Shown: piece after piece, positions 1-64,000 of the stretch | Layout of the letters: the number at the start of each line of letters is the position of its first letter | Position numbering within the stretch: the first letter of the stretch is position 1 | DNA from: Oscillibacter ruminantium GH1 | Lineage (GTDB): Bacteria; Bacillota; Clostridia; Oscillospirales; Oscillospiraceae | NCBI RefSeq assembly: GCF_000307265.1 | Contig: NZ_DF158898.1 | Span: forward strand, 62,001-126,000 | Length of the DNA stretch: 64,000 nt | Direction: 5' to 3' | Made by a program: the position numbers and the translations under genes | Notes under the pieces: model-generated | Seen by the model: only the letters and a program-made list of their open reading frames with translations | The model's database searches: none | Told to the model about the DNA's origin: nothing

Positions 1-315
1 ACGCTGGCGGCGGAGGGAATCGACGCGGAGGTCGTGGACCTTCGGACACTGGTGCCGCTGGACTGGGAGACGGTGAAGGCATCTGTGTGCAAAACCCACA
101 ACGTGGTCGTTGTGGAAGAAGGCGTCAAGCGCGGCGGCGTGGGTGCGGAGCTTTCTGCCCAGATCACCGAGGAGTTGTTCGACGAGCTGGATTCCCCGGT
201 GGGCCGTGTGGCGGGGTTAAACGTGGTTTCTCCCTTTGCTCCGGTGCTGGAGGATGCGGAATTCCCCCATCCGGCCGATATCGTCTCCGGCGTGAAAAAG
301 ACGCTGGGCCGCTGA
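1..315 (+). CDS. 2-oxoacid dehydrogenase E1 component, beta subunit (3' end only)
   Basis: This is the C-terminal part (about 104 residues) of an E1 beta subunit; the frame is open from the first base of the window and ends in TGA. It is the transketolase C-terminal domain, which helps form the E1 heterotetramer. The text AEVVDLRTLVPLDWETV matches the corresponding part of the complete E1 beta at 6153-7127 (AEVIDLITLSPWDKETV), and both keep a K(R/Q)GG loop and a PFAP motif near the end. The gene is followed after 11 bases by a shortened E2-like gene, so it closes an operon that starts outside the window. Whether the substrate is pyruvate, acetoin or another 2-oxoacid cannot be told from this fragment. 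Confidence 0.9.
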   Translation, partial: TLAAEGIDAEVVDLRTLVPLDWETVKASVCKTHNVVVVEEGVKRGGVGAELSAQITEELFDELDSPVGRVAGLNVVSPFAPVLEDAEFPHPADIVSGVKKTLGR

Positions 316-326
316 GGGAGGGCGCT

Positions 327-818
327 ATGGCTGAGAAAATGAGGCTCCATGTGTCGCCCTACGCCCGAAAAACGGCAAGAGAATTGGGCGTGGTGCTGGA
401 GACTTTGACCGGCAGCGGCCCCAATGGACGGATTGTCTGGAGGGACGTGGACGCCGCGGCGAAGACGGCGGAAAATTCCGCCGCGGGCGGTGTGGCTGGA
501 TATTACACCACGGTGGATGTCCGTGAACTGCTGGCGGCTCTGAAAACTCTGGACGGGGCCTTGACATTTCCTGCATTTGCCCAGCGGGCCGCGGAGCGGC
601 TGTCTGTGCCGGTCCGGTTCGCGGGAGACGGCATTGAGGGCGCGTTGCCGGTTCTGAACGAAGGGGAGACTGCCGCCATGACGGTGGGAGATCCCACGGA
701 CGGACATGCCCGGGTACATCTGGCTTACGACTCCGGAGCAATGAGCGACGAGGCGGCGGCAAAGCTGCTGCGGTCCATGAAGGGACTGCTGGAAAAGCCG
801 TTGACCATGCTGACCTAA
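327..818 (+). CDS. miniature E2-like protein: E3-binding domain plus degenerate acyltransferase remnant
   Basis: 163 residues from ATG 327, preceded by GGGAGGG. Residues 5-40 form a peripheral-subunit-binding domain (MRLHVSPYARKTARELGV then GSGPNGRIVWRDV). There is no lipoyl domain. The rest aligns in patches to the acyltransferase domain of the full E2 at 7155-8513: YYTTVDVRELLAALKTLDG matches its THPVDVTAMKELRSKLKDG, and the last 34 residues match its final residues. The catalytic HRVVDG motif is replaced by SGAMSD, so acyl transfer is very unlikely. Full E2 proteins are usually above 400 residues. It may be an E3-tethering or structural subunit, or a decaying E2. It is read in-line with the E1 beta gene before it and ends at a strong hairpin. 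The domain call is fairly sure; the function is inference. Confidence 0.7.
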   Translation: MAEKMRLHVSPYARKTARELGVVLETLTGSGPNGRIVWRDVDAAAKTAENSAAGGVAGYYTTVDVRELLAALKTLDGALTFPAFAQRAAERLSVPVRFAGDGIEGALPVLNEGETAAMTVGDPTDGHARVHLAYDSGAMSDEAAAKLLRSMKGLLEKPLTMLT

Positions 819-819
819 A

Positions 820-850
820 CAAAAAGGGAACGCGCAATGCGCGTTCCCGT
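820..850. terminator. bidirectional intrinsic terminator between convergent genes
   Basis: Arms GGGAACGCGC (826-835) and GCGCGTTCCC (839-848) pair perfectly around a 3-base loop. The A-run at 819-825 gives a T-tract on the minus strand, so it suits the minus-strand hydrolase gene best and also lies just after the plus-strand E2-like stop. Confidence 0.8.
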
Positions 851-855
851 AGAAC

Positions 856-1569
856 CTATCCAAAGTTTTCGCACTGAAACGGCTCCAAGAACAGCCGCAG
901 GTCTTCCACTTGAACCTGCTCTGCGGCTTTTGTCACGGCACGACGGTATCCGAAAATGTCATCCGATGCAAAGGGAAGATGGTACACCGCCAGATGGCGG
1001 GGTTGCATAAACTGCTCGATGAACCGCCGCCCCTTACTAAGCGTGATCCATGGAAAATCCAGCAGAGCCAGATCCACCGGCCCGGTTTCCATCAGAAATT
1101 CACGCAGAACGGGGCTTGCCACGGCACAGTCCCCAGGGATGAGAACCCGGAACCCGTTTTGGTCCAGAAGGCAGCCGTAGTGAGCGACATCCGCGTATTG
1201 CTCCCCCTCGTGAGGCAGGCGGACAAACTGAATGGAAAGTTCCGGCAGGAACAACTGCTCCCGGGGACGGGAAAGCAGCAATTGATCTTCAAACTGCCGC
1301 TCCGGCAGAATCACTTCGGCAAAGGGCCAGCGCGTCAGCGCCTGCTGCGTCAGGACTTGAGAAAAGTGGTCCGGGTGGCAGTGGGTGTAAAAAATTAGGT
1401 TTGGGTCCGCAAAATCCGGATGAGCCGCCACGGCGGCTTGAAGCTCCGAGGTAAGCGTGGAAAAGCCTGAGACGGTTTTGTCGTGCAAAGCGTCTGCCCA
1501 CAGGCGGACGCTGCCAAGGTGAAGAGCTGCGCCCGCGTTGGCGCTGAGGGTGATCTGGCATGAAGACAT
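856..1569 (-). CDS. metallo-beta-lactamase-fold hydrolase
   Basis: 237 residues from the ATG at 1569, chosen because AAAGGAG lies 10 bases upstream; a longer frame to 1629 lacks a site. The motif YTHCHPDHFSQ (HxHxDH) near residue 60 is the metal-binding signature of the MBL fold, and a later PGDC provides a further metal ligand. The protein looks like a small UlaG/YcbL-like cytosolic hydrolase; members act on diverse esters, lactones, phosphodiesters or thioesters, so the substrate is not predicted. It is transcribed against the dehydrogenase cluster and shares the hairpin at 820-850 with it, so it is probably a single-gene unit. There is no signal peptide. Confidence 0.8.
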   Translation of the reverse strand: MSSCQITLSANAGAALHLGSVRLWADALHDKTVSGFSTLTSELQAAVAAHPDFADPNLIFYTHCHPDHFSQVLTQQALTRWPFAEVILPERQFEDQLLLSRPREQLFLPELSIQFVRLPHEGEQYADVAHYGCLLDQNGFRVLIPGDCAVASPVLREFLMETGPVDLALLDFPWITLSKGRRFIEQFMQPRHLAVYHLPFASDDIFGYRRAVTKAAEQVQVEDLRLFLEPFQCENFG

Positions 1570-1782
1570 ATTGCTGGCACTCCTTTGGACGATGGTTTGA
1601 ATAAATTTCCACTTTTGTGAAATTCGCACGGGCTATTGTCAGTATACCACGGCTCATAAAAAAAGCCAGAAAAATTTAAAGACCCTTACGAAATTAAAAA
1701 AACGACAATTTGTGCAAAATGCTCTTTTTTGCTTTGAATCATATGTAAAGCGCTGAAACGCAGCGAAATTCAGGGCAAAGAA

Positions 1783-1811
1783 TTGATATTTCTATGCAAC
1801 AGTGATATACT
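1783..1811 (+). promoter_or_regulatory. sigma-A type promoter of the TRAP transporter operon
   Basis: TTGATA (1783-1788), a 17-base spacer and TATACT (1806-1811) with an upstream TGA resembling an extended -10. It lies about 155 bases ahead of the first TRAP gene in an AT-rich, gene-free stretch (1570-1966). Apart from this promoter and the palindrome just downstream, nothing else was recognised in that stretch. Confidence 0.65.
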
Positions 1812-1823
1812 TGTCCACATTAA

Positions 1824-1844
1824 CAGAAAATTCATAATTTTCTG
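1824..1844. promoter_or_regulatory. perfect palindrome after the TRAP promoter, candidate operator
   Basis: CAGAAAATT and AATTTTCTG are perfect inverted copies around CAT. The site starts about 13 bases after the -10 box, at or just after the expected transcription start, a common place for a repressor site. It could also fold as a 5' stem-loop in RNA. The binding protein is unknown. Confidence 0.5.
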
Positions 1845-1966
1845 TGGAGCGGATCTGCACGGATGAAAATTTTGCGCTATGCTCGGGGCACACGATTGAT
1901 TATCCGAAAAAAACGCATGAATATTCTACCGCGAAGACCGCAGCATCAACAGGAGGGATTGATCGA

Positions 1967-2491
1967 ATGAGAGTCTACAAAAAGATCATGGATGTCATCG
2001 CCGGAATTGAGAAAGTCATTCTCAGCGCGGTTCTGGTTTTTGTCACTGTGATCACCTTCGCAAACGTCGTGGTCCGGAAACTGAGCGACAGTCAGTTTGC
2101 TTGGACCGAGGAGCTGGTCATCAACTTGTTTATTTTGTTGATTATGCTCGGATGCGCACTGTGCGCACGAGAGGGCAGCTTGATTAGCTTGTCCTTGGTT
2201 TTTGACCGGCTGAAGGCCGGCGGAAAGAAGATCTTCGTCCTCATTATCACCGTCGCGAACACGGCGTTCTGGGTGCTGCTGATGAAGACCGGTATCGACA
2301 AGGTCTTGGCTCAGTTGGCAAACGGAAAGCGCACCTTTTCTCTGGGCTTGCCTGAGTGGATCTTCACCATTTTCCTGCCCATTGGCTGTGTGTTCCTGAT
2401 TCTGCATACCATTGAGTTCTGCATTGACGTGATGACGAACAACGCGGCCTGCGTCAAGCCCGAAACAAACGAAGAAGGAGGAAGCAACTGA
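1967..2491 (+). CDS. dctQ: TRAP transporter small permease subunit (DctQ family)
   Basis: 174 residues from ATG 1967, with AGGAGG at 1951-1956 ten bases upstream. Four hydrophobic segments fit the DctQ fold: near residues 12-35, 48-68, 90-110 and 125-148. The tryptophan-glutamate pair in FAWTEEL after the first segment is typical of the family. DctQ is the small membrane subunit of tripartite ATP-independent periplasmic transporters, which use an ion gradient and a binding protein to import organic acids. The stop overlaps the dctM start by one base, so the two are translationally coupled. Confidence 0.9.
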   Translation: MRVYKKIMDVIAGIEKVILSAVLVFVTVITFANVVVRKLSDSQFAWTEELVINLFILLIMLGCALCAREGSLISLSLVFDRLKAGGKKIFVLIITVANTAFWVLLMKTGIDKVLAQLANGKRTFSLGLPEWIFTIFLPIGCVFLILHTIEFCIDVMTNNAACVKPETNEEGGSN

Positions 2492-3801
2492 TGATTAACC
2501 TGATCCTGTTTGGTTCCTTCTTTATCATGCTGTTTCTGAATATTCCCATTTGCGCCAGTTTGGGCCTGTCGTCCGTTTTGGCTATGATTTACTCCGGGGA
2601 CAAGCTCTCCGTGGTTCCCACCAACGTTTACAACGGCATGGCAAAGTTCCTGCTGCTGGCAATCCCGTTCTTCGTCCTCTCTGGCAACATCATGGCGAAG
2701 GCCGGTATTTCCACCCGTCTGGTTCAGTTCATTGACGACTGCATCGGCCACCGCCGCGGCGGTATCGCCATCGTGTGCGTCGTTGTGGCCTGCTTCTTCG
2801 GCGCGATCTCCGGTTCCGGCCCGGCTACCGTGGCGGCGCTGGGCATCATTCTGATTCCCGCCATGATCAACCGCGGCGGCTTCTCCGCGCCGTTCTCCTC
2901 CGCCATGATGGCAACTGCATCTTCCATTGCAATCGTCATTCCGCCCTCTATCGCGTTCGTGGTGTATGCCTCCATTACCGGCGTATCCGTGGGCGACATG
3001 TTCATGGGCGGCATCCTCCCCGGCATCATGATGGGCCTTGCTCTGGTGATCGTTATCATGATCGAGGTTCGCCGCAAGGGACTGAAGGCATCCCGTGAGA
3101 AGGCATCTTGGAATGCTCGCTGGAAGTCCTTCCGCACCGCGTTCTGGGGCTTCTTGATGCCCGTAATCATTCTTGGCGGTATCTATGGCGGCATCTTTAC
3201 TCCGACCGAGGCCGCTGCCGTTTCCGTGGTGTATGGCCTGATCGTCGGCGTGTTTATCTACCGCGAGGTCAAGCTCCGGGATTTGTATGAGCTGCTGGTC
3301 GACTCCGGCAAAACCACCGGTGGCATCATGCTCATCATCGGCGGCGCAACCCTGTTCTCCTACATCTGCACCGTCCACGGTATTTCCGGCGCAGCGCAGA
3401 CTCTGCTGCTGAATATCTCCGGCAACAAGTACATCTTCCTGCTGATTGTCAACGTGATTTTCTTGATCGCAGGCTGCTTCGTGGACGCAAACTCCGCCAT
3501 GTACATCTTCATCCCCATCATGTTCCCTGTGGCGCAGCAGCTGGGCATCGACCCCATCCACTTCGGTGTGCTGTCCACTGTGAACCTGGCAATCGGTCAG
3601 GTGACTCCTCCCGTGGGCGTGAACCTGTTTGTGGCCATCGGCGTCAGCGATAAGCTGAAGGACATCAAGGACAAGACGAGAGTGACCATCGAGACGATCT
3701 CCAAGGCTGTGTGGCCCATGATCCTCGCCTGCGTCATCACGCTGCTGATCGTCACTTATGTTCCCTTCTTCTCCACCGTGTTCCTGGGCGCTGCTACCTG
3801 A
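2491..3801 (+). CDS. dctM: TRAP transporter large permease subunit (DctM family)
   Basis: 436 residues, normal for DctM, with about 12 hydrophobic segments. Family-typical text includes AIPFFVLSGNIMAKAG near residue 55, GAISGSGPATVAALG near residue 105 and a late NLAIGQVTPPVGVNLFV. It forms the ion-coupled translocation path with DctQ. The start ATG overlaps the dctQ stop, and AAGGAGGA sits just before it inside dctQ. dctP follows after 80 bases. The substrate cannot be read from this subunit; members carry C4-dicarboxylates, 2-oxoacids, sugar acids or sialic acid. Confidence 0.93.
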   Translation: MINLILFGSFFIMLFLNIPICASLGLSSVLAMIYSGDKLSVVPTNVYNGMAKFLLLAIPFFVLSGNIMAKAGISTRLVQFIDDCIGHRRGGIAIVCVVVACFFGAISGSGPATVAALGIILIPAMINRGGFSAPFSSAMMATASSIAIVIPPSIAFVVYASITGVSVGDMFMGGILPGIMMGLALVIVIMIEVRRKGLKASREKASWNARWKSFRTAFWGFLMPVIILGGIYGGIFTPTEAAAVSVVYGLIVGVFIYREVKLRDLYELLVDSGKTTGGIMLIIGGATLFSYICTVHGISGAAQTLLLNISGNKYIFLLIVNVIFLIAGCFVDANSAMYIFIPIMFPVAQQLGIDPIHFGVLSTVNLAIGQVTPPVGVNLFVAIGVSDKLKDIKDKTRVTIETISKAVWPMILACVITLLIVTYVPFFSTVFLGAAT

Positions 3802-3881
3802 TCCTAAGGATCTGCCATCACGCAAGTGATTTCAGATAACGCAACTTGATTACGCAACCAAAATTTTAAGGAGGAAAAACC

Positions 3882-4943
3882 ATGAAAAAGTTTCTTGCAC
3901 TGGCCATGGCTCTGTCCATGACTGCCACGCTGCTGGCCGGCTGCGGCGGCGGCAACTCCGCTGCCTCCACTCCTGCTGCGTCCAGCGGCTCCTCTTCCAG
4001 CGCTGCTGCTTCCGGCACCACTTTTGAGAAGCAGACTTGGAAGTTTGCCTGCTCCGCTACCGAGAATACCTGCTGGGCAGACATGGGCCGCGACTTTGGT
4101 CAGATGGTCTCCGACGCCACCGGCGGCGCTGTCACGGTTGAGGTTTATGCTGCTGACCAGCTGACTGCCGGCAACCAGTCCGAGGGCATTCAGGCCGCCA
4201 TCGACGGCACCACTGAACTCTCCGCTCACTCCAACCTGATCTATTCTGCGTTCGACCAGCGTCTGAACGTGGTCTCCCTGCCCTTCCTGTTCGATTCCTT
4301 CGAGGATGTCGATGCAAAGCTGGATGGCGCTGGCGGCCAGGCTCTGGGCGAAGTTGTCGAGAGCATGGGCCTGCACCTGCTGGGCGTTGGTGAGAATGGC
4401 TTCCGTCATCCCACCAACAGCGTCCGTCCTATCGATTCTCTGGCTGCTATGAAGGGCCTGAAGCTCCGTGTTGCCGGTTCTGAGCTGCTGAACGCCGAGT
4501 ACACCAAGTGGGGCGCCAACTGGGCGAACGCCAACTGGTCCGAGGTTTACACCGGCCTGCAGACCGGTACTTATGACGGTCAGGAGAACCCCCTTCCCAC
4601 CGCCGACGGCGCTTCCATCTCCGAGGTTCAGAAGTATGTTACCTACTGGACTGGCGTGTATGACTGCATTTTCTTCACCATGAATGGCGATCTGTACAAC
4701 TCTCTGTCTCCCGAGCTGCAGGCAATCGTTGACGAGTGCGGCCAGAAGGCTGCTCAGAATCAGCGTCAGCTGGAGCGCGAGCAGGATCAGGTTGTTCTGC
4801 AGAAGTGGACCGATGCGGGCGTCACGGTTACCGAACTGACTCCCGAGGCGATTCAGGAGTTCAAGGATGCTTCCGCCTCCTGCTATGATGACTTCTCTGC
4901 CAAGCTGACTCCCGAGTTGATCGCTGCCTTCACCGAGGCCTAA
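3882..4943 (+). CDS. dctP: TRAP transporter substrate-binding lipoprotein (DctP family)
   Basis: 353 residues. The N-terminus is a lipoprotein signal: MKK, a hydrophobic stretch and LLAGC, so the mature protein starts at Cys22 and is tethered to the outer face of the membrane. A Ser/Ala-rich linker (residues 26-47) precedes the DctP fold. The family's organic-acid-binding Arg probably lies in GLKLRVAGSELLNAEYTKWGANW, and ENPLPTADGAS is the usual ENP motif. AGGAGGAAAAACC precedes the ATG. It delivers substrate to DctQM. Position next to the dehydrogenase genes suggests an organic acid, perhaps a 2-oxoacid, but that is inference. Confidence 0.9.
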   Translation: MKKFLALAMALSMTATLLAGCGGGNSAASTPAASSGSSSSAAASGTTFEKQTWKFACSATENTCWADMGRDFGQMVSDATGGAVTVEVYAADQLTAGNQSEGIQAAIDGTTELSAHSNLIYSAFDQRLNVVSLPFLFDSFEDVDAKLDGAGGQALGEVVESMGLHLLGVGENGFRHPTNSVRPIDSLAAMKGLKLRVAGSELLNAEYTKWGANWANANWSEVYTGLQTGTYDGQENPLPTADGASISEVQKYVTYWTGVYDCIFFTMNGDLYNSLSPELQAIVDECGQKAAQNQRQLEREQDQVVLQKWTDAGVTVTELTPEAIQEFKDASASCYDDFSAKLTPELIAAFTEA

Positions 4944-4995
4944 GCTTTCGGTCTACGGCACAAGGTTACGAAAAGTTGTAAGTTGCGTTAACTGG

Positions 4996-5032
4996 AAAAG
5001 CGTGGCCGCAGGCGACTGTCGCCACGCTTTTT
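4996..5032 (+). terminator. intrinsic terminator after the TRAP operon
   Basis: Outer arms GCGTGGC and GCCACGC with additional inner CAG/CTG pairing, followed by TTTTTC. It separates the TRAP genes from the dehydrogenase operon, which probably has its own start in the AT-rich 5040-5130 stretch. A TTGACA lies there at 5055, but no convincing -10 box at normal spacing was found. Confidence 0.7.
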
Positions 5033-5138
5033 CAGAGCCGCACGAGTGAAAATTTTGACAATTAGATAAAAACCGACCCTGTAAATTCACATTTTTTATA
5101 AAATACCGATAAAAAGTCGGCAGAAGGGAGTTTTTCCT

Positions 5139-6131
5139 ATGGCAACTACAAAGGCTGCAAAAGCAACGTACACCCAGGAACAGGCCAGGAAATTTTACGA
5201 GACCATGTCTACGATCCGCCATTTTGAGGAGAGCATCAAGCATGACTCTCTGGCCGGCGAGATCCCCGGTTTCGTACATCTGTACATCGGCGAGGAGGCC
5301 ATCGCCACAGGTGTCTGCGCCGCTCTGCGGCAGGACGACATGATCGAATCCACTCACCGCGGCCACGGCCACTGCATCGCAAAGGGCGCAGACGTGAACC
5401 GCATGATGGCTGAGATCTTCGGCAAGAAGACCGGCATGTGCCAGGGCCGCGGCGGCTCCATGCACATCGCGGACTTCTCCATCGGCATGTTGGGCGCCAA
5501 CGGCGTCGTGGGCGGCGGCTATAATCTGGCTACCGGCGCGGCTCTGGCGAATAAGAAGGTTCTGAAGAACGACAAGGTTTCCGTGGTCTTCTTCGGCGAC
5601 GGTGCCTCCAACCGCGGCACCTTCCACGAGGCCATGAACGTGGCTTCCGCATGGAAGCTGCCCGTCATCTTCGTCAACGAGATGAACTGCTGGGCCTCCA
5701 CCACCCCCTATCGCACCACCTGCAACACCGAGAATATCTCCGACCGTGCAGTGGGCTATCATGTGCCCGGCGTGATCGTGGACGGACAGGACGTTTTTGC
5801 CGTCTATGATGCGGCTGTGGAAGCCGTTGAACGCGCCCGCAATGGTGAAGGCCCCACCTTTATCGAGGCCAAGACTTACCGGATCGAGGGCCACTATGTG
5901 GGCGACCCCGAGCTGTATCGCGAAAAGGAAGAAACCCAGAAGATCTTCCACGACACCGATCCTCTGAAGATGTTCCGTATCAAGGCTGCCAAGCTGAAGG
6001 TCATGACCGCGAAGGAATGCGATGAAATCGACGAGAAGTGCGCGGAAAAGATCAAGGCGGCCAAGAAGTTCGCCATGGAGTCCGAGTATCCCGATTCCAG
6101 CGAGTACATGAAGTACGTCTATGTCGACTAA
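5139..6131 (+). CDS. 2-oxoacid (pyruvate/acetoin) dehydrogenase E1 component, alpha subunit
   Basis: 330 residues, the usual length of PdhA/AcoA alpha subunits. It binds thiamine diphosphate and with E1 beta decarboxylates a 2-oxoacid (or cleaves acetoin) and reductively acylates the lipoyl arm. Visible family text: STHRGHGHCIAKGAD near residue 75, GGSMHIADFSIGMLGANGVVGGG near 110, and the ThDP-Mg motif FFGDGASNRGTFHEAMNVAS near 150 ending in NEMNCW. GAAGGGAG precedes ATG 5139. First gene of a four-gene set (alpha, beta, E2, E3). The sequence does not separate pyruvate from acetoin; there is no AcoR or acoX-like neighbour here. Confidence 0.9.
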   Translation: MATTKAAKATYTQEQARKFYETMSTIRHFEESIKHDSLAGEIPGFVHLYIGEEAIATGVCAALRQDDMIESTHRGHGHCIAKGADVNRMMAEIFGKKTGMCQGRGGSMHIADFSIGMLGANGVVGGGYNLATGAALANKKVLKNDKVSVVFFGDGASNRGTFHEAMNVASAWKLPVIFVNEMNCWASTTPYRTTCNTENISDRAVGYHVPGVIVDGQDVFAVYDAAVEAVERARNGEGPTFIEAKTYRIEGHYVGDPELYREKEETQKIFHDTDPLKMFRIKAAKLKVMTAKECDEIDEKCAEKIKAAKKFAMESEYPDSSEYMKYVYVD

Positions 6132-6152
6132 GGAATAAGGAGGATAACAACA

Positions 6153-7127
6153 ATGCGTAAATTAACGTTTGCTCAGGCCACTTGCGAAGCAATGGCCGAG
6201 ACCATGGAAAAAGACGATAAAATCTTTGTAATGGGCGAGGATCTGGCCCGTCAGGGCGGCATCTTCGGCCAGTTCAAGGGTCTGCCCGAGCAGTTCCCCG
6301 GCCGGATCATGGACACCCCCATTTCTGAAACCTTCATCATCGGCGGCGGCGTGGGCGCGGCTCTGGCCGGCGCACGTCCCGTTGTGGATATGCACTTTGC
6401 CGACTTCATCGGCGTGCCGATGGACGAGGTGTTCAACCAGATGGCAAAGGCCCGCTACATGTTCGGCGGTCAGGCCAAGGTGCCTCTGGTGCTCCGCGCT
6501 CCCGACGGCATGACCTTCCAGGGCGCCGCCCAGCATTCCCAGTGCGTGGAGGCTTGGTTCACCCACATCCCCGGCGTGCAGGTGGTTGCCCCCTCCAATC
6601 CCTATGACGCGAAGATGGTCCTCAAGGCCGCTATCGAGTCCGACGATCCCGTGATCTACTTCGAGAACAAGATCCTCTATAAGGAAAAAGGCGAGATGCC
6701 CGAGCTGGCCGACGAGACTCCTTACACCATCGGCAAGGCCCGCGTGGAGCGGGAGGGCACCGACGTGACCATCGTGTCCTATTCCATCGGCATGAAGAAC
6801 GCCCGCGGCGCTGCGGACCTGCTGGCGAAGGACGGCATCAAGGCTGAGGTCATCGACCTCATCACCCTGTCCCCTTGGGACAAGGAGACGGTGCTCAACT
6901 CTGTGAAGAAGACCCATCGGCTGTGCCTGGTTCAGGAGGCCGTCAAGCAGGGCGGTTTCTGCGCGGAGATCGCCGCCACCGTCGCCGAGGAGGCCATGGA
7001 GTATTTGGACGCCCCCATCCTGCGGTACGGCGCTCCGTTCTGCCCCATTCCCTTCGCCCCCACTCTGGAGAAGATGGTGCGCGTGTTCCCGGAGGATCTG
7101 TACAAGGGCATCAAGGGCATGTTTTAA
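6153..7127 (+). CDS. 2-oxoacid (pyruvate/acetoin) dehydrogenase E1 component, beta subunit
   Basis: 324 residues, full length for the family. Pyrimidine-binding domain in the first half (MGEDLARQGGIFGQFKGLPEQFP, then DTPISETFIIGGGVGAALAG with the catalytic-region glutamates) and transketolase C-terminal domain in the second half. It begins 21 bases after the alpha subunit, with AAGGAGGATAAC before the ATG. It pairs with the alpha subunit in an alpha2-beta2 E1. The C-terminal third resembles the partial gene at 1-315, so the two clusters are paralogous though clearly diverged. Confidence 0.92.
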   Translation: MRKLTFAQATCEAMAETMEKDDKIFVMGEDLARQGGIFGQFKGLPEQFPGRIMDTPISETFIIGGGVGAALAGARPVVDMHFADFIGVPMDEVFNQMAKARYMFGGQAKVPLVLRAPDGMTFQGAAQHSQCVEAWFTHIPGVQVVAPSNPYDAKMVLKAAIESDDPVIYFENKILYKEKGEMPELADETPYTIGKARVEREGTDVTIVSYSIGMKNARGAADLLAKDGIKAEVIDLITLSPWDKETVLNSVKKTHRLCLVQEAVKQGGFCAEIAATVAEEAMEYLDAPILRYGAPFCPIPFAPTLEKMVRVFPEDLYKGIKGMF

Positions 7128-7154
7128 TGCCTGTTGAAAAGGAGATTTTCAAAT

Positions 7155-7385
7155 ATGGCAACTGAAGTATTGATGCCGAAGATGGGTCTGACCATGACCG
7201 AAGGCACCATTGAAGAGTGGAAAAAGAAGGAGGGCGACGCCGTCAAGGTTGGCGACGTACTGTTCTCCGTGGCCACTGATAAGCTGACCAACGATGTGGA
7301 GTGCGACACGGACGGAACTCTGCTGAAGATTCTCTTCGGCGAGGGCGAGACTGTGGCCTGCAAGACGGTCATCGCTTGGATCGGC
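7155..7385 (+). repeat. lipoyl-domain duplication, copy 1 (in E2)
   Basis: The first 77 codons of E2 and of E3 (8719-8949) encode the same domain with only four amino-acid differences (residues 37, 68, 73, 75). Identical runs reach more than 40 bases around 7269-7312, with most differences elsewhere at third codon positions. Confidence 0.9.
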
Positions 7386-8513
7386 GCTGCGGGGGAAGCC
7401 GTTCCCGGCGCTGCCGCAGCTCCCGCGTCCGCACCTGCGGCGGCTTCTGCCGCTCCTGCTGCGGCCGCCGCACCCGCCGCTGCCGCCATCGCGGCAAGCG
7501 CCACCGCAAACCGCGCGCCGGGCGAGTTCGTTCTGGCAACGCCCTTTGCCCGCAAGCTGGCAAAGGATAAGGGCTATGATCTGACTTTGATCCCCGGCAC
7601 CGGCCCCAAGGGTACGGTCGTCGCCAAGGACGTGGAGTCCTTTGTGGCGGGACCCAAAACCAGCCCCATGGCCGCGAAACTGGCCGCGGAGCTTGGCGTG
7701 GATCTGGGCAGTCTGGACATCAACGGCCGCGTGATGAAGGCCGACGTGCTGGCCGCTGCCGGTAAGACCGTCGCTGCACCCGCCGCCGAAGCCGCTGTCG
7801 CCGCCGCACCTGTTCTGGGCAGCAACGATGAAAAGCCCAAGAAGGTCAATCCGCTGCGCCGCAGCATTGCCGCCAACATGTCCAACTCCTGGCACACCTC
7901 TCCCCGGGTGACTTATACGCATCCCGTGGATGTCACCGCCATGAAGGAGCTGCGCTCCAAGCTGAAGGACGGTCTGAAGGAGCAGGGAATCAAGCTGACC
8001 TACAACCACATCCTGATGAAGGTGGTTGCCAAGGCTCTGACCGAGTTCCCGGACATCAACTCCAGCTTTGCGGACAACATGCTGACCCATCATACGCATG
8101 TGAATATGGGTCTGGCTGTGGCCAAGGGCGACGGACTGATCGTCCCCAACGTGAAGAGCGCCGACACCAAGTCTCTGGCGGAGATCGCCAAGGAGACCGA
8201 GGACCTGATTGCCGCCACCCGCGACGGCAAGATCGCCATGGAGGATATGACCGGCGGTACCTTTACCATCTCCTCTCTGGGGCCCTATGGGATCACCAAT
8301 TTCTCCCCCATCATCAACCAGCCTGAGCTGGCGATTCTGGGTGTGTGCGACATGGTGGATACCCCCGTGGTCCGCAACGGCGAGATTGTGATCCGTCCCA
8401 TGATGAACCTGTGCCTCACTGCCGATCACCGCGTGGTGGACGGCGTGATGGCCTCCAAGTTCCTCAAGCGCATCTGCGATCTGCTGGAAAACCCGTACAT
8501 GCTGCTCGTTTGA
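7155..8513 (+). CDS. dihydrolipoamide acyltransferase (E2) with tandem E3-binding domains
   Basis: 452 residues from ATG 7155 (AGGAG 11 bases upstream; an in-frame TTG at 7134 is less likely). Domains: one lipoyl domain (1-77, lipoyl Lys43 in ATDKLTND), an Ala/Pro linker (85-118), a peripheral-subunit-binding domain (about 125-160, ATPFARKLAKDKGYD), a second similar module (about 170-205, SPMAAKLAAELGVD), a second linker, and the acyltransferase domain from about 228 to the end. The active site is intact: His425 and Asp429 in HRVVDG. It transfers the acyl group from lipoamide to CoA and forms the core of the complex. Two binding modules in one E2 are less common. The lipoyl domain is nearly identical to the one on E3 at 8719. 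Confidence 0.93.
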   Translation: MATEVLMPKMGLTMTEGTIEEWKKKEGDAVKVGDVLFSVATDKLTNDVECDTDGTLLKILFGEGETVACKTVIAWIGAAGEAVPGAAAAPASAPAAASAAPAAAAAPAAAAIAASATANRAPGEFVLATPFARKLAKDKGYDLTLIPGTGPKGTVVAKDVESFVAGPKTSPMAAKLAAELGVDLGSLDINGRVMKADVLAAAGKTVAAPAAEAAVAAAPVLGSNDEKPKKVNPLRRSIAANMSNSWHTSPRVTYTHPVDVTAMKELRSKLKDGLKEQGIKLTYNHILMKVVAKALTEFPDINSSFADNMLTHHTHVNMGLAVAKGDGLIVPNVKSADTKSLAEIAKETEDLIAATRDGKIAMEDMTGGTFTISSLGPYGITNFSPIINQPELAILGVCDMVDTPVVRNGEIVIRPMMNLCLTADHRVVDGVMASKFLKRICDLLENPYMLLV

Positions 8514-8718
8514 TGACCGAGAGAGAGCTTGCTCTCCCTCGAACTTCCCGCTGCCGATCCACAGACGGGTGTGCGCCCAAGGCGCACGGGACGGGAAATT
8601 TTCGGCAGGCACATGTTCTGTTGAAAATGATTTGAATCATTTCTCCGCAGGGCGGAGAAAACAGGGGGCCCGGCTGAGGCCGGGCTCCCGCTTCATTTAA
8701 GAAAGAAGGATATTCATT
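8514..8718 (+). other. hairpin-rich spacer between E2 and E3 genes
   Basis: 205 bases without a gene. Several stems are visible: GTGCGCC/GGCGCAC (8571-8587) nested in larger complementary pieces (CTGCCGA near 8550 with TCGGCAG near 8602), TTTCTCCGC/GCGGAGAAA (8640-8660), and GGAGCCCGGC-type pairing at 8665-8690. None has a clear T-tract. This could be an attenuator or processing region that sets E3 levels apart from E1/E2. Confidence 0.5.
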
Positions 8719-8949
8719 ATGGCAACCGAAGTATTGATGCCGAAAATGGGTCTGACCATGACCGAGGGCACGATTGAGGAATGGAAGAAGAAGGAAGGCG
8801 ACGCCGTCAAGGTCGGCGACGTGCTGTATTCCGTGGCCACTGATAAGCTGACCAACGATGTGGAGTGCGACACTGACGGCACCCTGCTGAAGATCCTCTT
8901 CGGCGAGGGCGAGACTGTGGACTGCAAAACCGTGGTGGCCTATATCGGC
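8719..8949 (+). repeat. lipoyl-domain duplication, copy 2 (in E3)
   Basis: Partner of 7155-7385 in direct orientation, 1564 bases apart. The similarity ends in the Ala/Pro linker. The pair may be kept alike by gene conversion and is a possible site for deletion between direct repeats. Confidence 0.9.
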
Positions 8950-10467
8950 CAGCCGGGCGAGGCGGTTCCCGCCGCCGGCGGCGCTGCTGCTCCCACGGCG
9001 GCCCCCGCTGCCGCACCGGCTGCTCCCGCAGCTTCCGCTGCCGCAGCGGTTCCCGCCGCAGCCGGTTCCAAGACCGTCATCGTGGTTGGCGGCGGCCCCG
9101 GCGGCTATGTGGCCGCCATCCGGGCAGCGCAGCTGGGCGCGAAGGTTACCGTCATTGAAAAAGAGCATCTTGGCGGCACCTGCCTGAACATTGGCTGCAT
9201 CCCCACCAAGTGCCTGCTGCACTCCGCCGAGCTGATCGAGCAGATTAAGGATCAGGGCGCGGACATCGGCGTGAAGGTTACCGGTGTGGAAGTGGACTTC
9301 TCGCAGGTCATTGCCCATAAGAACGCCATCTCCAAGCAGCTCACCTCCGGCGTGGCCGGCCTGCTGAAACTCAACAAGGTCACCAAGATCGACGGCGAGG
9401 CTTCCTTCACCGCTCCCAAAACCCTGAGCGTGAAGAAGTCCGACGGTTCCACGGAAACCATGACTGCCGATGCCATCATTCTGGCCACCGGCTCCGTCAA
9501 CTTCGCGCCTCCCATTCCCGGCCTGAAGGAAAACCCCAACTGCATTGATTCCACCGGCGCACTGAGCCTTGAGACCCTGCCCAAGTCTATGGTGGTCATC
9601 GGCGGCGGCGTGATCGGTCTGGAGCTGGCCTGCGCTTACTCCGCGTTCGGCACCAAGATCACTGTGGTGGAAGCACTGGATCACATGCTGCCCATGCTGG
9701 ACGGCGATCTCACCGCCATCGGCGTTGCCCACATGAAGAAGATGGGCATGGAGTTCCATCTGGAGTGCCCGGTGCAGTCCGTTGAAACCTCTCCCGTGGG
9801 CGCAAAGGTCGTCTGCAAGAACAAGGCTGGCGAGACGGTCAGCTTTGAGGCGGAAAAGGTTCTGGTGGCAATCGGCCGCCGCGCCAACACCGCTTCCCTG
9901 AATCTGGAGGCTGCCGGACTGAACAACGACCGGGGCCGCATCATCGTCTCCGACAAGATGGAGACGAATGTCCCCGGCGTGTATGCCATCGGCGACTGCG
10001 TCATGGGTCACGCCCAGCTGGCACACACCGCTTCCGCCATGGGCGAAGTGGCTGCTGAGAACATTTGCGGTGTTCCCGCCGTCTATGACGAGAAGACCAA
10101 TCCCACCTGCGTGTACATGGAGCCGGAAGCTGCCGGCGTGGGCCTCACCGAGGAGCAGTGCAAGGCCAAGGGTCTGGACTACAAGGTCGGCAAGTTCCCC
10201 ATGAGCGCCAACGGCAAGGCTCTGATTCTCAACGGCGGCGAGGGCCTTGTGAAGATCATTGCCGACGCGAAGTACGGCGAGGTGCTGGGCATGCACATCA
10301 TCGGGCCCCGCGCCACGGACCTGATTGCCGAGGGTGCGCTGGCCATCCGTCTGGAGGCCACGGTGGATGAGCTGATCTCCACCATCCACTCTCATCCCAC
10401 CGTCACCGAGACGATGCGTGAGGCGGCGTTGAGCGTGGAGAAGCGCGCCATCCACACCAAGAACTAA
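8719..10467 (+). CDS. lpdA: dihydrolipoyl dehydrogenase (E3) with N-terminal lipoyl domain
   Basis: 582 residues; usual E3 is about 460-470, the excess being an N-terminal lipoyl domain (1-77, Lys43) and an Ala/Pro linker (85-115). The FAD-binding GGGPGG follows near residue 123, the redox disulfide is Cys155-Cys160 in GGTCLNIGC, a second GGGVIG dinucleotide site is near 295, and the active-site His559/Glu564 pair is in HSHPTVTE. It reoxidises dihydrolipoamide and reduces NAD. Lipoyl-E3 fusions are known in Gram-positive bacteria. AAGAAAGGATATTCATT precedes ATG 8719. Last gene of the cluster, ending at a strong hairpin. Confidence 0.95.
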   Translation: MATEVLMPKMGLTMTEGTIEEWKKKEGDAVKVGDVLYSVATDKLTNDVECDTDGTLLKILFGEGETVDCKTVVAYIGQPGEAVPAAGGAAAPTAAPAAAPAAPAASAAAAVPAAAGSKTVIVVGGGPGGYVAAIRAAQLGAKVTVIEKEHLGGTCLNIGCIPTKCLLHSAELIEQIKDQGADIGVKVTGVEVDFSQVIAHKNAISKQLTSGVAGLLKLNKVTKIDGEASFTAPKTLSVKKSDGSTETMTADAIILATGSVNFAPPIPGLKENPNCIDSTGALSLETLPKSMVVIGGGVIGLELACAYSAFGTKITVVEALDHMLPMLDGDLTAIGVAHMKKMGMEFHLECPVQSVETSPVGAKVVCKNKAGETVSFEAEKVLVAIGRRANTASLNLEAAGLNNDRGRIIVSDKMETNVPGVYAIGDCVMGHAQLAHTASAMGEVAAENICGVPAVYDEKTNPTCVYMEPEAAGVGLTEEQCKAKGLDYKVGKFPMSANGKALILNGGEGLVKIIADAKYGEVLGMHIIGPRATDLIAEGALAIRLEATVDELISTIHSHPTVTETMREAALSVEKRAIHTKN

Positions 10468-10489
10468 AAAGTTTCTTCTCTTTGAAAAG

Positions 10490-10532
10490 CGCCACAGCCC
10501 GCTGTACGCAGTACAGCGGGCTGTGGTTCGTT
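10490..10532 (+). terminator. strong intrinsic terminator after the dehydrogenase operon
   Basis: A perfect 16-base-pair stem: 10492-10507 with 10511-10526 around GCA, followed by TTCGTTTT. The rest of the gap to 10641 holds a further nested inverted pattern (TGTCGC at 10541 with GCGACA near 10603, enclosing AATGGC/GCCATT) of unknown meaning. Confidence 0.85.
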
Positions 10533-10641
10533 TTGCCGGGTCTGTCGCGCTTTGCTTACGGACTTCGGAAGGGGAATGGCAGCTGCCAGACAGCCATTGC
10601 GCAGCGACACCCATTAGACCGCGCGGATTTCGGAAGAAGCG

Positions 10642-11103
10642 TTATTCCGGGAAGGCAAGCCCTGCCTGAAAGCCGTCTGCCCCGGTGACGATGATATCTC
10701 CCGCCGCCGGAATCCCCTCGCAGAGATACAGATTCACCTGTACCCCGTCTGGGTGGTCGGGATAGTTCAAAACGGTGTATGTATAGCGGGTGACCTGCTG
10801 CCCCTGCAACTCTTCCAAATCGAATCCCTGCTGCTTTTGAAGTTTATTATAGGCGGCATAATCATCGGTCAGAGGATCGGGCAGCAAAAGCTGCAAGGTT
10901 GCCACCGGGTCGGGGGAGACTTCCCAACCCAAATCCTTCAAATAATCGATTCGTGACTCCTCTGTGTCCAGACGACCTACGCCGTTTTCAGTGGACTTGT
11001 GCAGAAATGCGCTGAGAAACGCCAGTAGAATTACCAGTGCGGCAACTAAAATTGCCACGAAAAATGTTTTTTTCTTCCGTAAGCGCGCTGTCCAGATGAA
11101 CAT
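10642..11103 (-). CDS. membrane-anchored hypothetical protein (DUF4830-like)
   Basis: 153 residues from ATG 11103, preferred over an upstream ATG at 11157 because an AAAGGGATGG-like site lies just before it and the protein then starts MFIWTARLRKKK followed by one transmembrane helix (about residues 13-33). The remainder is extracytoplasmic: a region with RIDYLKDLGWEVSPDP, typical of small Firmicutes proteins of the DUF4830 type, then a YTYTVLNYP-containing beta-rich end. No catalytic motif is seen. It is opposed to both neighbours. The domain name is from memory of the family and is moderately sure; function unknown. Confidence 0.65.
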   Translation of the reverse strand: MFIWTARLRKKKTFFVAILVAALVILLAFLSAFLHKSTENGVGRLDTEESRIDYLKDLGWEVSPDPVATLQLLLPDPLTDDYAAYNKLQKQQGFDLEELQGQQVTRYTYTVLNYPDHPDGVQVNLYLCEGIPAAGDIIVTGADGFQAGLAFPE

Positions 11104-11262
11104 GATAAACCATCCCTTTCTCCCTGCGCGGCGCCATTTCCGGCGGCGCGAAACCATAACTTTTTGGACAAACTTTATGGCCCTTCCGCCATTTCCTTAT
11201 TCCATTCGCCGCACAGATATGCTAGAATCAAGAAAAATACAACGGAGGGGAGGACGGACGCT

Positions 11263-11994
11263 GTGGAGATGCAAAGGCTGGACAAACTGTTGGCGGGTAC
11301 GGGCAAATGGTCCCGGCGGGAAGTGAAACTGCTGGTGAAACAGGGCCGGGTACTGGCGGATGGAGCGCCTGCTCCGTCGTCGGAGGAAAAGTACGATCCG
11401 GAGACTGTGATGCTGACGGTGGACGGAGAAAATGTTTTCTGGCGGAAGCACACATGGGTGATGCTGAATAAGCCCGACGGGTACCTCTCCGCCACAGAGG
11501 ACGGAAAGGGGAAGACCGTTTTGGACCTTTTGCCGCCGGACCTTCAAAAGCTGGAGCTGTTTCCCGTGGGCCGGCTGGACAAGGACACGGAGGGCCTGCT
11601 CCTTTTGACGGATGACGGCCAGACGGCGCATCGTCTTTTGTCCCCCAAATACCATGTGGATAAGGTTTACTACGCCAGAGTGGACGGCTGCCTTGAAGAG
11701 GTGGACTGCCGGGCGTTTGAGATGGGTATGACCATTGGAGACGGTCTGGTGTGCCGTCCCGCCGGACTGAAAATTCTGACTGCCGGGGCGCAGAGCGAAT
11801 GCCTTGTGACGCTGCGGGAGGGAAAATTTCATCAGGTAAAACGAATGCTGGCGGCCCAGGGAAAGCCTGTGATCTATTTAAAGCGGGTGGCCATGGGCAA
11901 ATTGACTCTGGATGAGAAACTGCGTATCGGCGAATTTCGGCTTTTGACAGAGAACGAGCTGAATATGCTGCGGGGAAATATGGAAGATACTTAA
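11263..11994 (+). CDS. rsuA: 16S rRNA pseudouridine synthase, RsuA family
   Basis: 243 residues from GTG 11263, chosen because GGAGGGGAGG (11244-11253) is 9 bases upstream; the ATG at 11269 gives the usual MQRLDKLLA start and is the alternative. Residues 1-50 form an S4 RNA-binding domain, then the RsuA/RluB catalytic domain with GRLDKDTEGLLLLTDDG, which carries the catalytic Asp. Family members convert a specific uridine of rRNA to pseudouridine; for RsuA this is U516 of 16S rRNA (E. coli numbering). Which rRNA position is used here is inferred. It stands between divergent and unrelated genes. Confidence 0.85.
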   Translation: MEMQRLDKLLAGTGKWSRREVKLLVKQGRVLADGAPAPSSEEKYDPETVMLTVDGENVFWRKHTWVMLNKPDGYLSATEDGKGKTVLDLLPPDLQKLELFPVGRLDKDTEGLLLLTDDGQTAHRLLSPKYHVDKVYYARVDGCLEEVDCRAFEMGMTIGDGLVCRPAGLKILTAGAQSECLVTLREGKFHQVKRMLAAQGKPVIYLKRVAMGKLTLDEKLRIGEFRLLTENELNMLRGNMEDT

Positions 11995-12054
11995 CGAATG
12001 TTTAATTTTTGACAAAAAGAAGCCGATTTTTTTGTTGAAAAAAGAAAAAATGTC

Positions 12055-12083
12055 TTGCATTCTCACAAAAATGCCGATATAAT
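12055..12083 (+). promoter_or_regulatory. promoter of the PucR-type regulator gene
   Basis: TTGCAT (12055-12060), 17-base spacer and a perfect TATAAT (12078-12083). The transcription start would be near 12090, giving a leader of about 50 bases. Confidence 0.75.
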
Positions 12084-12107
12084 GTAGTCATTGACAAAAT
12101 GCACAAA

Positions 12108-12125
12108 GCAAATTGACAAATTTGC
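12108..12125. promoter_or_regulatory. inverted repeat in the leader of the regulator gene, candidate autoregulatory operator
   Basis: GCAAATT and AATTTGC flank GACA. It lies between the predicted start of transcription and the ribosome binding site of the regulator. A TTGACAAA string also occurs twice here (12091 and 12113). Confidence 0.45.
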
Positions 12126-12141
12126 GCTAGGAGGGCCGGCA

Positions 12142-13233
12142 ATGTCGGGAAGAATTTTTCAGAACGTAGTCCTGCAGCTTAAGGAGAATACGGACCGGAC
12201 GGTGGGCGTGATCGATGGCGAGGGCATCGTGATCGCGTGCAGCGAACTTTCCATGATCGGACAGCGGTGGGCGGAGTTCGTCCCTGCAATCAACACTGCC
12301 GGGGGGAACATGATCGCTTCCTCCGGAAAGACGTTCAAAGCGCTGAATGGCTGGGGTAATCAGTTTGATTATGCGGCTTTTGCGTTTGGCGATAACGAGA
12401 TCAGCAAGACGGTCTGCGCCTTGGCAACGGTGGCGCTGAATTCCGCTAAATCCTATTATGAGGAAAAGCATGACCGGGGTTCCTTTATTAAGGATATCAT
12501 TACCGACAACATCATGCTGGGCGATATTTACATGCGGGCAAAGGAACTGCGGGTTGCCAGCGATGTGGCCCGGGGCGTGTTTGTCATTCGCTCTTTGAAA
12601 AAGATGGAGTCCGTTCCCACGGACGCCATTCAGACTCTTTATCCCGACCGGCAGAACGATTTTGTTCTCTCCGTGGGCGAAGGGAATGTGGTTCTGATCT
12701 GTCAGCTGCCCGAAGGGTCTGGCATTCGGGAGTTGAACAAGACCGCCGCATCCATTGAAGAGGCTCTTCGGGCCAATGGCGAGTCTACCGTTGTGGTGGG
12801 CATCGGCACCGTGGCGACCCACCTGCGGGACTTGGCCAAGTCCTATAAGGAGGCCCAGATCGCCATCGAGGTGGGCAAGGTCTTTGACACGGAGAAATAT
12901 GTTATCAACTATGAGAACTTGGGTATCGGGCGTCTGATCTATCAGCTGCCCACCACCCTGTGCGAAATGTTCTTGCAGGAGGTTTTCAAGAAGAACCCCA
13001 TTGACGCGCTGGACAAGGAGACGCTGTTCACCATTCATAAGTTCTTTGAGAACAATTTGAATGTCTCCGAGACGGCTAGAAAGCTGTTCGTCCACCGCAA
13101 CACGCTGGTTTACCGGCTGGAGAAGATCAAAAAACTCACGGGGCTGGACCTTCGGGAGTTTGACGACGCCATCACCTTCAAGGTGGCGCTGATGGTCAAA
13201 AAGTACCTGACCTCCCGGGGCATCGACGCCTGA
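12142..13233 (+). CDS. PucR/CdaR-type transcriptional regulator
   Basis: 363 residues from ATG 12142, with AGGAGGG seven bases upstream. The N-terminal 130 residues form a putative sugar-diacid-type sensing domain (TVGVIDGEGIVIACSE, then NEISKTVCALATVAL), a middle GGDEF-like/linker region follows, and the C-terminal PucR helix-turn-helix is clear: HKFFENNLNVSETARKLFVHRNTLVYRLEKIKKLTGLDLR. CdaR-like proteins respond to small organic acids. It lies just downstream of the organic-acid transport and dehydrogenase genes and is a candidate regulator of them, but this is only by position. It has its own promoter and terminator. Confidence 0.85.
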   Translation: MSGRIFQNVVLQLKENTDRTVGVIDGEGIVIACSELSMIGQRWAEFVPAINTAGGNMIASSGKTFKALNGWGNQFDYAAFAFGDNEISKTVCALATVALNSAKSYYEEKHDRGSFIKDIITDNIMLGDIYMRAKELRVASDVARGVFVIRSLKKMESVPTDAIQTLYPDRQNDFVLSVGEGNVVLICQLPEGSGIRELNKTAASIEEALRANGESTVVVGIGTVATHLRDLAKSYKEAQIAIEVGKVFDTEKYVINYENLGIGRLIYQLPTTLCEMFLQEVFKKNPIDALDKETLFTIHKFFENNLNVSETARKLFVHRNTLVYRLEKIKKLTGLDLREFDDAITFKVALMVKKYLTSRGIDA

Positions 13234-13245
13234 TCGAGCATGACA

Positions 13246-13280
13246 AAGAGAGCGGACGGATACGTCCGCTCTCTTTTTGT
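13246..13280 (+). terminator. intrinsic terminator after the PucR-type gene
   Basis: GAGAGCGGACG and CGTCCGCTCTC around GATA, followed by TTTTTGTG. Confidence 0.9.
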
Positions 13281-13315
13281 GTGCTGGAGAGAAAAACGAG
13301 CGCATAACGTCTGCC

Positions 13316-13453
13316 TGTCTCTCTTCCGCTTCCTCGCTGCGCATTTGGCACGATTGCCGCATGTCGTCCTGCTGCGTTCCGTCTTCCTCCTCTACCGCCG
13401 TCCTATTTCGCTCGGTTGAAGAGCCGAGAGGCAATCAAGCAGGAAGAGAGACA
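13316..13453. other. folded intergenic element closed by a long inverted repeat
   Basis: TGTCTCTCTTCC (13316-13327) and GGAAGAGAGACA (13442-13453) pair perfectly, and the stem continues four more pairs (GCTT/AAGC) past a single bulge. The enclosed 105 bases hold a hairpin CTCGG/CCGAG (13411-13428). There is no coding frame with a ribosome binding site. It may be a dispersed palindromic element or a small RNA; nothing here decides between them. Confidence 0.45.
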
Positions 13454-13507
13454 CGTAGAATTAAAAAACGGAAAAAGTTTCTAAAATGAAATATCCTATA
13501 TTCCCTC

Positions 13508-13536
13508 TTGCATGACAGGGAAAAAGCAGATATAAT
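13508..13536 (+). promoter_or_regulatory. promoter of the ftsE-ftsX operon
   Basis: TTGCAT (13508-13513), 17-base spacer, TATAAT (13531-13536), the same hexamers and spacing as at 12055-12083. ftsE starts 75 bases downstream. Confidence 0.7.
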
Positions 13537-13610
13537 GTATTCGATTGTAGATTTATGTCGACCATACGGAAAATTCCGGCAGGCCGGCTGCAATAAAGCG
13601 AGGTGCGCGT

Positions 13611-14309
13611 ATGATCCGTCTGAAAGACGTGGAAATGGAGTACGATAACGGGACGCAGGCCATCCGGGGCATCACCCTTGCCATTGAAGACGGCGAGTTT
13701 ATTTTTTTGGTGGGTCCTTCCGGTGCGGGAAAATCCACCATTATCAAGCTGCTGACCGGCGAGGTGGAACCCAGCCGGGGCCGCATCATGATCAACGGCT
13801 TTTCCGTCAGCAATATCTCTGACAAACAGCTGCCGCTGATGCGGCGGACGGTGGGCATCATTTTTCAGGATTTCCGCCTGATTGAAAAGAAGACGGTGTA
13901 CGATAATCTGGCCTTCGTTATGCGGGCCGTGGGGGCCGGAGAAAAGGAGCTGCGCAAGCGCATCCCCTATGTTTTGAAGCTGGTGGGCCTTGAGAAAAAG
14001 GCGACTCACTATCCCACGGAGTTGTCCGGCGGCGAGCAGCAGCGCGTGGCTATTGCCCGGGCGCTGGTAAACAATCCCACAACGATCATCGCCGACGAGC
14101 CTACCGGCAACTTGGACCCCGAGCGGTCCTTGGAGCTGATGCGGCTGCTGGTGAAAATCAACTCGCTGGGGACGACCGTAGTGGTTGTCACCCATGAAAA
14201 AGACTTAGTGGACCGTTTTGAAAAGCGCGTCGTTACCATCGACGGAGGCCGGATTGTCAACGACTCCGTCGGCGGCTATGTGGGAGGACATATCCATGGG
14301 AAAGCATAA
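13611..14309 (+). CDS. ftsE: cell division ATP-binding protein FtsE
   Basis: 232 residues, the normal size. All ABC ATPase motifs are present: Walker A GPSGAGKST near residue 38, Q-loop, signature LSGGEQQRVAIARAL near 140, Walker B DEPTGNLDP, and the H-loop in VVTHEKDL. MIRLKDVEMEYDNGTQAIRGI is the typical FtsE start. With FtsX it forms a type VII ABC complex that does not import or export but couples ATP turnover at the septum to murein hydrolase activation. It overlaps ftsX by 14 bases, and the hydrolase activator gene follows, so the whole machine is one operon. Confidence 0.95.
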   Translation: MIRLKDVEMEYDNGTQAIRGITLAIEDGEFIFLVGPSGAGKSTIIKLLTGEVEPSRGRIMINGFSVSNISDKQLPLMRRTVGIIFQDFRLIEKKTVYDNLAFVMRAVGAGEKELRKRIPYVLKLVGLEKKATHYPTELSGGEQQRVAIARALVNNPTTIIADEPTGNLDPERSLELMRLLVKINSLGTTVVVVTHEKDLVDRFEKRVVTIDGGRIVNDSVGGYVGGHIHGKA

Positions 14310-15183
14310 TTTCCGCTATTTTTTTCGTGAGGGCGTTTCCAACATGTTCAGCCATGGATTTATGTCCTTTGCAGCCATTGGTATTACGGTGGCCTGCCTA
14401 TTGATTATGGGAACTTTTACCTTGGTGGCGGTGAACGCCAACCAGCAGCTCAAGGACATGGAGAAGGACAATGAGATTCTGGCCTATGTGGACGAGAGCT
14501 ATACCACGGAGCAGGCCCGAATGCTCCAAAAGACAATTGAGGCGCAGACCAACGTGTCCTCTGCCACCTTTATCAGCCGGGAACAGGCCACGGAGAATTT
14601 TCAGGAGAAATACGCCAATGAGTCGGTGTTTCAGGATTTGGACCCGGAGATCTTCCGAGACCGGTACGCCATCAAAACCGTGGATATCCAGAAAACCGGG
14701 GACACGGTAAAGGCGATTGAGAACGTAGCGGGGATTGTCAAGGTCAACGCTTACGAAGAGATTTCCGACGGTCTGATCACCGTTCGGAACATTGCAACGG
14801 TGGTGTGCGTGACGTTGATTGTCGTTTTACTGGTGGTGTCTGTGTTCATCATCTCCAACACCATTAAACTCACCACCTTTGACCGGCGGGAGGAGATTGC
14901 CATCATGCGTATGGTGGGCGCCACCAACGGCTTTATCCGCTGGCCCTTCGTGTACGAAGGGTTCATGCTTGGCTTCACGGGCGCGGTGATCGCGTTCCTG
15001 TTGCAGTGGACGCTGTATGAGGCGGTGACCAAAGGGGTGGAGAGCAGCGATACGCTTCAGCTGATCAGTGTGGTGAATTTCGGGGATCTGTGGATTCCCG
15101 TTGCAGTTACGTTTTTGGTTGCGGGCATCGTGATTGGTGTGGGCGGCAGCCTTTCCGCCATTCGGCGGTTCTTGCAGGTATGA
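14296..15183 (+). CDS. ftsX: cell division permease-like protein FtsX
   Basis: 295 residues from ATG 14296, with GGGAGGA eight bases upstream inside ftsE. One N-terminal transmembrane helix (about 22-45), an extracellular domain with a FISREQATENFQEKY region, then three C-terminal helices around residues 170-290, with the MRMVGATNGFIRWPFVYEGFMLGFTG text usual for FtsX. It transmits FtsE ATP-driven movement across the membrane to the extracellular coiled-coil hydrolase activator. Overlap with ftsE by 14 bases indicates coupled translation. Confidence 0.95.
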   Translation: MGKHNFRYFFREGVSNMFSHGFMSFAAIGITVACLLIMGTFTLVAVNANQQLKDMEKDNEILAYVDESYTTEQARMLQKTIEAQTNVSSATFISREQATENFQEKYANESVFQDLDPEIFRDRYAIKTVDIQKTGDTVKAIENVAGIVKVNAYEEISDGLITVRNIATVVCVTLIVVLLVVSVFIISNTIKLTTFDRREEIAIMRMVGATNGFIRWPFVYEGFMLGFTGAVIAFLLQWTLYEAVTKGVESSDTLQLISVVNFGDLWIPVAVTFLVAGIVIGVGGSLSAIRRFLQV

Positions 15184-15223
15184 TTGGAAAAATCACTTTT
15201 GCGGAAAGGACGGAGAGAACCAA

Positions 15224-16453
15224 ATGAAACCGATGAAACGCATTGCGGCGGGCATTCTGGCGCTGATGGTGATCTGCACGGCCGCGCTGCTGCCCCAGCC
15301 GGTAAGCGCCGTGACACAGGCGGATATTGACGCGCTGAAAGGCGATGCCTCCGACCTGACCAGCCAGAAAAAAGAGCTGGAGGCAAAGCTGTCGTCTCTG
15401 TCCGACGACAAGGCACAGGTCCTGAAGAAAAAGGAAGTGCTGGATCAGCAGATTGCCGTGCAGGTAAAGGAGATCAGCAACGTGGAGAGCCAGATTTCCA
15501 CCTATGCCGATCTGATTACCCAGACACAGGCGGAGCTGGTTGACGCGCAGGAGCGGGAAGCCGCCCAGTATGATTTGTTTTGCCACCGGGTGCGGGCCAT
15601 GGAGGAGGACGGGACCGTCAGCTATTGGTCCGTGCTCTTCAAGTCCGACAGTTTCACGGATCTTTTAGACCGGTTGGACGCGGTGAATGAAATCATGGAT
15701 GCCGATCAGGCGGTCATTGACCAGTTGAAGGCGCTTCAGGACGAAATTTCGGAGAAAGAAGCATCCCTGCAAACCTCCAAGTCCGAGGCAGAGGCGGCGA
15801 AAGCGGACCTGGTATCCAAGAAGTCCGCTCTGGAGCAGCAGCGCAAGCAGGCCAACCAGATGATTGCCCAGCTGGCTGCCAACGAGGAGGAGACAGAAGC
15901 CGCGATTGACGGAATGGAAGAAGAAGAGGAACGCATCCGAAATGAAATTCAGGAGTTGAGCCGAAAGCTGGCTGCACAACAGGCAGCCAACGGCCAATCC
16001 AGCCACTCGAATCCCGGCGGCTATATCTGGCCGGTGGACAGCCGGTACATTACCTCTACCGTGGGTGGCCGTGCCTCTCCCGGAGGAGTTGGCTCCACCA
16101 ATCACAAGGGCACCGATATCGGCCGGGTGGGCTATACCAGCCCCATCTATGCGTCCAAGGCCGGAACGGTCATTGTCTCTCAATACTCCAGATCCTATGG
16201 CAACTATGTTGCCATCTCCCACGGCAATGGAAACACAACCCTCTATGGGCATATGTCCAGTCGGAAGGTAGAGGTGGGGCAGTATGTCAATCAGGGAGAT
16301 GTGATCGGAATTACCGGCTCCACAGGCAACTCCACTGGGCCTCACCTGCACTTTGAGGTGGTGGAAAACGGCGTTCGAGTAAACCCCTTGAGCGACGGTG
16401 CGGCGCCCAAAATGGGTTATCTCAGCGGATATACCCTTTCGTCCAGCGCTTAA
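15224..16453 (+). CDS. murein hydrolase activator, coiled coil plus M23 (LytM) domain
   Basis: 409 residues from ATG 15224, with a GGAAAGGACGGAG site upstream. A cleavable signal peptide (ILALMVICTAALLPQPVSA) ends near residue 29. Residues about 32-265 are long heptad coiled coils rich in Glu/Lys/Gln, and residues about 270-400 form an M23 domain with HKGTDIG (first metal His and Asp) and TGPHLHFEV (catalytic HxH). The layout is that of PcsB, EnvC and CwlO-like proteins activated by FtsEX. Here the metal ligands appear intact, unlike EnvC, so it may itself cut peptidoglycan cross-links. Directly downstream of ftsEX and ended by the terminator at 16462. Confidence 0.9.
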   Translation: MKPMKRIAAGILALMVICTAALLPQPVSAVTQADIDALKGDASDLTSQKKELEAKLSSLSDDKAQVLKKKEVLDQQIAVQVKEISNVESQISTYADLITQTQAELVDAQEREAAQYDLFCHRVRAMEEDGTVSYWSVLFKSDSFTDLLDRLDAVNEIMDADQAVIDQLKALQDEISEKEASLQTSKSEAEAAKADLVSKKSALEQQRKQANQMIAQLAANEEETEAAIDGMEEEEERIRNEIQELSRKLAAQQAANGQSSHSNPGGYIWPVDSRYITSTVGGRASPGGVGSTNHKGTDIGRVGYTSPIYASKAGTVIVSQYSRSYGNYVAISHGNGNTTLYGHMSSRKVEVGQYVNQGDVIGITGSTGNSTGPHLHFEVVENGVRVNPLSDGAAPKMGYLSGYTLSSSA

Positions 16454-16461
16454 GCCACATA

Positions 16462-16505
16462 AAAAGTCCTCCTGTCCCATAGAAATGGGACGGGAGGGCT
16501 TTTGC
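16462..16505 (+). terminator. intrinsic terminator after the ftsEX operon
   Basis: AAAAGTCCTCCTGTCCCAT pairs with ATGGGACGGGAGGGCTTTT around AGAA, with A- and T-tracts on both sides. Confidence 0.85.
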
Positions 16506-16578
16506 GTCCGGTCACACGGCCCGCTCCGGCGCGGGGAAGTCCGCTCCGATTTTCCCACGGGATGGTAGGGAGGTTCGC

Positions 16579-17301
16579 ATGATTGGATTTGTGACATGGA
16601 CAGAGGAGAAAGCGCCCCGGCGGACGGAGGAGATAGCGGTCCTGCGGATGCGGTTTTGCGCGGTGAGCGTGTCGCGGCGGAAGAATACACCTGCGGCTAT
16701 TTTGCGCCGCCGGGCAGCCACCGCTGCGGGGAAGCTCCAAAAACTTGGCGTCACCCGCGCGGTGTTCCCCGAGGACTTTCCCTATGGGGCAATCTTTGCA
16801 AAACGGGGTATTTTACCGGTGGAGGTACTGCCGCTGTACCGCAGTCTTGCGGGGGAATGGCTCCGAGCGGCCCTTGCAGCCAAGGAGCTTTCCGGCGCGG
16901 CCACGGTGGCGGTGTGCGGTGATCGGCTTACGGGGGAGTTAGTGCGGACAGTGACGGAGCTGTGCCTGCGGTATCGGTACGTGCTGCTGGATATTCCCGA
17001 CGGCGGGGAGGAGCTGGCGCGCCAGCTGCGGCGGGAATTCGGCGTGTCACTGATTCTGCGTCCTGCCGCCGGACAGATCGCAGCGGCGGATGGCGTTTTG
17101 CTCTTTACCCCAAGGCCCGAATTGCGCGGCGGCGTGGTTCTGGCGCTGTATGATGGAACGGAAGTGCCAAAAGATGTGACGTTGACTCTGCCCGCGCTGG
17201 AGGACCGGCTGCCCGTTGGCTGCTGCCGGGAGCAGCTGCTTGCCGCGCTGTGCGGGGCGGGTGTGCTGCGGGCCGCGCAGATCGAGATGAAGGTGGACTG
17301 A
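16579..17301 (+). CDS. hypothetical protein
   Basis: 240 residues, not recognised. GGTAGGGAGGTTCGC gives a good ribosome binding site for ATG 16579. The first third is Arg-rich and basic. The middle has an alternating hydrophobic pattern (GAATVAVCGDRLTGELVRTV, then YRYVLLDIPDGGEELARQL) that suggests a Rossmann-like alpha/beta core. The end has LPVGCCREQLLAALCGAGVL with three cysteines. No signal peptide or transmembrane helix. It lies between the ftsEX terminator and an rRNA methyltransferase with its own promoter, so it is probably a single-gene unit. Possible role unknown. Confidence 0.6.
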   Translation: MIGFVTWTEEKAPRRTEEIAVLRMRFCAVSVSRRKNTPAAILRRRAATAAGKLQKLGVTRAVFPEDFPYGAIFAKRGILPVEVLPLYRSLAGEWLRAALAAKELSGAATVAVCGDRLTGELVRTVTELCLRYRYVLLDIPDGGEELARQLRREFGVSLILRPAAGQIAAADGVLLFTPRPELRGGVVLALYDGTEVPKDVTLTLPALEDRLPVGCCREQLLAALCGAGVLRAAQIEMKVD

Positions 17302-17443
17302 CATTCGCTTTGACGGAAAAGGTGCGCCGCATACGAATTTTTTCGCGGGCGGCGCGGCCTTTTCTTCTCCGCTTGCAACTGATTTTTCCTGAAACCGCAA
17401 TGGGCTGCCCCGTTTGGAGAGATTGCGTGTGGATGTAAAAGCG

Positions 17444-17472
17444 TTGACTTGAATCTTGCGGTGGCGTATGAT
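17444..17472 (+). promoter_or_regulatory. promoter ahead of the SpoU-family methyltransferase
   Basis: TTGACT (17444-17449), 17-base spacer, TATGAT (17467-17472) in an AT-rich stretch 80 bases before the gene. Confidence 0.6.
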
Positions 17473-17553
17473 ATACTCACTTTCGTATTAAAATTTGGAT
17501 TTGTATATTTAAATGTATCGGATCTGATTGAAAAAGAGGGGAGAAGGGAGAAT

Positions 17554-18321
17554 ATGGAGAAAATCACCAGTCGAAAAAATTCGCTCTGTCTTCAGATCCG
17601 AAAGCTGGCCGCGGACGGAAAATACCGCCGCGAGAGCGGCTGTTTCCTCTGCGACAGTCCCAAGCTGACGGAGGAAGCTCTCCGTTGGGCGCCGGAGACG
17701 GTGGATGCCGTGGTGATCACGCCGGGACAAGCTGTGGCCAATCTGCCGCCCAGTGTTCGGGTGGCGGAGGTACCGGAGGACGTTATGGCCTCCATCGCTC
17801 CCAGCAAAACGCCGCAGGGGGTTTTGGCCGTGTGCCGGACGCGGGGGACGCAGCTGCCGGAAAAACTGGACGGAAGCCGGTACGTGGTGCTGGACGGTGT
17901 GCAGGACCCCGGCAATGTGGGTACGATTCTTCGGACGGCGGACGCTTTCTGGGCGGACGGGCTGTTTCTGGTGAACGGCTGTGCCGATCTTTACCATCCC
18001 CGGACGCTGCGGGCCAGCATGGGCGCGGTGTTCCGCTGCCCGGTGTGGACCTGCGGCGCGGGAGAACTGTCCGCGCTGCTGAAAAAGAGCGGCGTGCCGT
18101 TGTACGGCGCGGCGCTGCGGGCGGATACCCGGGATATTCGGGACGTGGAGTATCTTCGGGCTGCCGCTGCCATTGGCAGCGAGGGACGTGGACTTTCCGA
18201 CGAGGTTTTGGCCCTTTGCGACGCAACGGTCAAAATTCCCATGAGTGACCACTGCGAATCTCTGAATGCGGCGGCGGCGGCCGCCGCGCTGCTGTGGGAG
18301 ATGGCGCGGAGCCGAAGGTAA
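17554..18321 (+). CDS. RNA 2'-O-ribose methyltransferase, SpoU/TrmH family
   Basis: 255 residues from ATG 17554; GAAGGGAG lies just upstream. The N-terminal 100 residues form the substrate-binding domain typical of RlmB/TsnR-like proteins (SRKNSLCLQIRKLAADGKYRRESGCFLCDSPKL). The SPOUT knot follows with three motifs: DGVQDPGNVGTILRTADAF, AAAIGSEGRGLSDEVL, and MSDHCESLNAAAAAA. These bind S-adenosylmethionine and the substrate ribose. The target rRNA or tRNA position cannot be read from sequence. The stop is 12 bases ahead of the dprA start, so the two are probably cotranscribed. Confidence 0.88.
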   Translation: MEKITSRKNSLCLQIRKLAADGKYRRESGCFLCDSPKLTEEALRWAPETVDAVVITPGQAVANLPPSVRVAEVPEDVMASIAPSKTPQGVLAVCRTRGTQLPEKLDGSRYVVLDGVQDPGNVGTILRTADAFWADGLFLVNGCADLYHPRTLRASMGAVFRCPVWTCGAGELSALLKKSGVPLYGAALRADTRDIRDVEYLRAAAAIGSEGRGLSDEVLALCDATVKIPMSDHCESLNAAAAAAALLWEMARSRR

Positions 18322-18333
18322 GGAGGGACGTAC

Positions 18334-19512
18334 ATGTCCATGTTGAAATACTGGGTGTGGCTCTCGGAGCTTGCCGGCCTCGGGAATCAGACCCGGCTTG
18401 CGCTTTTGGAGCATTTCAACACGCCGGAGGATGTCTATTATGCCGACGAAGGTGAAATTCTGCTGACCGAGGGTATGACTCGGCGGGAGGCGGATGCGCT
18501 GAAAGCAAAGGACCTGACCGAAGCGGAGAAAATTCTGGCCGACTGTGAGCGCTTGGAACTTCAAGTCCTGACGCTTCGTGACGCGGCCTATCCCGTTCGG
18601 CTCAGAAGCATTTACGATCCGCCCTGCCTGCTGTATCTCCGGGGCCGGCTTCCTGAAGTGGACGAGCTGCCCGCCGTTGCCGTGGTGGGGACGCGCAAGG
18701 CGTCGCCCTACGGTATCCGCTGCGCGGAGGACTTAGCCTTTGGGCTGGCAGACGCGGGGGCACTGGTGGTCACGGGTCTTGCCCGGGGCATCGACTCTAT
18801 GGCGGCGCAGGGCGCTTTGCGGGCTGGCGGAACGGTGATCGGCGTGCTGGGTGGCGGCGTGGACGTGATCTACCCCAAGGAAAACGGCTGGCTCTATGAC
18901 GACGTGGCCGCCGCGGGATGCCTGATCTCGGAGTATCCGCCGGGTACGGAGCCGCTCCCGGCTCACTTTCCCATTCGCAACCGCATCATGTCCGGACTGA
19001 GCGTTGCCGCGCTGGTGGTGGAAGCTCCGGTGCGCAGCGGGGCGCTCATTACCGCCGGAATGGCGCTGGATCAGGGGCGGGATGTGTTTGCCGTCCCCGG
19101 CCCGATTTACGCGGAAAACAGCAAGGGCTGCAACCGTCTGATCCGGGACGGCGCGGGCGTGGCGGCGGAGCCGTGGGACATTTTACGGGATTACGAGGCC
19201 CAATTCCCGGGCAAACTGCGTGGAACGACCCGTTCCGCTCCGGGGCCGCTGGAAACTCAGCCTGGTCAAATGGTGGAAACCGCCGAACCGGCAATGCCGT
19301 CCCTCTCATTAAAGGGCGCGGGACTGACCGACGACCAGATTCTTCTTCTGCGCACCCTGACGGATCAGCCCATGCTGACGGACGACTTAATTGAGCTGAC
19401 GGAGCTGCCCACCCGACGAGTGCTCTCCGCGCTGACCATGCTGGAAATCGACCAATATGTGACGCAGTGCAGCGGAAAACGCTATATGCGCGCTGTAACG
19501 CTTTCTGAATAA
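18334..19512 (+). CDS. dprA: DNA-processing protein DprA
   Basis: 392 residues. N-terminal HhH/SAM-like region (1-90), Rossmann-type DprA core (about 105-310: VVGTRKASPYG, TGLARGIDSMAAQGAL, EYPPGTEPLPAHFPIRNRIMSGLS), and a C-terminal winged-helix DML1 region (about 330-390). AAGGAGGGACGTAC precedes the ATG. DprA loads RecA on incoming single-stranded DNA in transformation; in organisms without known competence its gene still neighbours topA, as here. Linked with the methyltransferase upstream and topA 38 bases downstream. Confidence 0.95.
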   Translation: MSMLKYWVWLSELAGLGNQTRLALLEHFNTPEDVYYADEGEILLTEGMTRREADALKAKDLTEAEKILADCERLELQVLTLRDAAYPVRLRSIYDPPCLLYLRGRLPEVDELPAVAVVGTRKASPYGIRCAEDLAFGLADAGALVVTGLARGIDSMAAQGALRAGGTVIGVLGGGVDVIYPKENGWLYDDVAAAGCLISEYPPGTEPLPAHFPIRNRIMSGLSVAALVVEAPVRSGALITAGMALDQGRDVFAVPGPIYAENSKGCNRLIRDGAGVAAEPWDILRDYEAQFPGKLRGTTRSAPGPLETQPGQMVETAEPAMPSLSLKGAGLTDDQILLLRTLTDQPMLTDDLIELTELPTRRVLSALTMLEIDQYVTQCSGKRYMRAVTLSE

Positions 19513-19550
19513 ATTTTTACTTTGATCCCCGCAAAGTTTTGGAGGTAACT

Positions 19551-22082
19551 ATGGCAAAGCAGAGCCTGGTCATCGTGGAATCTCCCGCGAAGGCCAAGAC
19601 CATTGAAAAGTATCTGGGAAAGGATTTCCGCGTGAAGGCCTCCATGGGCCATCTGCGGGATCTGCCCAAGAGCACGCTGGGCGTGGACGTGGAGAACGAC
19701 TTCGACCCGGTGTACCAGCCCATCAAGGGCAAGGAAGACATTATCAGCGATCTCAAAAAATCCGCCAAAGCGGCGGATACCGTGTACCTCGCGACCGACC
19801 CGGACCGCGAGGGCGAAGCCATTTCTTGGCACTTAAAGCAGCTTTTAAATCTTCCGGACAGCAAGACCCACCGCGTGACTTTTAACGAGATCACAAAAAA
19901 GGTGGTGCAGGAGTCCATTCAGGAGCCGCGGGACATCGACCAGAATCTGGTGGACGCCCAGCAGGCCCGGCGTATTTTAGATCGAATTGTGGGCTATCAG
20001 CTCAGTCCGCTCCTCTGGAAAAAGGTCCGCCGGGGCCTTTCCGCGGGACGGGTGCAGTCGGTTGCCACCCGCATGGTGGATGACCGCGAGCGGGAGATCG
20101 AGGCGTTCACGCCGGAGGAATATTGGACGCTGGACGCGATTCTACGCAGCGACGACGTGAAGCGGACGGAATTTACCGCCCATTACCACGGGCGGGACGG
20201 CAAAAAGGCAGAACTGAAATCCGCCGAAGAGGTGGAAGCCGTGGTAGAGGAGTCCAAGAATCAGGCGTTCGCCGTCAAGTCCGTGAAACGGACCGACAAG
20301 CAGCGCAGCCCGTCGCCTCCGTTTACCACCTCCACGCTTCAGCAGGACGCGTCCCGGAAACTGAGCATGACACCCCGGCGCACCATGGCCATCGCCCAGC
20401 AGCTCTATGAAGGCGTGGACATTGCGGGCGAGGGAACGGTGGGTCTGATTACCTATATGAGAACCGACTCCCTGCGTATCAGCGAGGAGGCGCTGGCCTC
20501 CGCCAAGAACTTTATTCTTGGCCGGTACGGCAAGGATTACTATCCCGCCCAGACCCGGCACTACAAGGCCAAGGCCAACGCGCAGGACGCCCATGAAGCC
20601 ATCCGACCCAGCAACGTGACCTTAACGCCGGAGCAGGTGAAGGGTGACCTTACCGGGGAGCAGTACCGGCTGTATAAGCTGATCTGGAGCCGCTTTTTGG
20701 CCAGTCAGATGGAAAACGCCGTGTACGACAGCGTGTCTGTGGACATCGCGGCGGGGGTGCATATTTTCCGTGCCACCGCATCGGGCCTGAAATTTGCGGG
20801 CTATACCGCCGTTTACGAAGAGGGCAAAGACGAGGACAAAGAGGAAAAGGAATCTCCCCTGCCCGCTTTACGGGAGGGCCAGCCGCTGGATCTGAAGGAA
20901 TTTAAGCGCGACCAGCACTTTACCCAGCCTCCCGCCCACTATACCGATGCCACCCTCATCCGCGCCATGGAAGAGCAGGGGATCGGCCGTCCCTCTACCT
21001 ATGCGCCCACCGTGTCCACCATCATCGACCGGGAATACGTGATTAAAGAGGGCAAGTACCTCAAGATCACGAATCTGGGCCGGGTGGTGACGGAGCTGAT
21101 GAAACAGCGTTTCTCCGACATCGCGGACCTTCAGTTCACTGCCCACATGGAGCAGAAGCTGGACTCTGTGGAGGAGGGGAAGACCCCCTGGAAAAACGTT
21201 CTGCGGGATTTCTATGGCGATTTTGACAAGAGTCTCAAGGATGCGGAGACGGCTCTGGAGGGTACCCGCATCAAGGTGCCTGACGAGGTCAGCGAGGAGA
21301 TCTGCCCGGAGTGCGGGCGGAATCTGGTGGTAAAATCCGGCCGGTTCGGTCGCTTTTTGGCCTGCCCGGGCTATCCGGACTGTAGCTTTACCATGCCGCT
21401 GGTGGTGGTGATGCCGGGCCGGTGCCCAAAGTGCGGCGGACGGATCATGAAGCGCACCGGCGTGAGCAAAAAGACCAACAAGCAGTATAATTACTATTGT
21501 TGTGAGCATCGCAGTGCCAAGGATGAGTCCGCCAAGTGCGACTTTATGACTTGGGACGTACCGGTAAAGGACGACTGCCCGGTGTGCGGACAAACCATGT
21601 TCAAGCGGTCGGGCCGGGGCTATAAGCGGCCCTACTGTGTGAATCCCGCCTGCTCCAATTTCCTGCCGGAGGATCAGCGGGGTTACACCAAGAAGAAAAC
21701 CGACGAGGGCGGCGAAACGGCCACGGAGACTTTGGAGTCTGCGGAAGAGTCTGCCGCGAAGAAGGCGGCGGCGAAAAAGCCTGCCGCCAAAAGGACAGCC
21801 GCAAAGACGGCGAAGCCCGCTAAGACGACCAAAACCACAAAGGCGACAAAGGCGGCGGACCCCGCCGATGGAACTGCGGCGGTCAAAAAACCGGCTGCGA
21901 AGGCTGCGGCAAAGGCGACGAAGACCGTTAAAACAGCCAAAACCACCAAGGCGACAAAGGCGGCGGACTCCGCCGACGGAACTGCGGCGGCTAAAAAGAC
22001 GACTACGAAGACTGCGGCCTCGAAACCTGCCGCAAAAAAGCCCGCTCCGAAGAAAGCGGCGGCAAAAAAGAAAGAAGACTAA
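19551..22082 (+). CDS. topA: DNA topoisomerase I with basic Lys/Ala-rich tail
   Basis: 843 residues from ATG 19551, with GGAGG six bases before. Toprim domain at the start (MAKQSLVIVESPAKAKTIEKYLG; ATDPDREGEAISWHL), then the type IA core with the active-site Tyr302 in GLITYMRTDSLR. Three C-terminal zinc ribbons follow (CPECG...CPGYPDC, CPKCGG...CC, CPVCGQ...CVNPAC). The last 110 residues are an unstructured Lys/Ala/Thr tail, resembling histone H1-like tails, with a 36-residue internal repeat. The enzyme relaxes negative supercoils; the tail probably adds DNA affinity. Shadow frames inside this gene are not genes. Confidence 0.95.
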   Translation: MAKQSLVIVESPAKAKTIEKYLGKDFRVKASMGHLRDLPKSTLGVDVENDFDPVYQPIKGKEDIISDLKKSAKAADTVYLATDPDREGEAISWHLKQLLNLPDSKTHRVTFNEITKKVVQESIQEPRDIDQNLVDAQQARRILDRIVGYQLSPLLWKKVRRGLSAGRVQSVATRMVDDREREIEAFTPEEYWTLDAILRSDDVKRTEFTAHYHGRDGKKAELKSAEEVEAVVEESKNQAFAVKSVKRTDKQRSPSPPFTTSTLQQDASRKLSMTPRRTMAIAQQLYEGVDIAGEGTVGLITYMRTDSLRISEEALASAKNFILGRYGKDYYPAQTRHYKAKANAQDAHEAIRPSNVTLTPEQVKGDLTGEQYRLYKLIWSRFLASQMENAVYDSVSVDIAAGVHIFRATASGLKFAGYTAVYEEGKDEDKEEKESPLPALREGQPLDLKEFKRDQHFTQPPAHYTDATLIRAMEEQGIGRPSTYAPTVSTIIDREYVIKEGKYLKITNLGRVVTELMKQRFSDIADLQFTAHMEQKLDSVEEGKTPWKNVLRDFYGDFDKSLKDAETALEGTRIKVPDEVSEEICPECGRNLVVKSGRFGRFLACPGYPDCSFTMPLVVVMPGRCPKCGGRIMKRTGVSKKTNKQYNYYCCEHRSAKDESAKCDFMTWDVPVKDDCPVCGQTMFKRSGRGYKRPYCVNPACSNFLPEDQRGYTKKKTDEGGETATETLESAEESAAKKAAAKKPAAKRTAAKTAKPAKTTKTTKATKAADPADGTAAVKKPAAKAAAKATKTVKTAKTTKATKAADSADGTAAAKKTTTKTAASKPAAKKPAPKKAAAKKKED
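21831..21890 (+). repeat. topA tail repeat, copy 1
   Basis: A 60-base direct repeat in frame; copy 2 starts 108 bases (36 codons) later. Each encodes TTKATKAAD, P or S, ADGTAA and basic residues. Confidence 0.85.
21939..21998 (+). repeat. topA tail repeat, copy 2
   Basis: Matches 21831-21890 with a few substitutions. Because the repeat unit is a whole number of codons, slippage would change tail length without a frameshift. Confidence 0.85.
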
Positions 22083-22154
22083 TCTGCCTCTCGCGCCGCC
22101 AAGGCGTGAAATTCCCGTTCACCCTGAGGGGAGAGCATCCGAAAGGACACATTC

Positions 22155-23462
22155 ATGAAAGTATCAGTCATCGGCGCCGGCCTTGCCGGCAGTGAAGCAG
22201 CATGGCAGCTGGCCCAGCGGGGTATTCAGGTAACGCTCTATGAGATGAAGCCCGAAAAGCGGACGCCCGCCCATGTGACGAACGATTTCGCGGAGCTGTG
22301 CTGTTCCAACTCCCTGCGCAGCGACCAGCTGGAAAATGCCGTGGGGCTATTAAAAGAGGAGCTGCGGCGGCTGGGTTCCCTCATCATGACCTGCGCGGAC
22401 GCCACCCGCGTGGAGGCAGGCGGCGCGCTGGCGGTGGATCGCAACGGATTTTCCGCCATGGTAACGAAGAAAATTCGGAGCTGCCCCAATATTACCATAG
22501 TCCCCGGCGAGGTGACGGATTTGGCGGAGGGCGAGGTGCTGGTGGCCTCCGGCCCCCTGACCTCCGACGCGCTGGCCCAGCGGCTGCAAGAGCTTTTAGG
22601 CGCGGACACCGCTCTGCATTTTTACGATGCCGCCGCCCCGCTGATCGCGGCGGACAGCGTGGATATGAACTCCGCGTGGATGGGCAGCCGGTATGACAAG
22701 GGAACGGCGGATTACGCCAACTGCCCTATGACGCAGGCGGAGTATGACGCGTTTTGGCAGGCGTTGACCACCGCGGAGGAGGCCCCCGTTCACGGGTTCG
22801 AGGATCAAAAGGTGTTCGAGGGCTGTATGCCGGTGGAGGTCATGGCCCGCCGGGGCCACGACACGCTGCTGTACGGCCCCCTGAAGCCCCGCGGCTTGGA
22901 CGATCCTCGAACGGGCCGCTGGCCCTATGCGGTGGTGCAGCTGCGCCGGGACAATTCCGACGGCAGTGTCTACAATCTGGTGGGCTTTCAGACCCATTTG
23001 AAGTTCCCGGAGCAAAAGCGGGTGTTCTCCATGATCCCCGCTCTGCGCAACGCGGAATTTTTGCGGTACGGGGTCATGCACCGCAATACATTTTTGGATT
23101 CTCCCCGCCTGCTGGACCGGTATTACCGGATGAAAAAGGAACCGCGCGTTGCCTTTGCCGGACAGATGACCGGCGTGGAGGGGTATGTGGAGTCCTGCGC
23201 CAGCGGATATCTGGCCGCGGTGGAGCTTTCCCGGCGGCTGCGGGATCTGCCGCCGCTGGATTTTCCCAGGGAGACTGCCATCGGGGCACTGGGACTTTAT
23301 ATCAGCGACACCGCCGTCACGGTGTTTCAGCCCATGAATATTAATTTCGGCATCATGCCGCCTTTGGACCATCGGGTCAAGGGAAAACGCGACAAGAATG
23401 CGGAGCTATCCCGCCGGTCACTGGAAATCGTGAACGGTATGCGGGAAGAGACGCTCCGGTAA
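22155..23462 (+). CDS. trmFO: methylenetetrahydrofolate-tRNA-(uracil-5-)-methyltransferase TrmFO
   Basis: 435 residues, the normal size. FAD-binding GxGxxG at the very start (VIGAGLAGSEAAWQL), then the family signature CCSNSLRSDQLENAVGLLKEE. The end carries GNMNFGI-like text (QPMNINFGIMPPL) and an FAD-contacting VEGYVESCASG. It makes m5U54 in the T-loop of tRNA using methylene-THF as carbon donor and FADH2 as reductant, as in most Gram-positives that lack TrmA. AAAGGA is eight bases before ATG 22155. It follows topA, as is usual in Firmicutes. Confidence 0.96.
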   Translation: MKVSVIGAGLAGSEAAWQLAQRGIQVTLYEMKPEKRTPAHVTNDFAELCCSNSLRSDQLENAVGLLKEELRRLGSLIMTCADATRVEAGGALAVDRNGFSAMVTKKIRSCPNITIVPGEVTDLAEGEVLVASGPLTSDALAQRLQELLGADTALHFYDAAAPLIAADSVDMNSAWMGSRYDKGTADYANCPMTQAEYDAFWQALTTAEEAPVHGFEDQKVFEGCMPVEVMARRGHDTLLYGPLKPRGLDDPRTGRWPYAVVQLRRDNSDGSVYNLVGFQTHLKFPEQKRVFSMIPALRNAEFLRYGVMHRNTFLDSPRLLDRYYRMKKEPRVAFAGQMTGVEGYVESCASGYLAAVELSRRLRDLPPLDFPRETAIGALGLYISDTAVTVFQPMNINFGIMPPLDHRVKGKRDKNAELSRRSLEIVNGMREETLR

Positions 23463-23520
23463 ACAGATTTTTGCGTGTCGCAGGGCATTCCCTCGGGGCG
23501 CAGCGAAAGGGATGGGCTAT

Positions 23521-24552
23521 ATGAAAATCATCGTAGATGCCATGGGCGGAGACAACGCCCCGATTGAGATCGTGAAGGGGGCGCTGGCTGCCCACAAAGC
23601 GTATGGCACAGAGATCGTGCTGGTGGGCCGGGCCGCGCAGGTGCTCAAAGCTGTGGAGGACTGCGGCGAGAAAACGCTGTCCGCCGGGGTGGAGATCCGA
23701 GATGCCAGCGAGGTGGTGGAGATCGCGGACGATCCTGCCACGGCATTTAAAAAGAAGAAGGATTCGTCCCTGACCGTGGGGCTGAACATGCTAAAGGACG
23801 GGCTGGGAGACGGATTCGTCTCCGCCGGCTCCACCGGCGCACTTCTCTCCGGGGCAACGCTCGTGGTCAAGCGCATCCGGGGTATCCGCCGGGCGGCGCT
23901 GTGCCCCCAAATTCCCGTGCTGGGAGGCCGCGCCGTGCTGTGCGATGCGGGGGCCAATGCGGAATGTACGCCGGAATACCTGCTGCAATTCGCGTTTCTG
24001 GGCAGTTACTATGCCCACCGGGTCATGGGCGTGGAAAAGCCCCGGGTGGGTCTTTTGAATATCGGCGCGGAGAGCGAAAAGGGCGATACGCTGCGCCATG
24101 AGACGTATGCCGTGCTGGATCGGGCGGGCCAAGCGGGACGCATCCATTTTATCGGCAATATCGAAGCGTCCGACGCCATGCTTGGCGGGACGGACGTGAT
24201 CGTGACGGATGGATTCTCCGGAAACGTGATGCTCAAATCGCTGGAAGGCACGGCGAAGTTCATGTCCAAGGAGCTGAAGTCCATGTTCCTCTCCGGCACG
24301 AAAACGAAGCTGGCCGCTGTGCTGATGAAGGAGCAGATGGCCGGATTCAAACGGATGATGGACCCCGGCGAGGTGGGTGGCACGCCGTTTCTCGGCATCA
24401 CCAAGCCGGTCATCAAGGCCCATGGCGGGTCTGACGCCAAGGCGATTCAAAACGCGGTGCGTCAGGCCGCGGAATTTGCCAAGAGCGGCTTTATCGCGGA
24501 TGTGGAATCCAATATTGAGGCCATGAAATTGGATATGATAGAAAAAATCTGA
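23521..24552 (+). CDS. plsX: phosphate acyltransferase PlsX
   Basis: 343 residues from ATG 23521, giving the family start MKIIVDAMGGDNAP; an in-frame ATG three codons earlier is possible. Other family text: FVSAGSTGALLSGA near residue 100, DAGANAECTPEYLLQFA near 140 and VTDGFSGNVMLKSLEG near 230. PlsX moves acyl groups from acyl-ACP to phosphate, making acyl-phosphate for PlsY, the first step of phospholipid synthesis in Gram-positives. acpP and rnc follow in the same direction. Confidence 0.95.
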   Translation: MKIIVDAMGGDNAPIEIVKGALAAHKAYGTEIVLVGRAAQVLKAVEDCGEKTLSAGVEIRDASEVVEIADDPATAFKKKKDSSLTVGLNMLKDGLGDGFVSAGSTGALLSGATLVVKRIRGIRRAALCPQIPVLGGRAVLCDAGANAECTPEYLLQFAFLGSYYAHRVMGVEKPRVGLLNIGAESEKGDTLRHETYAVLDRAGQAGRIHFIGNIEASDAMLGGTDVIVTDGFSGNVMLKSLEGTAKFMSKELKSMFLSGTKTKLAAVLMKEQMAGFKRMMDPGEVGGTPFLGITKPVIKAHGGSDAKAIQNAVRQAAEFAKSGFIADVESNIEAMKLDMIEKI

Positions 24553-24623
24553 TATCCTATTGACAGAAATGCGGCTCTGCCGTATGATTACTCCAACAAC
24601 GTGAGACCTGAGGGGTGACTGGT

Positions 24624-24872
24624 ATGTCGAACGAAGAGGTATTTCAAACGATGCGCGATCTGGTGGCCGAGCAATTTGCTCAGGAGCCGGATGAAGTGAC
24701 AATGGACACGTCTTTTGAGGAAGATCTTGGCGCGGATTCGGTAGATCTCGTGGAACTGGTAATGGCCATGGAGGAAGAATTTGACGTGGGTGAAATCCAA
24801 GAAGACGATCTGAGCGATTTGAAGACGGTGGGGGACGCGGTCCACTACATTGTCGGAAAACTGAACAAATGA
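24624..24872 (+). CDS. acpP: acyl carrier protein
   Basis: 82 residues from ATG 24624. The phosphopantetheine attachment serine is in the conserved GADSVDLVEL (Ser39), within a four-helix acidic protein rich in Glu/Asp as usual. GAGGGGTG precedes the start; a GTG three codons upstream is less likely. It carries growing acyl chains in fatty acid synthesis and supplies acyl groups to PlsX just upstream. A hairpin-like GCCCCGCCCAGTGCGGGGTTTCC lies after the stop, inside the gap to rnc. Confidence 0.95.
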   Translation: MSNEEVFQTMRDLVAEQFAQEPDEVTMDTSFEEDLGADSVDLVELVMAMEEEFDVGEIQEDDLSDLKTVGDAVHYIVGKLNK

Positions 24873-24928
24873 GAAGGAATGCCCCGCCCAGTGCGGGGTT
24901 TCCTTTTGAGGAGTGTGAGTGTTCTTTT

Positions 24929-25618
24929 ATGAGGGAATTGGAAATCAAATTGGACTATGCTTTCCGAAATACCGCTTTGCTGGACGAGGCGCTGAATCAC
25001 AGCTCTTACGCCAACGAACACCGGGGGCGGAAAATGAACAGCAACGAGCGTCTGGAATTCTTGGGCGACTCGGTGCTGGGCTTTGTGACGGCGGAGTTCT
25101 TGTTTTTGCAGCATCCCGACCTGCCTGAGGGGGACTTGACCCGTATCCGGGCGGCGCTGGTATGCGAACAGAGCCTTTATGAGGTGGCGCGGAAGCTGGA
25201 ACTTGGCCGTTACCTGAAGCTGGGTAAGGGCGAAGAAGCCGGAGGCGGCCGGGAGCGGACGTCCATTTTGGCGGACGCCACGGAGGCAGTCTTTGCCGCC
25301 GTGTATCTGGATGGCGGCATCGAAGCGGCTTCCGCGCTGATCCACCGGTGCCTGTTGGACGCGGAGAAGGAAGAGGCCGTGGAAGAGCGGCGGCGGGACT
25401 ATAAAACGGAGCTTCAGGAGCTGGTCCAGCGCAAGGCGGATCAGAGTCTGCTTTACCGCATGGCGGGCGAAGAAGGGCCGGATCATGACAAGACCTTTTT
25501 GGCCGAGGTTTTACTCAACGGCGCGGTCGTTGGCGATGGCGGCGGCCACAGCAAGAAGGAGGCGGAGCAGTCCGCCGCCCGAACAGCTCTGGAAAAGCTG
25601 ACAAACATACAAAAGTGA
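24929..25618 (+). CDS. rnc: ribonuclease III
   Basis: 229 residues from ATG 24929; GAGGAG is somewhat far (15 bases) and the frame is open upstream, but homologues start here. The nuclease domain carries the signature NERLEFLGDSVLGFVTAEFL (residues 36-55) and DATEAVFAAVYLDGG with the second acidic metal ligands. A double-stranded RNA-binding domain covers about 158-227 (DYKTELQELVQRKADQ to KKEAEQSAARTALEKL). It cuts double-stranded RNA in rRNA maturation and RNA decay. Placement after acpP is common in Firmicutes. Confidence 0.95.
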   Translation: MRELEIKLDYAFRNTALLDEALNHSSYANEHRGRKMNSNERLEFLGDSVLGFVTAEFLFLQHPDLPEGDLTRIRAALVCEQSLYEVARKLELGRYLKLGKGEEAGGGRERTSILADATEAVFAAVYLDGGIEAASALIHRCLLDAEKEEAVEERRRDYKTELQELVQRKADQSLLYRMAGEEGPDHDKTFLAEVLLNGAVVGDGGGHSKKEAEQSAARTALEKLTNIQK

Positions 25619-25624
25619 ACGCAA

Positions 25625-25650
25625 GAGGCGGCGGGGAAACCCGCCGCCTC
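25625..25650 (+). terminator. GC-rich hairpin after rnc
   Basis: GAGGCGGCGGG and CCCGCCGCCTC form an 11-base-pair stem with a GAAA tetraloop seven bases after the rnc stop. No T-tract follows, so it may protect the 3' end rather than terminate by itself. Confidence 0.5.
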
Positions 25651-25794
25651 GGTCTGCTGAAAAGGGGGCGGAATCCGAACGGAGGGCAGTGCAATGCCTG
25701 TGTGTCTGCTGAACTGGGCCGACTGAAAATCCACCGCCGTGTGGGGACTGGTTCTGTCTGGCCGTCGTAAATATGACTGGAATTTTACAGGCTG

Positions 25795-25806
25795 CTGTGA
25801 TATAAT
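25795..25806 (+). promoter_or_regulatory. candidate extended -10 promoter for uppP
   Basis: TGTGATATAAT with a perfect TATAAT at 25801-25806; the -35 region at normal spacing (near 25778) is poor. uppP starts 120 bases downstream. The rest of the 307-base gap between rnc and uppP shows nothing more. Confidence 0.4.
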
Positions 25807-25925
25807 TCCAAATGGTATTGCGATCTGCGCTGGGTGGGAAGAATGCGTGTATCGCTGAAAACCGGATTTTGTCCGCTTGCGCGGGACCGGAGAATGATCT
25901 TACATATAAAAGGAGAGTGGAGCTT

Positions 25926-26771
25926 TTGTCATTGCTCACGTCTATCGTCCTGGGGTTTATTCAGGGCGTTTCTGAGTTTCTACCGATTTCCAGCTCCGGC
26001 CATCTGGCCATTGCGGAATATGTGCTGGGGCAGACGGGGCTTGGAACCCCGCCGGACTTTTTTGACGTGCTGCTGCATTTGGGTACGCTGGTGGCCGTGT
26101 TCGCGGCCTATTGGGCGGACATCAAGGCCATGGTTTTTGAGCTTTTCCACGGGATTGGGGACCTTGTTCATCATTCCACGCCCACGCCGCTGCCTCCGGC
26201 ACGGCGGATGATCTTTCTCATCATCGTGGGGACGCTGCCGCTGTTTGCGGTGCTGCCCTTTAAGGACAAGATTGAGGGATTGTCCAGCAACATCTACTTT
26301 GTGGCTGTGGCGCTGATTCTGACCGGTTGCCTGCTGTTTGCCAGCGACCGGGTGCGCAGAGGCCGCAAGACCGAGCGTTCCGCCACGATGCTGGATGTGA
26401 TTTTGGTCGGCATTGGGCAGGCCATTGCTACCTGCCCGGGCATTTCCCGCTCCGGAACCACCATTACCGCAGGGTGTTTTGTGGGCTTTGAGCGGAAATT
26501 TGCCGTGCGCTTTTCCTTCCTGCTGTCCATCCCCGCTGTGCTGGGAGCCAACATCCTGACGCTGAAGGACGCGGCGGAGGCCGGGATCAACTGGGGCGAT
26601 GTGCCGGTATATCTGGCGGGAGTTCTGGTGGCTGCAGTGGTGGGATACGGCTGTATCCGGCTGCTGAAAATGATTGCGGACAAGGGAAAATTCGGCTGGT
26701 TTGCGTATTACTGCTGGGCCATGGGCCTTTTGACGCTGGTTGTCACCTTTGTCAAAAATACCACGGCTTAA
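25926..26771 (+). CDS. uppP: undecaprenyl-diphosphatase UppP (BacA family)
   Basis: 281 residues from a TTG at 25926, chosen because AAAAGGAG ends 10 bases upstream; the GTG at 25917 is too close to it, and an upstream ATG at 25812 has no site. Signature motifs are at residues 13-30 (GVSEFLPISSSGHLAIAE) and near 165 (ATCPGISRSGTTITAG), which hold the catalytic residues. About eight transmembrane helices. It recycles undecaprenyl pyrophosphate for cell-wall synthesis and gives bacitracin tolerance. ftsK follows after 37 bases, likely cotranscribed. Confidence 0.93.
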   Translation: MSLLTSIVLGFIQGVSEFLPISSSGHLAIAEYVLGQTGLGTPPDFFDVLLHLGTLVAVFAAYWADIKAMVFELFHGIGDLVHHSTPTPLPPARRMIFLIIVGTLPLFAVLPFKDKIEGLSSNIYFVAVALILTGCLLFASDRVRRGRKTERSATMLDVILVGIGQAIATCPGISRSGTTITAGCFVGFERKFAVRFSFLLSIPAVLGANILTLKDAAEAGINWGDVPVYLAGVLVAAVVGYGCIRLLKMIADKGKFGWFAYYCWAMGLLTLVVTFVKNTTA

Positions 26772-26808
26772 TTGAGGATTTTTACAGAAGAACGAGGGAG
26801 GTACCACT

Positions 26809-29409
26809 GTGGCGAGCACCGCGACGAAAAAGAAAGGAACGACGAAAAAAACCACCGGAGGCCGAAGAAAAGCGGCTCCTCCGGTGAAAAGACCTGTGCG
26901 CAGGGAAGCGGGAGGCATTGTTTGCCTTGTGCTGGCGCTGTGCGCAACAGTGAACTATTTCGGTGTTGACGCCGTTTTTATTGACTGGTTCGCCGTGCTG
27001 CTGAAGGGCCTGTTTGGGTATGGCTATTGGCTGGCAGGCCCTTCGCTTGTCTTGGCGGGACTCATTTTGTTGCTGCATCGCGGGCGGCCGGTGGCCGCGC
27101 GGGTGACTTGCGCCCTACTGATTACCCTCTTGTTCGGAACTCTGACGCACATGATTTTGCTGAAAGACGGATATGAGGTTGCGCAGGGCCTTTTGAAGAC
27201 CCTGTGGACCACCGGCAATGCGCTTCAATCCGGCGGCGCGGTTTCCGGACTGCTTGCCGTTGGGGCTGTTATGGCGTTTTCAAGGATTGCTTCCATCATC
27301 ATTTTCGTGGTGTTGGCTCTTGTGCTGCTCATGGTCGCGCTTCATATCACGCCTAGCGATCTTATGGAAAAGCACCGCAATCGCCCCCGGTACCAGCCGG
27401 AGCCTGAAAAACCCGCGCGTCCGGTTCCCGCCATTCCTGCCGAAGCGCCTCGCCGCAGGGGAGAGGCGCGCTCTGCCATCGACATTCCGCTGGATGGCGA
27501 GGAAAGACCGACACCGGAAAAGAAGCCGGGCCTGCTCAAAGGCTTTTTCCGCCAGAAATCGGATCAGCAGATCACGCCGGATCAGCTTTTGGCAGAGGAG
27601 GCGGCAAAGAATGCCGCCCATCCGGTTCAGCCTGAAACCCCGGTTGCTCCGCCGGAACCGTTCTCCATGCCCGCGCCGGTGGTTGCGCCGATCTTCACGC
27701 CGTCTCCCGCTCCCGTGCCGCCTCCCGCGCCTGCGGCGATTCCGGTAACCCCGGCAATTCCGGCGATGGCGCCGCCAGCAGCGGCGGAGAAGCCCAAGTC
27801 TGTCGTGGGAGAGGTGGCTGCGGCTACCGCAGAGGTCACAGCCCAGATCGAGGGCGCCATGACCGCCCCCGAAAATGCTTATCAGTTCCCGCCGATCACA
27901 CTGCTCAGCGAGAATGCGGGCAGCGACTTTACCGAAGCCGGGGCGGAGCTGCGGAATAACGCCCGCCGTCTCAGTGAGACGCTGAAGAGCTTTGGCGTGG
28001 AGGCCACGGCGGGAGAGGTGGTCCACGGGCCCACCGTCACCCGGTATGAATTCGTGCTGGATCAGGGCGTGAAGCTTTCCAAAATCACAAACCTGTCGGA
28101 CGATATTGCGCTGGCGCTGGGTGCCTCCGGCGTTCGCATCGCGCCCATTCCGGACAAAATCTCCGTAGTGGGCATTGAGGTTCCCAACAAGCATGTTTCC
28201 TCCGTCCTGATTCGGGACGTAGTGGAGTCCAATACCTTTGTAAACCACAAATCCACGGTGTCCTTTGCCGTGGGCAAGGACATTGGCGGGCACTGCATCG
28301 TGGGCGATATCGGAAAGCTGCCCCACGTATTGATTGCGGGAACCACCGGCTCCGGTAAATCCGTGTGTACCAACTCCCTGATTGTCAGTCTCATGTATAA
28401 GTCTACCCCTGATGAGGTGCGCTTTATCATGGTGGACCCGAAAATGGTGGAGCTGGCTCCCTACAACGGCATTCCCCATCTGCTGATCCCTGTGGTGACA
28501 GACCCGAAAAAGGCTGCCGGGGCATTGCAATGGGCGGTGTACGAGATGATGAAGCGGTACAAGATCTTTTCGGAGCACAACGTGAAGGATCTGAAGGGCT
28601 ACAACGCCCTTGCAAGGACCGACGAAGAGCTGAGCACCATGCCCTCTGTGGTGGTGGTCATCGACGAGCTGGCGGACTTGATGCTGGTGGCGGCGAAAGA
28701 GGTGGAAGAATCCATCTGCCGCGTGGCGCAGATGGGGCGTGCGGCTGGGATGCACTTAGTCATCGCCACCCAGCGGCCCTCCGCCGACGTGATTACCGGC
28801 ATCATGAAGGCAAATATCCCCAGCCGAATTGCCTTCGCCGTGGCGTCCTCGCTGGAATCCCGCATCATTTTGGACACGCAGGGCGCGGAAAAGCTGGTTG
28901 GCCGGGGCGATATGCTGTACTTCCCCCTTGGTTCCGGCAAGCCCACCCGTGTGCAGGGCTGTTTTATCAGCCCGGAGGAGATCGAACGGGTGGTGACCTT
29001 TGCCAAGCAAACCGGCGAAGCCCACTACTCCGACGAAGTTATGCAGAAAATTGAGGAGAGTGTGCAGGAGAAGGAAAAATCCGCGGGCGGAAAGAATGCC
29101 GCCGCCGTGGACGCCGCCGAGGACGAGGGAGACGAGCTGCTGCCCGCCGCCGTGGACGTGGTGCTGGAAACCGGACAGGCCAGCGTTTCCATGCTCCAGC
29201 GGCGACTGAAACTCGGGTATTCCCGCGCCGCCCGTCTGGTGGACCAGATGGAGCAGCGGGGGATTGTGGGTCCTTTTGAGGGGTCCAAGCCCCGCCAACT
29301 GCTGATTACAAAGGAGAAGTGGCAGGAAATGCAGATGGGCGGCCAGAGTTCCGCCGCGCCTCAACCTGATGCACCGCCCTTTGACGAAGCATCGCCGGAA
29401 GAAGAATAA
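26809..29409 (+). CDS. ftsK: DNA translocase FtsK/SpoIIIE
   Basis: 866 residues from GTG 26809 with GGGAGG seven bases upstream. A basic start (TKKKGTTKKTTGGRRK), four transmembrane helices (about 38-190), a Pro/Ala-rich linker (190-350), then the motor: alpha domain, beta domain with Walker A GTTGSGKSV near 510, Walker B VVVIDELADLML near 620, ATQRPSADVITGIMKANIPSRIAF, and a C-terminal gamma winged helix (about 780-840) that reads polar DNA motifs. It pumps chromosome DNA through the septum at division and into the forespore if the host sporulates. Whether it is the vegetative FtsK or SpoIIIE cannot be told apart. Confidence 0.95.
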   Translation: MASTATKKKGTTKKTTGGRRKAAPPVKRPVRREAGGIVCLVLALCATVNYFGVDAVFIDWFAVLLKGLFGYGYWLAGPSLVLAGLILLLHRGRPVAARVTCALLITLLFGTLTHMILLKDGYEVAQGLLKTLWTTGNALQSGGAVSGLLAVGAVMAFSRIASIIIFVVLALVLLMVALHITPSDLMEKHRNRPRYQPEPEKPARPVPAIPAEAPRRRGEARSAIDIPLDGEERPTPEKKPGLLKGFFRQKSDQQITPDQLLAEEAAKNAAHPVQPETPVAPPEPFSMPAPVVAPIFTPSPAPVPPPAPAAIPVTPAIPAMAPPAAAEKPKSVVGEVAAATAEVTAQIEGAMTAPENAYQFPPITLLSENAGSDFTEAGAELRNNARRLSETLKSFGVEATAGEVVHGPTVTRYEFVLDQGVKLSKITNLSDDIALALGASGVRIAPIPDKISVVGIEVPNKHVSSVLIRDVVESNTFVNHKSTVSFAVGKDIGGHCIVGDIGKLPHVLIAGTTGSGKSVCTNSLIVSLMYKSTPDEVRFIMVDPKMVELAPYNGIPHLLIPVVTDPKKAAGALQWAVYEMMKRYKIFSEHNVKDLKGYNALARTDEELSTMPSVVVVIDELADLMLVAAKEVEESICRVAQMGRAAGMHLVIATQRPSADVITGIMKANIPSRIAFAVASSLESRIILDTQGAEKLVGRGDMLYFPLGSGKPTRVQGCFISPEEIERVVTFAKQTGEAHYSDEVMQKIEESVQEKEKSAGGKNAAAVDAAEDEGDELLPAAVDVVLETGQASVSMLQRRLKLGYSRAARLVDQMEQRGIVGPFEGSKPRQLLITKEKWQEMQMGGQSSAAPQPDAPPFDEASPEEE

Positions 29410-29422
29410 CGAGCGAACTAGA

Positions 29423-29465
29423 CCGCCGGATGGGAGGAAAGTCTTCCTGTCCGGCGGCTTTTTCT
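29423..29465 (+). terminator. intrinsic terminator after ftsK
   Basis: CCGCCGGA (29423) and TCCGGCGG (29450) with an inner AGGAA/TTCCT stem, followed by CTTTTTCTTT. Confidence 0.85.
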
Positions 29466-29558
29466 TTGTTAAATATGTATAATTTTTAACAAGGATACTC
29501 CGTTTGGTACTGTACAAATTGTCATGTCCCACAGGGGGAAACCGACCATAGGAAAGTG

Positions 29559-29587
29559 TTGACAAGGGAGGCAAACGCGCTTAGAAT
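29559..29587 (+). promoter_or_regulatory. promoter of the aminotransferase gene
   Basis: TTGACA (29559-29564), 17-base spacer, TAGAAT (29582-29587), 58 bases ahead of the start codon. Confidence 0.75.
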
Positions 29588-29644
29588 GGAAGTATAAACC
29601 AGTGTGCGCAGGCAGTTTTGAAAATAATAAGGAGGTATCCTGTC

Positions 29645-30835
29645 ATGAAATTTTCGAGCAAGATCGAAAAGTGCGGACTGTCCCCCATGCGGAAGTTCCA
29701 CCCCTTTGCAGTGGCGGCGGAAGCAAAGGGACGCAAGATCTACCACCTGAATATCGGCCAGCCCGACATTGAAACGCCCCCCGTCTTTTTTGACGCGGTG
29801 AAGGAATTTAAGCAGCCTGTCCTGGCATATGCCCCATCCCCCGGAATCCCCGAACTGGTGGAAGCTGTTCGCAGCTACTATGCGAAGCTGGAAATCAAGC
29901 TGGAGTCCGGTGATATTCTGGCTGCCACCGGCGGCAGCGAGGCGCTGGAAATGGTTTTGGAGTGCATTCTGGACGACGGGGACGAAATCTTGATCCCTGA
30001 GCCTTTCTATCCCAACTACAACACATTTACCCGGGTTACCGGCGGAAAGATCCACCCCATCCCCACCACCCCGGAGGAGGGCTACCACTACGCCGACCGC
30101 AAGAAGATCGAGGCAGAGATCAACGAGCACACCCGCGCCATCATGGTCACCAACCCCGGCAACCCCACCGGCGTGGTTCTGACTCACGAGGAAATGAAGC
30201 TGATCGTGGACATTGCCAAGGAGCACAACCTGTTTGTCATCGGTGACGAGGTGTACCGCGAGTTTGTATATGGCGGCGAGAAGCTGGCCACCTTGCTGGA
30301 ATTTGAGGATGCGGCAGAGAACGTCATCGTGATCGACTCCGTGTCCAAGCGGTTCTCCGCCTGCGGCGCCCGTGTGGGCGTTCTGATCTCCCGCAACAAG
30401 GAACTGATGTCCCACGCTATGAAGTATTGCCAAGGCCGTCTCTGCTCCGCCACGCTGGATCAGGTGGGCGCTGCCGCGCTGTACACAGTGGGTCCCGAGT
30501 ATTTTGCCGCTGTTCGTGACGAGTACAAGAAGCGCCGCGATACCTGCATGGCCGGTCTTGAGAAAATTCCCGGCGTGGTTTGCAAGTGCCCCAAGGGCGC
30601 GTTTTACATCATGGCCAAGCTGCCGGTGGACAACACCGACACCTTCCAGCAGTGGCTGCTGGAGAACTTTGAGGATCATGGCGATACCGTTATGTTCGCC
30701 CCCGGCGAGGGCTTCTACGCCACTCCCGGTAAGGGCCGGGACGAGGTTCGCCTTGCTTACGTTTTGAAGCAGGCTGATCTGGAGCGTGCCATGGAGTTGT
30801 TGGCGCTGGGCATTCAGGCCTACAACGCCCGATAA
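29645..30835 (+). CDS. class I/II pyridoxal-phosphate aminotransferase (aspartate aminotransferase-like)
   Basis: 396 residues from ATG 29645 with AAGGAGGT nine bases upstream; an in-frame ATG further up lacks a site. Fold type I landmarks: ATGGSEALEMVLECI near residue 98, the Asn-Pro-Gly-Asn-Pro-Thr-Gly loop near 170, DEVYREF near 202 holding the pyridine-N Asp and Tyr, and the Schiff-base lysine in DSVSKRFSACGARVG near 240. The family moves amino groups between an amino acid and a 2-oxoacid; the exact substrates (Asp, Ala or aromatic) are not fixed by these motifs. Single-gene unit with its own promoter and terminator. Confidence 0.88.
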   Translation: MKFSSKIEKCGLSPMRKFHPFAVAAEAKGRKIYHLNIGQPDIETPPVFFDAVKEFKQPVLAYAPSPGIPELVEAVRSYYAKLEIKLESGDILAATGGSEALEMVLECILDDGDEILIPEPFYPNYNTFTRVTGGKIHPIPTTPEEGYHYADRKKIEAEINEHTRAIMVTNPGNPTGVVLTHEEMKLIVDIAKEHNLFVIGDEVYREFVYGGEKLATLLEFEDAAENVIVIDSVSKRFSACGARVGVLISRNKELMSHAMKYCQGRLCSATLDQVGAAALYTVGPEYFAAVRDEYKKRRDTCMAGLEKIPGVVCKCPKGAFYIMAKLPVDNTDTFQQWLLENFEDHGDTVMFAPGEGFYATPGKGRDEVRLAYVLKQADLERAMELLALGIQAYNAR

Positions 30836-30844
30836 CTGAATCGG

Positions 30845-30876
30845 AAAAAGCCTGCGGCATAGCCGCAGGCTTTTTT
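30845..30876 (+). terminator. intrinsic terminator after the aminotransferase
   Basis: GCCTGCGGC and GCCGCAGGC around ATA, followed by TTTTTT and preceded by AAAAA. Confidence 0.92.
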
Positions 30877-31039
30877 GCCCGTAGAAAACGGTATAAGGAA
30901 GAGCTGCGGACACTTCCGCAGATTGCATCTAAAAGTTTTAGCTCCGAATGCAGGCGGAGGTGACCTGTTTTCTCCAACTGCGGGGACTGCACAGTGTGGT
31001 TCCGGAACTGAAATTCCGTGAGGCTCGGCAGGGCTTTTC

Positions 31040-31085
31040 AAACAACGCTCCCCCGAAAAAGGCAACGCCTTTTCCGGGGGAGCGT
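31040..31085 (-). terminator. terminator of the malic enzyme gene
   Basis: CGCTCCCCCGAAAAAGG (31046) and CCTTTTCCGGGGGAGCG (31068) form a long stem; on the minus strand TTGTTTG follows. It lies 13 bases beyond the malic enzyme stop. Confidence 0.7.
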
Positions 31086-31097
31086 TTGGGTATCGTC

Positions 31098-32273
31098 TCA
31101 GATGCGGGCAACGCCGGTCCGCCGCGCCGCCTCCGCCACGGCCTTTGCCACGGCGGGACCGACGCGGGGATCAAAGGCGGCGGGAATGATATAGTCCTCG
31201 CTGAGTTCTTCATCAGAGATCAGCTCCGCCAGCGCGTGAGCGGCGGCGACTTTCATTTCCTCGTTGATGTCGCTGGCCCGAACGTCGAACACGCCCCGGA
31301 AAATGCCGGGGAAGGCCAAAACGTTGTTGATCTGATTGGGATAGTCGCTGCGACCGGTGGAAATCACCCGTGCTCCGGCGGCTTTCGCCTCGTCGGGGAA
31401 AATCTCCGGTGTGGGGTTAGCGCAGGCGAAGAGAATGGGGTCCTCTGCCATGGAGCGAACCATGTCCTGTGATACAGAGCCGGGGGCGGATACGCCGATG
31501 AATACGTCCGCGCCCGCCATAGCGTCCGTCAGAGAGCCTTTGAGATTACGGGGATTGGTGACCTCCGCCATCTCCGTTTTTATCCAGTTCATACCGGTTT
31601 CCCGGCCCTTATAAATGACTCCCGTGCGGTCGCAGAGGGTCACGTCCTTTGCGCCTGCGGAGAGCAGCAGTTTTGTGATGGCGATTGCCGCCGCGCCCGC
31701 GCCGTTGACCGTAATTTTTACGTCCTCCAGCCGTTTGCCGACGACCTTCAGCGCATTGGTAAGACCCGCCAGGGTGATGACGGCGGTGCCGTGCTGGTCG
31801 TCGTGGAAAATGGGGATGTCGCACTTTTCTTTCAGCTTCCGCTCGATCTCAAAGCACCGGGGTGCGGCAATATCCTCCAGATTTACGCCGCCAAAGCTGC
31901 CGGAGATCATATAAATGGTGTTGACGATCTCGTCCACATCCTTGCTCTTAATGCAAAGAGGGAAGGCGTCCACACCGCCAAATGCCTTAAATAGTACGCA
32001 TTTTCCCTCCATTACGGGCATACCCGCTTCCGGACCGATATCACCCAGCCCCAGAACCGCGCTGCCATCGGTGACCACAAGGCACATGTTGTGGCGGCGC
32101 GTCAGCTCATAGCTTTTGCTGAGGTCTTTCTGAATTTCCAGACAGGGCTGAGCCACACCTGGTGTGTAGGCCAGAGACAGATCGTCTTTGGTGGACACCG
32201 GAACTGTGGCGACGACTTCAATTTTGCCTTTCCACTCTCCGTGCAGGCGCAGGGATTCCTTTGCATAATCCAT
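31098..32273 (-). CDS. NAD-dependent malic enzyme (short bacterial form)
   Basis: 391 residues from ATG 32273, with AAGGAGGAAGCACC before it; the frame continues eight codons upstream without a site. The catalytic malic domain has YTPGVAQPC near residue 37, the catalytic Lys region, and the metal-binding FHDDQHGTAVITLAG near 155. The NAD-binding half has VNGAGAAAIAI near 190 and a later ACANPTPEI. The enzyme oxidatively decarboxylates malate to pyruvate; short forms like this usually use NAD. It could feed pyruvate to the dehydrogenase complex. It is the only minus-strand gene in this part and has its own leader and terminator. Confidence 0.93.
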   Translation of the reverse strand: MDYAKESLRLHGEWKGKIEVVATVPVSTKDDLSLAYTPGVAQPCLEIQKDLSKSYELTRRHNMCLVVTDGSAVLGLGDIGPEAGMPVMEGKCVLFKAFGGVDAFPLCIKSKDVDEIVNTIYMISGSFGGVNLEDIAAPRCFEIERKLKEKCDIPIFHDDQHGTAVITLAGLTNALKVVGKRLEDVKITVNGAGAAAIAITKLLLSAGAKDVTLCDRTGVIYKGRETGMNWIKTEMAEVTNPRNLKGSLTDAMAGADVFIGVSAPGSVSQDMVRSMAEDPILFACANPTPEIFPDEAKAAGARVISTGRSDYPNQINNVLAFPGIFRGVFDVRASDINEEMKVAAAHALAELISDEELSEDYIIPAAFDPRVGPAVAKAVAEAARRTGVARI

Positions 32274-32437
32274 GGTGCTTCCTCCTTGCCGCGCCACAAG
32301 GCGGACGCGGGTATTTGGTCTATTCGTCGAACGGCTGTGAAGCGGTGTTCGCCAATCGTTCCGCGCCGCAGGAACGCCCCCTCCGCCACAGGGCGGAACC
32401 GATGGAGTGCTGCGCGGAATCAGCCGCTTTTTCGACG
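32274..32437 (-). other. structured leader of the malic enzyme transcript
   Basis: About 160 bases between the candidate start and the gene, with stems CCGCC/GGCGG around CTGT (32386-32400) and CGTTCC/GGAACG (32357-32377). No known riboswitch class was recognised. Confidence 0.35.
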
Positions 32438-32466
32438 ATTATACCACAAATCTATGGAATGGGGAA
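32438..32466 (-). promoter_or_regulatory. candidate promoter of malic enzyme
   Basis: On the minus strand a TGGTATAAT (extended -10, TATAAT at 32443-32438) lies about 165 bases ahead of the start codon; the -35 region (TTCCCC) is weak. Confidence 0.45.
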
Positions 32467-32748
32467 CGGCTCTTTCAGGAAACTTTGTAGAAAATTTGGA
32501 AAAAATCCCCTTGCAGCGCATGGATATAGGGGAAAAGTGAGATACTTTTGACACAGCGGCGCGCTTGTGTCCCAATAAAAAGGCGCATGGTATCAGCTAA
32601 AAATGAAAATAAAAGAATTTTATGTTTTTTTGTAAATTTTTCTGTGCCACTTTTAAAAAATAATTCTTAAATAATTTCGATATATTTAACAATTTTTTAA
32701 CGCCATTTCCGGCAAAATAAAGAAAAAGTTGGGAAAGCGTTGTATGAC

Positions 32749-32777
32749 TTGACGAACAACTTTGATGCATGTACAAT
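32749..32777 (+). promoter_or_regulatory. promoter of the OPT transporter operon
   Basis: TTGACG (32749-32754), 17-base spacer, TACAAT (32772-32777). The upstream 32560-32740 stretch is very AT-rich and holds no gene. Confidence 0.7.
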
Positions 32778-32854
32778 AGGTTCACAGAATGTTCATGGAC
32801 CGTGTACATCTCTGTAAAGCACTAATTCATTAAAGTGAAAGAGGGGAAAATTCA

Positions 32855-34759
32855 GTGGAAGAAAAGAAATTCCAGCCTTACATCCCAGCGGACAAAATCA
32901 TGCCCGAGTTCACCGTGGTATCGGTAATTCTCGGTGCGATTCTGGCTGTTGTCTTCGGCGGCGCCAACGCGTATCTGGGATTGCGTGTCGGCATGACGGT
33001 GTCTGCCTCCATTCCGGCGGCGGTGCTGTCTATGGGTATCATTCGGTTCATTCTCAAGCGCGACTCCATTCTGGAAAACAACATGGTCCAGACCATCGGC
33101 TCTGCAGGTGAATCTGTGGCCGCAGGCGCTATTTTTACCCTGCCTGCCCTGTTTATGTGGGCGAACGAGGGCCTGTGCGAGGTTCCGTCCCTGATTGAAA
33201 TCGGCCTGATCGCTCTGTGCGGCGGCGTGCTGGGCGTACTGTTCATGGTGCCCCTGCGCTCTGCTTTGATTGTGCAGGAGCACGGCACTCTGGCGTATCC
33301 CGAAGGGCAGGCCTGCGCTGAGGTTTTGATCGCCGGCGAAGAGGGCGGCGCCAAGGCGTCCACCGTGTTTGCCGGTCTTGGAATTGCCGCGGCATACAAG
33401 TTTGTTGCCGACGGACTGAAGGTGTTCCCCAGCGAGGTTGCCTATGAGATCCCGGCCTATAAGGGCTCCGGTATCGGTGTGGACGTTCTGCCGGCCCTTG
33501 CCGGCGTGGGCTACATCTGCGGCGTAAAGGTTTCCTCTTATCTGTTCGCGGGCGGCGTGACGGCTTGGTTCGTTCTGATGCCCCTGATCGCCCTGTTCGG
33601 CGGAGATACCGTGATGTTCCCCGCTGACGTGACGGTGAACGAGCTGCTGTTGCAGGGCGGCCCGGATGCCATGTGGAGCAAGTTCATCCGCTACATCGGC
33701 GCGGGCGCCGTGCTGGCAGGCGGAATCATGAGTTTGATCAGCTCCCTGCCCCTGATTGTGCGCACGTTTAAGGACGCCATCGGCGGCTATGGCAAAAACG
33801 GTAAATCCACACTGCGTACAGAGCAGGATCTGTCTATGCAGACCCTTCTGATCGGCATTTTGATTATGGCGGTTGCCCTGTGGCTGATTCCGTCCATCCC
33901 CCTGAATCTGTTCAGCGCTTTCATCGTTATCATCTTTGGCTTCTTCTTTGCAACTGTTTCCTCCCGCATGGTGGGTCTGATTGGTTCGTCCAATAACCCG
34001 GTCTCCGGCATGGCGATTGCCACGCTGCTGATCGCAACCCTCCTGCTGAAGGCCACCGGTCAAAACGACATCAACGGCATGATCGCTGCCATTACCATCG
34101 GCGGCGTCATCTGTGTCATTGCCGCCATTTCGGGCGATACCTCTCAGGATTTGAAGACTGGCTTCTTGGTGGGCGCGACCCCCAAAAAGCAGCAAATCGG
34201 AGAGATTGTGGGCGTTGTCGTCTCTGCCATTGCCATTGGTGCGATTATGTATCTGCTGAGTATGGCATGGGGCTATGGCTCCAACGAGCTGCCCGCTCCT
34301 CAGGCCATGCTGATGAAGATGGTGGTCGAGGGCGTCATGGGCGGCAACCTGCCTTGGACGCTGGTGTTCACCGGTGTGTTCATCGCGATTGTGGTTAAGG
34401 TGCTGGGCATCCCTGTGCTGCCTTTCGCCATCGGTCTGTATCTGCCCATCTATCTGTCCACCCCCATCATGGCCGGCGGCCTGCTGCGCTGGTTCATGGA
34501 AAAGCGCAAGTATGCCAATGAGAAGGCCAAGAACGACGCGGTTCAGTCTGGCGTGCTTTATACCTCCGGCCTGATCGCAGGCGAGGGCATTGTGGGCATC
34601 CTGCTGGCCGTGTTCGCAGTGGCCGGTCTGAATGTGGATGTCTCTGGTGTGTTCAGCATCGGCAAGATCGGCGGTCTTGTCTGCTTCGCCGCCATTCTCT
34701 TCACCATCTATCTTTTCGCCAACAAGGGCGCCAAGGCTGCCACGAAGGCCGACAAATAA
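32855..34759 (+). CDS. OPT family oligopeptide transporter
   Basis: 634 residues from GTG 32855 with GAGGGG seven bases upstream. About 15 hydrophobic segments cover the whole protein. Family text includes GGANAYLGLRVGMTVSASIPAAVLSMG near residue 30 and a repeated half with GSSNNPVSGMAIATLLI near 380, as in prokaryotic OPT/YSL-like carriers. Members import oligopeptides, or metal chelates in plants, by proton coupling. The PqqD-like gene, a small membrane protein gene and a dipeptidase gene follow in the same direction, favouring peptide import. Confidence 0.92.
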   Translation: MEEKKFQPYIPADKIMPEFTVVSVILGAILAVVFGGANAYLGLRVGMTVSASIPAAVLSMGIIRFILKRDSILENNMVQTIGSAGESVAAGAIFTLPALFMWANEGLCEVPSLIEIGLIALCGGVLGVLFMVPLRSALIVQEHGTLAYPEGQACAEVLIAGEEGGAKASTVFAGLGIAAAYKFVADGLKVFPSEVAYEIPAYKGSGIGVDVLPALAGVGYICGVKVSSYLFAGGVTAWFVLMPLIALFGGDTVMFPADVTVNELLLQGGPDAMWSKFIRYIGAGAVLAGGIMSLISSLPLIVRTFKDAIGGYGKNGKSTLRTEQDLSMQTLLIGILIMAVALWLIPSIPLNLFSAFIVIIFGFFFATVSSRMVGLIGSSNNPVSGMAIATLLIATLLLKATGQNDINGMIAAITIGGVICVIAAISGDTSQDLKTGFLVGATPKKQQIGEIVGVVVSAIAIGAIMYLLSMAWGYGSNELPAPQAMLMKMVVEGVMGGNLPWTLVFTGVFIAIVVKVLGIPVLPFAIGLYLPIYLSTPIMAGGLLRWFMEKRKYANEKAKNDAVQSGVLYTSGLIAGEGIVGILLAVFAVAGLNVDVSGVFSIGKIGGLVCFAAILFTIYLFANKGAKAATKADK

Positions 34760-34791
34760 GCGAGATTTATTTATCTTGAGAAAAACCCGAC

Positions 34792-34821
34792 CGGGCTGTA
34801 TACTATGAAGTATACAGCCCG
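34792..34821. promoter_or_regulatory. perfect 12-base inverted repeat between OPT and PqqD-like genes
   Basis: CGGGCTGTATAC and GTATACAGCCCG around TATGAA, ending 25 bases before the PqqD-like start. There is no T-tract on the plus strand. It may be a stem that partly uncouples the downstream genes from the OPT gene, or a protein site. Confidence 0.55.
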
Positions 34822-34846
34822 ATTTGGGCAAACAGGAGCGATGCGC

Positions 34847-35206
34847 ATGGCAAATACAAAAGCGGCAAATTATCTGGACTATGTGCCGATGGCAAACCCC
34901 AAAAACAACTGGGACGAAAAGGACGGCGTTGTCACTATCCATATGATCCACCGGGGCTTCTACGCAAAAATCGCCCAGAAATTCTTCCATACCCCGCGCG
35001 TCAGCAACATCAATCTGGACGGATACGGCAGCTTCCTCTGGAAGCAGATCGACGGGGAAAAAACCGTGGGCCAGCTGGCGGAGCTGATGAAAGCGGAATT
35101 CGGCAAGGATGCCGAGCCTCTGTATGACCGGCTGGTGAAGTACGTTCAGATTCTGCGGAACAATGAATTTATCCTGTTCCGGGGAAGAGATAAGGCGGCC
35201 CGATGA
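34847..35206 (+). CDS. PqqD-like peptide-binding-fold protein
   Basis: 119 residues from ATG 34847 (AGGAG 8 bases upstream; the ATG at 34841 is too close). The C-terminal 80 residues have the PqqD pattern: NINLDGYGSFLWKQIDGEKTVGQLAELMKAEFG then a last helix with LVKYVQILRNNEFI. PqqD-like proteins are winged-helix chaperones that hold a precursor peptide for a radical-SAM or other modifying enzyme. No such enzyme or precursor is nearby. The neighbours are an OPT transporter and a small membrane protein whose start overlaps its stop (ATGA), so its partner may be membrane-bound. Function unproven. Confidence 0.75.
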   Translation: MANTKAANYLDYVPMANPKNNWDEKDGVVTIHMIHRGFYAKIAQKFFHTPRVSNINLDGYGSFLWKQIDGEKTVGQLAELMKAEFGKDAEPLYDRLVKYVQILRNNEFILFRGRDKAAR

Positions 35207-35547
35207 GCAAAGGTATGATTGCACTGGGCATCGTCCTGTTTGCGATTGCCGGGGCCATTCTCTATGCGTGGGGACTGAAAAAATCCATGACCCAAGGCGA
35301 GGATCTTCAGCGAATGCTGCTGAACAGATGCGGCAGCAAGGTGCTGAAGTATCTCAAGAAAAACGGAACTATCTCGGAAAAAGAGATAGCCTCTTTGGTG
35401 ACGGGCGTACAGGTCGGGCAGTTCTGGTCCCGCCGCCGCGCGGCGGTGCAGGACCCCCGAAAATTTACAAAACAGCTTATGGAATTCCTGTTGGATCAGC
35501 AGTATATTGAACCCGCAGACAAGGGATGCTACCGCATGAGGCGGTGA
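35203..35547 (+). CDS. small single-pass membrane protein of unknown function
   Basis: 114 residues. One N-terminal transmembrane helix (about 5-25, GMIALGIVLFAIAGAILYAWG) then a cytoplasmic basic region. Residues 45-110 (VLKYLKKNGTISEKEIASLVTGVQVGQ, FTKQLMEFLLDQQYIEP) look like a winged helix. The start overlaps the stop of the PqqD-like gene by four bases, so both are made together. No catalytic motif. The pairing suggests a membrane-tethered partner of the PqqD-like protein. Confidence 0.75.
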   Translation: MSKGMIALGIVLFAIAGAILYAWGLKKSMTQGEDLQRMLLNRCGSKVLKYLKKNGTISEKEIASLVTGVQVGQFWSRRRAAVQDPRKFTKQLMEFLLDQQYIEPADKGCYRMRR

Positions 35548-35654
35548 GCGGTTAAAAGGGACAAAAAAGTTTGTCCAATGCCTCCGGCGCGGCTTTTTCT
35601 CCGCTGATGCGGCCACCGACGCCCCTGAGCGAACAGAAAGGAAAGGTAGTTCTT

Positions 35655-37094
35655 ATGGCAGTTTTGGACCAGTTGGAGCCGAAGAAGGTCTTCCAATTTT
35701 TTGAGGAGATGTGCGCCATTCCCCACGGCTCCGGAAACACGAAGGCGGTTAGTGACTGGTGCGCGGACTTTGCAAAGGCGCGTGGCCTTGAGTATCATCA
35801 GGACGCGGCAAACAATATCATCATCATCAAGGAAGCGACCGCCGGATATGAACAGGCGGAGCCGGTGATCTTGCAGGGCCATCTGGATATGGTCTGCGAA
35901 AAGGTTCCCGAGTGTGCCAAGGATATGGCGAAAGAGGGGCTGGATCTGGCGGTGGACGGCGATCTGGTTCTGGCAAAGGGAACCACGCTGGGCGGCGACG
36001 ACGGAATTGCCGTAGCTATGGCGATGGCAGTTCTGGATGCGGACGACCTGTCTCATCCCCGTATTGAGGCTGTGTTTACCGTGGACGAAGAGGTCGGAAT
36101 GCTGGGCGCGGAGGCGCTGGATGTGTCGCCGTTAAAGGGGCGGAAGTTCCTGAATCTGGACTCCGAGGCTGAGGGCATTTTCACCGTCAGCTGCGCGGGC
36201 GGCAACATGACAAAGTGTACGCTTCCCGTTCGGCGGAGCGACTTTACCGGCACAGCACTCACCGTGACGGTGGGCGGCCTGATTGGCGGCCACTCCGGAC
36301 AGGAAATCAATAAGGGACGCGGCAATTCCAGCCTGTTGCTGGGCCGCGTGCTGCTTGCCATGAGTCAGGTTTCCGAGCTGCGTCTGGTGGCGGCGAACGG
36401 CGGATTGAAGGACAACGCCATTCCTCGGGAGACGACGGCCACCGTGCTGGTTGCCGATGAGGAGAAGGCCCGCGCCGCTGTGGAGCAGATGGATGCGGCC
36501 GTGAAAAACGAGTACCGTGTCACAGACCCGGATGTTTTTGTGCGTGTGTCTGCCGGGGAGACGGGGGATGCGCCTATGGATGCGGATTCCACGAATCGCT
36601 GTGTGTGCTTTCTTGCCTGCGCGCCCAACGGCGTTCAGGTCATGAGTGCCGACATTGACGGACTGGTGCAGACGTCCTTGAATCTGGGCGTGCTTGCCAC
36701 GCGGGAAGACGCTATGATGGCTACCTTCTGCGTGCGCAGCAGCGTGAGCAGTCAGAAGGAGATGCTGCGGGCGCGGTTGACCTGCCTTGCAAAGCAGCTG
36801 GGCGGAAAGACGGAAGTCTTTGGCGATTATGACGCATGGGAATACCGCGCGGATTCTCCCCTGCGGGATTTGATGGTGGAGGTCTACAAAGACCAGTACG
36901 GCGAGGCCCCGGCAATTGAGGCGATTCACGCGGGTGTGGAGTGCGGACTGTTCTCCGGCAAGCTGCCCGGGCTGGACTGTGTCTCCATCGGCCCGGACCT
37001 GACGGAGATTCATACGCCCCGGGAGCGGTTGAGCATTGCGTCTACCCAGCGGATGTGGAAGTTCGTGGTGGAAGTGCTGAAGCGGTCCAAATAA
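35655..37094 (+). CDS. pepD: aminoacyl-histidine dipeptidase (PepD family, M20 metallopeptidase)
   Basis: 479 residues from ATG 35655 with GGAAAGG about 10 bases ahead. M20C landmarks: PHGSGNTKAVSDWC near 22, the metal site LQGHLDMVCEK near 75, LGGDDGIAVAMAMAVLD near 115, and DEEVGMLGA near 146; late HAGVECGLFSGKLPGLDCVSIGPDL. It hydrolyses Xaa-His and broad dipeptides in the cytoplasm with zinc. Placed at the end of the OPT group, it probably digests imported peptides. A terminator follows 77 bases after the stop. Confidence 0.93.
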   Translation: MAVLDQLEPKKVFQFFEEMCAIPHGSGNTKAVSDWCADFAKARGLEYHQDAANNIIIIKEATAGYEQAEPVILQGHLDMVCEKVPECAKDMAKEGLDLAVDGDLVLAKGTTLGGDDGIAVAMAMAVLDADDLSHPRIEAVFTVDEEVGMLGAEALDVSPLKGRKFLNLDSEAEGIFTVSCAGGNMTKCTLPVRRSDFTGTALTVTVGGLIGGHSGQEINKGRGNSSLLLGRVLLAMSQVSELRLVAANGGLKDNAIPRETTATVLVADEEKARAAVEQMDAAVKNEYRVTDPDVFVRVSAGETGDAPMDADSTNRCVCFLACAPNGVQVMSADIDGLVQTSLNLGVLATREDAMMATFCVRSSVSSQKEMLRARLTCLAKQLGGKTEVFGDYDAWEYRADSPLRDLMVEVYKDQYGEAPAIEAIHAGVECGLFSGKLPGLDCVSIGPDLTEIHTPRERLSIASTQRMWKFVVEVLKRSK

Positions 37095-37171
37095 GGACGG
37101 CGTATTTTCCGTAAATACCGCATGGAGGGCGCGCCTTTGGCGTACCTGCGGATTGCAGAGTGAAATTTAAA

Positions 37172-37209
37172 GCGAGGCGGCAGGCTATCAGCCTGCCGCC
37201 TCGCTTTTT
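37172..37209 (+). terminator. intrinsic terminator after pepD
   Basis: A perfect 14-base-pair stem (37172-37185 with 37191-37204), loop TATCA, then TTTTT. The remaining gap to 37388 shows no gene. Confidence 0.92.
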
Positions 37210-37388
37210 GACTGCATTCTTTTGAAAAGGAAACCCCGCACTGGGCGCGAAATTCCTTCTCATATAAAACCGCCATACCACGGTGTGGCTTGGCACCAGG
37301 CGGCGCGTAGGCTTGAGCCGTCAAATACACACCCCGCAGGGCCGCCGCCATAAGCTTCCCGTCGCTTCACGCCAGCATAAAGCGGGGA

Positions 37389-38003
37389 TTATTCCTTGGG
37401 CTTGTCTTCCTCTGTGAATTCCACATCCACGGCGTTTGCCTGCGCCTCGGAATCCCGAGCCGCCTGCTTTGCGGCCTTGGAAACTTGACTGGTGATCCAG
37501 ATGTCGGACAGACCGTCATACAGCAGGAAAATACCAATGATCCGCACAATGGTGGACAGAACGGTAAAGGAGTAGAACACCAGAACCGCGCCCAGAACCA
37601 GCGTCACAAGTCCCAGAATCAGCGCCGCCGTCCAACGGGGATGATCTGCCCGGCGCAGTGCAATGGCATCTCCGAGGTCGCCGATACCGTGAATGCAGAT
37701 GAGGGCGCCGATTACCCGGGGAACCAGAACCGCTACCAATTGAGGGCTGGCGATGATCCACACGCCCAGCGCTGCCAAAATGATGCCCAGTACCAGTATT
37801 CCGCCGGAATACAGGCTGCCGTCCCGGTGAGTGAGGAACAAAATCACGTCGATCACCCCGCAGATCAGCAGCACCGCCCCCAGCGCCAGACACAGTACGC
37901 TTGCTGAGGTAACGGGCCAGACAACCAGAACCAGACCGAGAACCGCATAGATGATTGCGTTAATCAGCGAGTTAATTTTAATTTTTTTCAGAAAACGATC
38001 CAT
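37389..38003 (-). CDS. HdeD/DUF308-like membrane protein
   Basis: 204 residues from ATG 38003, with GGGAGGAAACAAA upstream. Six hydrophobic segments in three hairpins (about 15-55, 65-105, 120-165), each with repeating LG..L patterns, as in the HdeD/DUF308 acid-resistance membrane proteins. The C-terminal 40 residues are polar and acidic (SEAQANAVDVEFTEEDKPKE). Role unknown in Firmicutes. It is downstream of a MazG-like gene (75 bases), perhaps in one transcript. Confidence 0.8.
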   Translation of the reverse strand: MDRFLKKIKINSLINAIIYAVLGLVLVVWPVTSASVLCLALGAVLLICGVIDVILFLTHRDGSLYSGGILVLGIILAALGVWIIASPQLVAVLVPRVIGALICIHGIGDLGDAIALRRADHPRWTAALILGLVTLVLGAVLVFYSFTVLSTIVRIIGIFLLYDGLSDIWITSQVSKAAKQAARDSEAQANAVDVEFTEEDKPKE

Positions 38004-38078
38004 TTTGTTTCCTCCCAACAATTTGTCAGAGCCAGATTACGCAGACTGATTTTCCGGCTCCACCACAACCCAAACCTC

Positions 38079-38417
38079 TTAATCCAGCTCCGTATATTTT
38101 GCCGCGTTTCCTCGTGCTTTTTCCACGGGGTATTTGGCCTCGTTTTTTGTAATTTTGTCATTCATAATCTTGTCCAGATCCAGCCCGCAGACGTCCGCCA
38201 TCAAAATGCAGTAGCTTAATACGTCCGCCAGCTCCTCTCGGAGCCTGCCCAGTTTCTCCCGGCACTCCAAATCCCCGCCGCTCCATTGAAAAATCTCCAG
38301 CAGCTCCGCGGCCTCCAGATTCATGGAGATGGCCAGATCCTTGGGGGTGTGGAACTGCCGCCAGTCCCGGTCGTCCCGGAATTTCAAAACGCGGTTGATC
38401 GTCTCGTCTTTCAGCAT
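38079..38417 (-). CDS. MazG-like nucleotide pyrophosphohydrolase
   Basis: 112 residues, short single-domain form. Motifs EAAELLEIFQW near residue 35 and EELADVLSYCILMADVCGLD near 62 supply the Glu/Asp that hold magnesium in all-alpha NTP pyrophosphatases of the RS21-C6/dCTPase type. It probably cleaves non-canonical or excess (d)NTPs to monophosphate and pyrophosphate. AGGAGAGAGAATC precedes ATG 38417; the rsmH-like gene ends 12 bases upstream, so they form one operon. Confidence 0.88.
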   Translation of the reverse strand: MLKDETINRVLKFRDDRDWRQFHTPKDLAISMNLEAAELLEIFQWSGGDLECREKLGRLREELADVLSYCILMADVCGLDLDKIMNDKITKNEAKYPVEKARGNAAKYTELD

Positions 38418-38429
38418 GATTCTCTCTCC

Positions 38430-39467
38430 TTACGCCCGAATGGCCCAGCGCAGCTTAGTGGAACGCGCCCGGGGATTGCGGAAGCATTCTTCGGCGGATG
38501 GACGAGTGACTTCCTGCGCAGCCGCGCTGTAAACACCGGCGCGCAGCTGCTGCTTAAAGGCCTGCTTTACCAGCCGATCCTCCCCGGAGTGGAAGGTCAG
38601 GATTGCGGCGCGCCCGCCGGGCTTTAAAACGCCGGGCAGCTTGTCCAAAAAGCTGTACAGCGATTCAAACTCGCTGTTTACGTCGATGCGCAGCGCCTGA
38701 AATGCCCGCTGGCAGGATTTTTTAACAGCTTCCTTCCGTTCCCCGGCGGGGAGGAAGGAGAGGGCGTCCTCAATGATGGCCGCCAGCTGCTTGGTGGTGT
38801 CCACCGTTCCGCCCCGCTGAAAGACTTGAAAAACGGCGCGGGCAATGCGGTCGGCGTAAGGCTCGTCGGAATTTTCCACCAGCATGGCGGAAAGCTCTTC
38901 CTCGTCCAGCTCTCGCAGCCGCTGCGCGGCGGTAACGCCGGAGGTGGGGTCCAGCCGCAGATCCAGCGGGCCGTCATACTTGAAGGTAAAGCCCCGCTCC
39001 GGATCGTCAATCTGCATGGAGGAAACACCCAAGTCCGCCAGAACAAAGTCAAACAGAATGCCGGGAGCCGCCTGATCCAGCTGGGCAAAGTTCATCCGGC
39101 GGATGGTGAGAATCTCCGGCCCGTAGCCAAGGTCCTCTAAGCGCTTACGGGTCTTTTCAGACTCAATGGGGTCCACGTCCGTGGCGTAGAGATGGCCTTG
39201 GCCCTGAAGCTGCTCCAGCATTTTTCGGGTGTGGCCGCCGTAGCCCAGCGTGGCGTCAAAGCCCGTCTGCCCCGGCTGAATTTCCAGAAAATCAAGAATC
39301 TCCTTCACCATGATGGGAACGTGCATTCCCGCGGGCGTTTTACCGCTTTGCAGCACCTTCTCCACGTCGTCACCGTACTTTTCTGGGTTCAGTTCCTTAT
39401 ATTTTTCCCGGAAGTTCCGGGGATGCGTTCCCTGATAGCGCACGCGGCGCTTGTGCTCCTGTTCCAT
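38430..39467 (-). CDS. rsmH: 16S rRNA (cytosine-N4)-methyltransferase RsmH-like protein
   Basis: 345 residues. A basic N-terminal extension of about 45 residues (RRVRYQGTHPRNFREKYKELNPEKY) precedes the RsmH core: HVPIMVKEILDFL, the SAM site GFDATLGYGGHTRKML near 73, DLGVSSMQIDDPERGFTF near 145, and GRAAILTFHSGEDRLVKQAF near 280. RsmH methylates C1402 of 16S rRNA. The usual copy lies in the division/cell-wall cluster; this one does not (no mraZ or ftsL nearby), so it is likely a second, extended paralogue, or the sole displaced copy. Which is true needs the full genome. Confidence 0.85.
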   Translation of the reverse strand: MEQEHKRRVRYQGTHPRNFREKYKELNPEKYGDDVEKVLQSGKTPAGMHVPIMVKEILDFLEIQPGQTGFDATLGYGGHTRKMLEQLQGQGHLYATDVDPIESEKTRKRLEDLGYGPEILTIRRMNFAQLDQAAPGILFDFVLADLGVSSMQIDDPERGFTFKYDGPLDLRLDPTSGVTAAQRLRELDEEELSAMLVENSDEPYADRIARAVFQVFQRGGTVDTTKQLAAIIEDALSFLPAGERKEAVKKSCQRAFQALRIDVNSEFESLYSFLDKLPGVLKPGGRAAILTFHSGEDRLVKQAFKQQLRAGVYSAAAQEVTRPSAEECFRNPRARSTKLRWAIRA

Positions 39468-39684
39468 AACGTCAACTCCTTGCCTGCTTCGGTGTATCGC
39501 CCGCTCTTGCTGGGGCTGCCTTTAGCGGCGCACCTTGCAGAAGCCGAATCTGTCAAAACGCTGTCGGGGGTAGTTTTGGCAAAACCATGCGGCGATTATA
39601 CGACGCGAATCCGAAAAGCGGTATTTATTGGAATATTATAGCACAGGGTGCGCGAAAAGAGAAGCGTCAATGTGTTGCATCGGC

Positions 39685-39720
39685 ACAAAAGGAGGGACCC
39701 GGCCAAACGGCTGGGTCCCT
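39685..39720 (-). terminator. terminator of the sugar ABC ATPase gene
   Basis: AGGGACCC and GGGTCCCT arms with inner GGCC/GGCT pairing around AAA; the minus strand continues CCTTTTGTG. It lies 14 bases beyond the ATPase stop. Confidence 0.8.
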
Positions 39721-39733
39721 GTGTTTCCGTTGC

Positions 39734-40918
39734 TTACAAAAGCGTTTCCTCGTTTTGCGTGTCGAAGAGGTGAACCAGATCATGCCGGAAGGAGAAATAG
39801 AAGGAATCCCCCCGATGCAGGCCATTTGGCCATTTTTCCGAAAGCTCCAGCGTGGGAACCCGCACAACCACGTCCTTTCCCTCTGCACTCACATGGAGGT
39901 GGATTTCACTGCCCATCATTTCGGATACATCCACCTGCGCGGCGACGGTGTGCGCCCCCGCCTGCGTCTCCAGCTGAATGTGCTCGGGACGGATACCGAT
40001 GCTTACCGCCATAGGAGCGACGCCAGCGGCGTTTAGGGCCGCCTGCGTTTTCTGTCCCAGAGGAATGACTGCCCCGGCAGTCTCCGCCTGCCAAACGCCA
40101 TTTGTCTGAATCAGCTTTCCGTCAAAAAAGTTCATCTGGGGCGAGCCGATAAAGCCCGCCACAAACAAATTGATGGGGTGGTCGAAAACCTCCTGCGGCG
40201 TACCGATCTGCTGGATGACGCCGCCTTTCATAATAACGATGCGGTCGCCCAGTGTCATAGCTTCTGTTTGATCGTGGGTGACATAGAGGAACGTGGTATT
40301 GATGCGGGTGCGCAGCTTGATTAGCTCCGCGCGCATTTGGTTGCGCAGCTTTGCATCCAGATTGGAGAGGGGTTCGTCCATCAGGAATACCTGCGGGTTC
40401 CGAACGATGGCCCGCCCGATGGCAACCCGTTGGCGCTGACCACCGGAAAGCGCCTTGGGCTTGCGGTCTAGGTACTGGGTGATGTCCAAAATCTCCGCCG
40501 CCTCGCGCACCTTGCGGTCCATTTCGTCCTTGGGCGTTTTCTTCAGCTTTAAGGAAAAAGCCATGTTCTCATAGACCGTCATGTGGGGGTACAGGGCGTA
40601 ATTCTGAAACACCATGGCGATATCCCGGTCCTTGGGGGCCACATCGTTCATCAGCCTGCCACCCATGTACAGTTCCCCGCCGCTGATCTCCTCCAAACCC
40701 GCCACCATGCGCAGCGTGGTGGACTTTCCGCAGCCGGAAGGCCCCACCAGCACCACGAATTCCTTGTCGGCAATTTCTAGATTGAAATCCTGAACGGCCA
40801 ACACGCCTTCATCGGTGATCTGAAGGTCAGCCAGTTTCTCGCCGCCGTCCTTTCGGTGCTTCTTGGCCTCTGTGTTGGGATAAACCTTCTTGATGTTTTT
40901 CAAAATAACTTCTGCCAT
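39734..40918 (-). CDS. sugar ABC transporter ATP-binding protein (UgpC/MsmX family)
   Basis: 394 residues. After a short insert rich in Lys ([16 protein letters not shown], known in clostridial MsmX-like ATPases) come Walker [11 protein letters not shown] near 60, signature [16 protein letters not shown] near 155, Walker [13 protein letters not shown], and the H-loop [10 protein letters not shown]. The C-terminal 140 residues form the TOBE/regulatory region. MsmX-type ATPases often serve several sugar importers. It lies last on the strand after both permeases, 180 bases away, so it belongs to the same importer but may be made separately. Confidence 0.92.
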
Positions 40919-41098
40919 GCTTAGGGCTTTGACGGAGCCGCTTCCGCGCCGCCGCCTCGCGGGCAGACTTACGTCCGCGCCGCCTTACGGCAAGCTCCAC
41001 CGCTGCCGCACCGCAAGCCAAACGGAATACCTTTTTTTTCGTCCGGTCCGCCAAAAAGTGGAGCAGCGGAAACGGATTGAAATCGTGGGCGGGAAATG

Positions 41099-41968
41099 TT
41101 ATTCCTTGACGCCGCCCAGCGTAACGCCCTCCACAATGTATCGGGAGAGAATGAAGTACATCACGAACATGGGCAGGATGGTGATGGACAGCGCCAGAAA
41201 CACCACGCCGTAATCCGTACGGAAGGATTCACCCATCAGCATCTGCACAAACATGGGCAGGGTCTTTTTCCCACTGGAACTGATGATGAGGCTGGGGAGG
41301 AACAGATTGTTCCAGCTGGCAACGAACTGAAAAATGGCTTGTGTAGCCAGCGCCGGTTTCATCATGGGCAAAACGATGGTGTTGAAGGTGTGAAACTCGC
41401 CGGACCCGTCGATGCGGGCGGCCTCCAAAATGTCCAGCGGCAAGGTGGCTGCCAGATATTGGCGCATAAAGAAGACCACCGCGGGAGTTGTGATGGCGGG
41501 CAGAATTAAGGGCAGGAAGGTGTCAATCAGGCCCAGATGCAGCATGAATTTGTAAAAGCCAACGGCAAAGACCTGCGTGGGAACCATCATCACTGCCAGA
41601 ATAAAGCCCCAAGCAAATTTTTTTGCCTTGAAATTATAAGCGTAAAGCCCATAGGCCGTCAGTGCTGAAAAGTAAACGGACAAAGCCGTATAGGGAACGG
41701 CAACGAGCAGGGAGTTGCCCATACTGCCCCACGCCGTGATGCCAACGCCCTTTTGCTTTTGCGTAAAGGTGGCGATGTTTTCCATGAGATGGCTGCCAAA
41801 GAGGAAGGAGATGCTGGATTTCACGTCGTTAGAGGTTCGCGTGGCGTTGATAAACATCAGGTAAAAGGGGAGCAGGCTGAGTATGCAAAGAAAGATCATG
41901 ACCGCGGAGCGAAGCCGCCGTTGCCGCCGAAGGACTGGATTTTCCGGGGCGGAACGCCTCTTTTTCAC
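41099..41968 (-). CDS. sugar ABC transporter permease (MalG type)
   Basis: 289 residues from GTG 41968, whose first four bases overlap the stop of the MalF-type permease. Six transmembrane helices and the EAA loop EAARIDGSGEFHTFNTIVLPMMKP near residue 185, which docks to the ATPase. It forms the membrane channel with the partner permease. The adjacent cellobiose phosphorylase and LacI genes suggest cello-oligosaccharide transport. Confidence 0.92.
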   Translation of the reverse strand: MKKRRSAPENPVLRRQRRLRSAVMIFLCILSLLPFYLMFINATRTSNDVKSSISFLFGSHLMENIATFTQKQKGVGITAWGSMGNSLLVAVPYTALSVYFSALTAYGLYAYNFKAKKFAWGFILAVMMVPTQVFAVGFYKFMLHLGLIDTFLPLILPAITTPAVVFFMRQYLAATLPLDILEAARIDGSGEFHTFNTIVLPMMKPALATQAIFQFVASWNNLFLPSLIISSSGKKTLPMFVQMLMGESFRTDYGVVFLALSITILPMFVMYFILSRYIVEGVTLGGVKE

Positions 41969-42936
41969 GACTGCCCGCCCCCTTCCGCTTTTTTGCGCCG
42001 CCGTCCACTCTCGCTCTGGCGCATGGCTCGGAACAGGAACAGGCTGATGAGCACGGTGATAAGAAACAGCATAATGGAAACGGCGGCGGCCCGGCCGGTG
42101 TCCGTGCTGTGGAGCCGCATAATGTACATGGTCACGGTGGTGGAGGTATCGTCCGGCAGGCCGATGTATCCGCTGGCGTTGAACAGCGCCGGAATGTCAT
42201 AGAGCTGAAGTCCGCCGATGGCGGAGGTCACCAGCACATAGACAAGGATGGGTTTAAGCAGCGGCAACGTGATGCGGGTGAACTTCTGCCAAGTGCTGGC
42301 CCCGTCCAGATCCGCCGCCTCGTAAAGACTGGCGTTGATGCCCATCATGCCGGAGATCAGGAGCAGGGTGGTGTTGCCGTACCACATCCAGAGCAGGATG
42401 AAGGAGATGGCAAGGCTGGTTTCCCAAGTGCTGGACATGATGTTGGAATTTTGAGAAATTAGCCCGGCGTTCCGCAGAACGGACATCAGCGGGCCATATT
42501 GACTCAAAAACGCGTAAAACAGCAGAGAAATGGAGGCGGCGGTGATGATATTGGGCATGTAGATCAGGACTTTGTAGGCTCCCTTGCCCCGCAGCCGAAC
42601 CCGGCTGTCCGTCAGCCAAGCCGCCGCCAGCAGGGACAGAGCGATCTGAGGGATAAAGTTGAAGACCCAGATGCGCAGTGTGTTGCCCAGATATTTGAGA
42701 AAGTAGGCTTTCTCCCCGTCTGCCAGACCCAGCAACTTGAGATAGTTGCCAAGACCGGTAAACGTGATCGTCTCTTTTAAGTTGCGGGTGGTGTATGCAA
42801 ACAGACTGTAATAAAAGGTGCTGATCAGCGGCCAGAGTGAAAAAACAGTGTAAACAATAAAGAATGGCAGGATAAACCAATACCCGTACTTACTGTAACG
42901 AACGCTTTTGAGTTTTTCCGGCTTTGTGGTTTTCAT
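41965..42936 (-). CDS. sugar ABC transporter permease (MalF type)
   Basis: 323 residues, six predicted helices plus a cytoplasmic tail rich in Arg/Lys (RQSESGRRRKKAEGG). The EAA loop is EAADLDGASTWQKFTRITLPLLKP near residue 217. A start ATG at 42936 gives MKTTKPEKLKSVRYSKYGYWFILPFF. It is separated from the binding-protein gene by a strong hairpin (42962-42994) and overlaps the MalG-type permease. Confidence 0.92.
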   Translation of the reverse strand: MKTTKPEKLKSVRYSKYGYWFILPFFIVYTVFSLWPLISTFYYSLFAYTTRNLKETITFTGLGNYLKLLGLADGEKAYFLKYLGNTLRIWVFNFIPQIALSLLAAAWLTDSRVRLRGKGAYKVLIYMPNIITAASISLLFYAFLSQYGPLMSVLRNAGLISQNSNIMSSTWETSLAISFILLWMWYGNTTLLLISGMMGINASLYEAADLDGASTWQKFTRITLPLLKPILVYVLVTSAIGGLQLYDIPALFNASGYIGLPDDTSTTVTMYIMRLHSTDTGRAAAVSIMLFLITVLISLFLFRAMRQSESGRRRKKAEGGGQS

Positions 42937-42961
42937 GGACGCACTTCCCCCATTTCCCGAA

Positions 42962-42994
42962 GCTCCCCCTCCCGCCTGTTTTGGGAGGGGGAGC
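42962..42994 (-). terminator. intercistronic hairpin between binding-protein and permease genes
   Basis: GCTCCCCCTCCC pairs perfectly with GGGAGGGGGAGC; no T-tract on the minus strand. In sugar importers such hairpins stabilise the 3' end of the binding-protein message so that more of it is made than permease. Confidence 0.65.
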
Positions 42995-43009
42995 CCGTGG
43001 TTACGGTGT

Positions 43010-44410
43010 TCAGCCCACGTTCAGGTAAGAGTACCGGTCGTGGATGGCGGATTTGAAGTTGGAGACGGCGGTGTCCAGATCGACGCTGCCGGAGGCATAC
43101 TCCGACACGGCAGTGGGCAGCAGCTGCTCGCAGATGACCTGATCCTCACCCACGGCCAGAACATGGATGCCGTTGCACTTGTCGGCAAAGAAGCCGATGA
43201 TATCCTGATCGTTGTAGCACTTAAAGGTGCTGGAGGTTCCGGAGCCGTGCTCCTGAATGTCAGAAATCGCTTTTGCGTTATTGACGTAATCGCCGTTTGC
43301 GGTGTTGATTTCCACCATAGAGTCGGCGTTGCAGGTGACATAGTAGAGAATGTCGCGGGCCAGCTGGGTGTCGGAGCACTCCGCCGTGGCGGCAAGGCCG
43401 GTGCCGCCCCAATAGAATGCCTGCGGCCCTTGAATCAGAACCGTGTTGTCGGTCCAAGTGTCGGTCAGGCACCAATAGGAGTACCACGGGCAGCCGGTGA
43501 AGGCAATGCAGGCCTCGGTGTTCACGCCGTCGCCGTCTTTCAGCGCGGCCCAGTCGGGCTTCCACATCAGCGTGTCAAAGGTCAGACCCTTGAGCTGCTT
43601 GCTCAGTTCCAGATAGTCCTTGATTGCGTCGTCCACAACAATGTTGTCTTTGTCGTTATACCATGCCTGAGAACGGGCGCCGTTGCAGAAAACGTATTTC
43701 AAGTCGTCGGTTCCGCTGAGCAGCTTCACCTTTCCGCCGGAAGCGTCGTTCACCTGCGCGGAAACCTTTACCACCTTGTCCCAAGTGGAGAACATCTCCT
43801 GAAGAGCGGCGGGATCGGTGGTGCCCAGATACTGCTGGGCCAGATCCGCGCGGATTTGCCAGCAGCCGGGAGTCGCCTGCCAGAACAGGGCGTATGTATC
43901 GCCGGAGGCAGCGTCGGACCCCAAGTTCAGATTATAGTCGTACATGTCGGACATGTCGTCGGCGGTAATGCCCAAATCCGCCACGTTTTTCAGCAGACCG
44001 GACTGGACGTACTTCTGTACATAGCCAACCTCCAGCAGCATAATGTCCGGATACAGCTCGTTGCCGGGGTCCGCCAAAATGGCGTCAATTTTGTCCTGAT
44101 AGATGTCGGAGTTGCCTACGTTTACGAATACGATGCGGTCCATATCGGCCTGACTGAGATATTTGGGAAGGACTTTCTCCTGAATGGTCGTAAAGTCGGC
44201 GTTCCACGCCCAGATTACAAAGGCGTTCGCGGCGCTGGGGTCGCCGGTGACGGCGGTGCTGTCCTCGGCGCTGGCGGATGCCGATGCAGATGCAGACGCG
44301 GAGCTCCCGGAAGAGACAGCGGCAGAAGGGGCGGCTCCGCCGCCGTTTCCGCAGGCGGCCAGACTAAGAAGCATCATCATCGAGAGAAGTGCGGCAAGGA
44401 CTTTTTTCAT
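43010..44410 (-). CDS. sugar ABC transporter substrate-binding lipoprotein
   Basis: 466 residues from ATG 44410 with GGAGG nine bases upstream. The start MKKVLAALLSMMMLLSLAACG is a lipoprotein signal with the lipid cysteine at 20. A Ser/Ala tract (about 30-55) acts as a linker, then an extracellular solute-binding fold (family 1). Many Trp/Tyr/Asp in TPGCWQI, WAALKDGDGV and GCPWYSYWCLTDTW probably stack on sugar rings. Its place next to cellobiose phosphorylase suggests cellobiose or longer cellodextrins. It is read after the LacI gene across 96 bases. Confidence 0.9.
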   Translation of the reverse strand: MKKVLAALLSMMMLLSLAACGNGGGAAPSAAVSSGSSASASASASASAEDSTAVTGDPSAANAFVIWAWNADFTTIQEKVLPKYLSQADMDRIVFVNVGNSDIYQDKIDAILADPGNELYPDIMLLEVGYVQKYVQSGLLKNVADLGITADDMSDMYDYNLNLGSDAASGDTYALFWQATPGCWQIRADLAQQYLGTTDPAALQEMFSTWDKVVKVSAQVNDASGGKVKLLSGTDDLKYVFCNGARSQAWYNDKDNIVVDDAIKDYLELSKQLKGLTFDTLMWKPDWAALKDGDGVNTEACIAFTGCPWYSYWCLTDTWTDNTVLIQGPQAFYWGGTGLAATAECSDTQLARDILYYVTCNADSMVEINTANGDYVNNAKAISDIQEHGSGTSSTFKCYNDQDIIGFFADKCNGIHVLAVGEDQVICEQLLPTAVSEYASGSVDLDTAVSNFKSAIHDRYSYLNVG

Positions 44411-44506
44411 TTTGATTCCTCCATATCCAAATTTGTTTCCAAACATGTGCCGTATGGTTTGCGCCGGTCGTTTATCCACGCGCCCGCTGCGGGCGGAGAA
44501 TATGGA

Positions 44507-45514
44507 TTACAGCTGCTTCACAGAGCCGCCGATCAGCAGTTCGCCGGGAATCAACTCTTGGCGGGGGAGATGGGTGCGGGACTGCTCAATGGCCTCGATG
44601 AGCATGCGGGCGGCGTGGCTGCCCAGACGCTCGGTGTCCTGACGGATGGTGGTGAGTATGGGGCGCAGAGCCTGACTGAGATAGATACCGTCGTATCCGG
44701 CTACACTGATGTCGTCCGGAACGGAAAGGCCCATAGCTTCCAGCTGGTTCCGTCCGCCCAAATAAGAGAAATCGTCGGGATAGAGGATGCAGGTGGGAGG
44801 GACGGGCAGACTTAAAAGCGCCTGTGTAGCCTGTGCGCTGGACGTTGGGTCGCGATAGCGGGCGGGGCGGATATACGCCTCCGGAACCTCCGCCCCCAGT
44901 TCCTCGCAGGTGCGGCAGAAACTGGCCAGACGGCTGCGGGTGACTGAGGTCATCTCGCCATGGATATAGGCAATGCGCCGATGACCCTTTTCATAGACGT
45001 GGGTCACCAAATCCTGCATCCCCTTCACGTTGTCGGAGACAACTGCGCCCCGCTGGTCAAATACATGGTCCACGGTGACAACCGGAATATCACTGCTTAC
45101 CAATTCCCGTACCGCGGGGTCTTCGAAATCCACGCAGGCGATGATGACTCCGTCGCAGTTGCGATAACGGCAGTGCTCCAGATAGGACATGGAGCTGCCG
45201 CCCAAATTCTGGCTGATAAAGGTTAAATCATAGCCGCCGCACTCCGCTTCGTTTTTAAAGTCGTTGAGAACGGCGGAAAAATAATCGTGACGCAGACCGC
45301 TTTGCAGTTGGTCCACAAAGAGGACGCCGATGTTATGGGAACGATTGGTCTTCAGCAGCCGGGCCGCGGCGTTGGGTGTGTAGCCCATCTCCTCCGCCGT
45401 TCGGCGGACCAGAGCCACCGTCTCTTCACTAACGTCGGGGTAGCCGTTGAGAACCTTGCTGACTGTGGAGTGCGATACTCCGCAGGCTTTTGAAATGTCT
45501 TTGATGGTCACCAT
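44507..45514 (-). CDS. LacI-family transcriptional regulator
   Basis: 335 residues from ATG 45514 with GGAGGAAT before it. The DNA-binding head is VTIKDISKACGVSHSTVSKVLNGYPDVSEETVALVRRTAEEMGYTPNAAARLLKT; residues 60-330 are a periplasmic-binding-like sugar sensor (GVLFVDQLQSGL, GVIIACVDFEDPAV, VSVAGYDGIYLSQ). The gene has a consensus promoter overlapped downstream by the palindrome GAACACGTTTTC, with a second related site ahead of the phosphorylase. This arrangement fits a repressor controlling both itself with the importer and the phosphorylase. The inducer is probably a cello-oligosaccharide, by context. Confidence 0.92.
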   Translation of the reverse strand: MVTIKDISKACGVSHSTVSKVLNGYPDVSEETVALVRRTAEEMGYTPNAAARLLKTNRSHNIGVLFVDQLQSGLRHDYFSAVLNDFKNEAECGGYDLTFISQNLGGSSMSYLEHCRYRNCDGVIIACVDFEDPAVRELVSSDIPVVTVDHVFDQRGAVVSDNVKGMQDLVTHVYEKGHRRIAYIHGEMTSVTRSRLASFCRTCEELGAEVPEAYIRPARYRDPTSSAQATQALLSLPVPPTCILYPDDFSYLGGRNQLEAMGLSVPDDISVAGYDGIYLSQALRPILTTIRQDTERLGSHAARMLIEAIEQSRTHLPRQELIPGELLIGGSVKQL

Positions 45515-45534
45515 AGTATTCCTCCACACGAATC

Positions 45535-45546
45535 GAACACGTTTTC
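45535..45546. promoter_or_regulatory. LacI-type operator candidate 1 (at the lacI start)
   Basis: GAACACGTTTTC, a near-palindrome with the central CG typical for LacI-family operators. It lies just after the -10 box of the minus-strand promoter, at the expected start of transcription. Confidence 0.6.
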
Positions 45547-45554
45547 GTAACTCC

Positions 45555-45583
45555 ATTATATTTTCCAATTTCATCCACGTCAA
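45555..45583 (-). promoter_or_regulatory. promoter of the lacI-importer operon
   Basis: On the minus strand TTGACG (45583-45578), 17-base spacer, TATAAT (45560-45555). Confidence 0.8.
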
Positions 45584-45667
45584 CACTTTTCTTGGTGAAA
45601 AATTCTATAATAATTTAGAGATTAATTTGTAATAAATGTTAAAAAATGAAATGTTTTCAAATTATTC

Positions 45668-45696
45668 TTGTGCAAAATAAAAAATTGCGCTATGGT
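45668..45696 (+). promoter_or_regulatory. candidate promoter of cellobiose phosphorylase
   Basis: TTGTGC (45668-45673), 17-base spacer, TATGGT (45691-45696). Both boxes are imperfect, as for a controlled promoter. Confidence 0.5.
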
Positions 45697-45725
45697 AGGG
45701 GCATCTGTTAGAAACTGTAATTGCA

Positions 45726-45736
45726 AAAACGTGTTC
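45726..45736. promoter_or_regulatory. LacI-type operator candidate 2 (ahead of the phosphorylase)
   Basis: AAAACGTGTTC, the reverse complement of the core of site 1 (11 matching bases), placed about 25-35 bases after the phosphorylase start of transcription. Confidence 0.6.
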
Positions 45737-45771
45737 TTTAATGTTTAAATTGAAGTGGAGGCGGCTTTTCT

Positions 45772-48201
45772 TTGAAATTTGGGTACTTTGATGATGAAAA
45801 TAGGGAATATGTCGTAGAAACTCCCGCAACGCCGCTGCCGTGGATCAATTATTTGGGGAATCAGGATTTTTTCGGCCTGATCTCCAACACCGGAGGCGGA
45901 TATTGCTTCTACCGGGACGCCAAACTCCGGCGGCTCATTCGCTATCGCTATCAAAACGTTCCCGCAGATATGGGAGGGCGATTTTTCTATCTCCGGGAGC
46001 CGGAAAAGACTCCATGGAGTCCGGCGTTTCTCCCATGCGGAACGGCGCTGGACCGCTATCGCTGCCGCCATGGGCTGGGCTATACGGTGTTTGAAAGCGA
46101 GAAGGATCATCTGGCCGCATCGCTGACAGCCTTTATCCCCTTGCACGAAACCTGTGAAGTTCACAGCCTGACTTTAAAGAACAACGGGAAGCAGGAAAAG
46201 GAGATCGAGCTTTGGGGGGCGGTGGAGTGGTGTTTGTGGAACGCGGCGGACGACGCGGCCAACTTCCAGAGGAACCTGAACACCGGCGAGGTGGAGACGG
46301 AGCCTTCCGTTATTTATCACACCACGGAGTATCGGGAGCGGCGGGATCACTACGCTTGGTTTTCTGTCAACACGCACACCGATGGCTTTGAGACAGATCG
46401 GGACGAATTTTTGGGGCCGTTTGGCGACTGGCGTGCACCCCGGCAGGTGACGGCGGGGCAGAGCAAAAATTCCGAGGCCCATGGCGGAGCCCCCATCGCC
46501 GCTCACCGCATAACAGTGAAGCTGGAGCCGGGCGAGGAGACACGGTACGTCTTTTTGCTGGGTTATGCCGAAAATCCACGGGACCAAAAGTTTTCTGCCC
46601 CCGGCGTTGTGCGAAAGGATGGGGCGCGGCGGGTCGTAGATCGGTTTCTGAATCCCGCCGCGGCGGATGCCGCGCTGGCGGAGCTGAAATCCTACTGGAC
46701 GGAACTGCTGTCCGTTTACACGGTATCCAGCAAAGAGCCCAGGCTGGATCGGATGGTAAACATCTGGAACCAGTACCAGTGCATGGTGACCTTTAACATG
46801 AGCCGCTCCGCCAGCTATTTTGAAAGTGGAATGGGCCGGGGTATGGGCTTCCGGGACAGCTGCCAGGATTTGCTGGGCTTTGTCCATCTGATCCCAGATC
46901 GGGCGCGGGAGCGCATTTTGGACATCGCCGCCGTCCAGAAGCCGGACGGCTCTACCTACCACCAATACCAGCCTTTGACCAAGCGGGGAAATAACGACAT
47001 CGGCTCCGGCTTTAACGACGATCCACTGTGGTTGGTGGCTGCGGTGTGTGCCTACCTGCGGGAGACGGGGGATTTTTCCATTCTGGAAGAGCTGGTTCCC
47101 TTTGACAGCCGCCCCGGCAGTGAGGCACCGCTGCTGGAGCATCTGCGGTGCAGCGTCCACTTCACCATGAACCATTTAGGCCCCCACGGTCTGCCCCTGA
47201 TCGGAAGGGCGGACTGGAACGACTGCCTGAATCTGAATTGCTTTTCCGAGGAACCGGGAGAGAGCTTTCAAGTCACCGGTCCCAGCGACGGGGTGGTGGC
47301 AGAGAGCGTCTTTATTGCCGGCATGTTCGTGAAATACGGGCGGGAATACGCCGATCTGTGCCGCTGGCTGAAGCTGGGTGACGAAGCGGCGCGCGTGGAC
47401 CAAGCGGTCGCAGACATGGAAAAAGCCGTCCTTACGGACGGCTGGGACGGAGCGTGGTATCTCCGGGCTTATGACGCAGCGGGAAATCCCGTGGGCGGAG
47501 AATCCTGCACCGAGGGACAGATTTTCATCGAGCCGCAAGGTTTCTGCGCCATGGCGGGTATCGGTGGGGCAGAGGGGCGGCCCCAAAAGGCGCTGGATTC
47601 CGTTCGGAAGCATCTGCTGGGGGACTACGGCGTGGAGCTGCTCACCCCTTGCTATACCGCGTATCACAAGGAGTTGGGGGAAATCACCAGCTATCCACCC
47701 GGCTACAAGGAAAACGGCTCCGTTTTCTGCCACAACAACCCTTGGCTTTCCATCGCGGAAACAGAGCTTGGCAGAGGGGAAGAAGCTTTCGACGTCTATC
47801 GCCGCATCTGCCCTGCATGGGTGGAGGAGCGCTCGGAGATTCACCGAACGGAGCCGTATGTATACAGCCAGACGGTGGCGGGACGCGCTGCCGCCCGACC
47901 CGGCGAGGCAAAAAACAGCTGGCTTACCGGGACTTCCGCTTGGTCCTTCGTAAATATCAGTCAGGCGATCTTAGGCATTCAGCCGGATTATGATGGGCTG
48001 CGCATTCGCCCGTGCCTGCCGAGGGAGCTAGGGGAACTGACTGTCTGCCGACGGTTCCGGGGCGTGGATTATACCATCCACATCCGTAACGGCGGCGGAC
48101 ACCGCCCCCAGCTGCGACTGAACGGTCTGCCGCTTGCAGGCGATCTGGTTCCGCTCCCGCCAGAGGGGGTCAAAACCTGCCATGTGGAAGTGCGGCTGTG
48201 A
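45772..48201 (+). CDS. cbpA: cellobiose phosphorylase (glycoside hydrolase family 94)
   Basis: 809 residues, matching the roughly 811 of clostridial cellobiose phosphorylases. From memory, wide stretches agree with the Clostridium thermocellum enzyme: RMVNIWNQYQCMVTFNMSRS, SYFESGMGRGMGFRDS, and IGRADWNDCLNLNCFS, which holds the catalytic acid Asp. It splits cellobiose with phosphate to glucose 1-phosphate and glucose in the cytoplasm, saving ATP. No signal peptide. The start is TTG 45772 with GGAGG 10 bases upstream. Divergent from lacI and the importer, with operator-like sites between. Confidence 0.95.
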   Translation: MKFGYFDDENREYVVETPATPLPWINYLGNQDFFGLISNTGGGYCFYRDAKLRRLIRYRYQNVPADMGGRFFYLREPEKTPWSPAFLPCGTALDRYRCRHGLGYTVFESEKDHLAASLTAFIPLHETCEVHSLTLKNNGKQEKEIELWGAVEWCLWNAADDAANFQRNLNTGEVETEPSVIYHTTEYRERRDHYAWFSVNTHTDGFETDRDEFLGPFGDWRAPRQVTAGQSKNSEAHGGAPIAAHRITVKLEPGEETRYVFLLGYAENPRDQKFSAPGVVRKDGARRVVDRFLNPAAADAALAELKSYWTELLSVYTVSSKEPRLDRMVNIWNQYQCMVTFNMSRSASYFESGMGRGMGFRDSCQDLLGFVHLIPDRARERILDIAAVQKPDGSTYHQYQPLTKRGNNDIGSGFNDDPLWLVAAVCAYLRETGDFSILEELVPFDSRPGSEAPLLEHLRCSVHFTMNHLGPHGLPLIGRADWNDCLNLNCFSEEPGESFQVTGPSDGVVAESVFIAGMFVKYGREYADLCRWLKLGDEAARVDQAVADMEKAVLTDGWDGAWYLRAYDAAGNPVGGESCTEGQIFIEPQGFCAMAGIGGAEGRPQKALDSVRKHLLGDYGVELLTPCYTAYHKELGEITSYPPGYKENGSVFCHNNPWLSIAETELGRGEEAFDVYRRICPAWVEERSEIHRTEPYVYSQTVAGRAAARPGEAKNSWLTGTSAWSFVNISQAILGIQPDYDGLRIRPCLPRELGELTVCRRFRGVDYTIHIRNGGGHRPQLRLNGLPLAGDLVPLPPEGVKTCHVEVRL

Positions 48202-48269
48202 ACGGCCTGACGTTCGTTGAAACAGCGTGAAAAAACAGATGCCGGAAAAACCTCGCCATGACCAGTCTT

Positions 48270-48313
48270 AAAAAAACAGGACGGAGACGCCAAAGCGGCG
48301 GCTCCGTCCTGCT
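48270..48313. terminator. bidirectional terminator between the phosphorylase and lysS
   Basis: CAGGACGGAG (48277) and CTCCGTCCTG (48302). On the minus strand TTTTTTTAAG follows, so it mainly serves lysS. Confidence 0.85.
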
Positions 48314-48343
48314 TCTATATGCCGCATGGCGGCGTTTGAACAA

Positions 48344-49846
48344 TCAGTTGTCCAAGGGCTTCATGGTGGGGAACAGGATTACGTCCCGGATGGTGTCGGA
48401 ATTGGTCAGCAGCATGACCACACGGTCAATGCCAATGCCCATGCCGCCGGTGGGGGGGAGTCCGTATTCCAAAGCGGTGAGGAAGTCCTCGTCCAGCATC
48501 TCGGCCTCCTCATCGCCCCGCTCCCGGGCCTCCGCCTGCTTTTCAAACCGCTGGCGCTGGTCAATGGGGTCGTTCAACTCGGAATAGGCGTTGCCCATCT
48601 CGCTGTGGTTAATGAAAAACTCAAACCGCTCGGTGAGACGGGGGTCCTGCGGGCTGCGCTTGGTTAGGGGAGAGACTTCCACCGGATACATGGTGATGAA
48701 GGTGGGCTGGATCAAATGATCTTCCACCCGCTGGTCAAAGCACTGGTACAGGGCGTTGCCCCATGTCTTCTCCGCGCTGTCTGCCAGCTCCACGCCCTTG
48801 GCCTTCGCGGCGGCAACTGCTTCTGCGTCGTCGGAGATGGCGCCGAAATCAATCCCCACGTACTGCTTCACTGCGTCAATCATGGTCAGGCGGGGCCAGC
48901 CGGGAGTCAGATCAATCTTTTGTCCCATCCACTCCACTTCATAGGTGCCCAAAAGTTCCTTCGCGGCGGAGGAGACAACGCCCTCGGCAATGTCCATCAT
49001 CCCGTGAAAATCGGTATAGGCCTGATAAAGCTCCACGGTGGTGAATTCCGGGTTGTGCTTGGGGTCCATGCCCTCGTTGCGGAAGATGCGGCCAATCTCA
49101 TAGACCCGGTCCATGCCGCCCACGATCAGCCGCTTCAGCGGCAGCTCCGTGGCAATACGCATGTACATGTCGATATCCAGCGTGTTGTGATGGGTCACAA
49201 AGGGGCGGGCGGCCGCGCCGCCGGAAATGGTGTTCAAAACCGGGGTTTCCACCTCAATATAACCCAGATTGTCCAGATAGTTGCGCAGGTGCTTGATGAA
49301 CTGGGAACGGATGATGAAGTTGCGCTTCACCTCCGGATTCACAATCAAATCCACATACCGCTGGCGATACCGCAGCTCCTTGTCCTGAAGGCCGTGGAAC
49401 TTTTCAGGCAGAGGCAGCAATGCCTTGCTGAGGAGGACGATGTCCTTGGCCCGGACGCTCATCTCGCCCCGCTGGGTGCGAAAAACCTCGCCGTCCACAC
49501 CAACGATGTCGCCGATGTCGTACTTTTTGAACTTCTTATAGACCGCCTCATCCATCTCGTCCTGCCGCGCGTAGAGCTGAATGCGGCCCTCCCGGTCGGC
49601 GAGATCGCAGAAGCTCACCTTGCCCATGCCGCGCTTGCTCATCAGACGGCCCGCGATCTTCACGCTCTGGCCCTCCATGGCGTCGAAATGGGACTTGATC
49701 TGTTCGCTGGTGGCGTTCCAGTCAAATCGGGTCTGGCGGAAAGGGTCCTCGCCCGCGGCCTGAAGCGCTGCCAGCTTTTCTCGGCGGACCCGGGTCTGCT
49801 CACTCAGATCCAGTTCGGGCCGCTGGGATGTCTCTTGTTCAGCCAT
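48344..49846 (-). CDS. lysS: lysyl-tRNA synthetase, class II
   Basis: 500 residues from ATG 49846 with AAGGAGAATAAT before it. An N-terminal OB-fold anticodon domain (about 60-165; IAGRLMSKRGMGKVSFCDL) precedes the class II core: motif 1 around FIIRSQFIKHLRNYLDNLGYIEVETPVL, motif 2 FRNEGMDPKHNPEFTTVELYQAY, motif 3 GLPPTGGMGIGIDRVVMLLT. It charges tRNA-Lys. greA ends 10 bases upstream, so the pair is one operon from the promoter at 50410-50438, as in other Firmicutes. Confidence 0.96.
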   Translation of the reverse strand: MAEQETSQRPELDLSEQTRVRREKLAALQAAGEDPFRQTRFDWNATSEQIKSHFDAMEGQSVKIAGRLMSKRGMGKVSFCDLADREGRIQLYARQDEMDEAVYKKFKKYDIGDIVGVDGEVFRTQRGEMSVRAKDIVLLSKALLPLPEKFHGLQDKELRYRQRYVDLIVNPEVKRNFIIRSQFIKHLRNYLDNLGYIEVETPVLNTISGGAAARPFVTHHNTLDIDMYMRIATELPLKRLIVGGMDRVYEIGRIFRNEGMDPKHNPEFTTVELYQAYTDFHGMMDIAEGVVSSAAKELLGTYEVEWMGQKIDLTPGWPRLTMIDAVKQYVGIDFGAISDDAEAVAAAKAKGVELADSAEKTWGNALYQCFDQRVEDHLIQPTFITMYPVEVSPLTKRSPQDPRLTERFEFFINHSEMGNAYSELNDPIDQRQRFEKQAEARERGDEEAEMLDEDFLTALEYGLPPTGGMGIGIDRVVMLLTNSDTIRDVILFPTMKPLDN

Positions 49847-49856
49847 ATTATTCTCC

Positions 49857-50333
49857 TTACCGCTCAATCTTGTGAACCACGTAGGTGAGACTGCCGTTGG
49901 GGGCTTCCACCGTGACGGTCTGCCCCTCTTTTGCGCCCATCAGGGCCTTGCCAAAGGGGGATTCCTCGGAAATGATGCCGTGCATCGGGTCGGATTCCTG
50001 AGAGCCGACGATTTTATAGACCGTGGGCAGCACGTTGCCGCTGCCATCCGCCACAGTGACCTTGCAGCCGATGGTGACGGCGTCGTTGTCTGCGGCGTTC
50101 TCGTCCACCACCACAGCGTGCTGCAGGACTTCCTCCAGCTCCGCAATGCGGGAGTACAGTTTGCCCTGCTCGTTTTTTGCCTCGTCATATTCGCTGTTTT
50201 CGCTGAGATCGCCGAAGCCGCGGGCGATTTTGATCTGCTCTGCAACCTCGTCACTGCGGGTGGTTTTTAAAAAATTCAGTTCTGTCTGCAGCTCGTCGAG
50301 ACGGGCTTGGCTCATCCTGTATTCGTTGCTCAT
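49857..50333 (-). CDS. greA: transcription elongation factor GreA
   Basis: 158 residues from ATG 50333; AAAGGAC is upstream. The N-terminal coiled-coil finger (about 1-75) has family text ELNFLKTTRSDEVAEQIKIARGFGDLSENSEYDEAKNEQ, whose acidic tip enters the RNA polymerase secondary channel and stimulates transcript cleavage; the C-terminal FKBP-like domain ends GKALMGAKEGQTVTVEAP. It rescues backtracked polymerase. First gene of the greA-lysS operon with a consensus promoter. Confidence 0.95.
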   Translation of the reverse strand: MSNEYRMSQARLDELQTELNFLKTTRSDEVAEQIKIARGFGDLSENSEYDEAKNEQGKLYSRIAELEEVLQHAVVVDENAADNDAVTIGCKVTVADGSGNVLPTVYKIVGSQESDPMHGIISEESPFGKALMGAKEGQTVTVEAPNGSLTYVVHKIER

Positions 50334-50409
50334 CGGTACAAGTCCTTTCTGCTCCCCTATATTTTCCTTATGGATGTCCACAAGGATTCCAGCTTAGTCA
50401 TGACACAAT

Positions 50410-50438
50410 ATTATAGAGTTTCCGAAACCCAATGTCAA
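50410..50438 (-). promoter_or_regulatory. consensus promoter of greA-lysS
   Basis: On the minus strand a perfect TTGACA (50438-50433), 17-base spacer and a perfect TATAAT (50415-50410). Confidence 0.9.
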
Positions 50439-50508
50439 GCGGTTCCGTGATGCTGAGGACAGTTTAAAGGACATGGGATGCACAAATGCGAAAACCGTCG
50501 AAAAACGG

Positions 50509-50536
50509 TTGCAAAATTATAGAAAAATGATATACT
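50509..50536 (+). promoter_or_regulatory. promoter of the small 50.5-kb transcription unit
   Basis: TTGCAA (50509-50514), 16-base spacer and TATACT (50531-50536) with TGA just before it (extended -10). An inverted repeat AACCGT/ACGGTT at 50494-50510 touches the -35 box. Confidence 0.65.
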
Positions 50537-50564
50537 GAAAAAAAATAGGCGGAGGAAATATCGG

Positions 50565-50738
50565 ATGGCTTTTGGTGAAAACGCTGCAAGCCAATGCGAT
50601 TTAAAGGCAGAGGCGGATATTGTGCGGTGCTGCCTTAAGTGCGATACAGTTTTGAAAAGAAAGAAAAGGGACAACTCCGGCGGCGAATGCCGCCGCACAA
50701 AGTCGAGAGCCATAGCGCGAGCAGGTGGCGGCAACTGA
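50565..50738 (+). CDS. possible Cys-containing 57-residue protein
   Basis: ATG 50565 has GGAGG nine bases upstream, and the frame runs 57 codons to TGA. The product starts MAFGENAASQCDLKAEADIV and has five cysteines (11, 22, 23, 26, 42, including CCLKC), with a basic second half (LKRKKRD, CRRTKSRAIARA). There is no membrane helix. The Cys spacing could hold a metal. Codon use is mixed (ATA, AGA, TTA), unlike the highly expressed neighbours, so the frame may be chance within an RNA. Promoter, ribosome binding site and terminator in order favour a real gene, but evidence is limited. Confidence 0.35.
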   Translation: MAFGENAASQCDLKAEADIVRCCLKCDTVLKRKKRDNSGGECRRTKSRAIARAGGGN

Positions 50739-50749
50739 AGAGTTGGGAA

Positions 50750-50785
50750 AGCGCCTGTCATGCGGCTGACAGGCGCTTTTTGCGC
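50750..50785 (+). terminator. intrinsic terminator of the small unit
   Basis: AGCGCCTGTCA and TGACAGGCGCT around TGCGGC, followed by TTTTTGC. The 140 bases from here to the next gene show no clear promoter. Confidence 0.85.
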
Positions 50786-50923
50786 ACGGTCATGGCATTG
50801 ACGGACCTTACCGGTTTTCCGCAATGAAGGGCCCAGTCAGCAGGTGGGCGAGGACTCTCGGAATTTTACTGCGTATGCGTTTCCGTCAGGAAGGGCATCT
50901 GCAATGCTCTGGAGGGGTTAGTA

Positions 50924-53900
50924 ATGGCGGAACAGACGGGAAAACCCGTGGTTCTCGTAGTGGATGATTCACGAACAAATCTCAAGCTGCTCCATGAGAT
51001 ATTTTCTAAGGAATATCAGGTGGAGCAGGCGGAAAACGGTCTGCAGGCGATGGCTATTTTAAGACGCGTGGCGGATGTGGCCGCCGTGATTTTGGATATA
51101 AAAATGCCGGAACTGGACGGCTATGGCGTGCTGCGGGCCATGCGAGCGGACGAGCAGCTTCGGGATATTCCGGTTGTGGTAGACACCGGCAGCGACGACC
51201 TTGAAAGCCAGCTCAAGGCGCTGGATTTGGGCGCCTTGGATGTGCTGATCAAGCCGTTCAATCCGCAGATCGCCCTGCACCGGGTGCGCAATCTGATCAA
51301 CCACCGGGAAGCCGGACAGCAGGCGGCGCGCAACCGCGTTCTGGAAGAGCAGCTTCGCCAGTCTGAGATTGATGAGAGGACGGGAATCCTCAATAAGAAA
51401 GCATTTTGCCGCAAAACCGCTGAATTGCTGGCAGCTCACCCGAATAAAAGCTATGTGATCCTGCGCTGGGATATTGATCGCTTTAAAATTTTTAACGATA
51501 CCTTTGGCGTACCTGCGGGCGATATCCTGTTGAGTGAAATCGGGCAGATACTCTGCAACAACGCCAAACCGGGAACGACTTGCGGACACTGGGAAGCGGA
51601 TCACTTTGTCCTTTGCGTGGAGGCGGCGCAGTTTCAGGCGTATGAGTTTATTACGGAACTAAACCGAACGATTGGTGCGCTCAACTCCCTGTATGACGAT
51701 TTCGATTTTGTCACCCGGGTAGGCGTGTATCAGGTAAATGACCCGACAATCGACGTGTCGCTGATGTGCGACCGGGCGCTGCTGGCGCTGCGCTCTGTTA
51801 AAAACAACTATTTGGCGCGCGTGGCGTTTTATGACGATTCCATGCGTGCGTCGCTACTGGAGGAGCAGGAGATTCTTCAGGAGATGGAACGCGCTCTGGC
51901 GCAGGGGCAGTTTGTCGTGTACTTGCAGCCGCAGTATGACTATGCTGCGGGAACCCTCGACGGCGCAGAGGCGCTGGTGCGGTGGCAGCATCCGAAAAAG
52001 GGACTGATTTCTCCGGGAAAATTTATTCCTGTCTTTGAGCGCAATGGTTTTATCAGCAACGTGGACGAGTATGTCTGGGAACAGGTGTGCCGTATGCTGC
52101 GCGGATGGCTGGATGACGGAAAGCCAATTGTGCCGATTTCGGTTAATATTTCGCGGCGGGACATCTATCGGTCCCATCTGTGCGGACTGCTTCAGAATCT
52201 TGTAAAGAAATATCGGCTTGCGCCTGAGCTTCTTCGTTTGGAGATCACCGAGTCGGCGTATATGGACAATCCCGACCAGCTGATCGAAATTGTCAACGAG
52301 CTGCTTGCAGCGGGCTTTACCGTGGAGATGGACGATTTCGGAAGCGGTTATTCCTCGCTCAACACGCTGAAGGATGTGCCGGTTCAGACGCTGAAGCTGG
52401 ACATGAAGTTCCTTGAAAAGAGCATGAACGACACGAGGGGCGGCAACATCCTTACATCGGTTATCCGCATGGCCCACTGGCTCAAGCTGCCCGTGATTGC
52501 CGAGGGCGTGGAGACAAAGGCGCAGGCGGATTACCTCAAAAGCATCGGCTGCACCCATATGCAGGGCTACTATTTTGCAAAGCCGATGCCGGTGAAGGAA
52601 TTTGAAAAGATTCTTGCTTCCAGTACGCTAAAGGGCGGCAACCAAAAGTGCTTTTCCGACGATATTGAGGGCGCGGAGAATTTCCTTTCCGCCTCTACGC
52701 AGGCGACTCTCTTGTTCAACAGCTTTGTGGGCGGGGCGGCTATCATCGAATATGACGGCAGTAATGTGGAGGCCTTGCGCCTAAACGACAAATATTTTGA
52801 AACGCTGGGCGTCACGCGTGAGGAGTATGCGGGCAAGCAGCTCCATCTGCTGGATCGCTTTGACAAGGAAAACCGGGCGATTCTGGTAAACGCGATTGAA
52901 AAGGCCATCGAAACCGGCAGGGAGAGCAGCTGCGAACTGCACTCTCTGCCAATCGGGGGCCACAACCACACCCTTTGGACAAGAGTGCAGCTGCGGCTTT
53001 TGGCTCAAAACGCAAACCGTTACATTCTCTATCTGGCGGTGGAGGATATTACGCAGAGAGTAAAGCTGCTGACCCAGAACTCGGAACTGACAGAGCATCT
53101 TTCCGCCATCATGGACAATCTTCCCGGTGGCATTTTAGACTATGAGATCACGGACAAAGCGCGTATCAGCTATTTCAACGATATGGCTCCGGCGATGTTT
53201 GGATATACGCGGGAGGAGTATCAAAAGCTGTTTGCCGACGATCCGCTGGCCACCATCCACCCCGATGATTTCCCAAAGGCAGGCCGTCAGATTGGTCGGC
53301 TGATCCGCGGAGAGGTTCCCACGCTGGAAACGGTCTACCGCCATATCTGCCGGAACGGCACTTGGCGCTATGTACGTCTAACTGCCCGCGTTTTAAGAAA
53401 AAATGGAGACGTCAGATTTGCAAGCGGAATCCTGCTTGATATTGACGATGAGGTAAAGAGCCGGCAAACTGCGGCAAAGCAGGAGCAGGAATTGGAAAAG
53501 CAGCGGATCTCGCTGCAAGCGCTATACGACACGATCCCTTGCGGCATTATGCAGTTTTCAGCCGCCAGTAAGGAGGGCGAAACGGGGAAACTGCTCAGCC
53601 TGAACGATACCGCATGGAAAATTAGCGGCTATGACAGCCGCAGCCAGTATGTGGCGGCCATGCGCGGAAAAAGCAAGCTGAAAGATGTTTATCCCGAAGA
53701 TTTGCCCATTGTGAGCGAGGCCCTTAAGAAAATCTCTGCGGCAAAGACGGGGATGCAGACGGATTGCGAGTTTCGAATCATCCGCCCGGATGGCAGCATC
53801 CGGTGGCTGCGGGTGCTGCTTCAGAGAGTGAACTATCAGAACGGTGAAGAGGCCATTCAGGTGGTGCTCAGCGATATCAGCCACCGCAAGCAGGCGGATC

Positions 53901-56900
53901 TAAAGCGTCTGAGCGGCGCGCTGTTCGGATTATTCGACGAAGTTTTTGAGTTTGATTTGGATCAGAATATCTGCTCCATGAGATCGGCAAAAAATCCAGA
54001 TGATTCCCGCATTGGCAAATTAATGCCCTTTAACCGGACCCTTGACATATTATGTGAGCGGTATGCGTTTCCAGAGGATCGTCAACGAATTCGGGACTTT
54101 TACCAAAGAACGGGCAATCGTGCAAACGCCATGCCGGAGACGCTGGAATACCGGTATCATGACGCGGAGGGAAAAGAACACTGGGCGTCCAATACGGTGC
54201 TGTATCTAAGCGGGTCGGTGCATCTGAGCTGCAACAAGGACATCACGGGCCAGAAAAACGCCGAGTTTTTGGCTAAGGAAAATGAAAAGCTGCAGGCACT
54301 TGCCGCCGCGCAGCAAAAGGAAAGTGAGCGGAACCGTCTTTTTATTGAAAAAACCGGCGTACTGGTCTATGACTATGACCCCGTTTCCGATGTTTTAAAA
54401 ACACAGCGCATGGACTCGGAGCGCGGCGTTGTCGAGGAGATGACACGGCACTATTTTGCTACACTTTCCGATAATCCCTTCATCAGTGTAGAGGATCGGG
54501 AACGCATCCGGGAGATGTTCGCGGAGGCGATCAAGGAACCGCTCCGCCGAACCCTTGAATACCGGTCGAACCGCTTTGGCGGTGGATTTTGCGATTGCTC
54601 CGTGCAAATTGCCTCCATCGCAAACGAGGCGGGAAAGGTCTGCCGGATCGTGGGGCAGGTCAGTCAAGTACAGAACGATATGAATCAGAGCTTGAACAAA
54701 AAGCTGTTTGAGTTCACAGGCTGCGATTTTAAGGACTTGGCCTATGACCGGAGGGCTGTGCGAGAGGTGCTTCAAACGCTGAATGCCGCTGCCGATTCGC
54801 GGACGGCTGTGCAGGCGATCCTGTCTTATCTGGGAGAAAAATTTGATGTCAGCCGCACCTATATCATGCAGAAAGAGGAAGATGGGCGGTATCTTTTAAA
54901 TACGTTTGAATGGTGCGGCGGCGATGCTGCACCAGAGAAGAACCATCTTCCGTCCCGGGCCTACCGAGAGGCCCCAGAGAGAAAATACGCGGAACTATTC
55001 GGCGACAATGAGATTTTCTCCTGCTCCGATGTTTCCACACTTCCGGACTGGATACGAAAAGAACTGGAGCCTCGGGGAGTCAGGGCGATCATCCAGTGCG
55101 CAATTTTGAAGGGTGGGGCGTTCTGCGGCTGTCTTGGCTTTGATGAGTGCCGGCGCACCAGAATCTGGACAGGGCAGCAGATTAACGTACTGCGCATTGT
55201 GGCCCAGATTTTAAGTACCCTTCTGTTCTCAAATCATGAAAACGATAATTTCGATCTGCCGGAGGAGACACTGCGGCGAATGGACAGCAGCCCGGCTTAT
55301 ATCTATATGGTCGATCCCGATACCTATGAAGTCCTTTATTGGAACCCCTCTGTTGAGGCATCAAAGGGCGTTCCGCTGAGAGGGGAATCATGCTACAAGG
55401 CATTTGCCCGACGCGACGCTGTGTGTCCCGGGTGTCCGATCAGGTCGCTTTCTTGGATGGGACTGTCCCTCCCTGTGGAGGCGGAAAATGACGGCCGCCG
55501 CTATATCATGCAGGCATCCTCCTTCCTGTGGCATGGACGCAAGGTGATTCAGGTTTTGGGTACGGATCGAAGCTGCTTTGCAGAAAATGTGCCACAAATC
55601 CGTCAGACCGAGTACAATTGGACGCTCCAGCTCTATACCAGAACACTGAGCGCGCTGTACGATGAAATTGTTGAATTCAACTTCGCCGCCAATACGTTTT
55701 TGCCACTGTATGCAAACTACAAGCAGACAGGCAGAGGCGTTAGAGCAACGAACCTTTACCAGACATTTACGAAATGGATAGAAACCTATGTGTGCGCGAA
55801 GGACCGGGCCGCGCTTGATGAATTTATGGACCTTGCGCATATCCGGGAGATGTTCCGCAAGGGCCGGACTCCCTCGATGAACTACCAAATCTCTCTGCCG
55901 GACGGTTCGCTCCACTACTGCCAAAGTACGCTGCTGCAGATGGATGTAAGCCGCTATCTGTGCTGCACCAAGGACGTGACAAGTCAAAAAAATGCGGAGC
56001 TGGACAGAGAGAAACTGCAAATTCTAAAATCGCAGGCAGAGAACCAGAACCTGTACCGCGTCATCGTGGCGCAAACCGGGATCGCCGCGTTTGAGATGAA
56101 TCTGCAAACCGGAAAATTCTCATCCACAAAGGCGTATCATAAGTACGAGATGAGCCGGTGCGACCAGCAGGAAATTATCTACAACCGCGGGGACCGCAGC
56201 ATTGTCCATCCGGACGACCAGCAGCTTCTTGACCGCTTTTTTAATGCGACGAAGACACAAACGCCTTATCTGGAAGAGACTCTCCGCGTGAAAATGACGG
56301 ATGGAAGCTATCGCTGGACGAAAATGGCGGGAACCTTCCTCAAGGATAAAAACGGCAAGGTGCTGCGCATCATCGGCAGCCTGACGGATTTGGATGCGCA
56401 GATGCGGTCAAAAATTGCACTGGAGCGGCTTTTAACCAGAATGCAGCAAATCATTTCAAATATTCCCACAGGCGTTGCGATTTATGAAATGGAGGAAGGA
56501 AAGCTGCTGCCGGTCTATGCCAGCGACAAAACCTGCGAGATGTTTGGTTTTACAAGGAAAGAGTATGATTTGCGTATTGCCAATGGCCAATCCACGAATT
56601 TTGTGCCCACGGCGGATGAACTGACAAAGGCCGGACTTGAGACGCTGATGTCGGGCAAGCCGCTGGTGATTAGAAGAATGCACGCAAAGAGGAAGGATGG
56701 AAGCCGGTTTTGGCTGCGGGCTTTTTGCAGCATGAGCAGAAACGAGGAGGGAGTTCCGCTGTATTATGCGGTTCTGGTAAATATTACAGAGGAACTGGCA
56801 CGGGAGCAGGAGTACCTTTGGCAAATGGAAAAGTATCGAATTTTGAGCGAGTCCACAGATGTAATAACCTTTGACTATGCGCCGCAGGACGACGTTATGC

Positions 56901-57715
56901 GCATTTCGCTGCACCTACCGGGTGAAGATCCCATTGAAACGACCTATGAACACTATGCGGAGGAGGTTTCCCACGGAGATCAAATTTCCAACGAGGAAGA
57001 GCGGCGCTTTATTTCCGCCCTGCGCAGCGCCGCCAGTGACCGCGCCAGCGGAACCTATGATTTCCGAGGAAATTATTACGGGACGCTGCGCTGGTATCGC
57101 GCAAAATATGTGACGCTTGCCGACGAGGAAGGGTGCGCCTATCGGGTGATTGGCCGATTGGACGATATCAACGATATGATGCTGGAAAAGGACCGGTTCC
57201 GCATGGACGCGCAGTATGACGAATTGACCGGAATCCTTAACAAAAACTACGGTCTGACGGCGATCAAGCAGGCTTTGAAGAAGCGGACGCTGGAGGAGGT
57301 TAACTGCATCCTGTTTATGGATATCGACAATTTCAAGTGGATCAACGATTCCTATGGCCATCTGGAGGCGGATCAGGTGCTCAGGCAGGTGGGCATGATT
57401 TTGCGGAAACTGTTCTCTGGGGCGGATATTGTTGTCCGTTTTGGAGGCGATGAGTTCATCGTTTATATGAAGTCTGCCGCCTCGCTTGAAGCTGCTGAGA
57501 AAAAGGCCGCCAGAATTCTGGAGGAGTTGCATCGAATCACCATCGGCACTGAAAAACCGATTCGGGCCAGTATCGGCATCATCAGCATCGCCGGAGAGAG
57601 CGCCGACTATGAAAGCGTTTTCAAATGCGTGGATGAGGCGCTGTACAAGGCAAAAAAAGAAGGCAAGGATCGGTATACGGCCCTGAAATACAGGCCAAAG
57701 AAAAACGGCAAATAA
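50924..57715 (+). CDS. giant cyclic-di-GMP signalling protein: REC, degenerate GGDEF, EAL, PAS array, GAF, GGDEF
   Basis: 2263 residues; GGAGGGG seven bases ahead of ATG. Order: receiver domain (1-125; Asp14, Asp15, phospho-acceptor Asp58, Thr88, Lys110); GGDEF-like domain (150-310) with EADHF (224-228) in place of GGDEF, so cyclase-dead; EAL domain (320-570) with an intact site (Glu349, Asp470-Asp471, Lys491, Glu527); about five PAS-like units (590-1270); GAF domain (about 1278-1434); about five more PAS units (1460-2080); and a C-terminal GGDEF domain (2096-2260) with intact GGDEF at 2174-2178 but no RxxD inhibitory site. One PAS unit near 1487 has a cysteine set CYKAFARRDAVCPGCP. No transmembrane helix. 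It may thus both break and make cyclic-di-GMP in the cytosol. Confidence 0.92.
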   Translation: MAEQTGKPVVLVVDDSRTNLKLLHEIFSKEYQVEQAENGLQAMAILRRVADVAAVILDIKMPELDGYGVLRAMRADEQLRDIPVVVDTGSDDLESQLKALDLGALDVLIKPFNPQIALHRVRNLINHREAGQQAARNRVLEEQLRQSEIDERTGILNKKAFCRKTAELLAAHPNKSYVILRWDIDRFKIFNDTFGVPAGDILLSEIGQILCNNAKPGTTCGHWEADHFVLCVEAAQFQAYEFITELNRTIGALNSLYDDFDFVTRVGVYQVNDPTIDVSLMCDRALLALRSVKNNYLARVAFYDDSMRASLLEEQEILQEMERALAQGQFVVYLQPQYDYAAGTLDGAEALVRWQHPKKGLISPGKFIPVFERNGFISNVDEYVWEQVCRMLRGWLDDGKPIVPISVNISRRDIYRSHLCGLLQNLVKKYRLAPELLRLEITESAYMDNPDQLIEIVNELLAAGFTVEMDDFGSGYSSLNTLKDVPVQTLKLDMKFLEKSMNDTRGGNILTSVIRMAHWLKLPVIAEGVETKAQADYLKSIGCTHMQGYYFAKPMPVKEFEKILASSTLKGGNQKCFSDDIEGAENFLSASTQATLLFNSFVGGAAIIEYDGSNVEALRLNDKYFETLGVTREEYAGKQLHLLDRFDKENRAILVNAIEKAIETGRESSCELHSLPIGGHNHTLWTRVQLRLLAQNANRYILYLAVEDITQRVKLLTQNSELTEHLSAIMDNLPGGILDYEITDKARISYFNDMAPAMFGYTREEYQKLFADDPLATIHPDDFPKAGRQIGRLIRGEVPTLETVYRHICRNGTWRYVRLTARVLRKNGDVRFASGILLDIDDEVKSRQTAAKQEQELEKQRISLQALYDTIPCGIMQFSAASKEGETGKLLSLNDTAWKISGYDSRSQYVAAMRGKSKLKDVYPEDLPIVSEALKKISAAKTGMQTDCEFRIIRPDGSIRWLRVLLQRVNYQNGEEAIQVVLSDISHRKQADLKRLSGALFGLFDEVFEFDLDQNICSMRSAKNPDDSRIGKLMPFNRTLDILCERYAFPEDRQRIRDFYQRTGNRANAMPETLEYRYHDAEGKEHWASNTVLYLSGSVHLSCNKDITGQKNAEFLAKENEKLQALAAAQQKESERNRLFIEKTGVLVYDYDPVSDVLKTQRMDSERGVVEEMTRHYFATLSDNPFISVEDRERIREMFAEAIKEPLRRTLEYRSNRFGGGFCDCSVQIASIANEAGKVCRIVGQVSQVQNDMNQSLNKKLFEFTGCDFKDLAYDRRAVREVLQTLNAAADSRTAVQAILSYLGEKFDVSRTYIMQKEEDGRYLLNTFEWCGGDAAPEKNHLPSRAYREAPERKYAELFGDNEIFSCSDVSTLPDWIRKELEPRGVRAIIQCAILKGGAFCGCLGFDECRRTRIWTGQQINVLRIVAQILSTLLFSNHENDNFDLPEETLRRMDSSPAYIYMVDPDTYEVLYWNPSVEASKGVPLRGESCYKAFARRDAVCPGCPIRSLSWMGLSLPVEAENDGRRYIMQASSFLWHGRKVIQVLGTDRSCFAENVPQIRQTEYNWTLQLYTRTLSALYDEIVEFNFAANTFLPLYANYKQTGRGVRATNLYQTFTKWIETYVCAKDRAALDEFMDLAHIREMFRKGRTPSMNYQISLPDGSLHYCQSTLLQMDVSRYLCCTKDVTSQKNAELDREKLQILKSQAENQNLYRVIVAQTGIAAFEMNLQTGKFSSTKAYHKYEMSRCDQQEIIYNRGDRSIVHPDDQQLLDRFFNATKTQTPYLEETLRVKMTDGSYRWTKMAGTFLKDKNGKVLRIIGSLTDLDAQMRSKIALERLLTRMQQIISNIPTGVAIYEMEEGKLLPVYASDKTCEMFGFTRKEYDLRIANGQSTNFVPTADELTKAGLETLMSGKPLVIRRMHAKRKDGSRFWLRAFCSMSRNEEGVPLYYAVLVNITEELAREQEYLWQMEKYRILSESTDVITFDYAPQDDVMRISLHLPGEDPIETTYEHYAEEVSHGDQISNEEERRFISALRSAASDRASGTYDFRGNYYGTLRWYRAKYVTLADEEGCAYRVIGRLDDINDMMLEKDRFRMDAQYDELTGILNKNYGLTAIKQALKKRTLEEVNCILFMDIDNFKWINDSYGHLEADQVLRQVGMILRKLFSGADIVVRFGGDEFIVYMKSAASLEAAEKKAARILEELHRITIGTEKPIRASIGIISIAGESADYESVFKCVDEALYKAKKEGKDRYTALKYRPKKNGK

Positions 57716-57758
57716 TAGGCATTACAAAGCTCTGATTTAATCCTACAAAAGCAGCAGG

Positions 57759-57808
57759 CAGCACCCCGGCCGTCAGGTTCGTTTCCTGACAGCCGGGGCG
57801 CTGCTTTC
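57759..57808 (+). terminator. terminator after the giant signalling gene
   Basis: A stem of about 19 bases (57759-57777 with 57785-57803, two mismatches), loop TTCGTTT, followed by CTTTCC. Its T-tract is weak. Confidence 0.65.
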
Positions 57809-57998
57809 CATCTGTTTATGCGGCAAACACTTTCGCACCGCACGCGGTGCAGCGAGCCCTCTCACCGCAGGAGAAATGTTGCAATTTTTAAATGAGTGTG
57901 ATATGTTAAACAAGTATGCAAAAAAGATTCCAACAGTCATTTTATACGAAAAATCATTTGTCTTCTTGGAAGAGTCGTATGAGAAAGGAGGGAGCGCC

Positions 57999-59261
57999 GT
58001 GCAGCGCCCGTTGGCAGATGAAATACGGCCCAGAACACTGGACGAGGTGGTGGGGCAGACCCATCTTCTGGCCCCCGGCGCGGTGCTTCGCCGCCTGATC
58101 GAGAGCGGAACCTCCACCAATATGGTGTTTTATGGACCCTCCGGCACCGGAAAGACCACCGTGGCCAACATCATCGCGGAGAAGACGCAAAAAACGCTCT
58201 ACCGGCTCAACGCCACCACCGCTTCGTTGCAAGACGTGAAGGACATCCTCGCGAATGTGGGCACACTCTTGGCCCCCGGCGGCATTTTGCTGTATCTGGA
58301 TGAGATTCAGTATTTCAACAAAAAGCAGCAGCAAAGCCTTCTGGAGTTCATGGAGAACGGACAGATTACACTGATCGCCTCCACCACGGAGAACCCATAT
58401 TTTTACGTTTACGGCGCACTGCTTTCCCGCAGCACGGTGTTTGAGTTTAAATCTGTGTCCCCCAGAGAGGTTCTGCCCGCTGTGGAGCGGGCGCTGGAGA
58501 TTGAAAAGGGAAGGCAGGAGCTGCCTCTTTCGTGGGAAAAGGAAGTGCCGCTGGACATCGCCACCGCCTGCGGCGGCGATGTGCGCAAATCGATCAACGC
58601 CGTGGAACTTCTCTGTCAGGCGGCGCGTCCGGGCAAAAACGGAAAACTAAAGCTGACGCGGAGTGACGCCCAACAGGTGTCCCAGAGCAGTGCCATGCGC
58701 TATGACCGGGACGGCGACGCCCATTATGACATCCTGTCGGCCCTCCAAAAGTCCATCCGGGGCAGCGACCCGGACGCAGCGGTTCACTATCTGGGCCGGC
58801 TTTTGGAGGCGGGCGATCTGCTGTCCCCCTGCCGGCGGTTGCTGGTGATCGCGGCGGAGGATATCGGCCTTGCCTATCCGCAGGCCATCGTGGTGACAAA
58901 AGCCTGCGTGGACGCGGCGGTGCAGCTGGGCTTGCCGGAGGCACAGCTCCCACTGGCGGAAGCCGCCATTTTACTGGCCACCGCGCCAAAATCCAATTCC
59001 GCTCACGACGCGATCAACGCGGCCCGGGCCGATTTAAAAGCGGGGCGCACCGGCGATATTCCCCGCCAGCTTCAAAATGTCCACGCCGACACCACAGGTT
59101 TTGACAACAAACAGAATTACAAGTATCCCCATAGCTACCCCAACCACTGGGTGGAGCAGCAATATCTTCCGGATGCGCTGAAAAACGCCCGGTACTATGA
59201 ATACGGCGAAAACAAAACGGAACAGGCCGCCAAGCGGTATTGGGACGAGATCAAGAAATAA
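57999..59261 (+). CDS. rarA: replication-associated recombination protein A (RarA/MgsA)
   Basis: 420 residues from GTG 57999 with AGGAGG seven bases upstream; an open frame reaches 57876 but lacks a site and the family starts with RPLADEIRPRTLDEVVGQ. AAA+ landmarks: Walker A GPSGTGKTT near 47, Walker B ILLYLDEIQYFNK, sensor 1 STTENPYF, arginine finger LLSRSTVF. The C-terminal helical part (about 260-420) with ASLPEAQLPLA-like text and HSYPNHWVEQQYLP forms the tetramer. It acts at stalled replication forks. Its end overlaps the convergent S1-domain gene by 11 bases. Confidence 0.95.
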   Translation: MQRPLADEIRPRTLDEVVGQTHLLAPGAVLRRLIESGTSTNMVFYGPSGTGKTTVANIIAEKTQKTLYRLNATTASLQDVKDILANVGTLLAPGGILLYLDEIQYFNKKQQQSLLEFMENGQITLIASTTENPYFYVYGALLSRSTVFEFKSVSPREVLPAVERALEIEKGRQELPLSWEKEVPLDIATACGGDVRKSINAVELLCQAARPGKNGKLKLTRSDAQQVSQSSAMRYDRDGDAHYDILSALQKSIRGSDPDAAVHYLGRLLEAGDLLSPCRRLLVIAAEDIGLAYPQAIVVTKACVDAAVQLGLPEAQLPLAEAAILLATAPKSNSAHDAINAARADLKAGRTGDIPRQLQNVHADTTGFDNKQNYKYPHSYPNHWVEQQYLPDALKNARYYEYGENKTEQAAKRYWDEIKK

Positions 59262-60213
59262 TGTCTGCGTCCGACCCGGAAATTTCCGAGGCGGTAAAGT
59301 CCGTGACTACCGGCGGCTTTTCATAGCTGGGCGGAGAATAGACCCAGCGCTCCAGCTTTCCGTCCGTGATCTGATAGCGCAGGGGTGCGGGATAGATCGG
59401 GGGCGGCAGGCGCTGGATAATTTGCAGCTTTACTTTCATATGCTCGGGACGGATCGAGCGGATATAGACCGAGACACGGTCCCCTTCCTTGAGGCCCTCT
59501 TTTAAATCCGCAAGACCTGAGAGGTTGGGCGCCAGTTCCACGAAGGCTCCGTATTCCCGAATCGAACGGACAATGCCCTGTACCGTCTCTCCGGGAGAGA
59601 AATGACTGGCATTTTCCATCCAAGTTCCCAGCAGCTCCCGGTGAGTCATGGTGAAACGACGGTTTTCCCGGTCGATGGACAGTACCGCCGCCAAGAGTTT
59701 CTGACCCGTGCGGAACCGGGCCGCCGGATGAGGAATGCGGGAGACGGAAATGCGCTCGATGGGCAGCATGGCAACGATTCCGCAGCCGATGTCCACAAAG
59801 GCCCCAAAGGATTCCATGTGGGTGACCCGGCAGGTAAGGAGCATTCCCGGTTCCAGTGTTTCCAGCAGATGATCCAGCGCCTTTTCCTGCACCGCTCTGC
59901 GGGAGAGCAGTGCGTGGGGCGCGCCTTTTTCGTCGGCGGCGAGACTTGTGACGGTGAAGCAAACCGGCTTACCAACCAAGGACAAAAGTGCAATGTCCCG
60001 GCTGGCGCCGCTGATCCAAGGGGAGATCGCTTCCTCGCGGGGAATCAGCCCGTCTATGGGCCCCAGTGAGATATGGAGCGCTCGTGACCCGTCGCACCGT
60101 TCCACGGGGGCTTCCAGAATCGTCTCTTGTTCCAGAGCGTCCCGCAGCAGAGCGGGGGTCAGGGGGGCGCAGGGGCGCAGGCCCTCCGGCAGGTAAATTT
60201 TATTTTCCGGCAT
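59251..60213 (-). CDS. S1 RNA-binding domain protein (ribosomal protein S1-like)
   Basis: 320 residues from ATG 60213 (GGATGGAGAGAG upstream). Two clear S1 OB-folds: about 130-200 (GMLLTCRVTHMESFGAFVDIGCGIVAMLPIERIS) and about 215-280 (GETVQGIVRSIREYGAFVELAPNLSGLADLKEG). The first 110 residues are a related divergent region. Bacterial S1 has four to six repeats; short forms like this exist in Firmicutes and bind mRNA or are ribosome-associated. It converges with rarA and overlaps its last 11 bases, so the two messages are complementary at their 3' ends. Confidence 0.85.
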   Translation of the reverse strand: MPENKIYLPEGLRPCAPLTPALLRDALEQETILEAPVERCDGSRALHISLGPIDGLIPREEAISPWISGASRDIALLSLVGKPVCFTVTSLAADEKGAPHALLSRRAVQEKALDHLLETLEPGMLLTCRVTHMESFGAFVDIGCGIVAMLPIERISVSRIPHPAARFRTGQKLLAAVLSIDRENRRFTMTHRELLGTWMENASHFSPGETVQGIVRSIREYGAFVELAPNLSGLADLKEGLKEGDRVSVYIRSIRPEHMKVKLQIIQRLPPPIYPAPLRYQITDGKLERWVYSPPSYEKPPVVTDFTASEISGSDADIIS

Positions 60214-60308
60214 GGCAACTCTCTCCATCCGCCGCGCAGCGCGGCATTTCATTCAGCATCTGAGCCACTATATGCGATTCCCGGCGCAGGATTGACAGGA
60301 GGAATTTC

Positions 60309-60503
60309 ATGGACTTGCATCTTTATGATCAGGTGGAACTAAAAAAGCAGCATCCCTGCGGCAGCAAGCGCTGGGAAATTCTGCGGGTGGGCATGGATAT
60401 CAAGCTTAAGTGTATGGGCTGCGGGCATGAGTTGATGCTGCCCCGGAGCCGGGCGGAAAAGAGCATCCGCAAAATTTTGACAGAGGAGGAAAAGAAGCAA
60501 TGA
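60309..60503 (+). CDS. DUF951 family small protein
   Basis: 64 residues. Family text: LYDQVELKKQHPCGSKRWEILRVGMDIKLKCMGCGHELMLPRSR. Three cysteines (Cys17, and the Cys35-x2-Cys38 pair) suggest zinc binding. DUF951 proteins are widespread in Firmicutes, often near rpsF, ychF or chromosome segregation genes; function is unknown. AGGAGGAATTTC lies just ahead of ATG 60309. The stop overlaps the start of a 30-residue membrane microprotein gene. Confidence 0.88.
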   Translation: MDLHLYDQVELKKQHPCGSKRWEILRVGMDIKLKCMGCGHELMLPRSRAEKSIRKILTEEEKKQ

Positions 60504-60592
60504 ATAAGGGAACGCGCATCGTGGCGGTTGTTATCGTCTGCCTGCTGGTGTTTTCACTGCTGGCGTCTTTGGTGGTGCCGTTTTTGGCATAA
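60500..60592 (+). CDS. 30-residue membrane microprotein coupled to DUF951
   Basis: ATG 60500 overlaps the DUF951 stop as ATGA, and GAGGAAAAGAAG (60484-60496) serves as ribosome binding site. The product is MNKGTRIVAVVIVCLLVFSL, then LASLVVPFLA: a short basic head and one transmembrane helix. The coupling and composition make it a probable small membrane protein, too short for most gene finders. Function unknown; it may bring the DUF951 protein to the membrane. Confidence 0.6.
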   Translation: MNKGTRIVAVVIVCLLVFSLLASLVVPFLA

Positions 60593-60675
60593 GCACCGTG
60601 AATGTTAAATCGCGCAAACCATTGGGGCGCAGTGTGCGCAACCAGTGGTTGACAAGGTTCCAACCGCCGCGTTCT

Positions 60676-60704
60676 TGCAAGATGGGTGAAAAACGGATAT
60701 GCTG
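60676..60704 (+). promoter_or_regulatory. promoter of the XRE regulator gene
   Basis: TTGCAA (60676-60681), 17-base spacer, TATGCT (60699-60704). It covers an alternative upstream ATG at 60699 and so supports the later start at 60753. Confidence 0.5.
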
Positions 60705-60752
60705 ACGGCAATCGGCCCCTTAAGGTCAGATGGAAAGTGGGAACCAAAATTG

Positions 60753-61538
60753 ATGTTTTCTGAGAAATTGATGAAACTCCGTCGGCAGGAGGGCATGAGT
60801 CAGGAACAGCTGGCTGATCGGATGGATGTGACGCGGCAGTCTGTCAGCAAGTGGGAGTCCGGCTCGGCGATGCCGGAGCTTGGCAAGCTGACGGCCCTGT
60901 CGGAGCTGTTCGGCGTGAGTTTGGACTATCTGGTGAAAGATTACATAGAGGAACCGGAAATGGCCAAGCCTGCGCTGGACAAAGATACCGCCGCGCGTCT
61001 GGAGGAAAAGGTGGACGCACTGGCAAACCGGAACCGTATTTACAGCTTCACCAGCCGCCGGAAAATTTTCGGCCTGCCGCTGGTATCCGTCCGTTTCGGA
61101 CATGACCGCCATCCCTGCCGGGAGAACACGGCGGTGGGTGTGATTGCCATCGGCAATTTTTCGCTGGGTGTCGTCAGCATCGGCCTGATCTCCGCCGGAT
61201 TGCTGCCGATTGGGATGATTGCACTGGGTGGAGTCGCGTTTGGAATGATTTCCATCGGTGTGGTGGCCTTTGGCGCGGTAGCGGTGGGCTATCTGGCGGT
61301 GGGCGCGTCCGCATTGGGCGTTTATGCGGTGGGCGCGGCGGCGCAAGGCTCCCGCGTGGCAGTGGGCGCTGCCGCATCGGCTTCTACTGCCGTGGGGCTG
61401 GAGGCTAAGGGCGGCCGGATGCTGACAAACCCCGCCGTGACTGCGGCACAGGTTTTGGAATTTTTGAAGCCGGAGCTTGCCGCCATGTGGGCTCCGGTGC
61501 GGAGGCTGATGACGTTCCTCATTAACTGGATTTTCTAA
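60753..61538 (+). CDS. XRE-family regulator with Gly-pentad repeat domain
   Basis: 261 residues from ATG 60753. Residues 1-60 are a helix-turn-helix of the XRE type (LRRQEGMSQEQLADRMDVTR, QSVSKWESGSAMPELGKL). After a linker, residues 129-199 hold 15 glycines spaced exactly five apart, with small and hydrophobic residues between (pattern G-h-h-A/S-h). This looks like a pentapeptide solenoid rather than ordinary transmembrane helices. The C-terminus is hydrophobic (MTFLINWIF). Similar HTH proteins with such tails occur in Firmicutes; their signals are unknown. The ribosome binding site (GGAAAGTGGG) is weak and distant. Confidence 0.8.
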   Translation: MFSEKLMKLRRQEGMSQEQLADRMDVTRQSVSKWESGSAMPELGKLTALSELFGVSLDYLVKDYIEEPEMAKPALDKDTAARLEEKVDALANRNRIYSFTSRRKIFGLPLVSVRFGHDRHPCRENTAVGVIAIGNFSLGVVSIGLISAGLLPIGMIALGGVAFGMISIGVVAFGAVAVGYLAVGASALGVYAVGAAAQGSRVAVGAAASASTAVGLEAKGGRMLTNPAVTAAQVLEFLKPELAAMWAPVRRLMTFLINWIF

Positions 61539-61582
61539 AACGTGTTGGCGTGGAATTCCGGAGTTTTCTCCGCAAAATGCCA

Positions 61583-61610
61583 TTGACATTGTGCAAAAAT
61601 GTGCTAAAAT
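61583..61610 (+). promoter_or_regulatory. promoter of alaS
   Basis: TTGACA (61583-61588), 16-base spacer, TAAAAT (61605-61610), just ahead of the T-box leader. Confidence 0.8.
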
Positions 61611-61629
61611 AGCAAAGTAATCTGAAAAA

Positions 61630-61848
61630 TGCCACGATGGAGCCAGCTTTGCGCACAGGCCGAAGCGAGAGGGGGACGGTGAAAGCCCCTTGACCGACGA
61701 CGAAAAGCAGCCACTCCTGAGCATCCCGTGTTGAGCGGGGCGGTTCATCCCCGATACAGGATGGCTAAGATGCCCCGCAAGGGGATAATTAGGGTGGTAC
61801 CGTGAAGCATCGCTTCGCCCCTATACCGGGGCGGGGCGTTTTCTTTTT
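61630..61848 (+). promoter_or_regulatory. T-box leader of alaS
   Basis: The T-box sequence AGGGTGGTACCGTG is at 61791-61804, including the TGGT bulge that pairs with the ACCA end of an uncharged tRNA having A at the discriminator, as in tRNA-Ala. An intrinsic terminator follows (CGCCCC/GGGGCG, 61816-61833, then TTTTCTTTTT). With uncharged tRNA-Ala the antiterminator forms and alaS is read. Stem I lies in 61630-61740; the specifier codon was not fixed with confidence (a GCA at 61721 is a candidate). Confidence 0.92.
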
Positions 61849-61883
61849 GTACCCGGAATTTGAGAAAGACGGAGGAAAACAAT

Positions 61884-64000
61884 ATGTCACATCCGGTTTA
61901 TGGGCTGAACGAACTGCGGGAGATGTTCCTCAGCTACTTTGAGAGCAAAGGGCACCTGCGCCTGCCCAGCTTTTCCCTGATCCCTCACAACGACGCAAGC
62001 CTCTTGCTCATCAACAGCGGCATGGCTCCCATGAAGACCTGGTTTACGCGGGAGGAGGAGCCTCCCCGCAACCGCGTGTGTACCTGCCAAAAGTGCATCC
62101 GCACCGGCGATATTGAGAACATCGGCAAGACTGCCCGCCACGGCACCTATTTTGAGATGCTGGGCAATTTCTCCTTTGGCGACTATTTTAAAAAGGACGC
62201 CATCCCCATGAGTTGGGAGTTTTTGACCAAGGTGGTGGGTCTGGAGCCGGATCGGCTCTATCCCTCGATCTATGTGGACGACGACGAGGCCTTTGAGATT
62301 TGGAACAAGGACATGGGCATCCCTGCCGAGCGCATTTTCCGCTTCGGCAAGGCGGACAACTTCTGGGAGCACGGCCCCGGGCCTTGCGGTCCCTGCTCTG
62401 AAATTTATTACGACCGGGGCGAAAAATACGGCTGCGGCAAGCCGGACTGCACCGTGGGCTGCGAGTGCGACCGGTATATCGAAATCTGGAACAATGTCTT
62501 CTCTCAATTTGTCAACGACGGCGAGGGCCACTACGAAGAGATGCAGAATAAGAATATCGACACCGGAATGGGTCTGGAGCGTTTGGCGGTGGTCAGTCAG
62601 GACGTTGCGTCGCTGTTCGACGTGGATACCGTCATGCACATCACCAACAAGGTGAGCGAGATCACCGGGGCACATTATGCCGAAAGTGCCAAGACCGACG
62701 TGAGTCTGCGGGTCATCACCGACCACATCCGCTCCGCCGTTATGATGATTTGCGACGGCGTGCTGCCTTCCAACGAGGGACGGGGCTATGTGCTGCGCCG
62801 CCTTCTGCGCCGCGCCGCGCGGCATGGAAAGCTGCTGAGTATGGACGAGCCCTTCCTCTATACCGTGGTTGCCACCGTGGTGGAAGTGAACAAGGTTGCT
62901 TATCCCGATCTGGTGGAAAAGGAAGCCTATATCACCAAGGTCGTCCGGACAGAGGAGGAGAACTTCCTGAAGACGCTGGACGCGGGCATGAAAATTTACA
63001 CGGATCTGCTGGCGGCGCACAAGGAAAAGCAGGAGACGGTGTTCTCCGGCGCGGATGCGTTTAAGCTCTACGACACCTATGGGTTCCCCATCGACCTGAC
63101 GGCGGAAATGCTGGAAGAAGAGGGCATGACCGTGGACAAGGCCGGGTTCGACGAGCTGATGGAACAGCAGCGCACCCGGGCCAGAAAGGCCAGAGAGGCG
63201 CTGGGAGACGTGGCTTGGGCCGGAATCGACTTGGGGCTGGACGCCACGCCCACCGCGTTTACCGGCTATGACCACGACACAGACAGCGGCAAGGTACTGG
63301 CCATCGTGGCGGACGAAGAGCTGCGGGACGCTATGGTGAAGGGTGCCGAGGGCGTGATCGTGCTGGACAAAACGCCGTTTTACGCCGAGATGGGCGGTCA
63401 GGTGGCCGACCATGGCACAATCTCTCTGGGCGACGCGGTGTTTACCGTTACCAACGTCCAAAAGGACAAGGCGGGCAAGTTCCTGCACCACGGTGTGATG
63501 GAGTCCGGCGAGCTGAAGGTGGGCGACACCATCACCGCCGCCATCGACCGGGAGCGCCGTCAGGCGGTTCGCCGCGCGCACAGCGCCACCCATCTGCTGG
63601 ATGCGGCGCTGCAAAAGGTGCTGGGTGACCATGTCCATCAGGCCGGTTCTTTGGTGGAGCCGGACCGTCTGCGGTTCGATTTCACTCACTTTTCCGCCAT
63701 CACACCGGAGGAGCTTACCAAAATCGACCGGTTGGTGAACGATGAAATTTTGGCGGGTATGCCGGTTGAAACCCGCGAGATGCCCATTGAGGAAGCAAAG
63801 AAACTGGGCGCTACCGCTATTTTTGGCGAGAAGTACGGCAAGACCGTCCGCGTCGTCTCCATGGGAGAGGGAGAGGAGCTTGCCTCCTTGGAGTTCTGCG
63901 GCGGTACGCATTTGGACAATACCGCCAAGGTCGGCCCCTTCCGCATTAAATCCGAGGCCAGCGTAGCTTCCGGCGTGCGCCGCATCGAAGCAACCGTGGG
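61884..64000 (+). CDS. alaS: alanyl-tRNA synthetase (5' part; continues past the window)
   Basis: 705 complete codons from ATG 61884 (GGAGG eight bases upstream), open to the window end; full AlaRS is about 870-880 residues. Class II catalytic core at the start (GHLRLPSFSLIPHNDASLLLINSGMAPMK; MLGNFSFGDYFKKDAI; NTGMGLERL-like text DTGMGLERLAVV), tRNA-binding helical domain, then the editing domain with RAHSATHLLDAAL (HxxxH) and CGGTHLDNT supplying zinc ligands. It charges tRNA-Ala and hydrolyses mischarged Ser or Gly. Controlled by the T-box just upstream. Confidence 0.97.
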   Translation, partial: MSHPVYGLNELREMFLSYFESKGHLRLPSFSLIPHNDASLLLINSGMAPMKTWFTREEEPPRNRVCTCQKCIRTGDIENIGKTARHGTYFEMLGNFSFGDYFKKDAIPMSWEFLTKVVGLEPDRLYPSIYVDDDEAFEIWNKDMGIPAERIFRFGKADNFWEHGPGPCGPCSEIYYDRGEKYGCGKPDCTVGCECDRYIEIWNNVFSQFVNDGEGHYEEMQNKNIDTGMGLERLAVVSQDVASLFDVDTVMHITNKVSEITGAHYAESAKTDVSLRVITDHIRSAVMMICDGVLPSNEGRGYVLRRLLRRAARHGKLLSMDEPFLYTVVATVVEVNKVAYPDLVEKEAYITKVVRTEEENFLKTLDAGMKIYTDLLAAHKEKQETVFSGADAFKLYDTYGFPIDLTAEMLEEEGMTVDKAGFDELMEQQRTRARKAREALGDVAWAGIDLGLDATPTAFTGYDHDTDSGKVLAIVADEELRDAMVKGAEGVIVLDKTPFYAEMGGQVADHGTISLGDAVFTVTNVQKDKAGKFLHHGVMESGELKVGDTITAAIDRERRQAVRRAHSATHLLDAALQKVLGDHVHQAGSLVEPDRLRFDFTHFSAITPEELTKIDRLVNDEILAGMPVETREMPIEEAKKLGATAIFGEKYGKTVRVVSMGEGEELASLEFCGGTHLDNTAKVGPFRIKSEASVASGVRRIEATV

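Follow-up and report, generated by a model that had tools for sequence, protein, structure and literature searches.

The window analysed here, a stretch of 64,000 nt from Oscillibacter ruminantium GH1, carries a compact unit between a divergent greA promoter and a gene for a giant cyclic-di-GMP protein of 2263 aa with response regulator, GGDEF, EAL, PAS, GAF and GGDEF domains (Table 1). The original prediction had described this unit as a small independent gene, with a promoter, several stems, a possible 57-residue Cys protein and a terminator, or alternatively as an attenuating leader of the giant gene. From promoter to terminator, all of the parts were located where they had been placed.

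Table 1. Features of the unit and its surroundings (positions in the window)
Feature	Position	Strand	Description
greA divergent promoter	50410-50438	-	TTGACA-17-TATAAT, 12/12
Extended -10 promoter, sigma-70 type	50509-50536	+	TTGCAA-16-TATACT; TG at 50528-50529
Putative ribosome-binding site	50551-50555	+	GGAGG, 9 nt 5' of the ATG
57-codon open frame	50565-50738	+	ATG at 50565, TGA stop at 50736-50738; probably no conserved or evolved protein
Possible left-end stub	50601-50610	+	TTAAAGGCAG; pairs with the right end in stem 2; judged from sequence only
IS5-type MITE/transposon right end	50611-50638	+	terminal inverted repeat of 20 nt (50619-50638), translated as IVRCCLK in the 57-codon frame
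GC-rich hairpin	50678-50695	+	CGGCGGC-GAAT-GCCGCCG; model matches in relatives taken as chance
Intrinsic terminator	50748-50781	+	13-bp perfect stem (50748-50779), loop of 6, TTTTT ending at 50781
Giant response regulator-GGDEF-EAL-PAS/GAF-GGDEF gene	50924-57715	+	likely downstream gene of the leader

The extended -10 promoter that had been proposed scores above chance: of 500 shuffles of 50441-50640 that keep the dinucleotides, only 11 reach its score. What had been called an AGGAGG-like site was confirmed as GGAGG, and this site and the 57-codon frame may be used for translation. The sequence CGGAGGAAAT likewise precedes ATG frames at three further loci (L089, L094 and L095), and fragments of 50500-50570 match gene-start DNA of several genomes elsewhere in the order. 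When 394 genomes of the order were searched, many of the matches to the 5' end proved to be look-alikes of promoters and ribosome sites, and several of those inspected precede other frames. Just past position 1501 of L094, behind a strong ribosome site, is a short Cys-rich frame that we take to resemble the SCIFF peptides. The strong terminator at the 3' end of the unit was also borne out: a GC-rich stem is followed by a T run, as expected of an intrinsic terminator, and none of 200 shuffles folds as well as the hairpin. It is one of four terminator-type sites on the plus strand of the window. A consensus scan omitted it because the rule of that scan lets the stem extend into the T run.

Within the unit lies the end of a mobile element. 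The 20-nt repeat, ATTGTGCGGTGCTGCCTTAA, is the spot shared by a second group of matches, found in eight genomes in the 394-genome search; the second-group sites in L092, L101 and L107 fall between long frames. We scanned 99 genomes for the pattern ATTGTGCGGTGYTGCCTTAA, which has Y at one position, allowing at most one mismatch and using the reversed pattern as a control. The pattern fits exactly both at 50619-50638, where Y is C, and at C5:2438-2457, where Y is T. The latter site ends an element with a transposase that reaches 313 bits (cut-off 140). Apart from the letter at Y, the repeat in the window is thus the same as that at the end of an element of the same genome with an IS5 transposase. 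In all, 11 sites were found in five of the 99 genomes, five of them in the genome studied here and six in four other genomes of the genus, and the reversed pattern gave none in any of the 99.

Two of the own-genome copies end 1135-bp elements bounded by 19-nt inverted repeats, one encoding a 325-aa transposase (NCBIfam IS5 family NF033581) and the other carrying the gene in two frames, and two further copies end MITEs of 167-168 bp. In other genomes, the repeat copies end elements of 54, 89, 167-168 and 235 bp. The MITE family of 167-168 bp, with its 54-bp minimal form, has ends in common with the IS5-type element and is represented by L121 and L123 on contig C2 of the same genome, by L116 and L120 in G024 and by L117 in G016. 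Five of the 14 other sites that were read have no partner at five or fewer mismatches, and some sit at contig edges. For the copy in the window, no left repeat was found within 1300 nt, where the best candidate mismatches at 9 of 20 positions, and what remains is a solo right end rather than an element with two ends. Because the outer edge of the repeat faces the giant gene, the promoter and the ATG sit on the inner side of the element, and the 57-codon frame therefore crosses the element boundary; the residues IVRCCLK are the translated terminal repeat.

The unit has no counterpart in the relatives searched, which comprised 60 and 394 genomes for its DNA and all 86 genus genomes for the peptide and for a structural model of 50657-50747. 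When the 394 genomes were searched with 50500-50748, 58 of them, own included, gave a match, and among the matches listed outside the own genome at most 53 of the 249 nt are covered. Comparison with the 60 relatives returned nothing beyond the 34-nt terminator stem in G023, and a search of plasmid DNA gave no match. The unit is likewise missing upstream of greA at 29 further loci of the genus that were read, which together with the own locus are the best 30 by GreA score of the 85 greA-bearing genomes. At these loci the matches are confined to the greA promoter region of L005 and L006 and to a weak piece in L017 (E 0.59). In G106, the closest genome by GreA (89% identical), neither the unit nor the giant gene lies in the 1500 nt beside greA. 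The original prediction had staked itself on a transcript from 50543 and on conservation of the frame or the stems in sister species; as to conservation, neither is kept in the genomes searched.

We considered the DNA upstream of 40 homologues of the giant gene. Between 88 and 420 nt of upstream DNA was used (88 nt for L079, 317 nt for L075). Left out of the 40 were L034 (fused to an upstream frame; its best site scores 8.2, with no terminator), L040 (match from residue 33), L157 (no start), L035 (its upstream DNA is that of L146), L041-L059 (weak homologues), and L061-L066, L155 and L156 (the same genes as some of L126-L138). A promoter-like site scoring at least 11 is present in 20 of the 40 homologues as against 34 of 1170 shuffles (3%), and at a laxer cut of 9.5 in 33 of the 40, but also in 359 of the 1170 shuffles; both cuts were picked after the data had been seen. 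Measured to start codons that are imperfect for a few homologues (L135, L136), 17 of the 20 sites lie at 30-207 nt and three at 286-330 nt. Four homologues share a promoter of the type TTGCTA/TTGCCA, TG, TATACT. Two others (L077 and L078) have very strong sites (TTGACA, 17, TATACT with TG), which precede the start by 286 and 297 nt, and their long leaders are free of terminator-like hairpins. Such hairpins occur in six of the 40 homologues, each time upstream of the promoter-like site, and none of the homologues that have a site carries a terminator between it and the start.

The site in the window scores 11.5 and is 387 nt from the start of the giant gene, with the terminator between. This distance slightly exceeds the longest among the homologues, but it is not unique in kind, as three of the 20 have leaders of 286-330 nt. 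No promoter better than shuffles was found in 50540-50923. Because the homologues tend to carry upstream sites and nothing better lies in that interval, 50509-50536 probably serves as the giant gene's promoter.

With middling confidence, we interpret the unit as the giant gene's own promoter and 5' leader, which a mobile element has remodelled and in which most transcription now ends. A housekeeping promoter would start an RNA near 50543, this RNA would pass the IS5-type scar, and most of it would end at the terminator near 50781 to give a by-product of about 240 nt, with a minority of read-through transcripts yielding expression of the giant gene. We infer the transcription, the read-through and the service of this promoter to the giant gene from the features described above, and the leader is probably attenuated without being demonstrably regulated. 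Several considerations count against the leader reading. A strong terminator ahead of a 2263-codon gene is costly unless something bypasses or regulates it. Expression of the giant gene could depend on a sigma factor outside the promoter scan, half of the 40 homologues lack a site at the cut of 11, and the homologues stand elsewhere in the chromosome, with identities of mostly 35-50%. Of the earlier suggestion of an attenuating leader, the leader is retained, given the sites upstream of the homologues and the lack of another good site before the giant gene in the window, and the regulated attenuation is not. If the interpretation is right, it offers a possible reason for low expression of a very large cyclic-di-GMP enzyme in one lineage.

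Alternatively, the transcript of about 240 nt could itself be the product of an independent small RNA gene, with the giant gene using another promoter. The promoter-to-terminator unit is complete, the T run of the terminator is on the plus side, and small RNAs derived from MITEs have been reported for Coxiella (PMC5896051). We nevertheless regard this alternative as unlikely, given the short coverage of the matches in other genomes of the order and the ordinary fold of the RNA without its terminator. As a yardstick for folding we used 160 stretches across the window, 5% of which fall below z -2.87. The entire unit with its terminator reaches z -3.2 to -3.3; without the terminator the leader (50543-50745) has z -1.74, with 11 of 200 shuffles folding equally well, and its fold is not clearly above chance. 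Single hairpins stand out locally (50655-50705, z -3.0; 50600-50641, z -2.6), and the leader minus its terminator is unremarkable.

The matches to the model of 50657-50747, a covariance model built from a single sequence entered twice, likewise speak against a small RNA gene where they were inspected. At E of 1 or less the model matches 19 of the 86 genus genomes, own included. Of the best matches in other genomes, one (L160, E 0.003) falls within a long frame and was set aside as a coding stretch. Another (L161, E 0.004) has almost every pair intact and was taken as the terminator of two converging frames, because it is situated between them, and in two more (L162, L163) several pairs are broken. 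On the minus strand, a match to the Atu_C9 family (35 bits, cut-off 40, E 1.9e-7) was attributed to chance, its paired part being the terminator stem.

We consider it quite unlikely that the unit is a regulated attenuator in which read-through to the giant gene depends on translation of the 57 codons or on a ligand. The arrangement would suit such a device: the promoter appears to belong to the giant gene, the ribosome site is good, and the stop codon is 9 nt before the terminator stem, a spacing that allows for a ribosome-based attenuator in that a ribosome there would be expected to cover the stem. The 5' arm of the terminator can also pair with the first bases of the leader (AUAGGCG). This closed-leader antiterminator looked striking, but 146 of 300 shuffled leaders pair as strongly, and no mutually exclusive structure above chance was found. 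Among the homologues with promoter-like sites, moreover, the lack of a terminator between site and start argues against a regulated attenuator.

Nor does the search for ligand-binding RNAs favour regulation. No Rfam family matches the plus strand of the unit at E up to 5, no covariance match to the c-di-GMP-I or c-di-GMP-II riboswitches is present at the site on that strand, and the three class-I cyclic-di-GMP riboswitches found in this genome sit elsewhere (L177, L178 and L179, on contigs C5 and C1). 6S RNA (RF00013) was likewise rejected for the site, since its one match in the genome is at C3:526713-526911, outside the window. Elsewhere in the window, at 40913-41081 on the minus strand, is a malK-I RNA (RF03069), which scores 97 bits and belongs to a known cis-regulatory family. 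A literature search on leader-peptide attenuation with cyclic-di-GMP and a terminator found nothing. The regulated form of the leader, including a switch operated by cyclic-di-GMP, as had been envisaged, is unsupported.

A real Cys-containing protein of 57 residues is distinctly improbable. Although the frame exists as described, its length is unremarkable, 69 frames of at least 40 aa being listed within 9 kb. In favour of a protein, the GGAGG and ATG look like gene starts of the order. The coding score of the frame is intermediate, because it is above that of shuffles (-0.13 per codon versus -0.39, sd 0.14, z 1.85) and most out-of-frame pieces (22 of 24 and 29 of 29 are at or below it), and below that of 92% of 171 real in-frame gene pieces, only 8% of which score as low. 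By segment, the score is about 0.01 for residues 1-12, 0.16 for the transposon part and -0.29 for the rest, with the worst scores in the last 32 residues. GC at the three codon positions is 0.51/0.54/0.54, compared with 0.64/0.42/0.67 in genes, and the frame lacks the pattern of genes in this respect.

Homology gives the protein no better standing. The best non-self match of the peptide in the 86 genus genomes (E 0.0099, 31% over 36 aa) is not convincing, and the frame is not conserved among these genomes. The peptide belongs to no family in Pfam, NCBIfam or PHROGs, and searches of phage and viral-contig peptides gave no convincing match. In G016, directly before the nearest giant homologue in the genus, lies a second frame of 57 codons that may have its own ribosome site (L129, 141-311, minus strand), and its product (MAGEN..., with CSCL) might be thought a relative and so speak for a protein. 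The two peptides are not significantly alike, however, as shuffles align equally well in 10-36% of cases (local) and 11-27% (global). The L129 peptide itself matches 41 of the 86 genus genomes at E of 1 or less, its best own-genome match (9.7e-4) being inside a 479-residue open frame, and like the window peptide it has no convincing relative among them. We therefore rejected this frame as a relative. Since the CCLK of the proposed protein is the IS5-family end, the frame is probably an accident of the transposon-end scar and its peptide incidental. The locus shows that a promoter, a transposon end and a terminator can together make up what looks convincingly like a small gene.

It is highly improbable that the transposon end has been recruited into a leader-peptide attenuator, in which ribosomes completing the frame would cover the terminator stem and so bring about read-through, and giant-gene output would follow the supply of charged Cys/Arg tRNA or the rate of translation.

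Leader-peptide attenuators of the tnaC kind consist of a promoter, a short frame and a terminator, followed by a large gene. The unit shares this order with them and with attenuators of the c-di-GMP-I class (RF01051), and differs from both in that no competing structure exceeds chance, Rfam gives no match and no conservation was found. The unit is also related to IS5-family insertion sequences and MITEs. The 20-nt repeat matches the ends of the two 1135-bp elements in the same genome and of MITEs of about 168, 89 and 54 bp, the difference being that the window retains one end, with no left repeat nearby. Comparable ideas have been published for other bacteria: MITE-derived small RNAs with promoters (QMITE1 of Coxiella; PMC5896051), small mobile RU elements of enterobacteria that contribute to reading frames (PMC2759123), and a conceivable role of MITEs as terminators or riboswitches (PMC10969869). 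Compared with QMITE1 and RU as portrayed there, the unit in the window retains only about 28 nt of the element and has its promoter upstream of it; what it has in common with them is a mobile-element end that sits inside a putative transcript and is translated, on paper, within an open frame.
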